Positions 1 through 64,000 of a stretch of 64,000 nt of DNA are shown here, in pieces. Below the pieces are notes generated by a model that was not told where the DNA came from, did not search any database, and was given only the letters and a program-made list of their open reading frames with translations. Location: positions 559,726 to 623,725 of the forward strand of contig NZ_NKFP01000004.1 in assembly GCF_002215035.1 (NCBI RefSeq), in the 5' to 3' direction. Each line of letters starts with the position of its first letter. Within the stretch, counting starts at the first letter, position 1. A program made the position numbers and the translations under genes. Source of the stretch: Leptolyngbya ohadii IS1. GTDB taxonomy: Bacteria; Cyanobacteriota; Cyanobacteriia; Elainellales; Elainellaceae.

Positions 1-736
1 TGTGAGTGGCTTCTTCCTCATCCACGATCGTCACGGAGCCTTCCCCAACGATTTCGACAATGTGACCATCCACAATAATGGCGGTATTTTCGTCGATGCC
101 AAATCCGATCGTTGCGGGTTCTAGTGCCAGCGCAGTCAGCAGACGATTCAGACGACCCCGCTGGGCAAAGTGCTGGTCAATCACCACGTTGGGCAAAAAT
201 CCCATCCCGCGATCGATTTCAACGGTATCTGGACGAGCATGGGTTTCCGATTCGCCGACGACGATCATTTTGTCCGGCATCATGGCAGCGCCAGCACTGG
301 TTCCAGCAATCACTGCGCCTTCTGCAAGACGTTTGTGCAGCACGGTGTCCAGTTCGGTGTCCTTAATGATTTCCAGAATACGGGACTGATCGCCACCCGT
401 AAAAAAGATTCCCGTTGCATTTCGGACTGCCGACAGCGCACTTTCGTCGTCTGAATCTTCTCGGCGGCTGGTATCCACCACTTGAATATCCTCCACGCCG
501 AGCCGTCTGAAGACATCGGTATAGCGATCGCCCACTTCTCTGGGAGATCCGGTTGCAACCGTCATAATGGCAACACGAGCCTGCAATCCTCCCGCACGAC
601 GCACAAATTCCCGCAGGATTTTGCAGTCCCCGTCCTTATCTTCCGCACCACCAATAATAATTAATGAGCCATGCGATTCCGGCAGTTCTACGCTTTCCGA
701 AGGAGACACGAACGGCTGTTCCTTACTCTCTACCAT
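1..736 (-). CDS. cphB: Cyanophycinase, 3' end outside window
   Basis: Peptidase S51 family serine exopeptidase that degrades cyanophycin (multi-L-arginyl-poly-L-aspartate), the cyanobacterial nitrogen reserve, to beta-Asp-Arg dipeptides in the cytoplasm. About 245 residues are visible and the C-terminus lies beyond the left edge. Reading from ATG at 736, the protein has SLIIIGGAEDK near the start, then FFTGGDQSRI, then the nucleophile motif GTSAGAAMMPD, and later the GFGIDENTAI segment, in the order usual for CphB. The start follows GGAAGG at a 4-base spacing. No cyanophycin synthetase is visible; cphA often lies next to cphB and may sit to the left. Family assignment is firm. Confidence 0.93.
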   Translation of the reverse strand, partial: MVESKEQPFVSPSESVELPESHGSLIIIGGAEDKDGDCKILREFVRRAGGLQARVAIMTVATGSPREVGDRYTDVFRRLGVEDIQVVDTSRREDSDDESALSAVRNATGIFFTGGDQSRILEIIKDTELDTVLHKRLAEGAVIAGTSAGAAMMPDKMIVVGESETHARPDTVEIDRGMGFLPNVVIDQHFAQRGRLNRLLTALALEPATIGFGIDENTAIIVDGHIVEIVGEGSVTIVDEEEATH

Positions 737-926
737 ATTGCCTTCCAGAACTAATTCTTTTAATTCGAGTAACGGTGATCATGGCACGATCGCAAAACTC
801 GCCAGAACTCCCTTTTGGTAGACTCTGATACAAAAACGTTCTGCACTAAGAGAGAAGGGCGGTCGCCAGACGGAACATCCTGCTAGCGACTGCCTGCCGC
901 CACTTCAGAGGAATACTCATGGTGAA

Positions 927-2150
927 TTAACCGATTAACTGCACGACCTCCTCCACAACTTCACCCGCCGCCTCACCTTCCGCAGGACGAAGGACTCTAA
1001 CCGAAAATTGGCTCTGTTTTAGCAGCAGTTCAGCCTTAGAATCCGCCGCAGAACTAACAAGAATTAACGGAATTCGATCGCTCTGTTTATAAGCGGAAAT
1101 GGACTCTACCTGAAGCTGGAAGAAACCGGGCTGAAAATGGGGATTAAGTGCGCCATCGTATTCAAATTTGCTGAGCATGAGTTGAAAGGCGCGGATACGA
1201 TCGGGTTTCAGCGGCACATTTTCCAGGGTGCGGGCACGGAAGACGGGAATCAGGGAAGCAAAGGGAAAACGAACGGTGATCCAGCGATCGCGAACGGTGT
1301 CAAACGAGGCGCAGTGTGCCACCCCATCCCAGTTGGTTTCGCCGCGCAGCATAAACTTATAGCGGTTGCCGTCCCCTTTGAGCCGCAGCTCGATGCCGTC
1401 ATATTCAGAGAGGTCGATCGGCGGTTCTAGATTGCGGGTGCGGACGGAAGCAAATCCGCCGGAGTTTGCAGTGGAAACCTGTCCTGAAAATTCTGCGAAA
1501 TTGCCGTTTAAGCGAATGCCGCTCTGACTCACGCCGCCCATCACCACGTCGTCCAGGGCACCCCAGATCTCAGAGAGATTGATGGACTGGTGGCTGAAAT
1601 CAAAAATCGGCAAGCGACTATCCTGCTGTTCCGCCGCCTCTATTAGAAACCGCCCCGTTGGTTCTACCAGCGACTCTGATTCAATCGTCCCAAACGGCGA
1701 ATGATTGCCCATTGCACAAACGATCGTCCCTACCCCTGCCAGAAGTTCCGCTGGAGGAGCCTGCTGGAGGTCAAGCTTTACCCACTCCACACCACTGCGA
1801 TCGGGCTGGTAGGACAAATCCAGAGAGGCGGCACGAATCGGTTTACCCTGCGCTTGGAGGCAATCGACCAGGGCAGTGAGCAAATCACCCGTTCCGACAA
1901 TCAAAATAGTCTGGGGCAAAGTAGTCTGGGTCTGAGTTGTTTGGGGCATAGCAGCAACATTAGAGGCAGCAGAAGGAGGCGAAGAAGGAGACGCAGCAAG
2001 ATTCAGGGAGCGACTATCAACCGTTGGATCAGGACGACTGCCAAACCACTGCTGAAACCAGTCCATCTGACTCAAAATCGGTACTGCCCCAAAGTAGGAC
2101 AGCGTTTTCACAAATCGACCCAAATCCCAGTTCGACGATTGACGAGTCAT
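927..2150 (-). CDS. CIA30-domain protein with shortened Rossmann-like N-terminal part
   Basis: 407 residues. Residues about 168-332 match the CIA30 (complex I intermediate-associated protein 30) beta-sandwich: WGALDDVVMGGVSQSG, then GGFASVRTRN, then DGIELRLKGDGNRYKFMLR. In cyanobacteria this domain is often fused to an atypical NAD(P)-binding SDR domain. Here residues about 76-165 begin TILIVGTGDLLTALVD, a Rossmann-like strand and glycine turn, but the region is too short for a complete fold. A Ser/Ala/Pro-rich linker (about 45-75) precedes it, and a short alpha/beta tail (IPLILVSSAADSK) follows CIA30 as if the nucleotide-binding fold were split around it. Function is unknown; a role in complex assembly or redox is inference from the family name only. 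Confidence 0.85.
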   Translation of the reverse strand: MTRQSSNWDLGRFVKTLSYFGAVPILSQMDWFQQWFGSRPDPTVDSRSLNLAASPSSPPSAASNVAAMPQTTQTQTTLPQTILIVGTGDLLTALVDCLQAQGKPIRAASLDLSYQPDRSGVEWVKLDLQQAPPAELLAGVGTIVCAMGNHSPFGTIESESLVEPTGRFLIEAAEQQDSRLPIFDFSHQSINLSEIWGALDDVVMGGVSQSGIRLNGNFAEFSGQVSTANSGGFASVRTRNLEPPIDLSEYDGIELRLKGDGNRYKFMLRGETNWDGVAHCASFDTVRDRWITVRFPFASLIPVFRARTLENVPLKPDRIRAFQLMLSKFEYDGALNPHFQPGFFQLQVESISAYKQSDRIPLILVSSAADSKAELLLKQSQFSVRVLRPAEGEAAGEVVEEVVQLIG

Positions 2151-2238
2151 CTAATTTTCCCTCTCCCATCATCAACCCAACTCCCTCTATTCTCGCTTTC
2201 TCCACAAAAGCAGGGCGATCGACCTGAGGAGCGATCGG

Positions 2239-2290
2239 TTCTCCCCTGCTCCCTGCTCCCCTGCTCCTACCCATCCACTCCCCACTCCCG
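2239..2290. repeat. STRR-type heptamer tract
   Basis: C-rich 7-bp units (CCCCTGCT, CCCTGCT, CCCCACT) in the gap between the CIA30 gene and the TPR-M48-like gene. The same type of tract recurs at about ten places in this window, always intergenic or at gene edges. Confidence 0.7.
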
Positions 2291-2439
2291 ACACAATTCC
2301 CCCAAACAAGGGCATACTCGATCGCAGTTCGCGGCAATCCCTGCGGCGATCGAAGCTAATTTTCGCGAAGCAAAGCAACGGAAAGTCTGCTAAAAGTGAA
2401 GGCTGACGGCAAAAACCGATCTGATGGAGGTGCAATGCA

Positions 2440-4890
2440 ATGAGCAATCGTGCTGGCGATTTTTACTCAGGAATGTCATCCCCAAACCCATCGGCAAATG
2501 CACTGCAAGCCGGATTACTTGCCCTGAAGCAGAAGGAATACAATCGGGCGATCGAGCTATTGGAAACCGTGGGGCAAACTGCATCGACCCGCAGCGATCG
2601 TCTGAAAGCCGAAATGGGACTGGTTAAAGCATACGCCCGCACCCAGCAACCGCAAAGGGCGATCGCACTCTGTCAAACCCTGTGCCGCAGCCAGAATTCC
2701 CAGGTGCAGAACTGGGCAACCCAAACCCTGAGCGATCTGGAACTCCGCTATGAGTCAATTTCAACACCAGGCTCCGCCGTACCCTACTGGTCGGATGAAA
2801 CAGGGGCAAATTTAACGGGAATCGGCGAAACGGGGACAGACGAAACGGGATTCATGCCGCTGGAAGACGAAACGGGATTTATTCCGTCGGTGCTAACCTC
2901 TACGGCGTTTTCGCCTCCCCCAACCCCTGCTACTCCTGCTGCAAAAACTGAATCCACCCCCCAGCCTGTCCTACCGGAAGTGCAGCCTTCAACCAAGGGC
3001 AGTCAAGTGGCTTCCGTGCGAGTCGCAGCCGATCCGGAACCCTTGCCCAACCCAGTAGTATCGCAGCCGTTCGATTTTTCGGACTGGGGCACGGCTCAGC
3101 GGCTTCAGAAATGGTCGGGTCTCGCCAAAGTGGATCGATCGCCTTTCTGGGCACTTCAGGTGGGGACGATTACCTTTCTTGTTTGGTGGAGCTGTGCGCT
3201 GATTAATTTTGGGCGCGATCGGCTGAATGAGGTTCTGTTAAACATTCGGTTCGACTGGATTGGGCTGCGGCTTAATTATTTGGCGATCTACTTCGATCCC
3301 TTTTGGGCGGTGGTGATCGGTCTGGCGGCGCTGTTCTTTGCGTCTCCCTGGCTGCTGGATAGGGTGCTAAAGTCCTGCTACGGCATGGAAGACCTGCGGC
3401 GCACGGAACTCGATACCTTCAGTCCAGAAGCTTTGCGGCTGCTTCGGCGGCTAACAGGTTCGCGCAATTTGCCCTTTCCAACGCTCCAGCGCATCCCGAT
3501 CGCCGTTCCCTTTTGTGTTGCCTATGGCTATCTGCCGCGTAACGCTCGGATTGTCGTCAGTCAGGGCTTGCTGGAGCAGCTAGAACCGGATGAAATCGCG
3601 GCACTTCTGGCAGCAGAGTGGACTCATATTGCTCAGCGGGAAGTTGGCATTTTGTCCCTGGCGGCGATCGTTGCACAGCTGCCCTATTTGCTCTACTGGT
3701 ACGCAGCAAGCTGGGGGAATCGCATCTCAAACCGCTTCTTGCAGGCACTGGCGATCGGGCTGTCTAGCATCGGCTATGGAATTTACTGGCTGCTCAGGAT
3801 TCCGGCACTGCTGCTGTCCCGAATTCGGGTCTATTTTAGCGATCGCACGGCGGCAGAATTAACGGGCAACCCCAATGGACTGGCGCGGGCACTGATGAAG
3901 GTGACGATCGGTATGGCAGAAAGTTTGACCGCCGACGGATCGACGCCGCCCCTGGTCGAAAGCCTGGATATCCTGATGCCCGTGGGCTATCGGCAGGCGA
4001 TCGCGTTGGGAAGCTTTTACAAACAAAATCCTGTTTTCGACTGGATGGACTGGGACTGCTGCCGACCTTACCGCCCCTGGCTAAATGCCCTGAATAGCCA
4101 TCCCTTACTAGGCGATCGCCTCAGTCGAATTGCAGACTATGCGCGTCACTGGCGACTGGAACCGCAGATCACTGGGCAAAGTATTGGGCAAACGCCGATC
4201 GCGAACGTGAAGCGAAATCCGGGGAAAGCGCGGCTCTACTTTGCCCCTGTACTGGGTGTGCTGGGTGGGTGGCTGCTGGCGGTGCTAATGTGGGTGATCG
4301 GTTTTATTGCAAAGCAAATGAACTGGCTGGAGATCGACTGGATGTGGGCAGACTGGTCTGTGTTTACCGGACTGGGGCTGCTGGGCTTTAGTGTCGGAAC
4401 GTTTCTGCGAATCAACGCCTTTTTCCCAGATATCAAGCGGACTGCCCTGCGGGAAGAACCGCCCCTCGCAGACTGGCTCACCAACCCAGCAGCACTGCCG
4501 ATTGACCACCATCCAATCCGCCTTCAGGGACAGCTTTATGGGCGGCGCGGTATCTTGAATCGGCTGCATCAAGATCTGTTTCTGCAAATTAATTCCCCTG
4601 AGGGCACGATCGATCGCAGCATGATTCGGCTGCACTTTACCAGTCCGCTCGGAAGCTTTAGCGATGTGATCCTGGAAATGGTGCGTCCTGAAATCTGGCT
4701 GGGGTCGCCCGCTAAAACCGTAACCGTCGTTGGCTGGTTTCGGCGAGGGGCAGTCCCCTGGATTGATGTGGAAACTATTCAGTCTGCGCGAGGCACGATC
4801 GCTCGCAGTGCCCATCCTGTCTGGTCTACCGTCCTGGGGATTGTTGCAGCGATTGCTGGAGCTTATGTGATTTTGACGGGTGGATCTTGA
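2440..4890 (+). CDS. TPR and M48-like membrane protein with degenerate zinc site
   Basis: 816 residues. Order: TPR-like helical repeats (about 18-100, 'ALKQKEYNRAIELLETV'), a Thr/Pro-rich linker (about 105-215), two membrane segments (about 237-257 and 285-305), an M48 (Ste24/HtpX-like) domain (about 330-560), two more membrane segments (about 600-665), a soluble C-terminal domain and a final membrane helix. In M48 proteases the zinc ligands are HExxH plus a downstream Glu. Here the first motif reads AAEWTHI, so the first His is Ala, and the later motif reads RVYFSD where active enzymes have R-E-Y-x-A-D. Proteolysis is therefore doubtful; a scaffold or chaperone-like membrane role is inference. 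ATG at 2440 is preceded by GGAGG at a 9-base spacing. Confidence 0.8.
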   Translation: MSNRAGDFYSGMSSPNPSANALQAGLLALKQKEYNRAIELLETVGQTASTRSDRLKAEMGLVKAYARTQQPQRAIALCQTLCRSQNSQVQNWATQTLSDLELRYESISTPGSAVPYWSDETGANLTGIGETGTDETGFMPLEDETGFIPSVLTSTAFSPPPTPATPAAKTESTPQPVLPEVQPSTKGSQVASVRVAADPEPLPNPVVSQPFDFSDWGTAQRLQKWSGLAKVDRSPFWALQVGTITFLVWWSCALINFGRDRLNEVLLNIRFDWIGLRLNYLAIYFDPFWAVVIGLAALFFASPWLLDRVLKSCYGMEDLRRTELDTFSPEALRLLRRLTGSRNLPFPTLQRIPIAVPFCVAYGYLPRNARIVVSQGLLEQLEPDEIAALLAAEWTHIAQREVGILSLAAIVAQLPYLLYWYAASWGNRISNRFLQALAIGLSSIGYGIYWLLRIPALLLSRIRVYFSDRTAAELTGNPNGLARALMKVTIGMAESLTADGSTPPLVESLDILMPVGYRQAIALGSFYKQNPVFDWMDWDCCRPYRPWLNALNSHPLLGDRLSRIADYARHWRLEPQITGQSIGQTPIANVKRNPGKARLYFAPVLGVLGGWLLAVLMWVIGFIAKQMNWLEIDWMWADWSVFTGLGLLGFSVGTFLRINAFFPDIKRTALREEPPLADWLTNPAALPIDHHPIRLQGQLYGRRGILNRLHQDLFLQINSPEGTIDRSMIRLHFTSPLGSFSDVILEMVRPEIWLGSPAKTVTVVGWFRRGAVPWIDVETIQSARGTIARSAHPVWSTVLGIVAAIAGAYVILTGGS

Positions 4891-4909
4891 GAAGTTTTGT
4901 GGGCAGCGA

Positions 4910-5317
4910 CTAATTCTCCGCCAGAACCTCGATCGTCTGCCGATAAGCCACGATCGAAAAATTGCGCTGCTGTTCCTTCATGGCGTAAAGAATGACGTTG
5001 GAGAGTTCGTCGTTGACGATCGCCCGAATTTCGATATTGGGTTCAATCTGGGTTTCAATCTGCGCCTCGGCAGTATTGTCGGCAGTATTGTCAGCGTAAC
5101 CCTCGGCAGAGGAGTCTTGACGGTCTTCAGAAGGAGTAATGGATGCCTGATGCAGGCGAGTATAGCGTCCCCCGCCTTCCACCTGGCTAATGCTATAGCC
5201 AATCACCTTCAGACTTGTGAGCAGCCCTACAATGCTCTCCTTCAGGACGGCTTCGGTAATAATCGTGACAAGCACCGCCGATTCGGTGAGGGAGGAAGAC
5301 TGCTCAAAGTCCAGCAT
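4910..5317 (-). CDS. PII-like small regulatory protein
   Basis: 135 residues with the beta-alpha-beta pattern of the PII/SbtB-like ferredoxin fold: VLVTIITEAVLKESIVGLL, then GYSISQVEGGGRYTR, then NIEIRAIVNDELSNVIL. The loop where PII proteins carry the T-loop is long, acidic and Thr/Asn-rich (about residues 60-90), and includes a 12-bp in-frame tandem duplication (GGCAGTATTGTC twice at 5069-5092). PII-like proteins usually bind adenine nucleotides or bicarbonate-related effectors and control a transporter; no partner transporter is next to it. The start ATG shares one base with the TAA stop of the upstream SLH gene (TAATG), suggesting translational coupling. Family level is likely, exact role unknown. 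Confidence 0.7.
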   Translation of the reverse strand: MLDFEQSSSLTESAVLVTIITEAVLKESIVGLLTSLKVIGYSISQVEGGGRYTRLHQASITPSEDRQDSSAEGYADNTADNTAEAQIETQIEPNIEIRAIVNDELSNVILYAMKEQQRNFSIVAYRQTIEVLAEN

Positions 5318-6351
5318 TACGGTCGCACAATGTATTGAGACGTGGAATTAGATGAAATGGGAGGAACCTGCCCCTGGGAAACAAGTGCCTGATACAAAAA
5401 GGCAGCAACCTCTGCACGGGTAGCAGGCTGGTTCGGATTCAGTATATCAGGGCTGGGATGGTTGACGACTAATCCTGCCTCAGTTGCCGCCGCCGCCACC
5501 GGAATACTCCAATTGGGAAGCTGATCCCGATCGCGGAAAAGCTGCAAAGTTTGCTCAGGATTGGCGGTTGGTGCGAGCTTTAAGCCGCTGGTGAGTGCCG
5601 TAAGCGCCTGAACACGCGGAATTTGTAAATCGGGCTGGAAGGTGCCATCGGGAAAACCTTTGAGGAAGCCCGTCTGAACGGCAGAATCGATCGCCCCTGC
5701 TGCCCACAAATTACCGGGCACATCCTGAAACGCGATCGGAGACTGTTGAGCAGGCTGGTCGAAGGTGTTTTGAATGAGCGTTGCAAATTCGGCGCGGGTT
5801 ACGGGCTGGTCGGGGCGAAAAGTTCCGTCATTAAAACCGCTGATGTCGCCTCGCTGGGAAAGTGCCGCAATGAAAGGAGCTGCCCAGTAGGTTGAGGGTA
5901 CATCCGAAAAAGGCGTCTCCAGGGAACTGGGAGCCGTCGCATTGTTCTGGTTTTCCTCAACGGCAGCAGGTTGATTCGTCTGTCCCTGCGGCAGGGGCAC
6001 GGGAAGGGGAACGACTGCTACGGGAGTTCTGGGAGCGATCGCCTCTGGTAAAGGATTAACCGGGGATGCAGGCTGACTGATGGGCGGCGTAATTCGCTGT
6101 CCTCCTGCTGCGGGGGGTGCGATGAGCAAATCATCTCTGTCCCCTGCGGTTGGGGTCTGAGATTGCCCCTCGGCGAAGTTTGGAATCGGGAATAGTCCGG
6201 TTTGCGACAGGAAGCTTTCATTGCTGCGGGTGAGTCCCCAAGCAAGAACAGTGCCGAGGCTAGCAAATGCTACCAGCACCGCCACAAATTCATCAAAATC
6301 CAGGGGGCTTTTACGGGAAGGACGAGGGTCTGAAGGGGGGCGAGCAGTCAT
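5317..6351 (-). CDS. SLH-domain membrane-anchored protein
   Basis: 344 residues. One N-terminal transmembrane helix (about 22-40), a Pro-rich spacer (about 60-145), then three S-layer homology repeats (about 148-190, 206-255 and 265-325). The first contains FSDVPSTYWAAPFIAALSQ and GFNDGTFRPDQPVTRAEFA, the standard SLH signature. Such domains bind peptidoglycan-linked polymers in the periplasm or cell wall. It lacks the porin beta-barrel seen in cyanobacterial SLH porins (Som-type), so it is more likely an envelope tether or structural protein. Same strand as the DUF3747 gene upstream and overlapping the PII-like gene downstream; the three look like one transcription unit. Confidence 0.85.
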   Translation of the reverse strand: MTARPPSDPRPSRKSPLDFDEFVAVLVAFASLGTVLAWGLTRSNESFLSQTGLFPIPNFAEGQSQTPTAGDRDDLLIAPPAAGGQRITPPISQPASPVNPLPEAIAPRTPVAVVPLPVPLPQGQTNQPAAVEENQNNATAPSSLETPFSDVPSTYWAAPFIAALSQRGDISGFNDGTFRPDQPVTRAEFATLIQNTFDQPAQQSPIAFQDVPGNLWAAGAIDSAVQTGFLKGFPDGTFQPDLQIPRVQALTALTSGLKLAPTANPEQTLQLFRDRDQLPNWSIPVAAAATEAGLVVNHPSPDILNPNQPATRAEVAAFLYQALVSQGQVPPISSNSTSQYIVRP

Positions 6352-6468
6352 GGCGATCGTTATTCTCCGATCGAGAAACAGTCTTTTGGCTGATCAGTCT
6401 AGCGCAGCTTTTCCCCCTTTGAATCACTCCGGCAAGATTACTCACCTTTAGGAAGAATTTAAGGAGGA

Positions 6469-7758
6469 TTACCGAATAGGAACGATCGTCACCGAGAGAT
6501 TTTCTCCCTCCAATCGCTGCTTGAGCTGCTCGGCGCTGTTCAGGTCCCGAAATAAACCTGCCTGTACCGCTGGCTGACCGTTGATTTCCACGATCTGGGT
6601 TTGGGGGGCAAGCGATCGAACCTGATCCTGCATTTCTGCTGAGTCTGCCGCCACAATGACGCGATAGCCGAAGACAATTCCCCTTGCCTGCTGCTGAGGG
6701 ACGGTCACAGGAGGAGTTACTGGGGAAGGGGTCGCCGTGGCATTCGGAGCGGGAATTTCCGGCTGGGAGGCGGGTACCTCTACTGGCACCTCTACTGGCA
6801 CATTTGTTGGCACATTTGTAGGCACCTCTGCTGGCACCTCTGTTGGCAAATCCACGGGCACCTCTACTGGTATGTTTACCGGAGCAGGATTAGCGGCTGT
6901 CTCGGTGGGAGGGGCAGGAAGGGCGGAAGGTGCAGGATTTTCAGTCGCACGACGGGGCGGCATTGGCGGCAGATTTGCCCTAGGGGAACCGGGTTGAGGA
7001 ACCGGAATTTGGACTGAATCGGTTGGGGCTGGCTGTGCTGTTCCCTCGGATGCGGGTACTTCTGTAATGGGAGACGTGCTGCCGGGAGGAGGTAAAAGCG
7101 GGGAATTAGAGGGCGTTTGTGGTTCCGGGAGGGCAGGGGGCGAAATCGGTCCGGCTGTGGCAGTGGGGGAATTGGCAGCGGCAAGCAGTACCGAAACTGG
7201 CTGATCGTTCGTGACATAAAGGTGCCCGGTCGGTCGTCCGTTGAAGACTCGACGAGCCAAGCGCCAGCCCGGATCAAGATAAATTCGCGCAAACTGACCC
7301 GGTTGGGGAAGTCCGTAGGTTCTGCCGATCGGAACATTCACATTTCGCAGACGATTGGCTGCCGCCACCAGCACCAGATCATTTCCCTGACGTAAGACCC
7401 GGAGGCTGTACTGCAATCCCAATTCTTCGCCTGCGGTTCGTACCGAGTAGCCGTTGCTATCAATGCTGCGTCCGCAGATGCCTGTAAAGTCAAATTGCGT
7501 CAGGAGCGGATCGACGAGCGTTAAACCTGCCCCGGTCGGCACTTCCCCCCAGCAGGGACGATCGTCTTTGACCTGCTCCAGAATCATCAGCCCGTAGCCA
7601 ATTCGACCCGCCGGGGCTGCCACCACAATAAAGTTTTCTGGATTGCTCACCTCGGTTTGCTCAAACTGAGCCGTAGCTGAGGCGGGTGTGCCCCAAAAGG
7701 GAGTTGCCATGAGCAGGAGTGCCAGTAGTCCAAACCGTCTATTCTTGACTGTCTTCAT
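6469..7758 (-). CDS. Secreted DUF3747 protein with Pro-rich repeat and SPOR-like C-terminus
   Basis: 429 residues. Signal peptide (about 1-29, ending ASATA), then a DUF3747 domain (about 35-195; FIVVAAPAGRIGYGLMILEQ, DFTGICGRSIDSNGYSVR), a cyanobacteria-specific extracytoplasmic domain of unknown function. Residues about 200-350 are Pro-rich and include a run of 4-residue units of the VEVP/TNVP/AEVP kind, encoded by 12-bp tandem repeats (about 6775-6870). The last 70 residues resemble a SPOR-like fold (PAVQAGLFRDLNSAEQLKQRL), which in other proteins binds denuded peptidoglycan. Periplasmic or wall-bound location is likely; function unknown. Confidence 0.82.
   Translation of the reverse strand: MKTVKNRRFGLLALLLMATPFWGTPASATAQFEQTEVSNPENFIVVAAPAGRIGYGLMILEQVKDDRPCWGEVPTGAGLTLVDPLLTQFDFTGICGRSIDSNGYSVRTAGEELGLQYSLRVLRQGNDLVLVAAANRLRNVNVPIGRTYGLPQPGQFARIYLDPGWRLARRVFNGRPTGHLYVTNDQPVSVLLAAANSPTATAGPISPPALPEPQTPSNSPLLPPPGSTSPITEVPASEGTAQPAPTDSVQIPVPQPGSPRANLPPMPPRRATENPAPSALPAPPTETAANPAPVNIPVEVPVDLPTEVPAEVPTNVPTNVPVEVPVEVPASQPEIPAPNATATPSPVTPPVTVPQQQARGIVFGYRVIVAADSAEMQDQVRSLAPQTQIVEINGQPAVQAGLFRDLNSAEQLKQRLEGENLSVTIVPIR
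6775..6870. repeat. 12-bp in-frame tandem repeats
   Basis: Units of the type GGCACCTCTACT / GGCACATTTGTT / GGCACCTCTGCT follow one another inside the DUF3747 gene and encode the repeating P-x-E/N-V segment. Unit length is a multiple of three, so copy number can vary without shifting the frame. Confidence 0.75.
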
Positions 7759-8006
7759 AGTGAGTTGCGGCGCGTAGTGTGAACAGCGAATCCAGGAGAC
7801 GAACTTTTGCAGGATTTTGCTTTGAGAAGCGTTGCTACAGGCGTTTTGACAGGCTTTTCCTTGGCAATTTTCTGAATGCTAGCGGCAGGATCAATTCCTT
7901 GCCTCAAGACGATACCGTATTTGCTGAATCGTGCCAATTCAAGGAGTGCCCTACCCTTCGCCTCCTCTCTGCGAAATCAGCCGAATTTGCCTTGTAGGGC
8001 TGCTTT

Positions 8007-8708
8007 ATGCCCCAGTCGCTAGAAATTATGCCCCCTAGCAGCGCATTTGTTCCCATGCAATCGGTTGTGTCTCCCATTTTCGAGGCAGAAATCACAGGTT
8101 CCTCTCCTTCTACTTCTGCTTCAACCCCTGCATCCATCAGGCATCCTATTGAAATTAGTTTTGACGATCTGAGCGAATTTGAAATCGTTCAGAATCAGTA
8201 TTCCGCATTCGGAGTGCGCTTTTACAATGCGATCGCCCTTCAGCCGACCAACCTCTCCTTTCGGATCGATCGAATGGGGGTGATGCCTATGGGCAACGCT
8301 ATGAAACTAACGATCGCCTTTGATATTCCTCCGCAGCAAGTTCGACTGATTCTAACGGGCGCAAGCCTCATTCATGCCACTCTGCTTAATAGAGAGCATC
8401 ACCCTATCAGCAACCCAACCAGTCAACCTATCAGTCGACCACCGCTGCTACCCGCACAAGCTGCCCTGCCCCCCTCCGCTTCGCGCCGCTCTAGCCCAAA
8501 TCCAAACTCAACAGTTGAACCATTCGCTTTTCCGCAATACGAATTAAACTTTGCAGCGGTTCCATCCTGCCCTGAGGAGAGTTCTACCCTGCGATCGAAA
8601 AACGTTCAACTGTATCCAACTCAACTACATCAAATCGAGCTACAGTCTGCTTCGCCTTTTGTCCTTGGACAATTGACGATTGAATTGGAGGGCTGGGCGA
8701 TTGGTTGA
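8007..8708 (+). CDS. Hypothetical beta-rich protein
   Basis: 233 residues that I do not recognise. Residues about 48-110 (IEISFDDLSEFEIVQNQYS, then GVRFYNAIALQPTN, then MKLTIAFDIPPQQVRLIL) look like the start of a beta-sandwich of the kind found in cyanobacterial secreted or PEP-CTERM-like proteins. A Pro/Ser-rich stretch (about 130-170) and a second beta-rich part follow. No signal peptide or membrane helix is evident. The hydrophobic/polar alternation supports real coding, and no competing frame covers the stretch. Start could also be the internal ATG at 8028. Confidence 0.6.
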   Translation: MPQSLEIMPPSSAFVPMQSVVSPIFEAEITGSSPSTSASTPASIRHPIEISFDDLSEFEIVQNQYSAFGVRFYNAIALQPTNLSFRIDRMGVMPMGNAMKLTIAFDIPPQQVRLILTGASLIHATLLNREHHPISNPTSQPISRPPLLPAQAALPPSASRRSSPNPNSTVEPFAFPQYELNFAAVPSCPEESSTLRSKNVQLYPTQLHQIELQSASPFVLGQLTIELEGWAIG

Positions 8709-8872
8709 GCCATTTTACGGCAGATCTAGCTGTGTTCAGTTCACCGCGTTTCAACTTGTTTTGCTCAGCTTTGTTCTGCGATCGGTTATGAATGAGCAGC
8801 AGTTTAATTTTCTATCTAAAGCATTAGAATTCAAAGCACTCACCGTCCATAGAATCCAGGCAGAACGTATAG

Positions 8873-8974
8873 ATCACCCGTTCAGGTGATGGGCAATTTG
8901 CATAGAATCGCTATCGTATAAATACTGATATACCTAAGCAGTTTGTCAACCCGGCGGGAAACCGTCGGGCTTTT
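8873..8974 (+). other. Two hairpins ending in a terminator; possible small RNA or 3' UTR
   Basis: Within the 475-bp gap 8709-9183. A first hairpin has 6-bp arms (ATCACC at 8873-8878, GGTGAT at 8885-8890). About 60 bases on is a strong terminator hairpin (8950-8969). The stretch is either the trailer of the upstream hypothetical gene or a short independent transcript. I see no convincing tRNA or known riboswitch in it. Confidence 0.3.
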
Positions 8975-8976
8975 AT
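8950..8976 (+). terminator. Rho-independent terminator
   Basis: 8-bp stem CCCGGCGG / CCGTCGGG (one G-U pair) closed by a GAAA tetraloop and followed by CTTTTATTATT. Confidence 0.75.
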
Positions 8977-9088
8977 TATTCAATCTTCTTATGCGCTAAG
9001 GGTAGAAAAGCTTTGCAGCGATTCGGTGCAGCAGTTCAGCATTAGTTTGATTCGCACAAAATACGTTTTCTAAAATCAAAAGTTTTCC

Positions 9089-9136
9089 AAAATTAAAAGG
9101 GCTGAGTTGTCCCGACGATCGCAGGATTCTCAGCCC
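9089..9136 (-). terminator. Rho-independent terminator for the downstream nuclease gene
   Basis: On the minus strand GGGCTGAG (9136-9129) pairs perfectly with CTCAGCCC (9106-9099), followed by TTTTAATTTT. It sits 48 bases past the stop of the PD-(D/E)XK nuclease gene and points the same way. Confidence 0.75.
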
Positions 9137-9183
9137 AGTTGTTATGACGTTAATGATTAAGACCTTTAATACTTACGGTCTGC

Positions 9184-9978
9184 CTAAATGCTTAAAACGA
9201 GCTGCAAGCCGCGTGCGGGTCTTGCGTCTTCGGGTAGGGGTTCTGGCTGCGATCGCATAGCAGGACAGTAGCGGGCATAGGCACAGCGGTCGCACTGGTC
9301 TCCCGGAGTCGGAATCCACCGCTGGTCGCGCCGCAGTTCAACTGCCATATCGCCAATTAAAGACTGAACTCGCTGGCGATGGCTGGGTGTTGCTTCAAAG
9401 CAAATCTTCTCACCCGTCCGCAAATAGAGCAGACTCATCCGCCGCAGGTTTCGCCGATAGCGCTGTTCCAGTGCCAGGTAGTACAGCCCGATCTGGAGAT
9501 CCATTTCTTCCTTATCGGTGTTGTCGATTTCCTTAGCGGACTTATAATCAATCAGCTCCAGTCCATCGTCCAGATAGTCGATGCGATCGTAGCGACCAGA
9601 CAGCACAAACTCCAGATTCTCGACCCGTAGCGATCCCTGAATCCTGCCCTCTACAGCTAGGGGCTTCCGCATCGAAGACTCTTTGGCAATAAAGGCATGG
9701 TAGTATCGCCGCAGAATCGATCGCCCTTCCACAATTTGGCTGGGGCTGAGGTCGGTAATCTGCTGATTCCAGCAATAGTCGATCCAATCCATGCCAGGAA
9801 TTGGATCTTGATAGTGCCAGTCCTGGTAAATTTGGGCAAGTGCCTGGTGTAGCGAGGTTCCCAGGACAGTAGAACCAAAAAAGCCAGATCCTTCTAGGCG
9901 TCGCTCGTAGCGGAAGTAGTAGGCGCGAGGGCAACGGTGGTAAGTTTGCAGCTTGGCAGCAGAGAGTAGGTAGGACAT
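9184..9978 (-). CDS. PD-(D/E)XK nuclease, Cas4/AddB-like with Fe-S cysteines
   Basis: 264 residues from ATG at 9978, which follows GGAGGG at a suitable distance (an ATG 30 bases upstream is in frame but less likely). The catalytic core is seen as GRYDRIDYL and, 12 residues on, ELIDYKSAKE, the D...(D/E)xK pattern of RecB-like nucleases. A Cys near residue 16 (YHRCPRAYYF) and a C-terminal CDRCAYARYC cluster (about 226-235) fit the four ligands of the 4Fe-4S cluster seen in Cas4 and AddB. No cas gene or CRISPR array lies nearby, so it is a stand-alone member, probably in DNA repair or end processing. A terminator follows it. Confidence 0.88.
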   Translation of the reverse strand: MSYLLSAAKLQTYHRCPRAYYFRYERRLEGSGFFGSTVLGTSLHQALAQIYQDWHYQDPIPGMDWIDYCWNQQITDLSPSQIVEGRSILRRYYHAFIAKESSMRKPLAVEGRIQGSLRVENLEFVLSGRYDRIDYLDDGLELIDYKSAKEIDNTDKEEMDLQIGLYYLALEQRYRRNLRRMSLLYLRTGEKICFEATPSHRQRVQSLIGDMAVELRRDQRWIPTPGDQCDRCAYARYCPAMRSQPEPLPEDARPARGLQLVLSI

Positions 9979-10138
9979 GGAACGAAACCCTCCGGGGAAA
10001 AATAGCACCCACAGATCAGATCAGGGGATACAAATCTATGGGTGCAGTCTGTCGGGCATGACGCTCCTATAATGACACTAGATATGGAATACGGCTAGGT
10101 TCTTTTGTATTAATTCTTTCTATATCTAGCGTGAGAGG

Positions 10139-10184
10139 TAGGTGGGGGTTGGGAGTGGGGAGCAGGGGGCAGGGAGCAGGAGAG
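10139..10184. repeat. STRR-type heptamer tract
   Basis: G-rich units (GGGAGTGGGGAGCAGG...) in the gap between the nuclease and the phosphoribosyltransferase. The opposite-orientation tract at 10371-10422 makes this an inverted pair around about 190 bp of non-coding sequence in which I see no gene. Confidence 0.7.
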
Positions 10185-10370
10185 AATGAGGGGATTGAAG
10201 CTGTGCAGGGGGGCAGCTATGGCTTGATAAACCTTGTAATTCGTTGCTAGTGGATACAGGGTGAGACGATCGCACCACGCAAGCCCCCATCAACCTCACC
10301 TCCATCAAACCTCCTGCTCCAACCCAAATAGCAGCAAGACACTCCCACCATCCCACCCCTAAAACCCTAT

Positions 10371-10422
10371 ACCTTCCTCTCCCTGCTCCCCTGCTTCCTA
10401 CTCCCCCCACTCCCCCTATCCA
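10371..10422. repeat. STRR-type heptamer tract, inverted relative to 10139-10184
   Basis: C-rich units (CTCCCTGCTCCCCTGCTTCC, then CCCCACTCCCCC) ending about 45 bases before the phosphoribosyltransferase start. Confidence 0.7.
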
Positions 10423-10468
10423 CGCGATATGATGCTTCTCATCCTTGCTACTCGATCTCGATCACGTC

Positions 10469-10984
10469 ATGGCAGATCTCTACGTCTCCTGGTCAGACTA
10501 TCATCGGAAAATTGAACAGCTTGCCTTGAACATTCACCAGTCCGGCTGGAAGTTCAATCAAATTATTTGTCTTGCAAAAGGTGGGCTGCGCGTTGGGGAT
10601 GTACTGGCTCGAATCTTTGATCAGCCTCTCGCGATTCTGGCAACCTCTTCCTATGGCGGCATTAATAATCAGGTGCGGGGGTCGATTACCTTTTCGCAGG
10701 ATTTAACGATGACCACTCCCAATCTGGGCAGCCATGTCCTGCTGGTAGACGATCTGGTGGATTCTGGCACTAGCCTGAAAAAGTCGTTGGTCTGGCTCGA
10801 TCGCAAATACGGTTTTTATGTGGAAGAAGTGAAATCGGCGGTGCTGTGGTACAAGTCCTGCTCCTGTATTGCACCCGAATACTATGTGGACTATCTGGAA
10901 GATGACCCGTGGATTCATCAGCCGTTCGAGGAGTATGAGCAAATGAACCCGGCAGATCTAGTCGATCGCCTTAAGTCCTCGTAA
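10469..10984 (+). CDS. Phosphoribosyltransferase (purine/xanthine type)
   Basis: 171 residues from ATG at 10469 (a TTG 24 bases upstream is a weaker alternative). Type I PRTase fold: the PRPP-binding loop reads VLLVDDLVDSGTSLKKS, with an upstream IICLAKGGLRVGDVLAR strand-loop for pyrophosphate. Close relatives are annotated as hypoxanthine/xanthine-guanine phosphoribosyltransferases that salvage purine bases with PRPP in the cytoplasm. The hood region ends in DYLEDDPWIHQPFE, a PWxxPFE-type pattern common in this subfamily. Exact base preference cannot be read from the sequence. Confidence 0.85.
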   Translation: MADLYVSWSDYHRKIEQLALNIHQSGWKFNQIICLAKGGLRVGDVLARIFDQPLAILATSSYGGINNQVRGSITFSQDLTMTTPNLGSHVLLVDDLVDSGTSLKKSLVWLDRKYGFYVEEVKSAVLWYKSCSCIAPEYYVDYLEDDPWIHQPFEEYEQMNPADLVDRLKSS

Positions 10985-11101
10985 CTGATTACTCTTCTAT
11001 TCCATTTTTTTTAACAATCTGTAAAATTCCGCAAAACCCCCGACGCTTCCAGTCCGGGTAGGACTTATAGTGTGAGCTAAAGCATCGGCACAAGCAACAA
11101 T

Positions 11102-11195
11102 TTGAGCAGTGTAAATTGAGCAGTGTAAACTGTCTCAGACATTTTCGTGTTGCTAATCTGTGTTCCTAAATCTAATACTCAAGCTAATACTCAAG
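11102..11195. repeat. Two short perfect tandem duplications upstream of a REC-GGDEF gene
   Basis: TTGAGCAGTGTAAA occurs twice back to back (11102-11115, 11116-11129), and CTAATACTCAAG twice (11172-11183, 11184-11195). Both lie in the 305-bp gap before the diguanylate cyclase gene, where direct repeats could serve as response-regulator sites; that role is inference. A T-run after the PRTase stop (about 11007-11011) has no strong stem before it. Confidence 0.6.
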
Positions 11196-11289
11196 CAATT
11201 GAGTGAACCCCTACAAGGCACAAAGAACCCGACCAGGTAACGACTACCTTTACTCACTCCAATTCTCTAATCTCCATCGCTCTGCATCC

Positions 11290-12231
11290 ATGACTCAGGT
11301 TTCTGATCCGGGCAGTCCTCCTCTGGTGCTGGTGATCGATGACGATCGCCTGTCGCGGATGCAAATGCGACTATTTTTAGAGCGGGAAGGCTACCGGGTT
11401 GAGGAAGCGGTGGATGGGGAGATTGGGTTGCTCGCCTTTCAAGAAGTTCATCCCGACCTGGTGATGTTGGACACCTGTATGCCATTTGTGGACGGGTTTA
11501 GCTGCTGTTTTCAGCTCCGGTGCCTGCCCAGCTATAGCAATACGCCCATTTTGATGGTGACGGAACAGGAAGATCATCTCTGGGTTGATCGCCTGTTTGA
11601 AGCGGGAGCTGCGGACTATGTGGCAAGACCAATTCAGTGGGCGGTGCTGCGTCAGCGGGTACGACGCTTAATTCAGCAGGCACAGTTGCAGCGACAGCTT
11701 GAACTGGCAAACCAGGAACTCCAGCGGCTTGTCACTGTAGATGAACTGACCCAGGTGGCAAACCGTCGGCGATTCGATGAATATCTGGAGCAGGAATGGC
11801 AACGCACGCTGCGCGAACAGCAACCCCTCTCTCTGATTCTTTGTGATGTGGATTGCTTCAAGGCGTATAACGATACCTATGGACATCCGGCAGGCGATCG
11901 CTGCTTGCAGCAGGTTGCCCAACTAATTCGGAGTGCGGTAAAACGACCGGGTGATCTGGTGGCGCGGTATGGGGGTGAGGAGTTTGCGGTAATTTTGCCC
12001 AATACGAATGCCGCAGGCGCAGTTTTTTTGGCGGAAACAATCTGTCAAACCCTGCGTTGGGAAGCGATCCCCCATCCGGTTTCAACGATCGCTCCCTATA
12101 TTACTCTTAGTGCCGGAGTTGGCTCTACTTTTCCGACAACCGAGGAATCGATCGCCAATCTGATTCAGAATGCAGACCAGGCTTTGTATTGCGCTAAGAA
12201 GGCGGGGAAGGATCGGGCTGTTTTGAAATAG
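11290..12231 (+). CDS. REC-GGDEF response regulator, diguanylate cyclase
   Basis: 313 residues from ATG at 11290 (a GTG at 11203 is in frame but would precede the REC fold). REC domain about 13-130 with acidic pocket (VIDDDR) and phosphoacceptor in DLVMLDTCMP; the conserved Lys of the 'KP' motif is Arg here (DYVARPIQW). GGDEF domain about 150-310 with active GGEEF and an upstream RPGD inhibitory (I-site) motif five residues before it, so product inhibition by c-di-GMP is expected. It makes c-di-GMP from two GTP on phosphorylation. The paralogue at 16767 shares linker wording (WAVLRQRVRRLIQQAQL), pointing to duplication. Confidence 0.92.
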   Translation: MTQVSDPGSPPLVLVIDDDRLSRMQMRLFLEREGYRVEEAVDGEIGLLAFQEVHPDLVMLDTCMPFVDGFSCCFQLRCLPSYSNTPILMVTEQEDHLWVDRLFEAGAADYVARPIQWAVLRQRVRRLIQQAQLQRQLELANQELQRLVTVDELTQVANRRRFDEYLEQEWQRTLREQQPLSLILCDVDCFKAYNDTYGHPAGDRCLQQVAQLIRSAVKRPGDLVARYGGEEFAVILPNTNAAGAVFLAETICQTLRWEAIPHPVSTIAPYITLSAGVGSTFPTTEESIANLIQNADQALYCAKKAGKDRAVLK

Positions 12232-12233
12232 AG

Positions 12234-12276
12234 AGATGGGGAGTGGGGAGCGGGGGGCAAGGGAGCAGGGAGAGGT
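12234..12276. repeat. STRR-type heptamer tract
   Basis: G-rich units right after the stop of the REC-GGDEF gene (ATGGGGAGTGGGGAGCGGGG...). The remaining gap to glgP (to 12764) holds a 14-bp perfect palindrome AGCGCTATAGCGCT (12373-12386) and otherwise nothing I can name; it must contain the glgP promoter. Confidence 0.65.
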
Positions 12277-12764
12277 TTGTTTGCTTGTTTTAATGCTTTA
12301 GGGGTGTGTGGGATGGCTATGGGATAGGTATGGGGTGGGGAAGAAATTTTTGTTTTTGGTTTATGGGAATGTAGCGCTATAGCGCTTCTATCGATCGGTA
12401 GAGGAAATAATGGACGAGTGGGAATATAAGACAGTTAAGTTTTTTCCTTAGGGATGATCTGCGGTAGGGGTGAAAGATCGATCGCGCAGTGCTACAGGGT
12501 TTGCTAAATAGGCTTGGAGCGAGGGGTTGAGAATTAGTTACTATTCTTCCAGGCGCAAGCACGAACGGTGAATCTTGGGATTTCGTAGCGGTTCTGAAGC
12601 GAGGAGTTCGCTCGTAGCGGATGTGAATTTAGCGCAAATATTTGAAGATTAAAAGCAGAACAATTTTTGATAAGAATCAGAAAGAAAAATTAAGGTAAAT
12701 ATTGCTGTATCGATTCATACGCTTTTGTTGCCATTTCCGGGTGTAATGTGCATTAGTTGGATTG

Positions 12765-15341
12765 ATGAATGCATTTAATGGGCAACCACCCGTGAGTGAT
12801 ATGAATAGCCAGCCTGATGTCCATATTCACGTTGAGGACGATCGGACCGGGATGACGATCCCTGCCCTCAAGCGTGCCCTGGCGGATAACCTTTACTACC
12901 TGCAAGGCAAGGACGAAACCTTTGCCACCCTTTACGACTACTACATGGCGCTGGCATACACGGTGCGCGATCGCCTGATTCACCGCCGCATCAAAACTGC
13001 CCAAGCCTACTTTCAAAAAGACAGCAAAGTTGTTTACTATCTCTCCGCAGAATTCCTCATTGGTCGCCTGCTGCTCAACAATCTGATCAATCTGGGGCTG
13101 TATGAGCCGATGCAGCAAGTCCTGAAAGAATCGGGACTTAACCTGGACGATTTACTGGAGCGGGAAGAAGAACCCGGACTGGGTAATGGCGGCTTGGGAA
13201 GACTGGCAGCCTGCTTCCTCGATTCCCTGGCAACGCTAGAAATTCCCGCAGTCGGATATGGCATTCGCTACGAGTTCGGCATCTTTGACCAGTACATTGC
13301 AGACGGTTGGCAGGTGGAGCATCCGGATAACTGGCTGCGCTACGGCAACCCCTGGGAGCTGGCTCGTCCGGATTACACCGTAGAGGTCAAGTTCGGTGGA
13401 CACACTGAGGCGACTGCCGATGCCCAGGGACATGTGCGGACGCGATGGGTGCCCCGAATCACCATTTTTGGCACGCCCTACGATACGCCAATCCCCGGCT
13501 ATGGCACCAACACGGTGAACACGCTACGCCTCTGGTCAGCTAAAGCGGGTCAGGATTTCGACCTGCATGTCTTCAACGCAGGAGACTATACTCAGGCAGT
13601 TGCCGCCAAGACCTTCTCCGAAAACATCTCGAAGGTTCTGTATCCCAACGACAATACGCCCCAGGGTAAGGAATTGCGGCTTCAGCAGCAGTATTTCTTT
13701 GTGTCTTGTTCGCTGCAAGACATCATTCGCCTCTACCTGCGGAACCATACAACGTTTGATGAATTCCCTGAGAAGGCGGCGATCCAGCTGAACGATACCC
13801 ATCCGGCGATCGGTGTTGCAGAACTGATGCGGCTGCTGATCGACGAGTATGGACTGGACTGGGACAAAGCCTGGGATATTACTCAGCGTACCTTTGCCTA
13901 TACCAATCACACTCTGCTTTCGGAGGCGCTAGAACGTTGGTCAGTCAGTTTGTTTGGCAGGCTGCTGCCTCGTCACCTGGAAATCATTTACGAGATTAAC
14001 TTTCATTTCTTAAATGAGGTGCGGGCAAAGTATCCCGATGAGCCAGAAAAACTGGCGCGAATGTCGCTGATTGAGGAAGGCGGCGAAAAACAGGTGCGAA
14101 TGGCGCATCTTGCCTCGGTGGGTAGCCACACGGTGAATGGGGTCGCGGCACTCCATACCGAGCTGCTCAAGAAAGAACTCATGCGGGACTTCTATGAGAT
14201 GTATCCCGAAAAGTTCCAGAACAAAACCAACGGCATTACGCCCCGTCGCTGGCTGATGCTGAGCAATCCGGCACTGTCTAACCTGATCACCGAGAAGATT
14301 GGCGATCGCTGGATCAAAGACCTGGATGAACTGCGTCGATTAGAAGCCTATGTAGACGATCCCGAATTCCGGGCAAAGTGGCGATCGATCAAGCAGGCAA
14401 ACAAAGACCATCTTGCGAACTACCTGCTGCGATCGAGCGGGCTGGAGATTGACTCCAATTCGCTGTTTGATGTGCAGATCAAGCGCATCCACGAGTACAA
14501 GCGGCAGATCCTCAGCGCCATGCACGTGATCACGCTGTACAACCGGATTAAGGCAAATCCGAGTCTGGATATTGTGCCGCGCACCTTCATCTTTGGCGGT
14601 AAGGCGGCTCCGGGCTACTTTATGGCGAAGATGGCGATCAAGCTGATTAACGCGATCGGCGATGTGGTCAACCACGATCCGGACGTAGCAGGACGGCTGA
14701 AGGTGGCATTCCTGGCGAACTATTCTGTTTCCTTGGGGCAGTTTGCCTATCCGGCAGCGGATCTGTCTGAGCAGATTTCTACTGCGGGTAAGGAAGCTTC
14801 CGGTACGGGCAACATGAAATTCTCCCTGAATGGAGCGCTGACGATCGGCACGCTGGACGGTGCAAACGTCGAAATCCGCGAGGAGGTAGGCGCAGAAAAC
14901 TTCTTCCTGTTTGGTCTAACGGCGCAGGAAGTCATGGATCTGAAGGCGAAGGGCTACCGACCGCTGGACTACTACAACCACAATCCGGAACTGAAGCAGG
15001 TGATTGATCAGATGGCATCGGGCTTCTTCTCACCCAAGGAACCCAGCCTGTTTATGTCGATCGTCGAATCGCTGCTAAACCACGACGAATATATGCTGCT
15101 GGCGGATTACCAGTCCTATATCGACTGTCAGGAGCGCGTCAGCGAGGCATTCCGGGATCAGGAGCAGTGGACAAAGATGTCGATCCTCAATGTGGCTCGC
15201 ATGGGTAAGTTTTCCTCCGATCGCACGATCGCTGAATACTGCCGGGACATCTGGCAGGTGGAACCCGTGAAGGTGGATCTGGAGGCTTACTCTCAGGAGG
15301 GTGCCGGACTGCGCATTCATCGTGTGACAGAGATGGCGTAA
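12765..15341 (+). CDS. glgP: Glycogen phosphorylase
   Basis: 858 residues, full length for GT35 glycogen/starch phosphorylase. It releases glucose 1-phosphate from glycogen non-reducing ends with pyridoxal phosphate as cofactor, in the cytoplasm, supplying carbon in the dark. Seen: [17 protein letters not shown] near the N-terminus, [34 protein letters not shown], the KRIHEYKRQ block, and [20 protein letters not shown] containing the PLP-binding Lys. ATG at 12765 is chosen over a TTG codon just before it. A 530-bp gap separates it from the upstream cyclase, so it is probably its own transcription unit. It converges with the membrane-protein gene at 15346. Confidence 0.97.
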
Positions 15342-15345
15342 TCCG

Positions 15346-15837
15346 CTACTTCATCCGCTGAACCCAGCCCCGATCGAATGTCCAGTTAAGCAGGAGGGCG
15401 ATCGCCCCAAACAGCACGATACTTTCTATAACCTCTAAGCCCCCAATCCAGAGGGGCATTTTTTTGTCTAAATCTTGGGCTAACAGGTTGGGTAGCAGGT
15501 CGGCTAACTGTCCTTCAACCTGAGCCAAGCCGCGCACCAGCCCAAACGCCAGCACCGCCCCCGACTGAAGCTGTGGATTCTCGTCCTGCCGCACCACATA
15601 GCGATAGGTGACGCCAAACAGAAACCCGGACAGGAGAACGATCGCCAAGGAAACCAAGGGTGGGATGAATTGCTCGATTGGCAGTCGATCGATCTGAAGC
15701 AGACTGCGCCAGGACGAATCACCGCCAAATTGCTGATTCAGCAGGACGATTGGCACATAGACCACCGCCGCTGTAAGCTTGCCCACGATTCCCGCCTTCA
15801 GGGATTCCAGACGTTCTGTAGCGAGGTTGGTCTGCAT
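15346..15837 (-). CDS. Conserved membrane protein of unknown function
   Basis: About 163 residues from ATG at 15837 (an upstream ATG at 15906 would add 23 residues and overlap the divergent gene's 5' region). Three to four hydrophobic segments: LTAAVVYVPIVLLNQQF, then LVSLAIVLLSGFLFGVTYRY, then a Leu-rich amphipathic region, then VIESIVLFGAIALLLNWTF. I do not recognise a functional family; proteins like this are common in cyanobacteria. It converges with glgP, five bases between stops. Confidence 0.75.
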   Translation of the reverse strand: MQTNLATERLESLKAGIVGKLTAAVVYVPIVLLNQQFGGDSSWRSLLQIDRLPIEQFIPPLVSLAIVLLSGFLFGVTYRYVVRQDENPQLQSGAVLAFGLVRGLAQVEGQLADLLPNLLAQDLDKKMPLWIGGLEVIESIVLFGAIALLLNWTFDRGWVQRMK

Positions 15838-15882
15838 AGAGCGATCTTGATGAGGCGGCAGGAGGGGTATAGAAAAAGGAAA

Positions 15883-16770
15883 ATGACGCGATCGTATTTG
15901 CATCATATCGGGATTGGTGAGCCTGTCGCAGCATCCTCTCAGCCTGGGAATACTGAAGTCGATCGCGAATCAGGACAAGAGGCAATGCTCCGTATTCTGC
16001 TAGCAGAAGATCATCTCCTTAATCAAAAGCTCGCTCTATCAATGCTCCAGCGGTTAGGGTACCAGGCGGACGTGGTGGGCAATGGGTTGGAGGTTCTGGA
16101 AGCGATCCAGCAGCGGTCTTATGATGTGGTGCTGCTCGATGTTCAGATGCCTGTCATGGACGGTCTAGAAACGGCTAAACGGATCTCTCAGCAGCAAGCT
16201 CGTCCGCGTCTGATTGCAATGACGGCAAACGCCATGATGGGCGATCGTGAAGCCTGTTTGAGAGCGGGCATGGATGACTACATCAGTAAGCCCGTGATGT
16301 TTGTGGAACTAGCGCGAGTGCTTCAGCGATGTCAGCCGTCTGTCGCTCCACTCAACGCACCGGAGAAGCAGTCCACTGTGCCGATCGCACCTGATGCGCC
16401 TCTTACCCCAGCGATTGACTCTGCCGCCCTACAGAAACTTCGGCGAGAAATGGGCGACTGGGCAGATGCCGTTCTCATTGAATTGATTGACTGCTATCTG
16501 ACGGACACACCAGGCATTCTCCAGTCCATGCAGGATGCGATCGATCAGCAGTGCGTAGACAAACTTCACCACGCGGCTCATGCCCTTAAGTCTGCCAGTG
16601 CTGCGCTCGGAGCAAATTTCCTCAGCCTGCTTTGTCATAGGGTAGAGGATTTAGGGGATTTAGCCCTATCGTCTGATTCTCGACAGGCAGAACAATTACT
16701 TGCCAGAATTCAGGCGGAATACGATCGGGTGCAGATTGCGTTACAGCAGGAAAGGGAGTATTGCCGATGA
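15883..16770 (+). CDS. REC-HPt hybrid phosphotransfer protein
   Basis: About 295 residues. REC domain (ILLAEDHLLNQKLALSML, then phosphoacceptor in VVLLDVQMPVMDG, then DDYISKPV with the normal Lys), followed by a linker and an HPt domain at the C-terminus with the phosphorylatable His in AAHALKSASAALGA. No kinase domain is present, so it must receive phosphate from a separate hybrid kinase and relay it onward. Its stop overlaps the start of the next REC-GGDEF gene by four bases (ATGA), so the downstream cyclase is its obvious relay target. Start is uncertain: ATG at 15883 or 15985, the latter beginning exactly at the REC domain. Confidence 0.85.
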   Translation: MTRSYLHHIGIGEPVAASSQPGNTEVDRESGQEAMLRILLAEDHLLNQKLALSMLQRLGYQADVVGNGLEVLEAIQQRSYDVVLLDVQMPVMDGLETAKRISQQQARPRLIAMTANAMMGDREACLRAGMDDYISKPVMFVELARVLQRCQPSVAPLNAPEKQSTVPIAPDAPLTPAIDSAALQKLRREMGDWADAVLIELIDCYLTDTPGILQSMQDAIDQQCVDKLHHAAHALKSASAALGANFLSLLCHRVEDLGDLALSSDSRQAEQLLARIQAEYDRVQIALQQEREYCR

Positions 16771-17801
16771 AAGATTTTCCTTCACCCGAATTCAGCTCTT
16801 TCTACCAGCAGTTTCTTCCGAAGACCGCGACGAGAGCAACCCCCCTAATTCTGCTGACGGATGACGATCGAGTGACGCGAATTCAAGTCCGGCGCTTTCT
16901 GGAACGTGAAAAGTATCAGGTCGTTGAAGCTGCCGACGGCACAGAAGGACTGGACGCCTTTAAGCGGCTGAAGCCAGATATGGTGATGGTGGATGCCATG
17001 ATGCCCACCATAAACGGGTTTGAATTTTGCACTGAGCTTCAGAAAATACCGGAAGCAAGCTATACGCCTGTGCTGATGATTACCGGACTGGATGACGAGA
17101 AATCCGTCGATCGTGCCTTTGCTTCCGGCGCAACGGACTACATAACAAAACCTATCCACTGGGCAGTGCTGCGGCAGCGGGTGCGGCGACTCATTCAGCA
17201 GGCACAGCTCCTTCGCTACCTGGAAGCCGCAAATAAAATGTTTCAGCAGCTCTCTCTGGTGGATGAACTGACGCAGCTAGCCAACCGTAGACATTTTGAT
17301 ATGAGACTAGATCAGGAATGGCGACGGATGGCAAGGGAGCAGTTACCGCTGTCCCTCGTTCTCTGCGATATTGATTCTTTCAAGAACTACAACGACGCCC
17401 AGGGGCATCTAAAAGGCGATAGCTGCCTGCGTCAGGTCGCCCGACGAATTAGTGCGGTGGCAAAGCGCCCTGCTGATCTGGCGGCTCGCTATGGCGGGGA
17501 AGAATTTGCGGTAATTTTGCCCAACACCTCCAGCGAGAGTGCGTTAGTGCTTGCAGAAAAAATTCGCCTGGGGCTGCAAACCCTGAAACTCGCCCACCCC
17601 AATTCGATCGTGAGTCCCTGGGTTACGCTCAGTATTGGCGTTAGCAGCGCGCTCCCCCATCAATTTCCTAAGCGCTCTGCCTTAGACCTGCTGGCTGCCG
17701 CAGACTCCGCTCTCTATCAGGCAAAAGCTGCCGGACGCGATCGGGTTGCCTTCTTTGAACTGACGGCTCCATCCCGATTTCAAACGATCGAAAGTTTCTG
17801 A
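16767..17801 (+). CDS. REC-GGDEF response regulator, diguanylate cyclase
   Basis: 344 residues from ATG at 16767, with a purine-rich GGAAAGGGAG just upstream, overlapping the REC-HPt gene by ATGA. REC domain about 25-145 with phosphoacceptor in MVMVDAMMPTINGF and the canonical Lys (DYITKPIHW). GGDEF domain with GGEEF and an RPAD I-site. Paralogue of the protein at 11290; between them they flank glgP. The pair REC-HPt plus REC-GGDEF suggests a phosphorelay that sets c-di-GMP level, which in cyanobacteria often governs aggregation, motility or exopolysaccharide. Confidence 0.93.
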   Translation: MKDFPSPEFSSFYQQFLPKTATRATPLILLTDDDRVTRIQVRRFLEREKYQVVEAADGTEGLDAFKRLKPDMVMVDAMMPTINGFEFCTELQKIPEASYTPVLMITGLDDEKSVDRAFASGATDYITKPIHWAVLRQRVRRLIQQAQLLRYLEAANKMFQQLSLVDELTQLANRRHFDMRLDQEWRRMAREQLPLSLVLCDIDSFKNYNDAQGHLKGDSCLRQVARRISAVAKRPADLAARYGGEEFAVILPNTSSESALVLAEKIRLGLQTLKLAHPNSIVSPWVTLSIGVSSALPHQFPKRSALDLLAAADSALYQAKAAGRDRVAFFELTAPSRFQTIESF

Positions 17802-17853
17802 AGCCCGGAACGGAGCGCTGGGTGAGAGGAATGTACGCGAAGCCTGTGTCTGG

Positions 17854-18381
17854 TCAAATTCCTGACTTGCCTGTCTGCGCTGCACGGGGAATTGCAGGCG
17901 TTGCTTCGGGAATGTGAGCCGTTTCGTACATCATGCGAGCGGTACGACGCTGCTCCCACTCCTGCCACAGCAGCGATCCCAGATGAAGAACCGCAATCCC
18001 AACTGCGATCGCCGACAGAATGTAGCTGTGGATCGTGTAGAAATGCTCAACGGTGGTGGTATCGATCGATCCGCCCGTCAGCACGTCTCTAGCAAAGTGA
18101 CCGACAAAGGGCAATTGTTCGATCGTCTGTAGCTCGATTTTGAGCCGCCAGTATCCTAACTGTTCCCACTTGAGAATCATGGAAGTCCAGCTGAGGGCGA
18201 TCGCCAGTCCCAGCAGCAGAAAGTCGCTTACCCAGGCGGCAAACCAGCTAATCCGAAATCGCCGACTGAAAAACAGCACAAAGATTTGCAGCAGTGCCAG
18301 GATAATCATGCCGTTGCCAATGATCTGGTGCGTCGAATAGATTAGCGAACCGCCCGGTAGATTATTCGCGATATTTTGCAC
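17854..18381 (-). CDS. Cytochrome b N-terminal-domain protein, 5' end disturbed
   Basis: Related to cytochrome b/b6, a membrane quinone-oxidoreducing haem protein. Listed from the only usual start in frame (GTG at 18381), giving 175 residues, but the same frame stays open upstream and encodes QRLATILSIATLTLTLLG and GILIAFYYDPSAGGAYDS, the conserved first helix, up to about 18504. Beyond that is a heptamer repeat tract and no ATG, GTG or TTG in frame before the stop at 18715. Haem ligands: His in IYSTHQIIG and both His of HFYTIHSYILS...VLHLGSL are present, but the position 14 residues after the first His is Gln (LLQIF), so one b-haem lacks a ligand. The gene may use a rare start or be broken. 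Confidence 0.6.
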   Translation of the reverse strand: MQNIANNLPGGSLIYSTHQIIGNGMIILALLQIFVLFFSRRFRISWFAAWVSDFLLLGLAIALSWTSMILKWEQLGYWRLKIELQTIEQLPFVGHFARDVLTGGSIDTTTVEHFYTIHSYILSAIAVGIAVLHLGSLLWQEWEQRRTARMMYETAHIPEATPAIPRAAQTGKSGI

Positions 18382-18510
18382 GGAATCATAGGCTCCTCCG
18401 GCAGATGGATCGTAGTAGAAGGCGATAAGAATACCGCTGGCGACACCCAGGAGGGTGAGGGTGAGGGTGGCGATCGAGAGGATGGTGGCGAGGCGCTGGA
18501 GGGGAACATG

Positions 18511-18560
18511 GGGGGATGGGTGGGGGAGTGGGGAGTGGGGAGTGGGGAGTGGGGAGCAGG
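18511..18560. repeat. STRR-type heptamer tract at the 5' end of the cytochrome b-like gene
   Basis: Four GGGGAGT units in a row plus GGGGAGC, placed where the start region of the cytochrome b-like gene should be. The ATG at 18509 beside it is out of frame with the conserved first helix. Confidence 0.75.
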
Positions 18561-18704
18561 TGAGGTTGTAGTTTTGTAAAATTACGGTAGCGAAGATGCG
18601 TTTTAGGAATGGTCTGCCGCTGTGTAGAAGTTTGGGAATTGCAACTCGAACCAGGGTGGGAGACTGCTGATTTGCCGGGAGAATTTGCTGAATTGAGGAG
18701 AGGA

Positions 18705-19610
18705 ATGGCTGTGGTTAAAGATGGGTTTGCCCGATCGCCTCTGGAATCGCCTTTGGATTTATTTCGCGATCGTCCTGCGACATTGGCAACGATGCACCGG
18801 AAGGAGGAGGCAATTGCGCCTTTGTTGGGGAAACTGGGGCTGCAAGTCATTGTGCCAGAGGGATTTGATAGCGATCGGTTTGGGACGTTTACCCGTGAAG
18901 TGAAGCGATACGGAACACAGATTGAGGCAGCGCGACAGAAAGCGATCGTGGGTATGGAACTACTGGGACACTCGATCGGGATTGCCAGCGAGGGCAGTTT
19001 TGGACCCCATCCGGCAATGCCGTTTCTACCGTCAAATCGGGAGATTGTGCTATTAATCGATCGCGAAAATGATTTGGAAGTGATGGGTGAGGCGATTTCA
19101 ACGGAGACGAATTTTAACCATAAGCAAGTTGCAAATCTGGAAGAAGCGAGAACATTTGCGCGAAAGGTGAAGTTTCCTCAGCATGGATTGGTTGTGATTG
19201 CCAACGCGGATAGAAATGGTATTCCAGAGGATAAAAATCAGATTATTAAAGGCATTACTTCCGAGACGCAGCTGATTGATGCAATGCAATGGGCATTAAA
19301 GCAGAGCGATCGCGTTCACATTGAAACGGATATGCGGGCGATGCATAATCCTACGCGCATGAAAATTATTGCCCAAGCGACAGAAGATTTGATTATGAAG
19401 CTGTTAAGCCTCTGTCCAAACTGCGGTACGCCCGGATTTTCAATTGTCGATCGACTTCCGGGTTTGCCCTGCGGTTTGTGTGGGATACCGACAGAATTAA
19501 CGCGATCGGTGGTTTACCAGTGTCAGAAGTGCCGCCATCGAGAGGAAGTTTTGTTTCCGAATGGGGTTGAAACGGCTGATCCGGGGCAGTGTCCCTACTG
19601 CAATCCTTGA
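18705..19610 (+). CDS. DUF6671 protein
   Basis: About 301 residues from ATG at 18705, which follows GAGGAG (an ATG at 18609 is in frame but would run back to the divergent cytochrome gene). The body matches DUF6671: LFRDRPATLATMHRKEEAI, FGTFTREVKRYGTQ, GSFGPHPAMPFLPSNRE, DMRAMHNPTRMKII. The C-terminus carries a zinc-ribbon-like set of Cys pairs: CPNCG, CGLCG, CQKC and CPYC. Function unknown; the Cys pairs suggest metal binding. It is followed 11 bases later by the racemase gene, so the two may be co-transcribed. Confidence 0.85.
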   Translation: MAVVKDGFARSPLESPLDLFRDRPATLATMHRKEEAIAPLLGKLGLQVIVPEGFDSDRFGTFTREVKRYGTQIEAARQKAIVGMELLGHSIGIASEGSFGPHPAMPFLPSNREIVLLIDRENDLEVMGEAISTETNFNHKQVANLEEARTFARKVKFPQHGLVVIANADRNGIPEDKNQIIKGITSETQLIDAMQWALKQSDRVHIETDMRAMHNPTRMKIIAQATEDLIMKLLSLCPNCGTPGFSIVDRLPGLPCGLCGIPTELTRSVVYQCQKCRHREEVLFPNGVETADPGQCPYCNP

Positions 19611-19621
19611 GGAATGCCCTG

Positions 19622-20311
19622 ATGAAAACAATCGGATTAATTGGGGGAATGAGCTGGGAATCTTCAATTGAATACTATCGGCTGATTAATGAACTCACAA
19701 AAGCCAGACTGGGGGGATTGCATTCGGCAAAGTGCGTGATGTACTCCGTGGATTTTGCGGAGATTGAAACGCTACAGCATCAGGGACGCTGGCAGGAAGC
19801 CGGATTGATTTTAATTGAGGCAGCACAGGCGATTGAACGGGCGGGAGCAGATCTTATTGTGCTGTGTACGAATACGATGCACAAACTTGCAGACGAGATT
19901 CAGGCAAAGACTCAAATTCCGTTTTTGCATATTGCAGATGCAACGGCTGAGCGAATCAACGCGGTTGGCATTCAAACGATCGGTTTACTGGGAACTCGCT
20001 ATACCATGGAGCAGGATTTTTATCGGGGACGGCTGGAGCAGCATGGGCTGAACGTCCTAATTCCCGGTGCAGCAGACCGATCGATTGTGCATGACGTGAT
20101 TTACAACGAGCTGTGTTTAGGGATTGTTCAGGCGGATTCTCGATCGCGTTACCTGGAAATCGTCGATCGTCTTGTTCTGGCGGGTGGGGAAGGAATCATT
20201 GCAGGCTGCACGGAAATTGAGCTGTTAATTCGATCGGAGGATTGTCCGGTGCCGCTGTTTGCCACGACTCGGATTCATGCAGAGGCGGCAGTTAAATGGG
20301 CATTGAGTTAG
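19622..20311 (+). CDS. Aspartate/glutamate racemase family protein
   Basis: 229 residues, cofactor-independent Asp/Glu racemase fold. Both catalytic Cys are visible, LIVLCTNTMHK and IIAGCTEIELL, with the N-terminal GLIGGMSWESSIEYY typical of the aspartate racemase branch (YgeA-like) rather than MurI. It would interconvert L- and D-amino acids, most likely aspartate, in the cytoplasm; substrate is not certain. ATG at 19622 follows GAGG. An internal upstream frame extension to 19589 is unlikely since it overlaps the preceding gene. Confidence 0.9.
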   Translation: MKTIGLIGGMSWESSIEYYRLINELTKARLGGLHSAKCVMYSVDFAEIETLQHQGRWQEAGLILIEAAQAIERAGADLIVLCTNTMHKLADEIQAKTQIPFLHIADATAERINAVGIQTIGLLGTRYTMEQDFYRGRLEQHGLNVLIPGAADRSIVHDVIYNELCLGIVQADSRSRYLEIVDRLVLAGGEGIIAGCTEIELLIRSEDCPVPLFATTRIHAEAAVKWALS

Positions 20312-20487
20312 ATCCTCCCCTAGATCCTCCCTTACTCCGCGATCGCTCTGAATCTCCGTAAAAATGACTAAAATTGGAACCTGGAGCAAATTGATTGAAG
20401 TCTCCAATACTGAGTCTTCAAATACAATGCAATTGCCGATACGGGTAATCGCCCAGCCGCTATCCCTCATTCCTGAAGGAAAACGTC

Positions 20488-21927
20488 ATGATTTCTGAAC
20501 TGCAACAAATCCTCGATCGGCTTGATGTTTCGGCGGATTGGGTTGGACTGCGAACGGTGAAGGAAACGGTGAGCCATCGGGGAATGCAGGACGGAATTCC
20601 TCGCAGCAATTCTAAGTCCGCCAGCCAGGGGGTGATGGTGGAAGTGCTGGTGAACGGTCAAATTGGCTACGGGGCAACCAACTCACTTCAGCTCGAAGAC
20701 TTACAGGCGGCAGCAAAGGCAGCAGCAGCTCAGGCAAAAGCCGCCAGCCAGTGGGCAGTGTATCCAATGGGGGCAACGGTGCGTCCCAAAGTGGTGGGGC
20801 AGTATAGTTCGCCCTATGTGAAGCCCTTTGATGCCCTGAGTGCCGGGGAAATTAATCAGATTTTGGCGCAGGCTTGCCAGACGATGAAAGTCTCGGAGGC
20901 GATCGTTCAGACCCGCGCAATGGCAGTTACTAACGAAACCGAATCCTGGTTTGTCAGCAGCAACGGTTCTGAGGTCTATCAGAAATTTATGCTGCTCGAA
21001 ACCCACTTTGGGGCGACGGCTCAGGAGGGCAGCGTGGTTCAGCAGCGCAGCGATAACGGCTATCTGGCACGGTGCTACCAGGGCGGCTGGGAACTGCTGC
21101 CGATCGACTCCCTTCAGGCAAGGGCGTATCAGATTGGGGCGCAGGCGATCGAGCTTTTAACGGCAGAGGAATGTCCCACCACAAAAACCATGCTGGTGCT
21201 GGCTCCCGATCAGATGATGCTGCAAATCCACGAAAGCGTTGGGCATCCCCTGGAACTCGATCGCATCCTGGGCGACGAACGCAACTATGCAGGCGGCAGC
21301 TTTGTCAAACCCCCGGATTTCGGCAAGTTGTCCTACGGCTCCAAGCTAATGAACATCACGTTCAATCCCACCGTGCCGGGCGAGTTTGCCAGCTATGATT
21401 TTGATGACACAGGCGCACCCGCCAAGAAGGAATTTCTGATTCAGGACGGCATTTTGCAGCGGGGCTTAGGCAGTCTGGAAAGTCAGGCGCGACTGGGGGT
21501 AGATGGCGTTGCCTGTGCGCGGGCTTCCTCCTGGAACCGTCCACCGATCGATCGGATGGCAAACCTGAATTTAGAAGCGGGCACGGATTCCTTCCCGGAT
21601 CTGATTCAGGACATCGAATCCGGCGTATATATGGAATCGAACCGCTCCTGGTCGATCGACGATCAGCGATACAAATTCCAGTTCGGCTGCGAGTATGCCC
21701 GCCTGATCGAAAACGGTCAGCTCACCAAAACCCTGCGAAACCCCAACTATCGCGCCACCACGCCGGAATTCTGGCACAGCCTGGTCAAAATCGGCGACGA
21801 ATCTACCTGGCAAATCTACGGCACGCCCATGTGCGGCAAAGGCGAACCCAACCAGGCAATCCGCGTCGGTCACGGTTCCCCCATTTGTGTCTTCAAGGAC
21901 GTGGAAGTCTTCGGCGGCGGCGCATAA
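20488..21927 (+). CDS. tldD: TldD-type metalloprotease
   Basis: 479 residues. TldD/PmbA (U62) family; TldD carries the metal-binding HExxxH, here IHESVGHPLELDRILG, and functions with TldE as a heterodimer that trims unfolded peptides (in E. coli it matures microcin B17 and degrades CcdA). C-terminal GTPMCGKGEPNQAIRVGHGSP is the usual end block. Start ATG at 20488 is preceded by AGGAAAACGTC. The partner gene follows after a repeat-filled gap of about 200 bp. Confidence 0.92.
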   Translation: MISELQQILDRLDVSADWVGLRTVKETVSHRGMQDGIPRSNSKSASQGVMVEVLVNGQIGYGATNSLQLEDLQAAAKAAAAQAKAASQWAVYPMGATVRPKVVGQYSSPYVKPFDALSAGEINQILAQACQTMKVSEAIVQTRAMAVTNETESWFVSSNGSEVYQKFMLLETHFGATAQEGSVVQQRSDNGYLARCYQGGWELLPIDSLQARAYQIGAQAIELLTAEECPTTKTMLVLAPDQMMLQIHESVGHPLELDRILGDERNYAGGSFVKPPDFGKLSYGSKLMNITFNPTVPGEFASYDFDDTGAPAKKEFLIQDGILQRGLGSLESQARLGVDGVACARASSWNRPPIDRMANLNLEAGTDSFPDLIQDIESGVYMESNRSWSIDDQRYKFQFGCEYARLIENGQLTKTLRNPNYRATTPEFWHSLVKIGDESTWQIYGTPMCGKGEPNQAIRVGHGSPICVFKDVEVFGGGA

Positions 21928-21994
21928 AAACCCCCTCTCTCCTCGCGAAAATCCTCGTTCGTTCTCGTTTCAATGCTCTGCGTTGGAATGCAAT

Positions 21995-22067
21995 GAGGCG
22001 GCTCTGCCTCCCAATCCGATGAGTTCGCGGCAGAGCCGCCTCCGACCCTTATCCAGGCTGAGCCTGG
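21995..22067. repeat. Inverted repeat plus second palindrome between tldD and tldE
   Basis: 14-bp perfect arms (GAGGCGGCTCTGCC at 21995-22008 and its complement at 22029-22042) around a 20-base loop, then CCAGGCT-G-AGCCTGG at 22053-22067. It looks like a dispersed palindromic extragenic element, and it could fold in the mRNA between the two genes. Confidence 0.7.
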
Positions 22068-22084
22068 ACACCAGATTAACTCAT

Positions 22085-22135
22085 TCTCCCCTGCTCCCCC
22101 GCTTCCCACTCCCTACTCCCCACTCCCCACCCCCT
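22085..22135. repeat. STRR-type heptamer tract abutting the tldE start codon
   Basis: CCCCTGCT, CCCTACT and CCCCACT units fill the 50 bases up to the ATG, leaving no recognisable ribosome-binding site for tldE. Confidence 0.7.
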
Positions 22136-23458
22136 ATGGAACCGACCTTCGATCGCCTCATCACCCAACTCCGATCGCTCCTGACTGCGGAAGAATTCTT
22201 CAAGCTCACCCTCAGCGGAGAACAGAGCCAGTTTGTTCGATTTAATCACGCAAAAGTTCGGCAGACGGGTAATGTGCGCGACGGCGGGATCTCCCTGACC
22301 CTCATCCAGAACGGACGCACCGCTTCGAGACGGCTGGATTTTACGGGCAGTTGGGAAACGGACTGGTATCAGGTTAAGGACGCTCTGGAGGATTTGCGAC
22401 AGGAGCTTCCCCAGCTTCCAGAAGACCCCTATCTCGTAATCCCCGACGGTAAAGCCACCAGCCGCGATGTGCAGACGGGCAAGCTCTTAGAGCCAGAGGC
22501 GATCGTGGATGCGATTCTGCCGGAGGTGTCGGGGCTGGATTTTACGGGTATCTATGGCGGCGGCTCAATTTTTCGCGGCTATGCGGACTCCGCCGGGCAA
22601 AAACACTGGTTTGCCACCGATTCCTTTGCTCTGGACTACTCTCTGTTTACCGCAGACGGTCAAGCTGTGAAGGGCACCTTCGCCGGAAATCAGTGGGATC
22701 AGACTGCCTATGCCGCGAAGCTCACCGAATCCAAACATCAGCTCGATCGGCTTGCCCAAACTCCGAAACCAATTCCGCGCGGGCAGTACCGTACCTACCT
22801 GGCTCCGGCGGCGGTGGCAGACTTAATCAGTATGTTTTCCTGGGGTGGGGTCAGTGAGGCGGCGCTCCAGAAAGGTGGCAGTGCCCTAGGAATGCTTCAG
22901 CGGGGCGAAAAGCAGCTCTCCGTACAGTTCAACCTCAACGAGGACTTCAGCCGGGGATTGGTGCCGCGCTTTAACGAATGGGGCGAAGTTGCGCCGATCG
23001 ACCTACCCCTGATTCAGGCGGGCAAACTGGTCAACACGCTAATCAGCTCCCGCTCTGCTAAGGAATACGGCAAAACGGCAAATGGAGCCAGCGGCGGCGA
23101 AGGACTGCGATCGCCCTCAGTCTCACCCGGATCACTATCAAATTCAGATATTCTCAAGGCGCTGGATACCGGACTGTATCTGTCTAACCTGCACTACCTC
23201 AACTGGAGCGATCGACCCAGCGGACGGATTACGGGTATGACGCGCTACGCCTGCTTTTGGGTGGAAAAGGGCGAGATCGTTGCGCCGATCGAAAATCTGC
23301 GGTTTGACGAAACCCTCTATCGCTTCTTTGGCGAGAATCTGCTGGCACTCACGGACACGCAGGAATTTATTCCCGAAGTGGGCACCTATGGCGGTCGAAG
23401 TGTGGGCGGTCTGTGGGTTCCGGGTGCGCTGGTAGAAGGCTTTACCTATACGCTGTAG
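22136..23458 (+). CDS. TldE/PmbA-type partner of TldD
   Basis: 440 residues from ATG at 22136; the frame is open further upstream but only through repeat sequence. It belongs to the TldD/PmbA family and lacks the HExxxH motif, as expected of the non-catalytic TldE subunit. Seen: FKLTLSGEQSQFVRFNHAKVRQ at the N-terminus, an SARSAKEY-like SSRSAKEYGKTANGASG, and GRITGMTRYACFWVEKGEI near the C-terminus. It would pair with the upstream TldD. The two are separated by a dispersed palindrome and a heptamer tract, which may have been inserted into an originally tighter operon. Confidence 0.87.
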   Translation: MEPTFDRLITQLRSLLTAEEFFKLTLSGEQSQFVRFNHAKVRQTGNVRDGGISLTLIQNGRTASRRLDFTGSWETDWYQVKDALEDLRQELPQLPEDPYLVIPDGKATSRDVQTGKLLEPEAIVDAILPEVSGLDFTGIYGGGSIFRGYADSAGQKHWFATDSFALDYSLFTADGQAVKGTFAGNQWDQTAYAAKLTESKHQLDRLAQTPKPIPRGQYRTYLAPAAVADLISMFSWGGVSEAALQKGGSALGMLQRGEKQLSVQFNLNEDFSRGLVPRFNEWGEVAPIDLPLIQAGKLVNTLISSRSAKEYGKTANGASGGEGLRSPSVSPGSLSNSDILKALDTGLYLSNLHYLNWSDRPSGRITGMTRYACFWVEKGEIVAPIENLRFDETLYRFFGENLLALTDTQEFIPEVGTYGGRSVGGLWVPGALVEGFTYTL

Positions 23459-23559
23459 CCGCTCTGGGGAATGACTATGAGGGAATGGCTATGATGGAGG
23501 CAAGTTTAGTCTTACAGAATTTGCCCCCTAACCCCCTAATTCTGGGGGGAACAGAACCT

Positions 23560-24432
23560 ATGGCACACCTCACCGAAAGACGATCGGAAAACGTAAGCGG
23601 TAACTTCTACGTCGATCGCACCTGTATTGACTGCGATACCTGTCGCTGGATGGCTCCGGAAGTGTTTGCCGATATTGGCGATCAGTCGGCAGTGTATCAT
23701 CAGCCCGCTACGGAAACCGAGCATTTGAAGGCAATGCAGGCGTTGCTCTCCTGTCCCACTGCTTCGATCGGGACAGTGGAGAAACCGACGGATATTTTGC
23801 AAATCCAGGCAAGCTTCCCGATCCCGATTGCCGAAAATGTTTATCACTGTGGCTATCACGCTGAGAATTCCTTTGGCGCTGCCAGCTACTTAATTCAGCG
23901 TTCCGAGGGCAATATCCTGGTGGATTCTCCCCGGTTTGCTCCGCCTCTTGTTAAACAGATTGAAAAAATGGGTGGCATTCGGCATCTGTACCTGACCCAT
24001 CGCGATGATGTTGCCGATCACCAAAAGTTTCACGATCACTTTGGCTGCGATCGCATCTTGCATCAGGCAGAAATCAATCACGGGACTCAAAACGTAGAAA
24101 TTCAGCTTTCTGACAATAATCCTTTTGCCTTAGCCGATGATTTGCTGATTATTCCCGTTCCTGGTCACACCAGAGGGCATACGGTGTTGCTCTACGACAA
24201 TCGCTTTTTGTTCACCGGAGATCATCTGGCGTGGTCATCAGAACTAGGTCATCTGTATGCGTTTCGGCGTGCCTGCTGGTACTCCTGGACAGAATTAAGG
24301 CGATCGATGCAGAATTTAGCAAAATACTCCTTTGAATGGGTGTTACCCGGTCATGGTCGCCGTTACCATGCCGATCGTTTAACCATGCAGCAGCAGATGC
24401 AGCAGTGTCTTGAGTGGATGGCAACCCAATGA
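23560..24432 (+). CDS. Ferredoxin-MBL-fold metallohydrolase fusion
   Basis: 290 residues from ATG at 23560. Upstream in-frame ATGs run into a CCCCCTAACCCCC-type repeat and are less likely. N-terminal ferredoxin-like part: CIDCDTCRWMAPEVF plus a distant CPTAS, four Cys for one Fe-S cluster. Then a metallo-beta-lactamase fold: YLTHRDDVADHQKFHDHF (a modified HxHxDH), PVPGHTRGHTVLLYD, FTGDHL and VLPGHGRRYH. This fusion is common in cyanobacteria and plant plastids; substrate unknown, possibly thioester- or redox-linked. Its stop overlaps the next start by ATGA. Confidence 0.88.
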   Translation: MAHLTERRSENVSGNFYVDRTCIDCDTCRWMAPEVFADIGDQSAVYHQPATETEHLKAMQALLSCPTASIGTVEKPTDILQIQASFPIPIAENVYHCGYHAENSFGAASYLIQRSEGNILVDSPRFAPPLVKQIEKMGGIRHLYLTHRDDVADHQKFHDHFGCDRILHQAEINHGTQNVEIQLSDNNPFALADDLLIIPVPGHTRGHTVLLYDNRFLFTGDHLAWSSELGHLYAFRRACWYSWTELRRSMQNLAKYSFEWVLPGHGRRYHADRLTMQQQMQQCLEWMATQ

Positions 24433-24803
24433 ATGACATCACCGGAGCCTGGCTGGGCACGTACTGGCAAAATGGCAAACCGACCCGCTTTGAGGCAACC
24501 TTTGTGCAGGGTGGCAATACCCTCTCGGGAAGCATTCTGGACGATGGAATGCTGGGAGAAGCACAGCTCACAGGCGATCTGGTAGGGCGCAGGATTCAGT
24601 TCACCAAACAGTATATTTCCAGTCCAAACACGCCGATTCAGTACACGGGAACGCTGTCCGAGGACGGCAACTCGATGAGCGGCAAATGGACGATCGATAA
24701 ACGCCACTCCGGTTCCTGGGAAGCTCACCGCAACGACAATGATCTGATGGCAGAGCTGAAAGCTAGACTCGCTAAACAGGTTCCAGTCGGAGCCGATCTC
24801 TAA
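24429..24803 (+). CDS. Small conserved hypothetical protein
   Basis: 124 residues, start overlapping the stop of the MBL gene (ATGA), so translation is probably coupled. GAWLGTYWQNGKPTRFEATF, NTLSGSILDDGMLGEAQLTG, and IQYTGTLSEDGNSMSGKW suggest an all-beta, small-barrel protein with repeating G-x-W/L-x-G strands, reminiscent of lipocalin or avidin-like barrels. I cannot name a family. Confidence 0.75.
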   Translation: MNDITGAWLGTYWQNGKPTRFEATFVQGGNTLSGSILDDGMLGEAQLTGDLVGRRIQFTKQYISSPNTPIQYTGTLSEDGNSMSGKWTIDKRHSGSWEAHRNDNDLMAELKARLAKQVPVGADL

Positions 24804-24863
24804 CTGCTCTCTTTCATTCCGAATTGACTTAACCCGTTATTCATTCAAACGTGAGGAGAAACG

Positions 24864-25130
24864 ATGGGAATGCCCTGCGAAGTTAACAGTATTCTCAAGC
24901 TGGATCTGGACGAACTCTCTCTCAGTACGCTCAAGTCGGACAGCTTTCACCATGCAACCAAAAAGGGCTATCGGATTTTGCCGATCGACGTTCCGATTCA
25001 GTTAGTCGATCAAAATTGGCTTGCCCATGCGGACATCGTGATTAGTCAGCTTGTTTGGGAGAATCAGCTAACCCGTGTAACGTACAAGGTGCATCGGCTC
25101 TACGCGGAGCCTTTTTCGGTAAAGGGGTAG
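24864..25130 (+). CDS. DUF2584 family protein
   Basis: 88 residues beginning MGMPCEVNSILKL, the signature opening of DUF2584, a small cyanobacterial and bacillar family of unknown function. ATG at 24864 is preceded by GTGAGGAGAAACG, a good Shine-Dalgarno. A heptamer tract starts right after the stop. Confidence 0.85.
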   Translation: MGMPCEVNSILKLDLDELSLSTLKSDSFHHATKKGYRILPIDVPIQLVDQNWLAHADIVISQLVWENQLTRVTYKVHRLYAEPFSVKG

Positions 25131-25181
25131 GAGAGTGGGGAGTAGGGAGTAGGGAGTGGGAAGCGGGGGAGCAGGGGAGAG
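25131..25181. repeat. STRR-type heptamer tract
   Basis: GGAGTGGGGAGTAGGGAGT... units between the DUF2584 gene and ispD. Confidence 0.7.
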
Positions 25182-25241
25182 CCGTTCTTGGGTACGGTTC
25201 TTTGGTAAAGTATCAGCACGTTCTTTACTGGCTTAACTTCC

Positions 25242-25955
25242 GTGTATCTTCTCATTCCCGCAGCCGGATCGGGTCGGCGTATGGGGAGCGATCGCAATAA
25301 ACTGCTTTTGCCGCTCCTGGGTCAATCTGTAATCGCCTGGACGCTGCTTGCCGCAAAACAATCCACTCACATTCGCTGGATTGGGATTGTCTGCCAACCG
25401 CACGACTGGCAGGACTTCAAGGATATCGTGGCGGATCTGGGACTGTCGAAGATGGTGCATTTTATCCAGGGTGGCTCAACTCGCCAGGAATCGGTTTATA
25501 ACGGCTTAAAGGGCTTGCCTGCGGTTGCCGATCAGGTTCTGATCCATGACGGTGCGCGATGTTTAGCCACGCCTGAACTATTCGATCGCTGTGCCGAGAC
25601 GCTGCAAACCTGCAAAGGACTGATTGCCGCCGTTCCAGTCAAGGACACGATTAAGGTCGTCAATCCGGCAAATAAAATTATTGAATCCACGCCCGATCGC
25701 GCCAACCTCTGGGCAGCCCAAACGCCGCAGGGCTTTGTGGTAGAGGATTTACTGCGCTGTCACGAAGAGGGCATTCGCCAGGGCTGGGAAGTGACGGACG
25801 ACGCGGCATTGTTTGAGCAGTGCGGTCTCCCCGTGCAGATTGTGGAAGGTGAAGAAACCAATCTGAAGGTGACAACTCCGGTGGATCTGACGATCGCCGA
25901 GTTTATTTTGCGTCAGCGAAGTTCTGCAAACGGTTCTGCGAAGGGCGAAGGGTAA
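25242..25955 (+). CDS. ispD: 2-C-methyl-D-erythritol 4-phosphate cytidylyltransferase
   Basis: 237 residues. Transfers CMP from CTP to MEP in the plastid-type isoprenoid (MEP) pathway, an essential cytoplasmic step toward carotenoids, phytol and quinones. Seen: [18 protein letters not shown] (CTP-binding glycine loop and Lys), [14 protein letters not shown], the VKDTIKVV segment, and a C-terminal [13 protein letters not shown]. Starts at GTG 25242; no ATG is in frame nearby and the strand [11 protein letters not shown] begins immediately, so this start is well placed. Confidence 0.94.
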
Positions 25956-25969
25956 ACTCTTTGAGGACT

Positions 25970-26734
25970 TTACTGGCTTGCGTTAGCCGTCCGGTCAATC
26001 TGCATAAACCTGTCCTGCATGAGCTGAGCTGCTGACGAGTCAATGCCCAGACCGTAGCGCCACTCTCCATTCAGGTAGAGCCAGCTTGGGACTTGCTGAA
26101 CGAGATCGCGATCGCCCTCAAAAACGATCGTTTCCTGCTTCAGGGCAAGGCTGAGCGGCAGATATCCCATCCACAAATGAGTAAAGGCGCTGAGATCCGC
26201 CGAGATTAAAACGCTGACCTCATAGCCCGGATCTTTCTGGCAAACGTCTACCTCCCCATCCTCAATTAACAGCCACCAGCTTCGATGGGTTTTGCGTCCT
26301 TTGGTTAAGCCGCGAAAGTCAAACTGAAGCACAATTTTTTGCGGCGGGACTGCCTTGAGGTTGATTCGTCGTCTCATGCCCCACATCAGCAAAGCATCGT
26401 CCAGGTCTTCGGGGGAAATCTGCTCGCTGCCCCACTGCTGCGCCCACACGCCCATTGCCTCAATAATGGGACGCAACGCTTCTCCTGCGGGGGTGAGCAA
26501 ATACTCGTATCCCTGCCCCGTTTCTTTTTCGTGACTCGCAATAATTCCCAGTTTCTCCAGCTCTTTAAGTCTCTGTACCAGCAGCGCCCGCGACATTAAG
26601 GGCACCCCTCTGCTGATGTCGTTGAAGTAGCGATGACCATACAGCATTTCTCGCAGCACCAGGGGATTCCAGCGATCGCCCAGCACTTCGGCAGCCTTTG
26701 CCACCGGACAGAATTGCCCATAACCCCTTCTCAT
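25970..26734 (-). CDS. HxlR-family transcriptional regulator
   Basis: 254 residues from ATG at 26734. N-terminal winged-helix HxlR domain: QFCPVAKAAEVLGDRWNPLVLREM, with the family's conserved Cys, then PLMSRALLVQRLKELEKLGII. The C-terminal half (about 120-250) resembles an SCP2-like lipid-binding fold, an arrangement seen in a subset of HxlR proteins. It is divergent from the acyl-CoA dehydrogenase gene with 104 bp between starts, so it probably regulates that gene and itself. Confidence 0.87.
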   Translation of the reverse strand: MRRGYGQFCPVAKAAEVLGDRWNPLVLREMLYGHRYFNDISRGVPLMSRALLVQRLKELEKLGIIASHEKETGQGYEYLLTPAGEALRPIIEAMGVWAQQWGSEQISPEDLDDALLMWGMRRRINLKAVPPQKIVLQFDFRGLTKGRKTHRSWWLLIEDGEVDVCQKDPGYEVSVLISADLSAFTHLWMGYLPLSLALKQETIVFEGDRDLVQQVPSWLYLNGEWRYGLGIDSSAAQLMQDRFMQIDRTANASQ

Positions 26735-26758
26735 AGCAAATTCAGGAAGGTAAAAGGA

Positions 26759-26779
26759 CAGGTTCAGATATTGAACTTG
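26759..26779. promoter_or_regulatory. Candidate operator between HxlR gene and acyl-CoA dehydrogenase gene
   Basis: CAGGTTCA-GATAT-TGAACTTG, an imperfect inverted repeat (7 of 8 bp match per arm) in the divergent intergenic region. Winged-helix dimers such as HxlR bind palindromes of this kind. Confidence 0.4.
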
Positions 26780-26838
26780 TACCACTCTGGCAGGGCAATC
26801 AGAATGGGAGCATCACAAGACTTAAAGGAAGCAGCACA

Positions 26839-28011
26839 ATGTCAGAACTCCTATCAGAACTAATTTCAGAACGACAGGCAACCCTGCCCGATCAACAGCA
26901 AACGACAGGTTGGTTATCCCTCGCAGACTCTTTGGGCAAACAGTTTGCCGCCAGAGAAACGGAAGCGGACGAATCCGATTTATTTGTTGCCGAGAATATC
27001 GCTCGCTTGAAAGCGGCTGGATTGGCGGCTGCGGGGGTTCCTACTGACTTGGGAGGCGGCGGAGCCAGCTTTGCTGAAATGTCTGCGGTACTGCGGCTTC
27101 TGGGACGCCATAGCAGCTCGACTGCCCTTGCCTTTTCCATGCATACCCACCAGGTCATGATTCCCGCCTGGCGATGGCAGCACCAAAAAGCTCCCGTAGA
27201 CGGATTACTCAAGCGGGTAGCGGCTGAACAGCTTATTTTGCTCAGCAGTGGTGGCTCGGACTGGTTGCAGAGCAGCGGGACAGCAATGAAAGTAGAGGGC
27301 GGATTTTTGATCACAGCTTGCAAGCGATTCGCCAGCGGTGCGCCTGCTGCCAATTTGCTCATGACCAGCGCCGTGTATGACGACCCGGAGGCAGGGTCAA
27401 CCGTCCTACATTTTGCAGTTCCCATGAATGCCCCAGGCGTCGCGATCGAACCAACCTGGGAAGCGATGGGAATGCGGGGGACAGGCTCCCATGATGTCAT
27501 TCTCTCGGAGGTGTTTATCCCGGATAGCGCTATTGCGTTACGGCGGGTTCCCGGCAAGTGGCATTTTATTTTTCATCTCACCTCGATGATTGCTATCCCG
27601 CTAATTTACTCCGTTTACGTTGGAGTGGCAGAAGCGGCACGCGATCGGGCTGTGCAGCTCGCAATGAGACGACCGGATGAACACCTCTGCTATAGGGTAG
27701 GCGGTTTAGACAACGAACTCACGGCGGCAAAGCTAGCCCTTCAGCACATGATTTCCACTGCCGAAACCAGTCAGCCCAGCCTGGAAACGACGAATCAAAT
27801 CATGACGGGACGATCGCTCGTTGCGAAAGCCGTTCTTAACGTGGCGGATACAGCAATGGAAGTTGCCGGAGGAAGTGCATTCTATCGCAAGCTGGGGCTG
27901 GAAAAGCTGTTCCGGGATTTGCAGGGATCTCGCTACCATCCTTTACGAGAGGACGCTCAGCGTCAGCTGTCGGGTCAATTGGCGCTGGAATGGAATCTGG
28001 CTTCCCTATGA
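26839..28011 (+). CDS. Acyl-CoA dehydrogenase family flavoprotein
   Basis: 390 residues. All three parts of the acyl-CoA dehydrogenase fold are recognisable: N-terminal helices (GLAAAGVPTDLGGGGASFAE), middle beta domain (WEAMGMRGTGSHDVILSEVF) and C-terminal helical FAD part (VAGGSAFYRKLGLEKLFRD). In many cyanobacteria complete fatty-acid beta-oxidation is absent, so the substrate may be a non-CoA compound, as in the FMN-dependent monooxygenase-like branch. ATG preceded by AGGAAGCAGCACA. Divergent HxlR gene suggests inducible expression. Confidence 0.87.
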   Translation: MSELLSELISERQATLPDQQQTTGWLSLADSLGKQFAARETEADESDLFVAENIARLKAAGLAAAGVPTDLGGGGASFAEMSAVLRLLGRHSSSTALAFSMHTHQVMIPAWRWQHQKAPVDGLLKRVAAEQLILLSSGGSDWLQSSGTAMKVEGGFLITACKRFASGAPAANLLMTSAVYDDPEAGSTVLHFAVPMNAPGVAIEPTWEAMGMRGTGSHDVILSEVFIPDSAIALRRVPGKWHFIFHLTSMIAIPLIYSVYVGVAEAARDRAVQLAMRRPDEHLCYRVGGLDNELTAAKLALQHMISTAETSQPSLETTNQIMTGRSLVAKAVLNVADTAMEVAGGSAFYRKLGLEKLFRDLQGSRYHPLREDAQRQLSGQLALEWNLASL

Positions 28012-28051
28012 TGCGGGATAATTTTCCATTGCTAATGCCCCCATCTACAGA

Positions 28052-28639
28052 CTATGCTCCGGTTTGACTCAAAGCTCGCTCAATCCGGCGATCGGGAATC
28101 AGCCACATCCCGGCAACGGCAACATAGAGCAGGCTGGAAAACCAGGGCAGCACAAAGGCAAACGGAACTGCCAGGGCATAGACCGCCATCGACACTTTGC
28201 CCTTAAAGTCTTCGCCGATCGCAGTGGCAAGGGGAGACTCGTTTCCGTGGGAGGTGATGAGGACGCGGGTGAGGATGTAGTAGGCGATCGCCGCCATCAG
28301 CAAAACCGTGCCATACAGGGCAACGGGTAAAGGTTCAAAATGATTCTCACCTGCCCATCCAGTCACGAACGGCAGCAGCGATAGCCAGAACAGCAAATGC
28401 AGATTCGCCCAGAGGATGGAACCGTTAACGTGCCGTACCACCTGTAGCAAATGATGATGGTTATTCCAGTAGATCCCAAGATATATAAAGCTCAACACAT
28501 AGCTGAGGAATATCGGAATCAGGGGACGCAGTGCCGCAAAATCAGTTCCATGCGGAATTTTTAGCTCCAGCACCATGATCGTAATAATAATGGCGACCAC
28601 CGCATCGCTGAACGCTTCGAGCCTTCCCTTGCTCATCAT
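28052..28639 (-). CDS. TMEM175-family potassium channel-like protein
   Basis: 195 residues, six hydrophobic segments. The family signature RxxxFSDxxxAI is clear: GRLEAFSDAVVAIIITIMVL in helix 1. Bacterial TMEM175 proteins form tetrameric K+-selective channels of the plasma membrane (formerly DUF1211). The start may be either of two adjacent ATG codons (28639 or 28636). Confidence 0.87.
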   Translation of the reverse strand: MMSKGRLEAFSDAVVAIIITIMVLELKIPHGTDFAALRPLIPIFLSYVLSFIYLGIYWNNHHHLLQVVRHVNGSILWANLHLLFWLSLLPFVTGWAGENHFEPLPVALYGTVLLMAAIAYYILTRVLITSHGNESPLATAIGEDFKGKVSMAVYALAVPFAFVLPWFSSLLYVAVAGMWLIPDRRIERALSQTGA

Positions 28640-28751
28640 GATGCCCGCTCCTCCTCTCTTCCTGGAAAGTAAATTTGGGTTTTCTGTACCCTACCAGTCT
28701 TTGAGAAGGAATGACGTGCTTTCAGCCACAGGGCAGTCCCGTCTGGGCAAA

Positions 28752-31148
28752 TTACTTCCCGTCTAAAGCAGTTCGATACGCGCCGTGCAGTCGCTCCACG
28801 TATTTCTCCTGGCTGAAGTTACGGGCATTCTGCTGTCCGGCTTTGCTCAACCGATCGCGTAAAGATCGATCGCTCAAAATCTGCTCTAGCTTCTGGCGAA
28901 TGTCCCTCACATCGTAGGGGTCAACATAAAGCGCCGCGTTGCCGCACACCTCCGGCAGACAGGAAACGTTGGAGGTGATCACCGGGCAACCAAAGGTCAT
29001 GGCTTCGACGGGCGGCAGTCCAAATCCCTCGTACAGGGAAGGAAAGACAAAGCAGTATGCCCCCTGATACAGGTAGCGCAGGGCATTGGTCGAGACGTAT
29101 TCCAGCAGTCGCACCTGTTTTTTCGATCGCTTCTGGTCGAACAAATAGGCGGTTTTGCTCAGTTCCTCTTCCCAGAGCCAGCCTTTCTTACCCGCAATAA
29201 TCAGCGGCATTTCGGTGTCCAGGGTAGCGTAGGCATCCAGCAGACGACCGACGTTTTTCTTGGGTTCGATCGCGCCGACAAACAGCAGGTAATTCTGCGG
29301 CTCCAAGCCGTACTGCTGCAAGAAGAATGTCACGTCTTCCTCCTCCCCTACCTCTGGCGGTCTGAGGGCGATCGGCTGATAGGTGACAATAATGCGATCG
29401 GGATCGACCTCAAAATAGGTCAAAATATCTTGCTTGGTATGCTCCGAAACTGCAATAATTGCTGCCGATTCCTTCAGGGCATCCTGGGTTCTGTAGTAAA
29501 AGCTTTCCTTGTCGTCCAGCGTCGCGTAGGGCAAACGCAGCGGAATCAGGTCATGAATCGTGGTGATCTTCTTTGCGCCCCGCACCTGAATCGGCAGGGG
29601 ATAGGTGGCGTGCCAGATGTCGATCTTTTCGGGGACGGTGATTTGTGTGCCAATCTTCAGCTTTTTGTACAGTACGTTCGCCAGGTCATAGCACTGGGGC
29701 AGATTAAACGAGGCGGCATACCTGAGGAAGTCATCGCTGTACTGTCCCCGCTTCACGACCAGATTGCTGCTGGTATCCCGTCGCTTTGCCCGATAGAGCG
29801 GTCCCGATAAACTCTTCAGCAAACCCTTCAACACAAACAGCAGATTGCGATCGCGCTCCTGATTGTCGAAGAAATAGACTTCGTCCAGGACGGCATTCTT
29901 TTTGTATCCGCTGCGGCTCAGCAGCACGTCAATTTCGGCTCCCAGCTCGGTGAGTGCCTGGATCAGGCTCAGCCCATAGGTTTTGATGCCCGTTCCCTTG
30001 GTGAGCTGCAAGTTATAGCCGTCGATCAGCACCCGGACTCCCGCTAAATCCTTTCTGTCAGCGGTAGAAGCTGGGGCGATCGTCCTTACGGGCTTTGCTT
30101 CTGCTTTGGTGTGAACAGAGGTGTGAACAGAATTTGCTTCTGGCGCATCAACCAGCCCCGGCACACAAACGACATAGCCTCCCCGTTTCACGATCGACTG
30201 CGGCGACCAAGTAGTAATCCAGCCGTTTTCGTCCGTTGCCGTCAGGGTTTCTTCTTCAGCGCCGGGGGGTGTGGGTGTGGGAATGGGGAGCAGGGATGCC
30301 CAGTAATCTCGATGGGCGTGGAAGTGAACCCCCGAACTGGACAGCTTTAGCTTGACCGGAATGCCGTTAATATTGTCCGATCGCACCGTGCCATCCGCCG
30401 GATCATCGTGACCCACCAGCAGGGGACGCTCCTTGAGATCCTGGACTTTTTGCAGCAGCGCGATCGTTTCGGGCTTCACTTCTACCCCGTCCTGAAAACA
30501 GGAAATCCAGCCGATCGTCGGATCATTGAGCCAGTAGCTAATCCCCGCATTCAGCGCCGCCGCCGGACGATACTGGGGCAGTTTCAGCAGCTCGACCTGA
30601 TGGCGATTCGCAATATTTTGATTCTGAGCCGCTTTGTCTCCCTCCGAACCGTTATCCACCACAACGACGGGAATGTTGAGCGCCAGAATTTGCGGCAGCG
30701 ATCGCTCCAGGGCATCCGGGCGGTTATGGGTAATCAAAACGGCAGCGGCAGGCTGATAATTACTCTCCAGATCGTAGAAACGATCGACGGCATCCATCTG
30801 TTCAAACAGCGCCTTCAGATCATTCTCGTCGGTGGCAATAAATTCTGCGATCGGAGACTGGGCGTACACCACAAACACGGCATTCGCATACACGGGGTGA
30901 AAATTTTGGGCGATCGCGGCTCCAAGGGGCTGAGCAATTTCAGCAATGCGTCCTTTATGAATCACCGCAAAGGCGAGCTGCTCCGGCGACAGGACAGAAG
31001 ACACGCTGTAGGGATAGGTGCCGGGAAACGGCTCAAAAAACTCACCGGGCGCAAGAATGGCATCGAGGGGCTGGGCGTGCTGCTGAAGGAAATCCCGCAC
31101 CTGCACCCAGTACAAATCATCGATCGGAAATGCCGCTGAGAATGCCAT
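28752..31148 (-). CDS. GT2-GT4 fusion glycosyltransferase
   Basis: 798 residues. N-terminal about 130 residues of unknown type; residues about 134-330 form a GT2-like domain ([28 protein letters not shown], then [14 protein letters not shown]); residues about 370-795 form a GT4-type GT-B domain ([64 protein letters not shown], and [20 protein letters not shown]). It likely adds sugars to a surface polysaccharide from nucleotide sugars at the cytoplasmic membrane face. The GT2 part lacks an obvious DxD and may be inactive. A short Pro/Thr insert at about residue 290 is encoded by heptamer-like sequence (about 30265-30305). Confidence 0.88.
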
Positions 31149-31340
31149 TGCTCTGCCCCCTAGTCACCAATCTCCCATTTAATCACCAGATCTGCCCAGT
31201 TGCCTGAATACCCAAAAATGGGAAGCACCGTCATCGAGTACTAGAAGCGATTCGAGTCTGAATAATATTTCTCCAAACGAATATTTAAAAGAATGTTCAA
31301 CCAGTTCCTCCAAGGCTTTGCTTTTCGTAAAGAAATAATC

Positions 31341-31355
31341 GTTGTGGTACCATCT
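31341..31355 (+). promoter_or_regulatory. Shared 14-bp element upstream of the first methyltransferase gene
   Basis: GTGGTACCATCTCTG at about 31343-31357 recurs as GTGGTACTATCTCTG at about 32852-32866, in each case upstream of a cluster methyltransferase gene. The 350-bp gap 31149-31498 holds the divergent promoters of the GT fusion and this operon; nothing else in it is recognisable. Confidence 0.4.
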
Positions 31356-31498
31356 CTGGCAGTATTTGTCCGATCTCGGTGGCTCTGAGCTTGGTTTGAA
31401 GGGGTTCTAGCCTTAAAGAGGTTATCCAGTTTGGCAATGATTCGGTCAGGACGATCTAAGCAGCGTGAAAACCAGAAGGGCAGACAAGAGGGCGGACG

Positions 31499-32752
31499 AT
31501 GATTGCTGAAGATGAGAATTTGATCCTGTGCGTTGATGCATCCTGGTCAACAGATTCTATCGTGGTCGTGCAAGGGTGGGTGCTGGGCAAAACGGAACCC
31601 GTTCAGGCAATGGAAATTTGTGTGGATGGGGTGCAAGTGCCAGTCAAGCTGTATTCTCGTCCGGATGTTCAGGCTGCTTACCCTGCCTACAGCGGTGCCA
31701 ATTGCGGCTTCATCGCTGAAATTCCCAGAATCGTCCGTCACGATACTACTTTTAAGGTTGCAACAAACAGCAGTACGCTGCTCCGAACTTTATGCCTCGG
31801 TGGAGAAAATCCGACCCGCTCCCACGGCTTTCCCGACGCCAGCACGTTGTTTGATGAGTTTGTGCGGAAGGTCAACACCGAGCGACTGCGCGTTCTGGAA
31901 ATTGGATCGCGAGTCGTGGTATCGGGCAGCAGCAGCAAGCGATCGCTTTTCCCCAATGCCGCTTCCTACACAGGATTCGACTATTACCCTGATGACAATA
32001 CCGATGTGGTTGGGGATGCTCATCAGCTTTCTAAATACTTTGAGGGTCAGAAATTCGACGCTGTTTTCTCTTGCTTTGTGCTGGAGCATTTAGCGATGCC
32101 CTGGCGGGTCGCTCAAGAGATTAGCAAAGTGCTGGAGGTGGGAGGACTCACCTTTCATACCACCCATAACGCCTGGCCCATCCACGAGTATCCCTGGGAT
32201 TTCTGGCGTTTTTCCGATCAGGCTCTTAAAGTTCTATTCTCGCCGCCGCTGGGATTTGAGGTGATCAAAGCAGGCTATTTTGAGCCAGTGAGAATGCATT
32301 TTGTAGAATCCGATCCGGGCAGAGGCTTAGAAGGACTGGCAATGGGTCAGGCGTTTAGCGGCGTTTCTGTTCTAGCAACTAAGACCGCCGAGTGTAACCA
32401 GCTCCACTGGAATGTGAGCGTAGAGGCAGCCCTGGGACAAGAAAGCCACTATCCTCAGCCCGATCCGGTCTCGTCCCGCAATGCATCGGTGAATCGTGCT
32501 GTTCCGGCGATCGATCTCACAAATCGTCGGATCGACCCCTGGGGAACCGTTCGATCGCAAGAGTCGCCCTCCCAAGAAGGGGAATCTCAAGAACTTCAGG
32601 ACAAGATACAGCGTCTACAGAAGAGGGTTCAAACCCTGAAGGGAAAACTGGACGCTTCAGAGAATGAGATCGCGGCAATGAAGAGCAGCAAGTTCTGGCA
32701 GCTCAGATCTCGCTGGATCAGACTCAAGACAAGGTTTTTGGGGCGTTCATGA
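31499..32752 (+). CDS. SAM-dependent methyltransferase with coiled coil and SKFWQ tail
   Basis: 417 residues. Residues about 5-105 form a beta-sandwich-like module (VVVQGWVLGKTEPVQAMEI, YSRPDVQAAYPAY, NCGFIAEI) seen at the N-terminus of some polysaccharide enzymes. Residues about 120-290 are a class I methyltransferase: LRVLEIGSRVV, FDAVFSCFVLEHLAMPWRV. A coiled coil (about 360-390) leads into IAAMKSSKFWQLRSRWIRLK, ending at the C-terminus. That last block is nearly identical in the next four proteins. Likely methylates a glycan residue or an acceptor in surface polysaccharide synthesis. Confidence 0.85.
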   Translation: MIAEDENLILCVDASWSTDSIVVVQGWVLGKTEPVQAMEICVDGVQVPVKLYSRPDVQAAYPAYSGANCGFIAEIPRIVRHDTTFKVATNSSTLLRTLCLGGENPTRSHGFPDASTLFDEFVRKVNTERLRVLEIGSRVVVSGSSSKRSLFPNAASYTGFDYYPDDNTDVVGDAHQLSKYFEGQKFDAVFSCFVLEHLAMPWRVAQEISKVLEVGGLTFHTTHNAWPIHEYPWDFWRFSDQALKVLFSPPLGFEVIKAGYFEPVRMHFVESDPGRGLEGLAMGQAFSGVSVLATKTAECNQLHWNVSVEAALGQESHYPQPDPVSSRNASVNRAVPAIDLTNRRIDPWGTVRSQESPSQEGESQELQDKIQRLQKRVQTLKGKLDASENEIAAMKSSKFWQLRSRWIRLKTRFLGRS

Positions 32753-32851
32753 AGCCTATGGAAGCAGTGTTTTGCTTCAGCAGCCTGGATACGGTTTCAC
32801 GATAGAGCTTGCTATGTGACCTGGATCGGAGTGCGTTAGAAGACGATCGGC

Positions 32852-32870
32852 GTGGTACTATCTCTGCATA
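32852..32870 (+). promoter_or_regulatory. Second copy of the GTGGTAC-YATCTCTG element with -10-like CATAAT
   Basis: GTGGTACTATCTCTG is followed by CATAAT. It lies about 55 bases before the second methyltransferase gene and matches 31341-31355 at 14 of 15 positions. Confidence 0.4.
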
Positions 32871-32922
32871 ATTGGCTGGGCTTACAACATCTCCTTACTA
32901 GTAGCGGCAACTGTAGCGGCGT

Positions 32923-34095
32923 ATGATGACTCGAGAAGAAAAGATTCTGTCTGCGATTAATCCGGCTACTCAGTTGGGAATTGAAATTGGTCCTCTGAAT
33001 CGACCGATCGTAAATCGACAGATGGGAAAAGTTCGCTATGTCGATCATGTGACGACCGAAGAATTAAAGCGGAAGTATGCTCAAGACCCCAGTGTTGACG
33101 CTGATCAGATCGTGGACGTGGACTACATCTGGGGAGAGAAGCGATTGCCAGAGCTGGCAGGGGACGAAGCGCCGTTTGATTATGTGGTTGCCTCCCATGT
33201 CATTGAGCATGTACCCGATCTAATTGGCTGGCTGAGGGAAATTCATGCCGTTCTCAAGCCGGGGGGGATTCTGACGCTGGCAATCCCTGATAAACGCTAC
33301 TGTTTCGACTACTTTCGCCAGCCGACCGAGCCTGCCCAAGTGGTAGAAGCGTATCTGCTAGGCAGCCGCAAACCCTCACTGCGGCAAATATTTGAATTTC
33401 ACTCGCAAATTGTTTTCTGGCAGGGGCAACCGGGCTGGAATCATGAGGTAGAACCCGATGACCTAGCACGCTTGTATACGGATCAGGTTGCCTGGAGCAT
33501 CACCCATCAGGCATCGATCGATCACGCCTACTATGATGTTCACTGCTGGGTCTTTACGCCTCGTACCTTTTTTCATCTGCTACGGACGCTAACAGCGCTT
33601 GACCTATTTGACTTCAAGCTAGTCCAGTACCACGAACCGACTGGGTGCGAGTTCTTTGTCAGTCTGGAAGCGATGGATCTAATGAAGAATCCAGACGATC
33701 GCAAAGCCATCCAGCTTGAGAGCATCCCAATCATCGATCGTGATGTGCCGCAAAGTTCTCAATGCGAATCATCTCTCAAGGTCGATTGTGATGCGCCGCA
33801 AGATTCCCAGCCTGATGTGGAGGACGCTAGTATTCTGGCGCTACGAGCTGAACTAGAAGCCGAACGGGAAGCTCGCAGAGTTGCTGAAGCACAGCTCCGG
33901 GAACATCAGGAAAAGATTCGGCGTTTACAGGAAGAACACCGGGAGAAGGTTCAGCAGCTGCGACAGAAAATTAGCAACCTGAAAGCCAGGGCGGAGAACT
34001 CCGAGAACAATATTGCTGCAATGCAAACCAGTAAGTTTTGGCAGCTTCGATCCTATTGGGTGAGATTAAAAGCTGGATTAGCAGGAGATTCCTGA
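32923..34095 (+). CDS. SAM-dependent methyltransferase with coiled coil and SKFWQ tail
   Basis: 390 residues. Class I methyltransferase about 1-250: IEIGPLNRPI as motif I, FDYVVASHVIEHVPDLIGWL, LKPGGILTLAIPDKRYCF. From about 295 a highly charged coiled coil (ALRAELEAEREARRVAEAQL and following) leads to NIAAMQTSKFWQLRSYWVRL at the C-terminus. Adjacent tandem ATGs at 32923 and 32926. Second member of the five-gene series; acceptor unknown. Confidence 0.85.
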   Translation: MMTREEKILSAINPATQLGIEIGPLNRPIVNRQMGKVRYVDHVTTEELKRKYAQDPSVDADQIVDVDYIWGEKRLPELAGDEAPFDYVVASHVIEHVPDLIGWLREIHAVLKPGGILTLAIPDKRYCFDYFRQPTEPAQVVEAYLLGSRKPSLRQIFEFHSQIVFWQGQPGWNHEVEPDDLARLYTDQVAWSITHQASIDHAYYDVHCWVFTPRTFFHLLRTLTALDLFDFKLVQYHEPTGCEFFVSLEAMDLMKNPDDRKAIQLESIPIIDRDVPQSSQCESSLKVDCDAPQDSQPDVEDASILALRAELEAEREARRVAEAQLREHQEKIRRLQEEHREKVQQLRQKISNLKARAENSENNIAAMQTSKFWQLRSYWVRLKAGLAGDS

Positions 34096-34166
34096 ATAGC
34101 GGAATGGGCTGAATCGAATTTGAGTGGGATATCGCAATACGTGTGAGCCAGGAAGTCAATTAACTC

Positions 34167-37100
34167 ATGAATGATCTACAGCTTTATTTTGAGTCCAACG
34201 ACAAGCGATTAATTCACAAGTGGACTCACTACTTTGAAATCTACGATCGCCATTTCTCCAGATTCCGAAACACAGACGTCTGCATACTGGAGATCGGCGT
34301 TTATCATGGCGGGTCGCTCCAAATGTGGAGAAACTACTTTGGACCCTATGCCAAGATCATTGGAGTGGATATTGACCCACGCTGCAAAGAGCTGGAAGAA
34401 GAAGGCATTGAAATCATCATTGGCGATCAGGAAGATCGCGAGTTCCTAGCCTCCCTACGATCGAAACTGCCGCCCGTTGATATCTTGATTGACGATGGTG
34501 GTCACACGATGCGACAGCAGATCATCACCTTCGAGGAGCTGTTTCCCCTAGTGAAGGAGGATGGCGTTTATCTTTGCGAGGATCTGCACACAAGCTACTG
34601 GCAGGAATATGGCGGCGGCTATCGCAACCCCAATAGCTTTATTGAGTACAGCAAAGCTTTCATTGACCAGATCAATGCATGGCACTCCTGCGATCCGGGC
34701 AGCTTCCGCGTGAACGACGTGACTCGCTCTGCCTACTGTTTGCACTTCTACACCAGCGTTCTCGTCATCGACAAACGATCGATCGCGGCACCCGTCGATC
34801 GGATGACCGGGCAATTTTCCTTTGCCGATTTCCACGCTGAGCAATTCATTAAGGCGATCGAGGCGGATCAACCCCAGCTAAAGTGCGAAATTTATAAGCC
34901 GCCTGAGTCCGTTCACACAATGGTTGCAGAGCTAAACGCCAGATATGCTGAAGCGATGGATCTGCAACAGAAAACCCAGATTCACGCCAACAATCTGGAG
35001 GCGGCACTAGAGCAAACCCGAACCCACGCCAGCAATTTAGAAACGGCACTAGAGCAGACCCGCATTCATGCCGGTAATCTGGAGGCAGCGCTCAAGCAAT
35101 CTCAAGATGGGCTAGAACAAACTCGGACTCAGCTACAGCAGGCAACCGCTGAACTCAAACAGCTTAAAAAAGAAAAAGAGCGCGAACTTGAACAGGCTCA
35201 GGCGGAGATCCAAAACCTTCGATCGCACGCAGATTTTCTGCAAGTCCATCTCAACCACGCCAATCAGGAACTCAAGCAGAAGCAGGATAAGATGCGATCG
35301 CTTCGCAAAGTTCTCGAAACCAGAGAAGCCGAAGTGCTGCGGGCGCAGGATCGGATCAGTGCGATGGAAACCAGCAAGTTCTGGCAGTTTCGCCTCAATT
35401 GGTTCCGCGTGAAGCAGACAGTAGGATTAACGGCTGAGGATATTGCTCCCTTTAAAGTCACAGACAATCTGCCCCAACTGCCGCAGGCTCGAACTCAGCC
35501 CGCAGAAAACAAGCCTGTTGTGGTGCAGCCCGCCGTCGTGAAACCTGTCCTTGATCCCTACGAACGATGGATGCAGAAGCATACGCCTCAGGCAGAAGAC
35601 CTGAAGCAGATGAAGCAAATTGCTCAGATGATGGCGTATAAGCCGCTGATTAGCGTGATCGTTCCGGTCTACAACACGCCAGAAGCTTTCCTGCGAGACG
35701 CGATCGAATCCGTGCTGGCACAGGTTTACCCCCACTGGGAGCTGTGTTTAGCGGATGATGCCTCTCCTGACCCCCATGTGAGGGAAGTCCTTGAAGAATA
35801 TGCCGGGAAGGACGATCGCATTAAAGTCGTTTTCCGGGAGGAGAATGGGCATATTTCCCGCTGCTCTAATTCAGCACTGGAGTTGGCAACGGGTGAATAT
35901 ATTGCCTTGCTGGATCACGATGATACCCTGCCCCCGGAGGCACTGTACGAGGTGGCATTCCTGCTGAATCAGCATCCTGAAGCCGATATGGTGTACTCGG
36001 ATGAGGACAAGCTAGACGCCAGCGGCAAGCGATGCCACCCCTATTTCAAGCCCGATTGGTGTCCCGATACCTTCCTGAGCTGGATGTACACCTGCCATCT
36101 GGGGGTCTACAGACGATCGGTCATCAATGAAATTAGTGGATTCCGTGTCGGCTATGAAGGAAGCCAGGACTACGATCTGGTGCTGCGCTTCACCGAGAAG
36201 ACGGACAAAATCTTCCATATTCCGAAAATACTCTATCACTGGCGGATTCACGAGCAGTCTGCTGCCAGCGGGATCGAAGCAAAACCCTATGCCTATATTG
36301 CGGCTGAAAAAGCGATCGCCGAGGCACTGGAGCGTCGTGGAACTCCTGGACGGGTGGAAGGTGTGCCCAACTATGGCGGATGCTACATCGTCAGCTATGA
36401 CATTGTGAACCCCGGTAAGGTGAGTATTATCATCCCAACGCGGGATCTGGGTAGGTTGGTCAATCAATGCCTAGATTCTATCTTTACCAAGACGACCTAC
36501 CCCAACTATGAAGTGATTCTGATTGATAACGGCAGTACGGAAGCATACACCGAGAAGGTGATTAACGACTGGCTGAACCGTGAACCGGAAAGGTTTCGCT
36601 GCTATTCGCTGCCGATTCCGTTCAACTATTCCAAGCTCAACAACTTTGGTGTGAGTAAGGCAAGCGGGGACTATCTGCTGTTCCTCAATAACGATACCGA
36701 AGTCCTTACGCCCGACTGGTTGGAGATTATGGTCGGACACGCTCAGCGCAAATCCGTCGGTGCAGTGGGTTCCCTATTGCTTTATCCTGATGACACCATT
36801 CAGCATGCTGGAGTCACGATTGGCATGGGCGGCGTAGCAGGTCATCTCTATGTTAGGATGCCGCGCACTGAGTCCGGATATTTTGGACAGTTGCGTACCG
36901 TGACAAACTACAGTGCGGTGACTGGGGCTTGTTTGATGTGTCGGCGGGACGTGTTTGAAGCGGTCGGAGGATTCAACGAGGCAATGCCTGTCGCCTTTAA
37001 CGATATTGATCTTTGCCTCAGAATCGTTCAGCAGGGTTATCACAATCTCTGTACCACTCAGGCTGTTCTCTACCACTACGAATCAAAATCTCGCGGGTAC

Positions 37101-37241
37101 GAAGATACTCCCGAAAAACAGTTGAGATTCAGCAAGGAATGCGAGTATATGCGGAAAACCTGGCAGGAGTTTTGTGAACATGATCCCTGCTACAGCCCCC
37201 ATCTTTCCCTGAACCATAGCGATTGTCGCATCAGAGAATAG
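34167..37241 (+). CDS. Methyltransferase-coiled coil-GT2-GT2 fusion
   Basis: 1024 residues. About 1-250: methyltransferase resembling the MycE/demethylmacrocin O-methyltransferase type (LIHKWTHYFEIYDRHFSRFR, ILEIGVYHGGSLQMWRNYFG, ILIDDGGHTMRQQ). About 265-400: long coiled coil with 14-residue tandem repeats (LEQTRTHASNLETA). About 400-425: ISAMETSKFWQFRLNWFRVK. About 490-720: first GT2 (ISVIVPVYNTPEAFLRDAIE, LLDHDDTLPPEALYE). About 755-1010: second GT2 (VSIIIPTRDLGRLVNQCLD, LFLNNDTEVLTPDWLE, VTGACLMCRRDVFEAVGGF). Both GT2s keep their Asp motifs. It may methylate and glycosylate the same polymer. The same architecture is split over the next two genes. Confidence 0.9.
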   Translation: MNDLQLYFESNDKRLIHKWTHYFEIYDRHFSRFRNTDVCILEIGVYHGGSLQMWRNYFGPYAKIIGVDIDPRCKELEEEGIEIIIGDQEDREFLASLRSKLPPVDILIDDGGHTMRQQIITFEELFPLVKEDGVYLCEDLHTSYWQEYGGGYRNPNSFIEYSKAFIDQINAWHSCDPGSFRVNDVTRSAYCLHFYTSVLVIDKRSIAAPVDRMTGQFSFADFHAEQFIKAIEADQPQLKCEIYKPPESVHTMVAELNARYAEAMDLQQKTQIHANNLEAALEQTRTHASNLETALEQTRIHAGNLEAALKQSQDGLEQTRTQLQQATAELKQLKKEKERELEQAQAEIQNLRSHADFLQVHLNHANQELKQKQDKMRSLRKVLETREAEVLRAQDRISAMETSKFWQFRLNWFRVKQTVGLTAEDIAPFKVTDNLPQLPQARTQPAENKPVVVQPAVVKPVLDPYERWMQKHTPQAEDLKQMKQIAQMMAYKPLISVIVPVYNTPEAFLRDAIESVLAQVYPHWELCLADDASPDPHVREVLEEYAGKDDRIKVVFREENGHISRCSNSALELATGEYIALLDHDDTLPPEALYEVAFLLNQHPEADMVYSDEDKLDASGKRCHPYFKPDWCPDTFLSWMYTCHLGVYRRSVINEISGFRVGYEGSQDYDLVLRFTEKTDKIFHIPKILYHWRIHEQSAASGIEAKPYAYIAAEKAIAEALERRGTPGRVEGVPNYGGCYIVSYDIVNPGKVSIIIPTRDLGRLVNQCLDSIFTKTTYPNYEVILIDNGSTEAYTEKVINDWLNREPERFRCYSLPIPFNYSKLNNFGVSKASGDYLLFLNNDTEVLTPDWLEIMVGHAQRKSVGAVGSLLLYPDDTIQHAGVTIGMGGVAGHLYVRMPRTESGYFGQLRTVTNYSAVTGACLMCRRDVFEAVGGFNEAMPVAFNDIDLCLRIVQQGYHNLCTTQAVLYHYESKSRGYEDTPEKQLRFSKECEYMRKTWQEFCEHDPCYSPHLSLNHSDCRIRE

Positions 37242-37282
37242 ACTAGCCCGAATCGCAATCCTTAAACCCGCTGGAGGAACGC

Positions 37283-38341
37283 ATGACAATTCTGGATCAG
37301 TACACAGCTTCTGGACCCAATCTACAAAATACGATCGATCTGTTTAAGGGCGAATGGTCGTCTAAGTTCCCCGATCGCTACGGCATTGAGGCAGGTGCAG
37401 CGCCCCTGTTTGAAGATGCGCGGATTCAGTGGGCGGCAGAACAGTTTGGCGGTTTTGAAGGCAAGACCGTGCTGGAGCTAGGACCCCTGGAGGCAGGTCA
37501 CACCTACATGATGGAACAGTTTGGAGCGTCGTCCATTACTGCGGTGGAGGCAAACTCACGATCGTTCCTCAAATGCTTGATTGTCAAAGAAGTTCTGGAT
37601 CTGAAGCGATCGCACTTTGTCTACAGCGATTGTATTGAGTTTCTAAAAAGCAGTTCGGCTCAGTACGATATCTGCATTGCCAGCGGTATCCTCTACCACA
37701 TGGTGAATCCGGCAGAGCTGATTGCGCGGGCTTCCCAGGTGAGCCAAAAGCTCTTTGTCTGGACTCACTATTACGATCCGGCGGTGATTACCGGCGAACC
37801 CCGATTTGCGGTTAAGTTTCCCAGCACTGAAGAGCGAGAATACGACGGCTTTCGGCACACGCTGCATCGCTATGAGTATCAGGCGGCGTTGGGCTGGTCT
37901 GGCTTTTGCGGTGGCAGTGCCCCCCACAGCAATTGGATGAGCCGTGAGGATATTCTCAACTGCTGTAAGCATTTTGGTTTCAGCGAAATTCACATTAACT
38001 TTGATCATCAGGATCACCCGAACGGTCCCTGTTTTGCCTTCGTTGCCATCAAGAATGGTGGTGCTGCTACGGACACTCAGGAACAGTCTGCTGTGGCAGA
38101 TCGCTCGCCTGAAACTGCACCGATGCTGACCTCCCTCAACGTCAAAGCTGCTGCCGGGGAACCAGCGCCCGATCGCCTGCAAAAGCGAATTACTAACCTG
38201 CAAAGAAAGAATCAGAATCTAGAGCAGGCATTGCAGGATGCCCAGAGCCGCATTGCCGCGATGCAAACCAGCAAATTCTGGCAGTTGCGCGAAGGATGGT
38301 TTCGGATTAAGCGATCGCTGGGCTTACCCGCAACGGAGTGA
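37283..38341 (+). CDS. SAM-dependent methyltransferase with coiled coil and SKFWQ tail
   Basis: 352 residues. Methyltransferase about 1-260: TVLELGPLEAGHTYMMEQFG, YDICIASGILYHMVNPAELI, WSGFCGGSAPHSNWMSRED. Then a short coiled coil (LQKRITNLQRKNQNLEQALQ) and IAAMQTSKFWQLREGWFRIK at the C-terminus. GGAGG precedes ATG 37283. Its stop overlaps the region just before the next GT2-GT2 gene, which starts with another coiled coil and SKFWQ block. Confidence 0.86.
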   Translation: MTILDQYTASGPNLQNTIDLFKGEWSSKFPDRYGIEAGAAPLFEDARIQWAAEQFGGFEGKTVLELGPLEAGHTYMMEQFGASSITAVEANSRSFLKCLIVKEVLDLKRSHFVYSDCIEFLKSSSAQYDICIASGILYHMVNPAELIARASQVSQKLFVWTHYYDPAVITGEPRFAVKFPSTEEREYDGFRHTLHRYEYQAALGWSGFCGGSAPHSNWMSREDILNCCKHFGFSEIHINFDHQDHPNGPCFAFVAIKNGGAATDTQEQSAVADRSPETAPMLTSLNVKAAAGEPAPDRLQKRITNLQRKNQNLEQALQDAQSRIAAMQTSKFWQLREGWFRIKRSLGLPATE

Positions 38342-38346
38342 TACCC

Positions 38347-40374
38347 ATGCGCCGATGGTTCTGGGAACTTCAGCAGGTTCAGGCGAAGGCGGGACAGCTT
38401 CAGCAGCAGATCGATCGCCTGCAAACCCAGTTGCGGCAGGTCAGTCGCGATCTCCAGCTTGCCACAGCGGAGCGGGATCAGTATCGGGGCAGATTGGAGG
38501 CGATGGAGTCCAGCAAGTTCTGGCAAATTCGCACCCAATGGCTACAACTGCGGCAAAAGCTGGGCGGACAGGAAAGCCCAGACTGGACACCGGAACTGCC
38601 CTCCGCAGAAGCGATCGACGCCCAAATTCCCCCAGAAATCGCGCAGATTCCCAGAGAAACGCCCTACGATCGCTGGCGCAATGCCAACAGTCCCCGCCCT
38701 GCTGACCTGGAACGGATGGCGCAAATGGTAGACTTTCTGCCTGCCAAGCCGCTGATCAGTGTGTTGATGCCCGTTTACAACACGCCGGAGTCCTATCTGC
38801 GATCGGCGATCGAGTCTATGCTGGCGCAGGTTTATCCCCACTGGGAACTCTGTATTGCCGATGATGCCTCCACTCAGGAGCAGGTGCGATCGATTTTGGA
38901 GGAGTATGCAGGAATTGATGGGCGGATTAAGCTGACGTTTCGTTCGGAAAATGGGCATATTTCAGCCTGCTCAAATTCGGCGTTAGAACTGGCAACCGGA
39001 GAATTTGTTGCGCTCCTGGATCACGACGATCTGCTGTCGCCCGATGCCCTGTTTGAGGTGGCACTGCTGCTGAATCGTTGTCCTGACGCGGACATGATTT
39101 ATTCCGACGAAGACAAGATTGACGAGCAGGGCAATTTCTCAGAGCCGTACTTCAAGCCCGGTTGGAGTCCCGATAGTTTTCTAGCAAGGATGTACACCTG
39201 CCATTTGGGCGTGTATCGGCGATCGCTGGTAAATCAGATTGGCGGCTTTCGGGTGGGCTATGAGGGCAGTCAGGATTATGATCTTGTTCTGCGGCTAACG
39301 GAAAAAACGAAAAACATTTTTCATATTGCCAAAATTCTCTACCACTGGCGCATCCATCCTGAGTCGATCGCCCAATCCGCTGAGGCTAAACCCTACGCCT
39401 ACGATGCCTCCGATCGTGCCCTGGCTGAGGCATTAGAGCGTCGAAGCGAACCGGGGAAACTGCTGCCAATTCCTGGATCTCCGGGCAATTACATTGTGCG
39501 CTATAAAATCCAGTCGCAGGAGCGAGTCAGCATCATTATCCCAACGAAGGATAAAGCTGATTTACTCGATCGCTGTCTGAACTCTATCTTCGAGAAAACC
39601 ACCTACCCGAACTACGAAATTATTCTGATTGACAACAGCAGCACTGAGCCAGAAACGGCTGAGGTGATTCAGAAATGGCAGACTCAGTTTAATGCTTTAA
39701 GTTCTTCGGGGAATTCACCCGATCGTTTCCAGTACCATCGCCTCGATATTCCGTTTAACTATTCTAAAATCAATAACTTTGCTGTTCAGCAGTCCAATGG
39801 CAAGTATCTTCTATTTCTCAATAACGATATCGAAGTCATCACGCCGGATTGGATGACCGCAATGGTGGAACAGGCACAGCGGCGATCGATCGGGGCGGTG
39901 GGAGCCTTATTGCTTTATCCGGACGATACAATTCAGCACGCGGGGGTCGTCCTGGGCGTCTGCGCCTATTCCGGGCATAGCCACAAGCATTTTCCGGCAA
40001 CGGCAGCGGGCTATCTGAATCAGGTGATTGGTATTACCAATTATTCTGCGGTAACCGGAGCCTGCCTGATGTGCAAGCGGGAGCAGTTTGAGGCGATCGG
40101 CGGCTTTGACGAAGGGTTAGCCGTTTCCTTTAACGACATCGATCTCTGTCTCAAATTCATGCAGCAGGGACTTCACAATATCTATCTGCCCCACGTCAAA
40201 CTATACCACCATGAATCTCAGAGCCGGGGTCAGGATGATACGCCTGAGAAGCGCGATCGCTTCCTGCAAGAAGCAAACTCTATGATGCAGCGGTGGTCAG
40301 ACTGGATGACTCGCGACCCGCACTATAATCCGAATTTGACAATCGATCGCCAGGATTACAGGATTAAAAATTAG
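38347..40374 (+). CDS. Coiled coil-SKFWQ-tandem GT2 glycosyltransferase
   Basis: 675 residues from ATG at 38347, with GGAG at 38335-38338; a GTG at 38338 overlapping the previous stop is the alternative. Begins with a coiled coil (QQQIDRLQTQLRQVSRDLQ), then LEAMESSKFWQIRTQWLQLR, then two GT2 domains (about 135-370: ISVLMPVYNTPESYLRSAIE, LLDHDDLLSPDALFE; about 395-660: VSIIIPTKDKADLLDRCLN, LFLNNDIEVITPDWMT). Closely similar to the second half of the 34167 protein, so one probably arose from the other by duplication. A MITE-like element begins at the base after the stop. Confidence 0.9.
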   Translation: MRRWFWELQQVQAKAGQLQQQIDRLQTQLRQVSRDLQLATAERDQYRGRLEAMESSKFWQIRTQWLQLRQKLGGQESPDWTPELPSAEAIDAQIPPEIAQIPRETPYDRWRNANSPRPADLERMAQMVDFLPAKPLISVLMPVYNTPESYLRSAIESMLAQVYPHWELCIADDASTQEQVRSILEEYAGIDGRIKLTFRSENGHISACSNSALELATGEFVALLDHDDLLSPDALFEVALLLNRCPDADMIYSDEDKIDEQGNFSEPYFKPGWSPDSFLARMYTCHLGVYRRSLVNQIGGFRVGYEGSQDYDLVLRLTEKTKNIFHIAKILYHWRIHPESIAQSAEAKPYAYDASDRALAEALERRSEPGKLLPIPGSPGNYIVRYKIQSQERVSIIIPTKDKADLLDRCLNSIFEKTTYPNYEIILIDNSSTEPETAEVIQKWQTQFNALSSSGNSPDRFQYHRLDIPFNYSKINNFAVQQSNGKYLLFLNNDIEVITPDWMTAMVEQAQRRSIGAVGALLLYPDDTIQHAGVVLGVCAYSGHSHKHFPATAAGYLNQVIGITNYSAVTGACLMCKREQFEAIGGFDEGLAVSFNDIDLCLKFMQQGLHNIYLPHVKLYHHESQSRGQDDTPEKRDRFLQEANSMMQRWSDWMTRDPHYNPNLTIDRQDYRIKN

Positions 40375-40580
40375 GGTGTTGCTGAATAAGTGTATGATTC
40401 GCCCCCCTAGCCCCCTATTTTGGGGGAAAACAAGCTGATGCAGTATTCCTTTGAGACAGGGCATTCTACTGATTTCAAAGTCCCCCCTCGCTCCCTAGGA
40501 GCGGCAAACAACAGACGGGGGATTTAGGGGGCGATGCAGCAGCTAGATTGGCACCATTCATCTCCCTATTTAGCAACGCC
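40375..40580. mobile_element. MITE-like element with 8-bp target duplication
   Basis: 206 bp, no ORF. Ends read GGTGTTGCTGAATA (left, 40375 on) and, reverse-complemented, GGCGTTGCTAAATA (right, ending 40580); the 22-bp ends match at 16 positions. Flanked by AAAATTAG at 40367-40374 and again at 40581-40588, an 8-bp direct repeat that includes the TAG stop of the upstream GT gene. Interior holds CCCCCTA-type repeats on both sides (40402-40430 and 40480-40533). The rest of the gap to 40781 shows nothing recognisable. Confidence 0.7.
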
Positions 40581-40781
40581 AAAATTAGAATTAGGCAGCC
40601 TGACCGAATAGAACCGATTCAGTATTCAAGCAGTACGGCGTTGCGAAGTGACGTAGGAAGCTTGCCAGGGTGATTTGCAAACTGTCCTTGCGGTTGGGAC
40701 ACATCTGAGGTTTATATTATTCGGGAATCATATTAGCTGTAGCCTGTCTTCCTGAAGCTTTCAGGTTTTCTGAACAATTAT

Positions 40782-43124
40782 TCATTTATACGTCCTATTC
40801 TCAAAAAATCCCAGCTTCAGAAAATGCTCTTGCGGGTCAATCCCCGCTGCTTTGATATCCGGATTTAATTCTAGATAACGCTGGGCATTGAAATCTGCGG
40901 GAAGTTCTGCCTGTTTCTTCAACTGTTCAAACTGAATCGAAATATTAGGTTGAAATACGCCCAGATGGGGTGAGGAAAAAGAAATAGACTTTACTTTATT
41001 GGGGTTGTTGTAACCAATCAATTCCTGAATGCTAGATTCTAAATCTTGCGGCAGACTGCCAATCATAACGCCCGATTTTGCCGTATCTGGAACCATACGA
41101 TATGAGGCTTCCTGGTTCTGGCGATAGCGAGCATTCAAATAAATAGGGGGTGTTCTAAACAGCTTGGTATAAAGTTTGCCAAACCAGGAGTACTGAATGT
41201 CAATTTTCGCCAGCAGTATATTTCCCACTTCATCGCTGTATGTCTTTCTGAATTGCTCCAAATCGATCGACTGATTCCAGGCAACTTGCTGTACAGGTTC
41301 GATGGGCTGAACTGCATCTAATGCACAAAGGGGAGTTTGTTTTGGTCGGAGAACTGCCACTCTTCCCAGTTCTGCAACCCTGGTTCTTCTCTTCCCTGAA
41401 GGGGTAATAGGCGTATAGTTGCAAAGGGTATAAAGCGTAGTTTGCGGCTGGTCGAAATAGGGATGTCGTCCATCTACCGAGCCAAACCAGTAAACAATGC
41501 GCGATCGTAGATTTGACCGATAGGACTCAAGATTCTTAGCGTCCAGCCAGCGTGTGTAGGCGGCATAGGCTTGAAAAATAGGGGCAGGCTGCCAGTTTTG
41601 CCAATCGTTGGCTTCCACCATTGATGCTGACCAAGGCTGAATATCTACCGATTGATCCCGCAGCCTGGAAGCAAGACCACGCGGCAAAAGTTTAGCCTTG
41701 GGTAGCATCGTGCGCTGTACATCAAGAATCTGCTTTTCGGCTGTGCTTGGGTTAAAGAGCCGAGTGACTTGCGCTGAAAAGTGACTGGGGCTGAGAAGGG
41801 CAAGCGATCGGGCAAGACTGAACTGATAATATCGGCTAAAACTACCGTTGGGAACACCGAACGATAGCAGAAAAAAGACCGACAAAGTAAATAGAAAATA
41901 ACAAATTGCCTGCCAGATCATTAGTCGTTTGCGGCTAAATCCTGGAAAGGAAAAGCGGCTGAGGAAGAAGATGTAAATAGGCGCGATCGCGGCAAAGTTG
42001 AGGATATGTCCACCATGTCGAATGAACCCATGCTTAAAGCTCATCAATGACAGCAGCAGAATACAAAGAACGACTCCTGCCTGCTCAGGATTCACAAACA
42101 GCGCCACGATTGCCAGCGACACAATCACCTGAAGTAGAAAGCAGCCTGCCTGAAGTTCACCGCTCGGACCCAGCAGCGTCATAGCCTGACTATAGCCAGA
42201 CGCAATTTGCAAAGACCCAACAATAAAATCTCGTATATCAGCGTTGAATGCAACGATGCTGGCGATCGCGCAAAGGATAGCAATTGAGCTAATGTAAGCC
42301 GGAACCTGGATTGAATTCTTTAGTTTCTCAGCCTTAAAACCGTCGTACAAAAAGAGCAACCCTGCGGGGATAAATGCAATGGCGATGGCGATAAAAGGAC
42401 TACGGGCTAAGTTGCCTAAAAAACAGACTGCACCAACCAGGAAACCAAACAGAATCCAGTTCAGAAAGTTTAGAGATTTGAGCAGAATAGAAGTTTGATA
42501 GTTGCTGCTTTTCCATCTAAAGAACGAACTGAAAACAAGGGCGATCATGGGGCAGAGCATTGAGAGCAGCCCGAAGTTGAGCTTTACCAGCATCATAAAC
42601 GCGCAGGCAACGCCGTAAGCATAAAACTTATAGGATTCAGTTTTGTGAAGCTTACCTATGAGAGCAATGTTGGCAACGTCGATCGCAATCAGCAGAATAA
42701 TCACAATAAAGTAGATTTCCTGAGGATTGATTATCTGCCAACCGATGACAAATGGAACCCCAAGTAGCGCAATAATTCCGAATAGCTGAAGCGAGAGTGG
42801 TTTCAGGCTGCGAATATATAAAAGCGACAGCAGAATCCAGATAAATGGCAGCAAAAATCGGGCGAGCTGCATTTCAAAGAAAGTGCCCTCAATCAGGCTA
42901 CCGAAGAACAAATAGCCAAAAGGACCGAGCGTAAAAATAATGTCCCTGCCCCAGACCATGCGATCGACGTGCGCTTTGGTTAAGGCATACTGCCAGGAAG
43001 GATCTAGCCCCGGCAGAACTGGGGCAATGCCAGCCATAAAAACTAAACCAAATAGCGCCGCAAACAGCACAAGTAGAGCGGTTGTGCGAATTCCTGTTTT
43101 GAACGAAGAATGGCTCAGAAACAT
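40782..43124 (-). CDS. Large polytopic membrane protein with polysaccharide-type C-terminal module
   Basis: 780 residues. About 12 hydrophobic segments fill residues 10-440 (TTALLVLFAALFGLVFMAG onward); a large soluble part follows (about 450-740). Topology recalls GT-C/GT39-like or oligosaccharide ligase-like membrane enzymes, but I do not find a safe family match. The last 35 residues contain YLELNPDIKAAGIDPQEHFL, then LGFFENRTYK: the 'YLxxNPDVxxAGxxPxxHYxxxGxxEGR' module found at ends of many exopolysaccharide enzymes. It converges on the plus-strand GT genes. Confidence 0.75.
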   Translation of the reverse strand: MFLSHSSFKTGIRTTALLVLFAALFGLVFMAGIAPVLPGLDPSWQYALTKAHVDRMVWGRDIIFTLGPFGYLFFGSLIEGTFFEMQLARFLLPFIWILLSLLYIRSLKPLSLQLFGIIALLGVPFVIGWQIINPQEIYFIVIILLIAIDVANIALIGKLHKTESYKFYAYGVACAFMMLVKLNFGLLSMLCPMIALVFSSFFRWKSSNYQTSILLKSLNFLNWILFGFLVGAVCFLGNLARSPFIAIAIAFIPAGLLFLYDGFKAEKLKNSIQVPAYISSIAILCAIASIVAFNADIRDFIVGSLQIASGYSQAMTLLGPSGELQAGCFLLQVIVSLAIVALFVNPEQAGVVLCILLLSLMSFKHGFIRHGGHILNFAAIAPIYIFFLSRFSFPGFSRKRLMIWQAICYFLFTLSVFFLLSFGVPNGSFSRYYQFSLARSLALLSPSHFSAQVTRLFNPSTAEKQILDVQRTMLPKAKLLPRGLASRLRDQSVDIQPWSASMVEANDWQNWQPAPIFQAYAAYTRWLDAKNLESYRSNLRSRIVYWFGSVDGRHPYFDQPQTTLYTLCNYTPITPSGKRRTRVAELGRVAVLRPKQTPLCALDAVQPIEPVQQVAWNQSIDLEQFRKTYSDEVGNILLAKIDIQYSWFGKLYTKLFRTPPIYLNARYRQNQEASYRMVPDTAKSGVMIGSLPQDLESSIQELIGYNNPNKVKSISFSSPHLGVFQPNISIQFEQLKKQAELPADFNAQRYLELNPDIKAAGIDPQEHFLKLGFFENRTYK

Positions 43125-43169
43125 AGAAAAGGTTGCCCGCTGGTGGAGGGAAATAGGGGATTGTTTGCC

Positions 43170-44231
43170 TTAGAGCCGGGATGCCTGAGCGGTGTAAATA
43201 TCTTCCAGAATGTTTCGCAAACTGTATTTATACTGCCATTCGGGATAGTGGGACTGAAATTTCCGCACGTCCGAAATATACCAGATGTGATCGCCCGATC
43301 GATTATCGTCTGTGTAGGTATAGTTCAGTTTCTTTCCAGAGAGTTCTTCGCAAATCGCGATCGCCTCCAGCATGGAACAGTTGCTATGCCGAGAACCGCC
43401 AATGTTGTAAACTTCGCCGCTGCGGGGATTCTGGTAGAAGTGATAGAAGGCATTCACCAGATCGTAGCTGTGGATGTTATCCCGCACCTGCTTGCCCTTG
43501 TAGCCAAAAATCGTGTAGGTATCGCCCGTTAGCGTACATTTCATTAGATATGCCAGGAAACCGTGCAGCTTCGCGCCCGAATGCGCCGGACCCGTAAGGC
43601 AACCGCCCCGGAAGCTGGCAGTTTTCATATCAAAGTATCTGCCGTACTCCTGCACCAGCACATCGGCTGCGACCTTAGACGCACCAAACAGAGAATGCTT
43701 CGACTGGTCGATCGACATTGTTTCGTCAATACCGATGAAGTAGGGATGCTCTGCCGCAATTTCCCAACGGGTTTCCTGTTCCTCCAGCGGCAGGAAGTTG
43801 GGCGTATCGCCGTAGACTTTGTTAGTGGAAGTAAAGATAAACACGGCAGTCGGGCAATACTGGCGCGTCGCCTCCAATAAAACCAGCGTCCCGTTAGCGT
43901 TGACCGTGAAGTCGGTGTGGGGTTCGCTGGCTGCCCAATCGTGGGAGGGTTGAGCCGCCGTGTGAATCACCAGACTGATCTCGGAAGAGAATTCCTTGAA
44001 AATGGCTTCGATCGCCTGCTGGTCGCGAATATCGGCGCTGTAGTGAAGGTAGCGATCGCCGTAGGTTTCCTGCAACAGATTGCGGTTCCAGCTCGTAGAA
44101 GCAGATTCCCCAAAGAAATACGATCGCATGTCGTTATCGATGCCAATCACTTTGAAGCCAAGATGGGCAAAGAAACGCACCGATTCTGAGCCGATCAGTC
44201 CAGCCGAGCCTGTTACCACCACTGTAGCCAT
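43170..44231 (-). CDS. NAD-dependent sugar epimerase/dehydratase (CDP-paratose 2-epimerase-like)
   Basis: 353 residues, extended [23 protein letters not shown] is the Rossmann nucleotide loop; [15 protein letters not shown] the Ser/Thr position; [18 protein letters not shown] the sugar-nucleotide side. The catalytic YxxxK position reads [11 protein letters not shown], Phe instead of Tyr. The overall pattern matches the tyvelose epimerase-like branch. It probably prepares an activated deoxy-hexose for the surrounding transferases; substrate unknown. Confidence 0.85.
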
Positions 44232-44330
44232 AGCACACCACCCTCTAACTGAATTCCAAGCAACACAAGTCCAAAACGGCGCGATGTAAACGCTTAAACC
44301 CCATAACCTTAGACGAACCTCAAAATACCC

Positions 44331-45008
44331 TTAATGGGGCTTCGAGGCAATTACAAACATTTGTCCTCCCAGAAATTGCCAGAGAATCGGCAGTTTCAGA
44401 TAAGTTTTCAGCAGCAGCGGCGAAGAGGGTCTGCCTTTGGTGGAGAAGGGCAAAAAGCGAGGAATTAGCAAATCGACCGAAAAGCCGATCGCCTGGAGTA
44501 CCTCGTTGAGCGAACTATCGGTAATGGGCAGGTGGTGATCGATAAAGTCGTAGTATTCCCGAAAGGAGTACTTGAAGTTGGGCTGGATCACAATCAGCTT
44601 GCCTCTCGAACTCAGTCGATTAAAGCAGAAGGAGAGAACTTCAATCAGCTCTTCTTTAGTGCGTAAATGCTCGAAGAAATTGGAGACAAAGATGACATCA
44701 AAATAGTCGCGGGGCACCAAGCGATCGCTCTCCGGAGCCAGAATATCAACGTGCTGTACTTTCACATCCGGCGCAGCAAACTCCTGGGAATCGGGATTGA
44801 GATCGATTAAAAATTTCTCTCTTGCTTTGACCTGATTGATAAATTCGCAGTAGCCGCCGCCAATGTCCAGCACTACAGCATGGGGGCTAATGTACTTCTG
44901 AATAAATGAGTCAATTAGAACTTTCCAGAGGGCTTCCTTTGCCTTGCACTGTCGGAGGTCAAACCGATTCTCATAAAGCCTTTTCAGGTAAATCTCTTGA
45001 TCCATCAT
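44331..45008 (-). CDS. SAM-dependent methyltransferase
   Basis: 225 residues from ATG at 45008 (45038 and 45005 are alternatives). Class I fold: HAVVLDIGGGYCEFINQVKA motif I, FDVIFVSNFFEHLRTKEELI post-motif, GKLIVIQPNFKYSFREYYDF. It lacks the SKFWQ tail. Located between two sugar epimerase genes on the same strand, so it belongs to the polysaccharide cluster. Confidence 0.82.
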   Translation of the reverse strand: MMDQEIYLKRLYENRFDLRQCKAKEALWKVLIDSFIQKYISPHAVVLDIGGGYCEFINQVKAREKFLIDLNPDSQEFAAPDVKVQHVDILAPESDRLVPRDYFDVIFVSNFFEHLRTKEELIEVLSFCFNRLSSRGKLIVIQPNFKYSFREYYDFIDHHLPITDSSLNEVLQAIGFSVDLLIPRFLPFSTKGRPSSPLLLKTYLKLPILWQFLGGQMFVIASKPH

Positions 45009-45108
45009 GATTGACTTAAAGTGAACAGCACTGTACATTCAACATCTCATTCGGATCTCATTCAGATCTCATTTAACGCGGCATCCCCCATGACATCCAC
45101 CACCGCTT

Positions 45109-46176
45109 TTACCCCAGAATTGGCTTTAGCGCTGCCTCATTGCTGCGAATCCATTCAAAAATCTGCTGCAACGTTTGCTCAGGACTGATGCGCGGCTGCC
45201 AGCCTGTCGTTTGAATTACCTTCGAGGAATCGGTGATATAGAGCGGCACATCGCCCGGACGATTTTCAGAAACGCTGCGGATCTCGATCGTGTTTCCGGT
45301 AATCTTCTCACAAAGCTGGGTGGTTTCCAGCAGGGAAAGGCTACTCTCCACGCCACCCCCGACATTAAACAAGCTGCCGTCTAGCTCGGTGAAATGCAGC
45401 AGCTCATATTCCACCAGATTTAGCAGATCATCCACACACAGCAGATCTCGCACCTGCTTGCCCGTGCCGCCATAGCCGATGTAGCTCAGCGATCGCTTAA
45501 AGTAGTGCGCCGCCATCCAGAGGACAAACACCCCCTGATCCACCTTGCCCATCTGCCATGTGCCCGTCACCACACCGCAGCGATTCACGATCGCCGGAAT
45601 GCCGTAAGCGTCCCGATATTCTTCAATCAGCAGTTCCGAAGCCAGTTTAGTTGCGCCATAGAGCGATCGTGCCCCCTGGAGCGGAAAGTCTTCGCTGATG
45701 CCCCGTTCGGAGATTCCCGGTCGGGACTGGTCGGGCGCAATGGTAAATCGGGTCGACTGTTCGACTAGAGCAATGTCGCTGAGAGCGGCGATCGGGTAAA
45801 TGCGGCTGGTGGAGAGAAACAGGACAGAGGCTTTGAGCTGTCGAGCCAGTTCCAGAATGTTGATTGTGCCGACCAGATTAGTTTCCAGCACATAGCGCGG
45901 AGAGGCAAACCCCGCCAGCACGGAAGGCTCCGCCGAACAGTCAATAATCGTTTCTACGTCCAGCGCAGCCGGATCGAGGTCAGAAGGAGAGCGAATGTCG
46001 CCATGCACAAACTCAATGCCGTACTGCTTGAACCGGGTCAGGTTCAGTTCCGAGCCGCGCCGCCGCAGATTATCCAAACAGACGATGTGCCAGTCCGGGT
46101 GCCGCTGCTTAAAGCCGATCGCCAGCGAACTGCCAATAAACCCTGCCCCACCGAGAATGAGAATTTTTTCAGGCAT
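45109..46176 (-). CDS. NAD-dependent sugar epimerase/dehydratase
   Basis: 355 residues, extended SDR: ILILGGAGFIGSSLAIGFKQ, LFLSTSRIYPIAALS, catalytic YGATKLASE with normal Tyr and Lys, and VRDLLCVDDLLNLVEYEL. Same CDP-paratose/tyvelose epimerase-like branch as the 43170 protein. The two together suggest a two-step conversion of one activated sugar; this one has the complete catalytic triad. Confidence 0.87.
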   Translation of the reverse strand: MPEKILILGGAGFIGSSLAIGFKQRHPDWHIVCLDNLRRRGSELNLTRFKQYGIEFVHGDIRSPSDLDPAALDVETIIDCSAEPSVLAGFASPRYVLETNLVGTINILELARQLKASVLFLSTSRIYPIAALSDIALVEQSTRFTIAPDQSRPGISERGISEDFPLQGARSLYGATKLASELLIEEYRDAYGIPAIVNRCGVVTGTWQMGKVDQGVFVLWMAAHYFKRSLSYIGYGGTGKQVRDLLCVDDLLNLVEYELLHFTELDGSLFNVGGGVESSLSLLETTQLCEKITGNTIEIRSVSENRPGDVPLYITDSSKVIQTTGWQPRISPEQTLQQIFEWIRSNEAALKPILG

Positions 46177-46216
46177 TGCTTTTCAAAGTTTTCTTCAGAC
46201 ATTCTTCAGGCATGTT

Positions 46217-46984
46217 TCAGGCATTCAGTCTGCCGATGCTCACAGTCTGCTGTTTGCTGCGGTGGTAGTCTCCCCGCGACAGGTGCTTTTCCAGCCAAAT
46301 ATACAGCACGATAAACAGGTAGCGGCTGCCCATTTCCTTAATCTTGAGCTTTGAGATTCCCGTCGTCCGGTTGTACCACCGCATTGGAATCACGCCGTAG
46401 GAGTAGCCGCGCACGATCGCCTTCAGGGGCAGTTCCACGGTCAGATTAAAGTGGTGACTCAGGATCGGTTGAATCCCGTCGATCACCTCGCGTCGATAGA
46501 CCTTGAAAGCGTTTGTGGTGTCGTTATAGGGCAGAGCAAACAGCACTTTGATAAACCAGTTTGCCATCCGGTTAACCATCAGCTTGTGGGGTGGATAATC
46601 GACGACTTTGCCGCCTTTTGAGAAGCGCGAGCCAAACACACAGTCGTAGCCCTTAAATAGCAGCTTGTATGCCGCCACCAAGTCTTCGGGGTCGTCGGAC
46701 GCATCTGCCATCATGATTGCGACCGCATCGCCCGTAAAGTCAGAGAGTCCGCGCCGTACCGCAAAGCCAAAACCGTTAGGCGGTTCATTGTTCACCCAGC
46801 ACACTGTGCTGTAGAGAGCACTTAACTCGCGGCAGACATCGGGGGTGCGATCGGAGCTATTGTCGTTAATGATGAGAATTTCGTGAGGAATGCTTTCTCG
46901 CTGAAGGGTCTGGACGAGGCGATCGACCGTTGGGAACAAGCAGTCTTCTTCATTGTGAGCCGGTATTACAACTGAAAGCTTCAT
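46217..46984 (-). CDS. GT2 glycosyltransferase, polyprenyl-phosphate sugar synthase type
   Basis: 255 residues from ATG at 46984 (GTG directly before is possible). GT2/DPM1-like: LSVVIPAHNEEDCLFPTVDR, ILIINDNSSDRTPDV, AIMMADASDDPEDLVAAYKL with the metal-binding Asp motif, FGSRFSKGGKVVDYP, and RWYNRTTGISKLKIKEMG. Such enzymes load a sugar on undecaprenyl or dolichyl phosphate at the membrane. Same strand and order as the epimerases, consistent with supplying a lipid-linked sugar to the large membrane protein. Confidence 0.88.
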   Translation of the reverse strand: MKLSVVIPAHNEEDCLFPTVDRLVQTLQRESIPHEILIINDNSSDRTPDVCRELSALYSTVCWVNNEPPNGFGFAVRRGLSDFTGDAVAIMMADASDDPEDLVAAYKLLFKGYDCVFGSRFSKGGKVVDYPPHKLMVNRMANWFIKVLFALPYNDTTNAFKVYRREVIDGIQPILSHHFNLTVELPLKAIVRGYSYGVIPMRWYNRTTGISKLKIKEMGSRYLFIVLYIWLEKHLSRGDYHRSKQQTVSIGRLNA

Positions 46985-47311
46985 CACTCCCCCGTCGCGC
47001 TAAGCATCTATATATTTCAGGTTGCCCAATCCAGATTATGAATCTTCTGACTTTGATCTTATTGAGTCAATCTGAAACCAAAGAGTTTTCCAGATCATAT
47101 ATGCAAAGCGCAAACCTGAATAGATTCCTGCGTTGACATCCGATAGCTGATTTAACCTGCTGTATCAAATGTGCTAATTCGAATCGAATATTCCGCATAT
47201 CAGGTTGGATGATGTCCAGGAACACCGAGGCATCTTGAGTGGGGTTCCGGGACTGGTATCCTAAAGATATAGGAACTATGAATTCAGGAACGTAACAAAG
47301 AGGAAAGCTCC

Positions 47312-47626
47312 ATGCCGCAAGCGGTTGGCGTAATCGAAACACTTGGATTTCCGGCAGTTTTGGCAGCCGCAGATGCAATGGTAAAGGCGGGTCGAGTCAC
47401 GATCGTCTACTATGACATTGCGGAGAGTGGAGAGCAGGTTGTGGCAATCCGGGGACCCATTTCAGAAGTGCGTCCGGCAATGGAGGCAGGGATTGAGGCG
47501 GCAGAAACCGCACCCCCCAACGGCAAGCTGGTGACGTACTACATTGTCCCCAATCCGCCAGAAAACGTGATAGAAGTGCTGCCGCTTCAGTACACCGATC
47601 GGGTAGAGCAGTTTCGCCTGATGTAG
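47312..47626 (+). CDS. ccmK3: Carboxysome shell protein CcmK3
   Basis: 104 residues, single BMC domain forming hexameric facets of the beta-carboxysome shell. Begins MPQAVGVIETLGFPAVLAAA and carries VYYDIAESGEQVVAIRGPIS and YYIVPNPPENVIEVLPLQY, features that mark CcmK3 (paralogue in the satellite locus) rather than CcmK1/2. RBS AGAGGAAAGC precedes it. In known strains CcmK3 works as a heterohexamer with CcmK4, whose gene follows here. Confidence 0.93.
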   Translation: MPQAVGVIETLGFPAVLAAADAMVKAGRVTIVYYDIAESGEQVVAIRGPISEVRPAMEAGIEAAETAPPNGKLVTYYIVPNPPENVIEVLPLQYTDRVEQFRLM

Positions 47627-47950
47627 CCCTCTGGATGCAGTGCGATCGATTGTTGATGGGTGGCTAATTTGCCCAGGATTTGACGAACGACCCGCATAGC
47701 GTCGAGAAATTGGCAGGGATAAAATTTGCTTTCCTTATAGGTGTGATGAGGTAGAAGCATCAGTGAAAGTCTATAAGATCAATTGCGATCGTGCCTACCA
47801 AAACCCGTAGAATATAGGATGGCTTCGCTGCCGAGTTTATTGAACTGAATTGATCTAAATTTATCTGACCAGATCGATCCAGCGGAATTGACCTGAATCA
47901 GATTGACCTTTTTTTGACCCTTAGCCGTATTTGACTCTCAGGAGAAAGCA

Positions 47951-48298
47951 ATGCCGATTGCAGTAGGCGCACTCGAAACAAAAGGATTCCCCGGAATTCT
48001 GGCAGCCGCAGACGCGATGGTGAAAGCCGGACGGGTGACGCTGGTGGGCTATCTGCGATGCGGAAGTGCCCGTTTTTGCGTGATTATTCGCGGTGATGTC
48101 TCGGAAGTAAAGCAGTCGATGGCGGCAGGCGTTGAGGCATCGGAAAGCTGCTTTGGCGGCACGCTGGAGTCCTGGGTAATTATTCCCCGTCCCCACGAAA
48201 ACGTCGAGGTGGTTCTGCCGATCGAATTCCCGGATTCGGTGATGCGGTTCCGCGACTCGGTGGAAATTCCGCTGATTCCCCGGCAGACGGGCAGCTAG
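47951..48298 (+). CDS. ccmK4: Carboxysome shell protein CcmK4
   Basis: 115 residues, BMC domain with ALETKGFPGILAAADAMVKA, LVGYLRCGSARFCVIIRGDV and ESWVIIPRPHENVEVVLPIE, the CcmK4 pattern. Modulates shell permeability together with CcmK3. AGGAGAAAGC precedes the ATG. The 324-bp gap from ccmK3 (47627-47950) is longer than usual for this pair and contains repeats of the sort TTGACCTGAATCAGATTGAC, with no gene. Confidence 0.94.
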   Translation: MPIAVGALETKGFPGILAAADAMVKAGRVTLVGYLRCGSARFCVIIRGDVSEVKQSMAAGVEASESCFGGTLESWVIIPRPHENVEVVLPIEFPDSVMRFRDSVEIPLIPRQTGS

Positions 48299-48310
48299 TT
48301 GCGTTGAGCT

Positions 48311-48952
48311 TTACGCGAAAGATTGCTCGAATTCGCGCAGTGCAATACTTGAACCCAGGCTCCAGGCACGCTCAACGTACTGGGGCAATTTTGATTTAAT
48401 GTCGAAGTCGGGAAAGATGCCGCTGGTGTCGCTGTTTCGGTAGTTTTGACTTCCCAGACGATAGATCAGCAGTTCATTTTTTCGGTAAATCCAGACTTCG
48501 GGAATGGCGATGGGCAGATAATCCGTAATGTTCGTTCTTGAACTCAGATCAACCTCGATCGCTAAATCGGGAGGGGGGTCGATCGTCAGATCAATTCGCT
48601 CTTTGCCCAAAATGGCTTCTCGATTTTGAATATAAAAGCAGGTATCGGGTTCAAGCCCCCCTTGCTTAAACTGTTTCAGCGTAATGGGGTCAAATCCCTC
48701 CCATTCAAGGTTGTAATGCCGCAGTAGCACCTTGACGAGATCAGCCAGGGTGAGAACTCGTTTTCCATGTCCGGGAAGGGGAGCCATGATCTGGATTTCC
48801 TGGGTTGTTGCGCTGTAGCGAATCCGAACGCCTGCTTTGTCCTCCCGAAGCTTCAGCAAATTCTCGTAGTCCTCCCAGGTCTGATATTGCAGCGTTACCG
48901 TACTGCCGGGCGGGAGGTCGATCGTTTCAGGGGTAATGATCAGGGAAGTCAT
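48311..48952 (-). CDS. Uma2 family endonuclease-like protein
   Basis: 213 residues of the Uma2 (DUF820) PD-(D/E)XK-like family, greatly expanded in cyanobacteria: WEDYENLLKLREDKAGVRIR, IMAPLPGHGK, EPDTCFYIQN, PDLAIEVDLSSRTN, and IPEVWIYRKNELLIYRL. Nuclease activity is predicted from fold only; role unknown, suspected in mobile-element biology. Confidence 0.9.
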   Translation of the reverse strand: MTSLIITPETIDLPPGSTVTLQYQTWEDYENLLKLREDKAGVRIRYSATTQEIQIMAPLPGHGKRVLTLADLVKVLLRHYNLEWEGFDPITLKQFKQGGLEPDTCFYIQNREAILGKERIDLTIDPPPDLAIEVDLSSRTNITDYLPIAIPEVWIYRKNELLIYRLGSQNYRNSDTSGIFPDFDIKSKLPQYVERAWSLGSSIALREFEQSFA

Positions 48953-48983
48953 GGTTTACTCCGGTTGGGATTTCGCGGCAATT

Positions 48984-50711
48984 TTAGGGTTTCGCGGCAA
49001 TTAGTGTCGAACGCGCAGCAGCGGGAATCCATTTGTTGGCGATCGGCATTCTCCAGCCTGTGCCAAAGGCGCGATCGGTGACTTTTAAGCCGGGGGGAGC
49101 CTGTTTGCGCTTGAATTCGGCGCGGATGACGAGTTTGATTACGCGATCGACGGTGGCAGCATCGTGACCGCTGGCAACAATTTCGTCGGGCGATCGGTTG
49201 TCGTGGATGAACTGGTGCAGAATGTCGTCCAGCACTTCGTAGGGCGGCAGCGAATCCTGATCCACCTGTCCCGGTTTCAGTTCGGCACTGGGGGGTTTAG
49301 TCAGCACATGGGCAGGAATTAGCTTTTGCCCAGTGGAGTTGAGCCAGGTGCAGATCGAATAGACCCGCGTTTTGGGGACATCGGCGATCACTGCCAAGCC
49401 GCCGTTCATGTCGCCGTAGAGGGTGCAGTAGCCCACCGCCATTTCGGATTTGTTGCCCGTCGAGAGGAGCAGGTGCCCAAACTTATTGGAGATTGCCATC
49501 AGCAGATTGCCCCGAATCCGCGATTGCAGGTTTTCCTCCGCCAATCCGAATTCCGTTTCCGCAAACAGATGGGTCAGAGTGCGATCGTAGCTCTGCATCA
49601 AATCGCCGATCGGCAAAATCTCCGTCCGAATTCCCAGATTGTGTGCCAACTGCACCGCATCGTTCACCGAATGATCGGAACTGTAGGGGGACGGCATCAA
49701 AACGCCCAGCACGTTCTCTGCCCCGATCGCCGCCGTTGCAATCGCTGCCACCAGGGAGGAGTCAATGCCGCCGCTTAAACCCAGGACAACTTTAGAGAAG
49801 CCGCACTTTCGCACATAGTCCCGCAAGCCCAGCACCAGCGCAGACCACATTTCAGCATCGTCGTTCTCTGGCTGTGGCTCGATCTGCTGGGAATTCACGC
49901 CCAGATCATGCTGCGAGAAATCGTATTCAGCTGTCACCAAATCTGACTCGAAGGGATTGGCGCGACAGGTCATTTGTCCCTGGCGATCGAATCCCACACT
50001 ATTCCCATCGAAAATCAAATCGTCGTTGCCACCCACCTGATTGGTATAAATAATTGGAGTTTGATAGCGGATGGTCGCATGGTGCAGCATCGCCTCCCGA
50101 ATTTTTTGCTTGCCCATATAGAAGGGAGAGGCGGAGAGGTTCACAATTAGATCGACCTTTTGTGTCACCAGATCCTCGATCGGGCTGGCTTCGTAGCTGC
50201 GCTTGCCCCAGAATTCTTCGTCGTTCCACAGGTCTTCGCAGATCGTTACGCCAATTTTGAGGGTCACGCCAGTATTGGGATCATCGATCGCAAATGCCAT
50301 GCTCGCCTGTCCCGGCTCGAAGTAGCGATCTTCGTCAAATACATCGTAGGTGGGCAGCAGCCGCTTATGAAAATACTGCTGAACCTCCCCCTGGTGCAGT
50401 AGGGCAATACTGTTATATAGAGGTTTGCCTCCGGTGTGAATGGCGCGATCGTTGAGCACAACCGTTCCTACCAGAACCGCCACCTGAGACGGAAGATCTT
50501 TTGCCAACTGGCTCAGCACTTCTGCCATCGATCGAATAAAGGCAGGCTGAAGCAGCAGATCGCGGGGAGGATAGCCGCAAAGGGAAAGTTCGGGCGTGAG
50601 TAGTAATGTGACTCCTTGATTTGCCGCCTGATCTGCCGCATTGAGAATTTGACGAGCATTGCCGGAGAGATCGCCGATCGTGGGATTGAGTTGAGCAATG
50701 GCAATTTTCAT
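48984..50711 (-). CDS. nadE: Glutamine-dependent NAD+ synthetase
   Basis: 575 residues. N-terminal nitrilase-type glutaminase with the Glu-Lys-Cys triad (TPELSLCGYPPRD, FHKRLLPTYDVFDE, GVTICEDLWND) and C-terminal ATP-pyrophosphatase domain (VLGLSGGIDSSLVAAIA, LLSTGNKSEMAVGYCTLYGD). Converts nicotinate adenine dinucleotide to NAD using glutamine and ATP; last step of NAD synthesis. ATG at 50711 is preferred over TTG two codons earlier. Follows the NrtR-like gene by seven bases, as in one operon. Confidence 0.96.
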   Translation of the reverse strand: MKIAIAQLNPTIGDLSGNARQILNAADQAANQGVTLLLTPELSLCGYPPRDLLLQPAFIRSMAEVLSQLAKDLPSQVAVLVGTVVLNDRAIHTGGKPLYNSIALLHQGEVQQYFHKRLLPTYDVFDEDRYFEPGQASMAFAIDDPNTGVTLKIGVTICEDLWNDEEFWGKRSYEASPIEDLVTQKVDLIVNLSASPFYMGKQKIREAMLHHATIRYQTPIIYTNQVGGNDDLIFDGNSVGFDRQGQMTCRANPFESDLVTAEYDFSQHDLGVNSQQIEPQPENDDAEMWSALVLGLRDYVRKCGFSKVVLGLSGGIDSSLVAAIATAAIGAENVLGVLMPSPYSSDHSVNDAVQLAHNLGIRTEILPIGDLMQSYDRTLTHLFAETEFGLAEENLQSRIRGNLLMAISNKFGHLLLSTGNKSEMAVGYCTLYGDMNGGLAVIADVPKTRVYSICTWLNSTGQKLIPAHVLTKPPSAELKPGQVDQDSLPPYEVLDDILHQFIHDNRSPDEIVASGHDAATVDRVIKLVIRAEFKRKQAPPGLKVTDRAFGTGWRMPIANKWIPAAARSTLIAAKP

Positions 50712-50718
50712 AAACAAA

Positions 50719-51465
50719 TCAGATGAATACTAAAGGCTTATCTTTGAAGGGAGCAAACGCATCGGCATCGAAGCGATAGAGGCTGGCGGGTCGTCCGGCT
50801 CCCCGTGAGACTTTAATTCCAGTGTCCTGCAAAAAACCGAGCTTGAGCAGGCGCGATCGAAAATTTGAGTAGTCAGAAAAATTTTCGCCCAGGACGGTCG
50901 TATAGAGCTGGTACAAATCGCTGAGGGTAAACAGTTCCGGCAACACTTCAAAGGCAATCGGGCTGTACTCCAGCTTGTTACGAAGCCGACGATAGCCGTA
51001 CTGCAAAATCTGCGGATGATCGAACGCCAGGGACGGCACCTGCTGAAGCGGATACCAGGCAATCCCGCTTACCCCATCGGCAATCAGCTCGGATTCGGCA
51101 AATCGCACCAGGGCAAAATAGCTGACGGACAGGTAGCGCACCCCGTACTGAGGATAAGCTTCACGCGGATCGCGATCGGGTCCGCCAAACGTATAAAGCT
51201 GTTCCAGGTAAAGATTTTCCACGCGAATTTTCTCCGCCAGCACCCGATACGCTGCATCCTCCAGGGATTCCCCCTTGCGAACCAGGGTTCCGGGCAGGCT
51301 CCACTGACCCAAAAACGGCTCCTCCCGCCGCATCACGAGCAGCACCATCAGCCGATTCTGTGCCGTATCAACTGAGAAAATCACGTTGTCCACGCCCACT
51401 TTAAAGTCGGCTAAAACTCCCGCCGCGAGAGGGTCAGTAGATTTTCTGGGGCTGCGTCCTGCCAT
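50719..51465 (-). CDS. nrtR: NrtR-like Nudix-related transcriptional regulator
   Basis: 248 residues from ATG at 51465. Nudix fold about 20-150, but the Nudix box is degenerate: LVRKGESLEDAAYRVLAEKI has Val and Lys where REuxEE needs Glu, so hydrolysis is unlikely. C-terminal winged helix about 165-240 (LPELFTLSDLYQLYTTVLG, NFRSRLLKLGFLQDTG) is the NrtR DNA-binding part. NrtR proteins sense ADP-ribose and repress NAD-synthesis operons. Location among pncB, nadD and nadE fits this exactly. The 5' end overlaps nadD by 32 bases. In the duplicate copies at 52305-52619 the start context is preserved. Confidence 0.85.
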   Translation of the reverse strand: MAGRSPRKSTDPLAAGVLADFKVGVDNVIFSVDTAQNRLMVLLVMRREEPFLGQWSLPGTLVRKGESLEDAAYRVLAEKIRVENLYLEQLYTFGGPDRDPREAYPQYGVRYLSVSYFALVRFAESELIADGVSGIAWYPLQQVPSLAFDHPQILQYGYRRLRNKLEYSPIAFEVLPELFTLSDLYQLYTTVLGENFSDYSNFRSRLLKLGFLQDTGIKVSRGAGRPASLYRFDADAFAPFKDKPLVFI

Positions 51466-51723
51466 GCGTGTCCTGCCATGCGTAAAGTTGCTCTCGGTGA
51501 ATGTATGCCTCGATCGGCGGAATAACGGCATCGGTGTCTTTGTATTCCCGAACGGCGGTCGAGGAAACATCGGGAACGGGAATTGGGGCGATCGTGACGC
51601 TGGCTCCTATTTGTCTCAAAGGCTCCAGGTCTGCCTCGCTTAAAGGATAGCCCGGACGCGGAATTACGAGCAGCTTCACCTGCGCCAGCAGTTCCTCAAT
51701 CCGATACCAGCGGGGCAACTGGG
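51398..51723. repeat. Source segment of the nadD/nrtR-junction duplication
   Basis: 326 bp spanning the nadD 3' end and nrtR 5' end. Direct copy at 52300-52611 (312 bp); the copy lacks a 14-bp tandem repeat (TGTCCTGCCATGCG) present here around 51459-51480. The left edge is the natural palindrome ACTTTAAAGT (51398-51407). Confidence 0.85.
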
Positions 51724-52039
51724 CAACCAGATCGGAGCCGATCACCAGCGTAAAGTCTGCCGCCTGCCAACGCTCTCTGGCCCGCTGTACCGTAATCAAG
51801 GCTCTGGGATGGCTGAGTTCCGGCTCCAGACGCAGATTGTGGCGCGGCGGGTCAATATCCTCGATCAGCAGTTGCAGCATTGCCGCCCGATGCATTAGCG
51901 CAGTCTGGTGAGACTTAAACGGATTATCCGATGCCCAGACTGCCACCTCATCAAAGTGATCCGCTAACCAGGCGAGGATTGCCTGATGTCCGGCGGTGGG
52001 GGGGTCGGCGCTGGTTCCGAAGAGGGCGATGTTTGGCAT
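51434..52039 (-). CDS. nadD: Nicotinate-nucleotide adenylyltransferase
   Basis: 201 residues. Nucleotidyltransferase fold: ALFGTSADPPTAGHQAILAW (GxFDPxHxGH site, with Ser-Ala-Asp-Pro-Pro), DFTLVIGSDLVAQLPRWYRI and SSTAVREY (SSTxIR). Makes deamido-NAD from nicotinate mononucleotide and ATP. C-terminus reads LYAWQDTHGRTQPQKIY because of a 14-bp tandem duplication; the duplicate copies encode LYAWQDAAPENLLTLSRREF instead, which is probably ancestral. An STRR tract lies immediately before the start. Confidence 0.92.
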   Translation of the reverse strand: MPNIALFGTSADPPTAGHQAILAWLADHFDEVAVWASDNPFKSHQTALMHRAAMLQLLIEDIDPPRHNLRLEPELSHPRALITVQRARERWQAADFTLVIGSDLVAQLPRWYRIEELLAQVKLLVIPRPGYPLSEADLEPLRQIGASVTIAPIPVPDVSSTAVREYKDTDAVIPPIEAYIHREQLYAWQDTHGRTQPQKIY

Positions 52040-52094
52040 GGTTGGGGAGTGGGGGGAGCAGGGGAGAGGGGTGGATGAGTGGATGGGTGGGTGG
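52040..52094. repeat. STRR-type tract, left boundary of the palindromic island
   Basis: G-rich heptamer sequence. Positions 52054-52094 are repeated exactly, inverted, at 52789-52829 (41 bp). Confidence 0.85.
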
Positions 52095-52196
52095 CTTTGC
52101 CTTCGGAGGCTTTCATGACGGGGATGCCGTCGATTTCCACAAGTTTGTAGACGCCGTTGATCGGTTTGCCGGTGACGAGTTTGGTGCCGATGCCGT
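52090..52196 (-). pseudogene. Stray pncB fragment
   Basis: 107 bp identical to 53135-53241 in the body of pncB (encodes part of GTKLVTGKPINGVYKLVEI). Its last 10 bases (CCGATGCCGT, 52187-52196) are shared with the nadD-derived inverted arm that follows, a microhomology junction. Confidence 0.85.
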
Positions 52197-52422
52197 TATT
52201 CCGCCGATCGAGGCATACATTCACCGAGAGCAACTTTACGCATGGCAGGACGCAGCCCCAGAAAATCTACTGACCCTCTCGCGGCGGGAGTTTTAGCCGA
52301 CTTTAAAGTCGGCTAAAACTCCCGCCGCGAGAGGGTCAGTAGATTTTCTGGGGCTGCGTCCTGCCATGCGTAAAGTTGCTCTCGGTGAATGTATGCCTCG
52401 ATCGGCGGAATAACGGCATCGG
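52187..52422. repeat. Perfect 236-bp palindrome
   Basis: 118-bp arms (52187-52304 and 52305-52422) with no spacer, centred on ACTTTAAAGT. Each arm is a copy of the nadD 3' / nrtR 5' junction. Confidence 0.9.
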
Positions 52423-52619
52423 TGTCTTTGTATTCCCGAACGGCGGTCGAGGAAACATCGGGAACGGGAATTGGGGCGATCGTGACGCTGGCTCCTATTT
52501 GTCTCAAAGGCTCCAGGTCTGCCTCGCTTAAAGGATAGCCCGGACGCGGAATTACGAGCAGCTTCACCTGCGCCAGCAGTTCCTCAATCCGATACCAGCG
52601 GGGCAACTGGGGAACCCGA
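52305..52619 (-). pseudogene. Duplicate nadD 3' fragment, direct copy
   Basis: Encodes the last about 95 residues of NadD from PRWYRIEELLAQ to LYAWQDAAPENLLTLSRREF, with no start region and no N-terminal ATP-binding half. Not a functional gene. Confidence 0.85.
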
Positions 52620-52785
52620 TCGGGTTCCCCAGTTGCCCCGCTGGTATCGGATTGAGGAACTGCTGGCGCAGGTGAAGCTGCTCGTAATTCCGCGTCCGGG
52701 CTATCCTTTAAGCGAGGCAGACCTGGAGCCTTTGAGACAAATAGGAGCCAGCGTCACGATCGCCCCAATTCCCGTTCCCGATGTT
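52454..52785. repeat. Perfect 332-bp palindrome
   Basis: 166-bp arms (52454-52619 and 52620-52785) meeting at CCCGATCGGG without spacer. The right arm is an inverted nadD fragment (read on the plus strand it again gives PRWYRIEELLAQ). Confidence 0.9.
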
Positions 52786-52852
52786 CCCCCACCCACCCAT
52801 CCACTCATCCACCCCTCTCCCCTGCTCCCTGCTCCCTGCTCCCCTGCCTCTT
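52786..52852. repeat. STRR-type tract, right boundary of the island and 3' end of pncB
   Basis: C-rich heptamers; 52789-52829 is the exact inverted copy of 52054-52094. The pncB frame runs into it and ends there. Confidence 0.85.
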
Positions 52853-54184
52853 CACCGCTTCCGTCAACCGCTCTAGCTCAACCGAAATCTCCGGCGAAAC
52901 GGACTCAGGATCATGAATGCGGCGAATTCGATCGGGGAGGGTGTGAAGGCTGGTGAGGGCGCGATCGGCGATCGTCTCTAGAGAATCAGCGGGTGCGCTG
53001 CGCTGTCCTTGTTTGAGGATGGGTTGGAGGAGGGGCTGCTCGTGGCGGGAGGGGGATTCGGTGATCAGCCCGAGGCGATCGCCCTTCAGTTCTCCGGCTT
53101 CAAGGTGGCGGAAGATCTGTTTGCGTCCGGGGTAGGTGGCTTTGCCTTCGGAGGCTTTCATGACGGGGATGCCGTCGATTTCCACAAGTTTGTAGACGCC
53201 GTTGATCGGTTTGCCGGTGACGAGTTTGGTGCCGATGCCGTAGCTGTCGATCTGTGCCCCTGCGGTCTGGAGGCGATCGATCTCGAATTCGTCTAAGTCA
53301 CCGCTGGCAACGATCGGGGTGTTAGGCAAAAGCTGACGGATATGTTGGGATTGGGAAACCAGATCGCCGGAGTCTAAACGGACGGCTCTGAGAGACAGTT
53401 TTTCCTGCTGGGCGCGATCGGCAAGTCTTTCGGCTGCGGCGATCGCATCGTAGGTGTCAATTAATAGCGTTGCGCCAGGGAAATAGCGGTGGAAGGCTTG
53501 AAAGGCTTCGTCTTCGGTTCCTTCCAGGGCAGCGAGTGCCATGACCAGGGCGTGTGCCATAGTACCGCTCGGCTTTTGCCCTAATTGGATTGCGGCGAGA
53601 ACGTTGGAGGTTGCATCAAATCCGGCGGCGAGTGCGGCTCTGGCGGCGAATAGGGAAGCCTGGGGACCAAATGCCCGTCTCGTGCCGAATTCCAGCAGGG
53701 TAGCAGATCCGGCGATGTCCCGCATTCGGGCGGCTTTGGTGGCAATCAGGCTTTGATAGTTGAGGATATTCAGCAGGCAGGTTTCTACGATTTGCGCCTG
53801 CCACAGGGGAGCCTCAATTCGCAGGATTGGCTCGTTCGCGAATACTACGGTTCCTTCGGGTACTGCCCAGACATCGCCTGTAAAACGTCCACTTGCCAGA
53901 ACTTCCCAAAAGCGATCGGGCACGTTGGCAAAAATTCCGGTGGCTTGCAGAGCGGCAATCTGTTCGGAGGTGAAACTAAACTGCTCCAGATAGTCGATCG
54001 CCTGTGCCAAGCCCATTGCCACCATATAGCCAAAGCCTTCGGGCAAACGACGGGTAAATAGCTCGAAGCTGGCGCGTTTTTCCGCGATCCCCTCGCCCAC
54101 GTAGCAGGCAGCCATCGTAAGCTGATAGAGATCGGTGAGCAGACTGTAATCCTGGGAAGTCAGCGAAAGTGCCGTGTCGGGCAT
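52805..54184 (-). CDS. pncB: Nicotinate phosphoribosyltransferase
   Basis: 459 residues from ATG at 54184 (an upstream ATG at 54244 would add 20 residues). Joins nicotinate and PRPP to nicotinate mononucleotide in the NAD salvage route. Seen: YSLLTDLYQLTMAACYVGEG, LLEFGTRRAFGPQASLFAAR, ATLLIDTYDAIAAAERL, AVRLDSGDL and IDSYGIGTKLVTGKPINGVYK. The last 15 residues (KRQGSREQGAGERGG) are encoded by heptamer repeat, so the natural C-terminus has been altered. First gene of a block with nadD, nrtR and nadE, now separated from them by the palindromic island. Confidence 0.93.
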   Translation of the reverse strand: MPDTALSLTSQDYSLLTDLYQLTMAACYVGEGIAEKRASFELFTRRLPEGFGYMVAMGLAQAIDYLEQFSFTSEQIAALQATGIFANVPDRFWEVLASGRFTGDVWAVPEGTVVFANEPILRIEAPLWQAQIVETCLLNILNYQSLIATKAARMRDIAGSATLLEFGTRRAFGPQASLFAARAALAAGFDATSNVLAAIQLGQKPSGTMAHALVMALAALEGTEDEAFQAFHRYFPGATLLIDTYDAIAAAERLADRAQQEKLSLRAVRLDSGDLVSQSQHIRQLLPNTPIVASGDLDEFEIDRLQTAGAQIDSYGIGTKLVTGKPINGVYKLVEIDGIPVMKASEGKATYPGRKQIFRHLEAGELKGDRLGLITESPSRHEQPLLQPILKQGQRSAPADSLETIADRALTSLHTLPDRIRRIHDPESVSPEISVELERLTEAVKRQGSREQGAGERGG

Positions 54185-54252
54185 AGACAAACTCAGGGTG
54201 GAGGAATTTCGGGAGAAGGAATTAATTATAGTTAATCTTACCAAAAATTATC

Positions 54253-54260
54253 GTAATTAC
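54253..54260. promoter_or_regulatory. AT-rich palindrome upstream of pncB
   Basis: GTAATTAC, in an A/T-rich stretch (54222-54265) before the pncB start. A possible NrtR operator or promoter; weak evidence. The rest of the 455-bp gap (54185-54639) contains GCGATCGATTCTTGG twice (about 54430 and 54485) and no gene. Confidence 0.25.
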
Positions 54261-54531
54261 CTCAAAAGGCAGAGGCAGGTTAAGCGACAGGGAATGAGGG
54301 CTGAAGAGATACTGCACTGTGCGGGTAGTACGATCGCGACAAATGCTCAACTTTTGTAAACGATCTTACCCTGTCTTGATTATATTGAGTTCAACTAAAA
54401 TGTGCGATTAGTGTAACCGGGATCGCAGAGCGATCGATTCTTGGGGCAAGGCTACTGACGGGGGCAGGTTGCGAATGATATCAGGCGATCGATTCTTGGA
54501 TGCAGAACTACTTGTGTAAGGGTGGTTAAAC

Positions 54532-54544
54532 GCCCGTCACGGGC
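54532..54544 (-). terminator. Possible terminator of gap1
   Basis: GCCCGT-C-ACGGGC hairpin about 90 bases after the gap1 stop; the following T-run on the minus strand is short (GTTTAA), so weak. Confidence 0.3.
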
Positions 54545-54639
54545 ATGATGAAAAAAGACGGGTCTGAACGAATGGGCAGAAAATTAACTTGCCCCCAACC
54601 ATTCAAACACCGCCTTAATTCAAGAAATTCAGGGAAAAT

Positions 54640-55689
<1,050 letters not shown>

Positions 55690-55889
55690 TTAGTCTGTGA
55701 AGTTTTCAGCGTTAAATGCGTCGTAAAGCTCTACATCGCGATACCAAAGCTTTGAGTCGATCGCTACGAATTTCACTTCTTTGCAGCGACGATCGATTCT
55801 GTGTTCAAGCTTTCTTCTCTTATGCGAGATTGCCAGCAGTCTAGCATCTGCTGATTTGTAGACATCTGGCTGTCCTATTTCCTTTAGAT

Positions 55890-57317
55890 TTAGCCCGATC
55901 GTTTACATTTGCGGCTTGCCTGAATTTTTCGCTCCAGAGAGGGCGATCGTCCCAAAATCGCGGTGCTGTAAAGACGATCGAACTCTCGCTGAAAGTGGGC
56001 GGCAACGGTAGCGTTATCGATGACTAAAAGGGTTTCGTCGTTGGTGGCGTTTGCAGCTTCGCTCCAGTTTTGCGATCCGGTAATCACACGGCGGCGATCG
56101 ACAATGGCAACCTTATGATGCAGGATGTCTCCACGCGGCAGAGCCGGAATGCCAACGGTCGTGATCCCCGGCTTCCAGGGACGATTCTGTGCTTCCGTGC
56201 GGCACTGTTTATCTGGTAATGCAATGCCCATCATGTCCAGTCCTTCGCTGTATTCGCGGTGGGCAAACTGGGGATCGATCAGGGCACGAACCTGTACGCC
56301 CTTGCGGTGGCTATTCTCCAGGACATTGCCAATCTTCTGATCAGAAAACACGAACAGGGCAAGGTCGATCGACTGGTTTGCCTGTGCCAGCGCACGACCA
56401 ATCAGACCATTAACGCTCCGCTGCCAGGGTTGGCGATTGGAAGTGGGGGAAAACTGGACGGTGATGGCAGAATTGGGCGACAGGGAAATGGTTTGGGCGG
56501 GGCGATAAACCTTATCTAGACCAAACTTCCGGCTCTCCGGCTTGTCATCCCCCCACATCTGATTAAATTCCTGGGTAAAAAGCTGCGCCACCCTGCCGCT
56601 CTGAATCTTCAGCAAATGGTTGGCGTTGCCTAAACTCTCTGGCGTTAGAAAATCACCAAAAACCTCGCTCCAGCTAAAGTTCACCGATCCCGTCAGAACT
56701 GTTTGCCCATCGATTACGACAAACTTATGGTGCATCAAGCCGCTGCCGCGAGAGCCGTCCTGCGTATCGTCAATCAGGGGAACTCTGGCGTTTTCTAGCA
56801 TGACGATCGCATCTCGCTGCCCCAGTTCCTCATTGCTAAGCTGACCGTCTCGATTTAGATCAACTAACTGCACAAATTCTCTATATTTCTTCTGGGCACG
56901 ATCGTCTAACCGTGAAATCTGCTCCGGCGTAAATTTACTGAGGGACTGCCGATAGTCATGCTCCACAATCACCCGCACGGCTACACCCGCCCGCTGTCTG
57001 CGAACTAATGCGGCTGCAATTCCCGGCAGATTAAATTCCTGCACCGCCATATCGACGGACACTTCGGCAGAATCGATCGCCTCGATAATCACCTGTTCCA
57101 GGTCATCGCCCAATCGCTGCTGCTGTCGATAGGGTTCGGTATAAAACGCTGCCTGCGACTGATTAAAATACACCTGAATCAGCGGATCTTGCGGCAGGGG
57201 CGATAGGGGTGGACGCAGGGCAGGTGAGGGACGACGGGCAGCAATGACCGCCACGATCAGCAGACCCAGCCCAAACAAAACCAGTCCCCGAAGCCAAAGG
57301 GAATTGAGCAGACGCAC
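55890..57317 (-). CDS. Phospholipase D-like protein with EF-hand insert
   Basis: 475 residues from GTG 57317. N-terminal membrane/signal helix (about 8-26), then two PLD halves with HKD motifs MHHKFVVIDGQTVLTGSVNF and LHHKVAIVDRRRVITGSQNW. Between the start of the first half and its HKD lies VQLVDLNRDGQLSNEELGQR, a textbook EF-hand calcium loop (DxNxDGxxSxxE). Active-site His from each half would form one phosphodiesterase site on the outer side of the membrane. Calcium control of a PLD by an inserted EF-hand is inference. Substrate could be lipid or nucleic acid. Confidence 0.88.
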   Translation of the reverse strand: MRLLNSLWLRGLVLFGLGLLIVAVIAARRPSPALRPPLSPLPQDPLIQVYFNQSQAAFYTEPYRQQQRLGDDLEQVIIEAIDSAEVSVDMAVQEFNLPGIAAALVRRQRAGVAVRVIVEHDYRQSLSKFTPEQISRLDDRAQKKYREFVQLVDLNRDGQLSNEELGQRDAIVMLENARVPLIDDTQDGSRGSGLMHHKFVVIDGQTVLTGSVNFSWSEVFGDFLTPESLGNANHLLKIQSGRVAQLFTQEFNQMWGDDKPESRKFGLDKVYRPAQTISLSPNSAITVQFSPTSNRQPWQRSVNGLIGRALAQANQSIDLALFVFSDQKIGNVLENSHRKGVQVRALIDPQFAHREYSEGLDMMGIALPDKQCRTEAQNRPWKPGITTVGIPALPRGDILHHKVAIVDRRRVITGSQNWSEAANATNDETLLVIDNATVAAHFQREFDRLYSTAILGRSPSLERKIQASRKCKRSG

Positions 57318-57607
57318 GGCAAAACCTGACTAGACGCATTCTCCTAGTCATGCCCGATCGTCCGGGTGAACTAACGCTCACGCCAACTGCAAATGAACCC
57401 CAGCAGGATGCTCAGTATAAATACCGATCGATTACATTGGCTTTACAAATCTATCTTTCGAGAAAGTGAACTTTTCCCCAAGTCCAGCAAATGATGTTGC
57501 TATACTAGGTGCAATCTCTGAAATTAGGCTTTACCTTCTCTTTACCATCGCTGAACGTAGGGCATCTACTAGCCGGATAATACTTTGCCTACCCTTGGGA
57601 ATGACCT

Positions 57608-58057
57608 ATGCCAAACCCTTCGCTCTACCGGGTTTCCTCTTCTTCACTTGCAAGACAAAAGCTTATCGGCACCTACCTGACTGAAGCAGGACTGCTCACC
57701 AGCGACCAGATTCAGGTGATTTTGAACGACCAGCACGCCACTGGAATGCGATTTGGCGATATTGCGGTTGCAAGAGGCTGGGTTAAGGAACAGACGATCG
57801 AATGGATTATGTCAAAGGTTGTTGAACCAGAGCGCCGTGCGATCCAGACGGTAATAGCACGTCAGGCAGCCGAGCTTTCCCAAAAAACGGAGCCAATGCT
57901 GCCCAAAGAGCCGCCCCCACAGTCGCGGCAATCCTCCAAAAAGAAGCTAGAAACTGCTTCCCAAAGTACCAAGCCCTTTGTTCGCCGGGATGCCCCGATC
58001 GCAAAGCCACTGCCGCCTATAAATTCTTCGGATTCTGAAGTGAATTGGGTGGGGTAG
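57608..58057 (+). CDS. Small protein with GspE-N/MshEN-like domain
   Basis: 149 residues. Residues 18-70 (KLIGTYLTEAGLLTSDQIQV, MRFGDIAVARGWVKEQTIEW) resemble the helical module at the N-terminus of type II/IV secretion ATPases (GspE/PilB), which in some proteins binds c-di-GMP. The remainder is Lys/Pro/Ser-rich and probably disordered. No ATPase domain. Found in many cyanobacteria; role unknown, perhaps linked to pili or c-di-GMP sensing. Confidence 0.7.
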   Translation: MPNPSLYRVSSSSLARQKLIGTYLTEAGLLTSDQIQVILNDQHATGMRFGDIAVARGWVKEQTIEWIMSKVVEPERRAIQTVIARQAAELSQKTEPMLPKEPPPQSRQSSKKKLETASQSTKPFVRRDAPIAKPLPPINSSDSEVNWVG

Positions 58058-58100
58058 GGAGAGCGAGGGAGCAGGGGAGCAAAGGAGCAGGGAGCGAATC
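58056..58100. repeat. STRR-type tract between convergent genes
   Basis: GGGGTAGGGAGAGCGAGGGAGCAGGG... in the gap between the MshEN-like gene and the AEC transporter. Confidence 0.65.
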
Positions 58101-59100
58101 AGGCTGCAAATAGCCACAACCAGAACGGTAAAACGATCAGTAATCCGATCGAACCCAGCAGCAGCGTCGTGACGGTCAGGCTGCGATCGAGGTCGTATGC
58201 CTCGGCGATAAACAGGGTGGCGAAGGCGGGGGGCATTGCCATTTGCAGGACAAGAGTTAGCTGGGGCAAATCGGAAATTCCTAGGTGCGGGAGGGCGAAT
58301 CCCAGGAGCAGGGGAATTATCAGCATTTTGATTGACAGACTGACGATCGCGGGCTGAATCTGGCTCCAGGATGCCAACTGGCTCAGGCGCATCCCCAGCA
58401 GCAGCAGCGAAAGGGCAATGACGCTCCAGGCAAAGCCTTTGAGTCCCAGTTCGATCGGTTGGGGCAGAAGGATAGAACGTCCCGCTAAGCCAATCCAAAA
58501 GCTCCACAGTGCTGGATTGTTGAGAAGTGCCTGCCCGATCTGCCGCACCGGAGACTGGTTAGATTTTTGGGATTGATCGCTGAAGTATGCTGCCAGCAGC
58601 ACTCCAAAGCCGTAAGCCCCAAGCGTACTGCCCAGCGTGTCGTAAAAGACCGCCCAGCCAAAATACTCGTGCCCCACCAGCGATAGCGAAACCGGATAGC
58701 CCAGGTAGCCCGTATTGCCGACCATTGCCGCCAGCAAAAAGCTGCCCTGAGTCGATCGCTGCTGTAGCTGCTCCGAAACTAGATATTTTGCCCAAAAGGG
58801 CGATCGCTTGGAGAGACGAATCCGCCGCAAAAGATGGTTTTGCACCCTGATCCAGACCCATGCCAGCCCGACCGCAGACAGCATCGCAATCCAGGCGACG
58901 AGCGGAGCCAGCCAAACTGTCTCTGAGAGATTTGCCTGCCGCAAAAATGCAAAGATGCCGATCGGTACGCCAATCCAAAACAAAAATTTACCCAGCGCAG
59001 CGGGAATTCGAGCAGGCAGCACCCGCCCTAGAAACCAGCCAAAGCCAACCCAGCCGATGAGGGGCAAATACAGTTCGAGCAGGCGCAGGGTTTGATCCAT
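58099..59100 (-). CDS. AEC (auxin efflux carrier) family transporter
   Basis: 333 residues, about ten membrane helices in two halves. MVGNTGYLGYPVSLSLVG is the characteristic broken-helix Asn-Thr-Gly-x-x-Gly-x-P motif. C-terminal VLQMAMPPAFATLFIAEAY is the second AEC block. Members export small organic acids or malate; substrate unknown. Confidence 0.9.
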   Translation of the reverse strand: MDQTLRLLELYLPLIGWVGFGWFLGRVLPARIPAALGKFLFWIGVPIGIFAFLRQANLSETVWLAPLVAWIAMLSAVGLAWVWIRVQNHLLRRIRLSKRSPFWAKYLVSEQLQQRSTQGSFLLAAMVGNTGYLGYPVSLSLVGHEYFGWAVFYDTLGSTLGAYGFGVLLAAYFSDQSQKSNQSPVRQIGQALLNNPALWSFWIGLAGRSILLPQPIELGLKGFAWSVIALSLLLLGMRLSQLASWSQIQPAIVSLSIKMLIIPLLLGFALPHLGISDLPQLTLVLQMAMPPAFATLFIAEAYDLDRSLTVTTLLLGSIGLLIVLPFWLWLFAA

Positions 59101-59216
59101 TCCGTGATTTTAGGCGGTGCGGATGCGCCGAGCCTCCTCCGGTAAGGTAAAGTAGTACAAAAACTGCACTGGTCTAGAATAGGCAGGATTGCCACCAGAT
59201 ATAGGAGGAACAACCT

Positions 59217-60086
59217 GTGAATCGTCCAGGATTACCCCCAGGAGTACAGCAGGGAGCGTCTGAGCAGCCCGATTTTGCCGATTTGCCGCTGGCAGACATT
59301 CCTGAAGCAGTGCGCGAAATGCCAACAGGTGAAGTTCTCTCCAGACCAGTCTCGTCCGCTTCCCGGCTAACCCATTCCAAACCCGCAAGCTCTAGACCCA
59401 CTAAGCTCTTGTGGTACTCCGGCACAGGCTTTGTTGCGCTGCTGGGGCTGGGGTTATGGTTCGTCCCGCGTTTGCTCAGCCCTACTCCGGCTGCCGTCCA
59501 ACCCCTGGAAACGACCACTCCAGAAATTCAGGAACAGGCGATCGACCTGCTGGATCAGGAACAGCCTGCTGCTTTGCTGAATCATTTGCCCTACACCGAA
59601 GCCCCTCGAACTGATCTGAAGCCCCTCACTGCCGACGGGAAAGTGCTGCTGCGCCAATCTGCCGCTGCCAAGTTTAAGGAAATGGCTGCTGCCGCCAAAG
59701 CCGATGGTGTGATTCTCGTTCCTCTGTCTGGATTTCGATCGATTGCCGACCAGGAGCGCGTCTTTTTTGACGTGAAGGCAAAGCGAGGACAGGATGCCGA
59801 AAAACGTGCCGCTGTCAGTGCCCCCCCTGGCTATAGCGAACATCACACGGGCTATGCGATCGATTTGGGCGATGCTAACCGACCCGCCACTGACCTGCAA
59901 GCCAGCTTTGAAACCACTGCCGCCTTCCGCTGGCTCAAGAAAAACGCTGCTTTCTACAGCTTCGAGCTATCTTTCCCCAAAAATAATCCGATGGGCGTTA
60001 GCTACGAGCCTTGGCACTGGCGATTTGTAGGCGATCGCAACAGCCTGGAAACCTTCTACCGCGCCAGAGAACAGTCCAATCCCTAA
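59217..60086 (+). CDS. VanY-type D-alanyl-D-alanine carboxypeptidase (M15)
   Basis: 289 residues from GTG 59217, fixed by AGGAGGA at 59203-59209. Pro/Ser-rich cytoplasmic N-terminus, one membrane helix (about 68-86), then an M15B domain: LSGFRSIADQERVFFDVKA, YSEHHTGYAIDLGD (zinc His and Asp) and YEPWHWRFVG (catalytic Glu, zinc His). Trims D-Ala from peptidoglycan stem peptides in the periplasm. Confidence 0.92.
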   Translation: MNRPGLPPGVQQGASEQPDFADLPLADIPEAVREMPTGEVLSRPVSSASRLTHSKPASSRPTKLLWYSGTGFVALLGLGLWFVPRLLSPTPAAVQPLETTTPEIQEQAIDLLDQEQPAALLNHLPYTEAPRTDLKPLTADGKVLLRQSAAAKFKEMAAAAKADGVILVPLSGFRSIADQERVFFDVKAKRGQDAEKRAAVSAPPGYSEHHTGYAIDLGDANRPATDLQASFETTAAFRWLKKNAAFYSFELSFPKNNPMGVSYEPWHWRFVGDRNSLETFYRAREQSNP

Positions 60087-60126
60087 ATTCAACTACAGTA
60101 TGTAAAGAAACCTATCCAGTGAACCA

Positions 60127-60834
60127 ATGAGCCAGACCACGCTAAACCTTGTTGCAATTACAATCTTTTCGCTGGTGATGGTAAGTCTGCTGGGTCCATT
60201 GCTGCACATCTCTCCTGTAGTTCCGGCAGTGGCGGCGTTTAGCATTCTCAGCATTGCAACGCTGGATTCTTTCTCGCTTCAGGGAAGACTCGGAACACTG
60301 GTGGTCGATACGATCGCCCAATTTTCGCCGGAGCATCGATCGCGGATTGTGCGCCACGAGGCAGGACATTTTTTGGCGGCGCATCTGCTTGGAATTCCGG
60401 TGACAGGCTATACGCTCAACGCCTGGGAAGCCCTGCGGCAGGGGCAGCCCGGACAGGGAGGGGTCAGTTTTGGGACAGCAGAATTAGAGGCGCAAATTGC
60501 CACAGGACAGATTTCTACCCAGATGGTCGATCGCTACTGTACGGTCTGGATGTCGGGCATTGCGGCAGAGCAGTTGGAATACGGCAATGCTGAGGGCGGC
60601 GCGAACGATCGGGAAACGATTCGGCTTTTGTGGATGATGCAGCTCAAGCGATCGCTGGGGGAAGCCGATCTGAAACAAAGGTGGGCACTGCTCCAGGCAA
60701 AAACGCTGCTGCAAGATCACAAAGAAGCCTATGCGGCTTTAGTCGAAGCGATGGAACAGCGTCAGCCCGTCGAGGTGTGCCAGGAGACAATTCAGGCATC
60801 GCTGAAGTCAGCCAATCTGGCAGGGCAGTCGTGA
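60127..60834 (+). CDS. Membrane zinc protease-like, FtsH M41-like without AAA domain
   Basis: 235 residues. Two membrane segments (about 8-45), then IVRHEAGHFLAAHLLGIPVT with HExxH as in M41 proteases, and GGANDRETIRLLWMMQL, resembling the second-half D-x-x-x-A region of FtsH. There is no ATPase domain. Related stand-alone proteins occur in cyanobacteria and plastids (FtsHi-like or ARASP-like); function uncertain. Confidence 0.8.
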   Translation: MSQTTLNLVAITIFSLVMVSLLGPLLHISPVVPAVAAFSILSIATLDSFSLQGRLGTLVVDTIAQFSPEHRSRIVRHEAGHFLAAHLLGIPVTGYTLNAWEALRQGQPGQGGVSFGTAELEAQIATGQISTQMVDRYCTVWMSGIAAEQLEYGNAEGGANDRETIRLLWMMQLKRSLGEADLKQRWALLQAKTLLQDHKEAYAALVEAMEQRQPVEVCQETIQASLKSANLAGQS

Positions 60835-60926
60835 ACTGAAAATCCCGCAAAAGTGAGACGGTTTTCGCTCATTCTTTTCTCAAACTGAGAGATAAAGTTT
60901 GTTGTATCACCCTCTCTCAGAATCTT

Positions 60927-61754
60927 ATGGCTCCTACCGTTCTCATTACTGGCGGCTCCCAGGGCATTGGCAGAGAAACTGCCAATCTGTTTGCCCAGCA
61001 CGGCTATAATCTCGTTCTCACTGCCCGTCGAGTCGATCTCCTGGAGGAAGTTGCCCAGGGTTTTCGTGCCGCGAATCATCCCGTCTTTGCCATGCCTGCG
61101 GATACCCGCGATCCGGAACAGGTGAAGGCGCTGGTTGAAAAGGCGATCGAGCAATTTGGGGCGATCGATGTGCTGGTTAACAATGCTGGGATTTTCTGCA
61201 CCGGACCCGTTGATCACTTCTCGCTGGAAGACTGGCATACGATTATCGACACCAATCTCTGGGGCTATATTCACACGATTCATGCTGTAGTGCCTCACAT
61301 GATTGCACGCGGCAAAGGCACGATCGTTAACCTGAGTTCGATCGGCGGTAAATCTTCTTCTGCCTACCTGGTTCCCTACGTCACAAGCAAATACGGCGTT
61401 ACGGGATTAACGGAGTCGCTTCATGCCGAACTCTCGCCCAAAGGCATTACCGTTTGCGGCATCTACCCGAACATCATCAAATCTGACTTCATGGAAAGGG
61501 CATTAATTCGGGGTGTTGATCAGGAGGACGAAGAGGCTCGTCGCAAACAGCTTGAACAGGTGCTATCAGTCCCCGTTGTCGAAAAGCCGGGAGACGTGGC
61601 AAAAGCCATCTGGGACGCCGTGAAAAATCAGAAACCAGAAGTGGTCGTCGGTTCTGCGAAAGTATCTCTGGGCTTCAGCAGCATCCTTCCCGGTGTTATG
61701 CAGTGGCTCACCCACAAAACTTTCCAAAACCGCGACAAAACCAAGTCTGCGTAG
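60927..61754 (+). CDS. SDR family oxidoreductase
   Basis: 275 residues, classical short-chain dehydrogenase: VLITGGSQGIGRETANLFAQ (cofactor loop), DVLVNNAGIFCTGPV, IVNLSSIGGK and YVTSKYGVTG (catalytic Ser, Tyr, Lys), then GIYPNIIKSDFMERA. Arg in LTARRVDLLEEV favours NADP. Long C-terminal extension ends in a hydrophobic region (LPGVMQWLT). Substrate unknown; keto-reductase or dehydrogenase activity. Confidence 0.9.
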   Translation: MAPTVLITGGSQGIGRETANLFAQHGYNLVLTARRVDLLEEVAQGFRAANHPVFAMPADTRDPEQVKALVEKAIEQFGAIDVLVNNAGIFCTGPVDHFSLEDWHTIIDTNLWGYIHTIHAVVPHMIARGKGTIVNLSSIGGKSSSAYLVPYVTSKYGVTGLTESLHAELSPKGITVCGIYPNIIKSDFMERALIRGVDQEDEEARRKQLEQVLSVPVVEKPGDVAKAIWDAVKNQKPEVVVGSAKVSLGFSSILPGVMQWLTHKTFQNRDKTKSA

Positions 61755-61885
61755 TAGTTAACTGCTTGTTTTTCCGATTCGTTTCCCTAATTTTCAGTAG
61801 AGGCGATCGTTTATCTCGCAGCGACAATTAACCTGAATATCAGCAAGATATTCCAATTCCTCAGGAATATCAAATTTAATCTCTG

Positions 61886-62107
61886 GTGGGGTGGGCATCT
61901 TGTCCGCCCTTTTGATGAAGTTCTACCCTACTATCTCACTGGCATGTTCTAAGTTTTATTATTGAGTTGATTTTGTTTTAATTCACAGTTTTATTAACTC
62001 ATTCGTTGTAAAACAGTCTGCTATTCAATGGTATCAATTCAGTGAAAGGCATCAATCTATTGGGATCTATCGCTTAATTTACTGGGCGGAAAAGATGCCC
62101 ACCCCAC
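61886..62107. repeat. 222-bp AT-rich stretch with 24-bp inverted ends
   Basis: GTGGGGTGGGCATCTTGTCC... (61886-61909) and its near-perfect complement (62084-62107), 23 of 24 matching. No ORF, no target duplication seen. Either a MITE-like element or two independent dispersed repeats in the 409-bp gap. Confidence 0.5.
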
Positions 62108-62163
62108 AAGAAGTAAGTTTGATTCATAAGATCTGCTCAGCGTTGTTGAGTGATTTTCAGCAA

Positions 62164-62931
62164 TCAGGTTTTCAGGCAGGCTTCAATATCCCTCAGCGTC
62201 AGATACTCCCCCGGCTGAGCCGCACTGCGATTCTTAAGCACCTGCGTTGGTACACCCAAATCGCCCAAACTTGAAACCACCATAATCGCCTCGTGAAAAT
62301 CCTCCTGCTGCGTGTAGCTGCTCACCGTCACCAGACAGCGAAATCCGGCACTCACCGCTGCCAGCATCCCATTCCGCGAATCCTCAATCACCAGCGTACT
62401 TTCAGGTGAGAGATTCAACTCCTCCTTCGCCAGCAGATAAATATCTGGGGCAGGCTTTTTTCGCGGCACCATATCCCCGGCGTAAACCTTAAAATGCTGC
62501 GCCATTTCCTTGCCCACCACAAACTCCAGCACCGATCGCACCGATTCCTCTGCCGAAGTGGAAGCCACGACTAATGTCCACCCTGCTTCGATCGCCTCTG
62601 CTGTAATTCGTTTGATTCCCGGTCGGGGAGGCATTTTGCCGCTTTGTACCATTTCCTTATAAATGGCGGTTTTGCGCTTGTGCCATGCTGCGACTTGTTG
62701 CCGCTGTTCCTCTGGATCGGTCGGGAGTCCTGCCTGCGCCACAAATTCCGGGGTCAGTAAACTCGCCATCCGTTCCTTGCCGCCGCCAATCAGCACTTTT
62801 TCTGCATAGTCCACCTCCGACCACTGCACAGGCAACCCGTACTCGGCAAACATCTGATTAAACGCGGGCAAGTGCCCATCGCGCTCGGTGTCGGCTAACA
62901 CCCCATCACAGTCAAAGACGATCGCACTCAT
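62164..62931 (-). CDS. HAD-IA phosphatase, CbbY-like
   Basis: 255 residues. FDCDGVLADTERDGHLPAFN (nucleophile Asp and acid), VVASTSAEESVRSVL (motif II), PRKKPAPDIYLLAKEELNLS (Lys) and LVIEDSRNGMLAAVSAGF (motif IV). The cap and wording match CbbY, which dephosphorylates xylulose 1,5-bisphosphate, an inhibitor of Rubisco; this role is inference. Confidence 0.9.
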   Translation of the reverse strand: MSAIVFDCDGVLADTERDGHLPAFNQMFAEYGLPVQWSEVDYAEKVLIGGGKERMASLLTPEFVAQAGLPTDPEEQRQQVAAWHKRKTAIYKEMVQSGKMPPRPGIKRITAEAIEAGWTLVVASTSAEESVRSVLEFVVGKEMAQHFKVYAGDMVPRKKPAPDIYLLAKEELNLSPESTLVIEDSRNGMLAAVSAGFRCLVTVSSYTQQEDFHEAIMVVSSLGDLGVPTQVLKNRSAAQPGEYLTLRDIEACLKT

Positions 62932-63051
62932 ATTCCTTTTTCTGTTGTTGCCTCTTGGCTGAAGTTTACAGGGAACTGATTGGCTTAAAATACCGCAAAT
63001 CCAAGCCCCTAATCTGCTGAACAGTCCGGTTGCCCAATGTATCTAGTCTCG

Positions 63052-63585
63052 TTAGGGCAGTAGCTCACATCGCATGATGACCCGATCGGAGAGGGGCAAG
63101 CCGGCTGTCATTTCTTGCAGTCTAATCTGCTGGAGTCCTGGCGTGAGGTCAGCTTCTTCAAGGATGTGAAATCCCAGTTTTGAGTAAAACGGAGCATTCC
63201 AGGCAATCTCTCGAAAGGTTGCAAGCGATACTGCTCCATAGCTCTGAAGCTGTGCCCAGGCACAAACCGCCTTGACCAGGGCAGAACCAATTCCTCGCTG
63301 TCCATGTTCGGGATGAACATCAATCTCCTGGAGGTAGAGGGTGTTATCAACTTCGCGGCTTACTGCAAATCCAACAACTGTGTTGGTTGTATCGACTGCA
63401 ACCCATACCTGCCCTGCCTGAAATCTTGCCTGAATAAAGTCGATCGACAGCGGCTCAGAATCCACCAGGAAGGCATAGGGCGTATTCAAAAATAGACGGT
63501 TGGCGGCTCGTTCAATTTCAGACAGCAAAGCTAATTCTTTTACATTGGCAAAACGGATGGTATAGCCAGATTCAAGCGTTCTCAT
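63052..63585 (-). CDS. GNAT family N-acetyltransferase
   Basis: 177 residues: VWVAVDTTNTVVGFAVSREV, LYLQEIDVHPEHGQRGIGSALV with the acetyl-CoA pyrophosphate loop Q-R-G-I-G-S-A, and WNAPFYSKLGFHILEEADLT. Acceptor unknown. Confidence 0.9.
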   Translation of the reverse strand: MRTLESGYTIRFANVKELALLSEIERAANRLFLNTPYAFLVDSEPLSIDFIQARFQAGQVWVAVDTTNTVVGFAVSREVDNTLYLQEIDVHPEHGQRGIGSALVKAVCAWAQLQSYGAVSLATFREIAWNAPFYSKLGFHILEEADLTPGLQQIRLQEMTAGLPLSDRVIMRCELLP

Positions 63586-63897
63586 GGATCGCCAGCCACG
63601 GATAGAGATAACCGATCGAAAAGTTGGATTAAGTCTTCGCAGAATGCAGTGGAGCAGCCTTTGTTGACGCTGCCGGATATTTCCCTGAATATTTATCCCT
63701 GAACATTCTCTAATATTTTCTTAATTCCTTGCCAGACACTTCAGGCTGAATACTCCGGGCTGAATAAACGATCGCCGGAACAGAAGATTAATCTCCTCCA
63801 TCCCGGCAATTCTTGAGCCAATCGCCCTAACCCTGTCTAGAAATTAGGACGATCGCGCTATCTTCATAGCTGGCAAATGAACACCCGATTCCCCAAC

Positions 63898-64000
63898 CTA
63901 CCGAACGAGCCGCTGGGCGCTGAACGTATTGCTCATTGCGTTCGCCATCTGGTAATGGTCTTGAACGTTGGGCAGCAGGGCAGAGGCATAAGCCTTCGCT
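63898..64000 (-). CDS. Possible 3' end of a gene entering from the right
   Basis: Minus frame open from the window end to a TAG at 63900-63898, translating to AKAYASALLPNVQDHYQMAN and following. High third-position GC suggests coding, but 34 residues are too few to identify. A plus-strand ATG at 63878 opens a competing frame. The gap 63586-63897 shows no gene. Confidence 0.35.
   Translation of the reverse strand, partial: AKAYASALLPNVQDHYQMANAMSNTFSAQRLVR

What the first reader, a model, noticed from the sequence alone, without database searches (positions are those of the whole stretch)
52054..52829. Nested perfect palindromes bracketed by inverted heptamer tracts in the NAD operon
A 776-bp island between pncB and nadD contains a 236-bp palindrome (52187-52422) and a 332-bp palindrome (52454-52785), both without spacer, made of copies of the nadD/nrtR junction. 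A 41-bp exact inverted STRR pair (52054-52094, 52789-52829) frames it. Zero-spacer palindromes of this length are normally unstable in bacteria because SbcCD cleaves them. Either this host tolerates them, or the structure records fold-back replication or template switching. Multiple-displacement amplification chimeras also look like this.
Basis: partly seen in the sequence, partly recalled or inferred. Interest (0 to 1): 0.85.

Follow-up and report, generated by a model that had tools for sequence, protein, structure and literature searches.

The report
Chimeric palindromes from assembly, not genome
The two perfect DNA palindromes between the NAD genes pncB and nadD are really in the assembled sequence, but similar scrambled fold-back patches recur across this cyanobacterial assembly, show almost no ageing, and in one place replace the start of the only copy of an essential gene, so they are most probably a sequencing or assembly artefact.

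Summary
Observation confirmed: spacerless perfect palindromes at 52187-52422 (arms 118) and 52454-52785 (arms 166), side by side rather than nested, flanked by an exact 41-bp inverted heptamer pair. The island is a chain of local copies joined at short shared words.

It is not alone. In 2.08 Mb read from this 7.9 Mb assembly, 22 of 29 inverted-repeat clusters have an inverted alignment of at least 70 bp, many of several hundred bp at 98-100%; 380 kb of two single-contig family members had only short hairpins (about 4 expected, so weak on its own). Away from copy ends the copies differ at 3 of 7,354 positions. One island replaces the start of dxr, including GSTGSIG; no full dxr was found in the assembly, while 12 of 12 compared genomes have one. 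Two other islands coincide with a shortened permease and kinase. SbcC and SbcD are both encoded.

Best reading: amplification or assembly chimeras taken into the consensus (0.85). Against it: most islands look intergenic, no reads could be examined, and at nadD/nrtR the island, not the gene, matches relatives (no 14-bp duplication). In-vivo fold-back replication remains possible (0.1). Raw reads or one PCR would decide.

The parts
52054..52094 (.). Left heptamer (STRR) tract, 41 bp, exact inverted copy of 52789-52829
52085..52196 (+). 112-bp direct copy (99%) of pncB 53130-53241; enters at GGTGGC, leaves at CCGATGCCGT shared with nadD
52187..52422 (.). Perfect palindrome 1, arms 118, no spacer; axis ACTTTAAAGT is a short natural palindrome of the source
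52296..52623 (+). Direct copy of nrtR/nadD 51394-51735, lacking one 14-bp repeat
52454..52785 (.). Perfect palindrome 2, arms 166, no spacer; axis CGATCG; two substitutions against nadD lie within 8 bp of the axis and are mirrored in both arms
52616..52785 (-). Inverted copy (98.8%) of nadD 51566-51735
52789..52829 (.). Right heptamer (STRR) tract, overlapping the last codons of pncB
51456..51483 (.). 14-bp tandem duplication in the working nadD/nrtR junction, absent from the island copies and from the four relative loci printed (L010, L039, L011, L040; L010 and L039 give the same sequence)
51434..52039 (-). nadD, 201 aa, main source of the copies
50719..51465 (-). nrtR-type regulator, 248 aa (Nudix domain plus NrtR winged helix; below the cut-off of the NCBIfam NtrR equivalog), 5' end copied in the island
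52805..54184 (-). pncB, 459 aa, source of the 112-bp copy

Best explanation
The island is most probably not in the cell's chromosome. It is one of many fold-back chimeras in this assembly. A 3' end, during amplification of the DNA or in local gap assembly, annealed back on itself or on a neighbour at short self-complementary or shared words (for example ACTTTAAAGT and CCGATGCCGT), was extended, and did so several times. The product entered the consensus where true reads across the pncB-nadD spacer were missing. Shown: the chain of local copies, the shared words at joins, the recurrence of such islands, the near absence of divergence inside copies, and the loss of true sequence at one other island (dxr). 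Inferred: that the same origin holds for this island, and that true reads were missing here. Undecided: whether the step was phi29 amplification, library PCR snap-back or gap filling.
For: Recurrence: 17 perfect palindromes with arm of at least 35 bp and spacer up to 12 in 2.064 Mb of this genome, the window's two and one cut by a stretch end included; 22 of 29 inverted-repeat clusters in 2.084 Mb have an inverted alignment of at least 70 bp. In 380 kb of G003 and G008 the longest of 7 clusters was 58 bp and the longest perfect arm 20. Little age: in non-palindromic copy pairs of at least 100 bp, 3 of 7,354 aligned positions at least 40 bp from an end differ, against 67 of 3,430 nearer the ends, gaps left out. 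Loss of essential sequence: the dxr domain PF02670 is found in G000 only as positions 42-129 and 57-129, while 12 of 12 other genomes have 1-129; relative G001 has the GSTGSIG motif where G000 has other sequence with a stop. A permease (3-226/269, L169) and a kinase (1-200/263, L176) end at islands where similarity to G001 also breaks off, and in the L171 island the AIRS_C part of a SelD-like gene is left as a 62-101 piece. SbcC and SbcD are encoded; a 460-bp perfect palindrome kills E. coli when SbcCD is expressed (PMC4245961, abstract and section 12). MDA chimeras are 85% inverted, often local, and over 70% start at 2-21 nt of complementarity (PMC1855051, passages incl. abstract); complex multi-inversion palindromic reads from MDA are reported (PMC13265396, passages incl. 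abstract).
Against: No raw reads could be examined and the sequencing method is unknown. By eye most islands lie between predicted genes, as selection on real events would also give; high-copy repeats do not explain this, since 3 of 21 islands hold any. At this island no gene is lost. The island copies have the single 14-bp unit of relatives while the gene has two, which can be read as the island being older than the duplication; a second island (L138) shows the same relation. The G003/G008 control is small: about 3 to 4 islands expected, none seen. Phi29 chimeras are not expected, as far as I recall, to carry the mismatches seen near copy ends. Fold axes are not special: the central 6-mer is CGATCG at 4 of 15 spacerless axes, and CGATCG makes up 40% of all palindromic 6-mers in the sample.
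Confidence: 0.85

Rival explanations
1. Real serial fold-back replication in the cell: a stalled fork switches template several times at microhomologies (as in MMBIR or tandem inversion duplication), and a recent burst left many intergenic palindromes that this cyanobacterium, perhaps through many chromosome copies, repairs rather than loses.
For: Microhomology joins; most islands look intergenic by eye; mismatches cluster at copy ends, as error-prone restarts would give; island copies hold the 14-bp state of relatives.
Against: Hardly any divergence inside copies, so no spread of ages; the only dxr found lacks its NADPH-binding start; SbcC and SbcD encoded; nothing alike in 380 kb of two single-contig relatives, a weak control.
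Confidence: 0.1
2. Real and kept because the host's SbcCD does not cut palindromes (inactive enzyme or other repair).
For: Long palindromes are present in the sequence.
Against: Both genes are open and score above their curated cut-offs; activity was not testable here. The same dxr damage speaks against any real origin.
Confidence: 0.03
3. A functional hairpin or regulatory element of the NAD operon framed by heptamer tracts.
For: It sits between two genes of one operon.
Against: The four relative loci printed have plain spacers (about 230 bp from the last aligned pncB residue to nadD in G001); nearly all of the island is partial copies of neighbouring genes.
Confidence: 0.01

Closest known systems
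Chimeras of multiple displacement amplification (PMC1855051, PMC13265396; passages seen)
   Same: Inverted, local copies, joined at short complementary words, multi-inversion palindromes
   Different: Amplification is not documented for this genome; mismatches near copy ends are not mentioned in the passages I saw
Tandem inversion duplication and MMBIR-type template switching (recalled)
   Same: Serial inverted local copies with microhomology at joins
   Different: No age spread, an essential gene damaged, many sites at once
460-bp perfect palindrome in the E. coli chromosome (PMC4245961)
   Same: Spacerless perfect palindrome of similar length
   Different: Engineered; lethal when SbcCD is expressed
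STRR heptamer tracts of cyanobacteria (label from the finding and recalled)
   Same: The 41-bp tracts at both island edges
   Different: Only 3 of 21 islands hold high-copy 14-mers, so such tracts do not define the islands

Membership tests
Amplification or assembly chimera | Inverted copies of sequence from within a few kb | tested here: met
Amplification or assembly chimera | Short shared or complementary word at joins | tested here: met
   examined at the joins of the window island only
Amplification or assembly chimera | Recurs over the assembly without sequence age | tested here: met
   about a quarter of the genome was read
Amplification or assembly chimera | True sequence lost at some sites, essential genes included | tested here: met
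   dxr at the L171 island; not at the window island
Amplification or assembly chimera | Minority or absent in reads of unamplified DNA | not testable with these tools
   no reads available
In-vivo template switching (MMBIR, tandem inversion duplication) | Microhomology joins | tested here: met
In-vivo template switching (MMBIR, tandem inversion duplication) | Compatible with viability (no sole essential gene destroyed) | tested here: not met
   not met at the L171 island; met at the window island
In-vivo template switching (MMBIR, tandem inversion duplication) | Range of ages among events | tested here: not met
   3 of 7,354 interior positions differ; a single recent burst would also give this
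Palindrome-tolerant host through SbcCD loss | sbcC or sbcD absent | tested here: not met

The most novel reading that the evidence does not exclude
A recent genome-wide burst of fold-back replication has planted dozens of perfect palindromes, up to about 1 kb and in one case 29 kb, mostly between genes of a living, SbcCD-encoding cyanobacterium, which survives them by a mechanism E. coli lacks.
Probability: 0.1. Interest if true: 0.85.

Novelty: not a real feature. Interest (0 to 1): 0.2.

Why it matters
If an artefact, a contiguous assembly rated 100% complete carries perhaps 80 false patches (22 clusters in 2.08 Mb, scaled to 7.9 Mb; the sample is not random), at least one of which breaks an essential gene; anyone mining it for palindromes, intergenic elements or gene losses would be misled. 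If real, it would go against what is known of SbcCD and long perfect palindromes from E. coli.

Tried and rejected
SbcCD loss: rejected, both genes present. Second axis as an ancestral nadD state: one site is Leu in 109 of 109 relative loci (some genomes appear twice), so that change belongs to the palindrome; the neighbouring Ala/Pro site varies and says nothing. Axis sequence imported from elsewhere: its 18-mer has no second exact copy in the genome. Plasmid origin: no near match in the plasmid collection; within the genome the listed matches are the island's own sources and short heptamer-type pieces. High-copy repeats as cause: 3 of 21 islands hold any, much as 15.6% of 752 control intergenic gaps do. 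A 14-bp duplication as an assembly signature: 14-bp units are not in excess over the genome. Early notes took 91-98% identity of some copies as proof of age; one search showed that the mismatches sit at copy ends, and I dropped it. CGATCG as a preferred fold word: a first count (8 of 16 palindromes with it within 6 bp of the axis, chance 3%) used the wrong background; against palindromic 6-mers it is 4 of 15 with 40% expected, so the idea is rejected. A larger difference count, 83 of 9,922, is made up of four 14-bp gaps (56), the non-palindromic centre of one L153 palindrome (16), five differences near 51-57 bp from the axis of another, and 6 others.

Full report
Observation. Palindromes 52187-52422 (arm 118) and 52454-52785 (arm 166) are perfect and have no spacer. 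A 41-bp pair, 52054-52094 and 52789-52829, is exactly inverted. The island lies between nadD (51434-52039, minus) and pncB (52805-54184, minus); nrtR (50719-51465) and nadE (48984 to about 50711) follow nadD. Family searches support the names: nicotinate-nucleotide adenylyltransferase (residues 3-191 of 201), nicotinate phosphoribosyltransferase (6-448 of 459), NAD+ synthase (1-562 of 575), and a Nudix protein with an NrtR winged helix that stays below the cut-off of NCBIfam's NtrR equivalog.

Anatomy. Read along the + strand, the island is a chain of local copies. After the left heptamer tract comes pncB 53130-53241 in direct orientation, entered at a shared GGTGGC. At CCGATGCCGT, shared with nadD, it switches to nadD/nrtR, 51534 down to about 51400. 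At ACTTTAAAGT, a short palindrome of the source, it folds back and copies 51394 up to 51735. At CGATCG it folds again and copies nadD back to about 51566, then joins the right heptamer tract. Near the second axis two bases differ from nadD and are mirrored in both arms; so one arm was made from the other, not both from the gene. One of these sites is Leu in 109 of 109 relative loci, so the change is not an ancestral state.

The 14-bp clue. The working nadD/nrtR junction has a tandem 14-bp duplication (51456-51483). The island copies have one unit, and so do the four relative loci printed, L010, L039, L011 and L040. In the gene the duplication gives the NadD tail WQDTHGRTQPQKIY; with one unit it reads WQDAAPENLL, like relatives: of 32 tails caught by a pattern, 22 begin QDA. 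The L138 island shows the same relation, a 14-bp repeat in its source that the copy lacks. This can mean that the island is older than the duplication, or that the gene copy itself carries an assembly error. It does not decide.

Relatives. The order pncB-nadD-nrtR recurs in most of the relative loci. The nearest, G001 (about 80% DNA identity), has a plain spacer, about 230 bp from the last aligned pncB residue to nadD. In 757,532 bases of 109 loci from relatives the longest perfect arm was 31 (these loci surround nadD, and some genomes are in twice).

The island is one of many. I read 100 stretches of 20 kb from the same assembly: 60 cover C4 up to 1.26 Mb apart from the window, 20 are spaced over C6, 15 over C1, and 5 are the starts of small contigs. 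With the window they hold 17 perfect palindromes with arms of at least 35 bp and spacer up to 12. With one further stretch, 29 clusters of inverted repeats were found (2.084 Mb), 22 of them with an inverted alignment of at least 70 bp. The 7 weaker ones were dropped from later counts, and so was the 29-kb case described under 'noticed', leaving 21; two of these, L146 and L181, are themselves slight. Controls: 19 stretches of G003 and G008 (380 kb, single-contig genomes of the same family) gave 7 clusters, none over 58 bp, with perfect arms of 20 or less; at G000's rate 3 to 4 large ones would be expected, so this alone is weak. In 635,626 bases of loci L039-L118 there were 20 clusters, five of them reaching 70 bp but none over 96 bp, against several hundred bp in G000; many of these genomes are short-read assemblies that could have lost palindromes.

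Little age. Over non-palindromic copy pairs of at least 100 bp in the 21 islands, 3 of 7,354 aligned positions lying at least 40 bp from a copy end differ, against 67 of 3,430 closer to an end (gaps are not counted, and bases in several pairs are counted several times). In the five pairs printed the mismatches lie near copy ends. Differences in longer palindromes sit mainly at their centres or outer ends. Events spread over evolutionary time would show a range of divergence; a single recent burst would not.

Damage. Thirty proteins beside 18 islands were scanned against Pfam. Four had no family and two only matches below cut-off, so they say nothing. Four proteins at three islands are incomplete on the island-facing side: Dxr (PF02670 from position 52) and a SelD-like protein without AIRS_C at L171, a permease at L169 (3-226 of 269), a kinase at L176 (1-200 of 263). 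In the other 20 I saw no clear cut. For dxr I searched whole genomes: G000 has only pieces 42-129 and 57-129, while 12 of 12 other genomes have 1-129. The G001 protein has ITLLGSTGSIG and about 50 residues that G000 lacks; G000 has unrelated sequence with a stop there. DXP reductoisomerase belongs to the only isoprenoid route known in cyanobacteria (established knowledge), so the L171 island can hardly be a true description of a living cell's genome. Similarity to G001 breaks off at the L169 and L176 islands too. For the SelD-like gene, AIRS_C at this place is a 40-position piece; six other AIRS_C matches exist elsewhere in G000 and were not sorted.

How such patches could arise. MDA makes mainly inverted chimeras, over 70% of them starting at 2-21 nt of complementarity (PMC1855051, passages with abstract), and MDA with long reads gives complex multi-inversion reads that can promote misassembly (PMC13265396, passages). 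The method used for this genome is unknown to me. N runs of 261, 361 and 5000 bases, the last perhaps a withheld stretch, and scattered Ns at the start of C3 show that some places were poorly resolved or masked. Fold axes show no preferred word once compared with palindromic 6-mers; my first count had suggested otherwise.

Against. By eye, most islands lie between genes (not formally counted), which true events under selection would also give, and high-copy repeats do not explain it. I cannot look at reads. The claim for the window island is by class: it loses no gene itself. SbcCD is encoded, and in E. coli a 460-bp perfect palindrome is lethal when SbcCD is expressed (PMC4245961, section 12); whether the enzyme of this host behaves alike is not known. 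A survey of 118,019 genomes reports that perfect repeats with arms of thousands of bases exist, almost only in bacteria (PMC13155455, passages), so long palindromes in assemblies are not unheard of.

Verdict. Observation right; most likely artefact (0.85); real in-vivo fold-back replication about 0.1.

Noticed in passing
G000:C1:902058-930987 (L217 and L228): A perfect palindrome of 28,930 bp, arms 14,465 bp, no spacer, inside a 1.55-Mb contig; sequence just outside its left edge has exact copies elsewhere in the genome. Either a contig joined to its own reverse complement or a very large recent inverted duplication.
   Followed up: partly
G000:C7:285928-287997 and C2:2844-4913: Two contig ends give the same matches with the same scores in opposite orientation, as if C7's end and C2's start were the same DNA left unmerged.
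   Followed up: no
L224:765-2900 (G000:C3): Scattered single Ns in the sequence, as if two disagreeing sequences were merged.
   Followed up: no
L138:9042-9190: A second source copy with a 14-bp repeat that its fold-back copy lacks, as at window 51456-51483.
   Followed up: partly
L164:16442-16668 and 16820-17046: Exact 227-bp direct repeat, in phase, mostly within the front part of an M23 peptidase frame.
   Followed up: no
window 22085-22130 and 25135-25180: A 46-bp heptamer-type tract repeated in inverted orientation at 98% about 3 kb apart.
   Followed up: no
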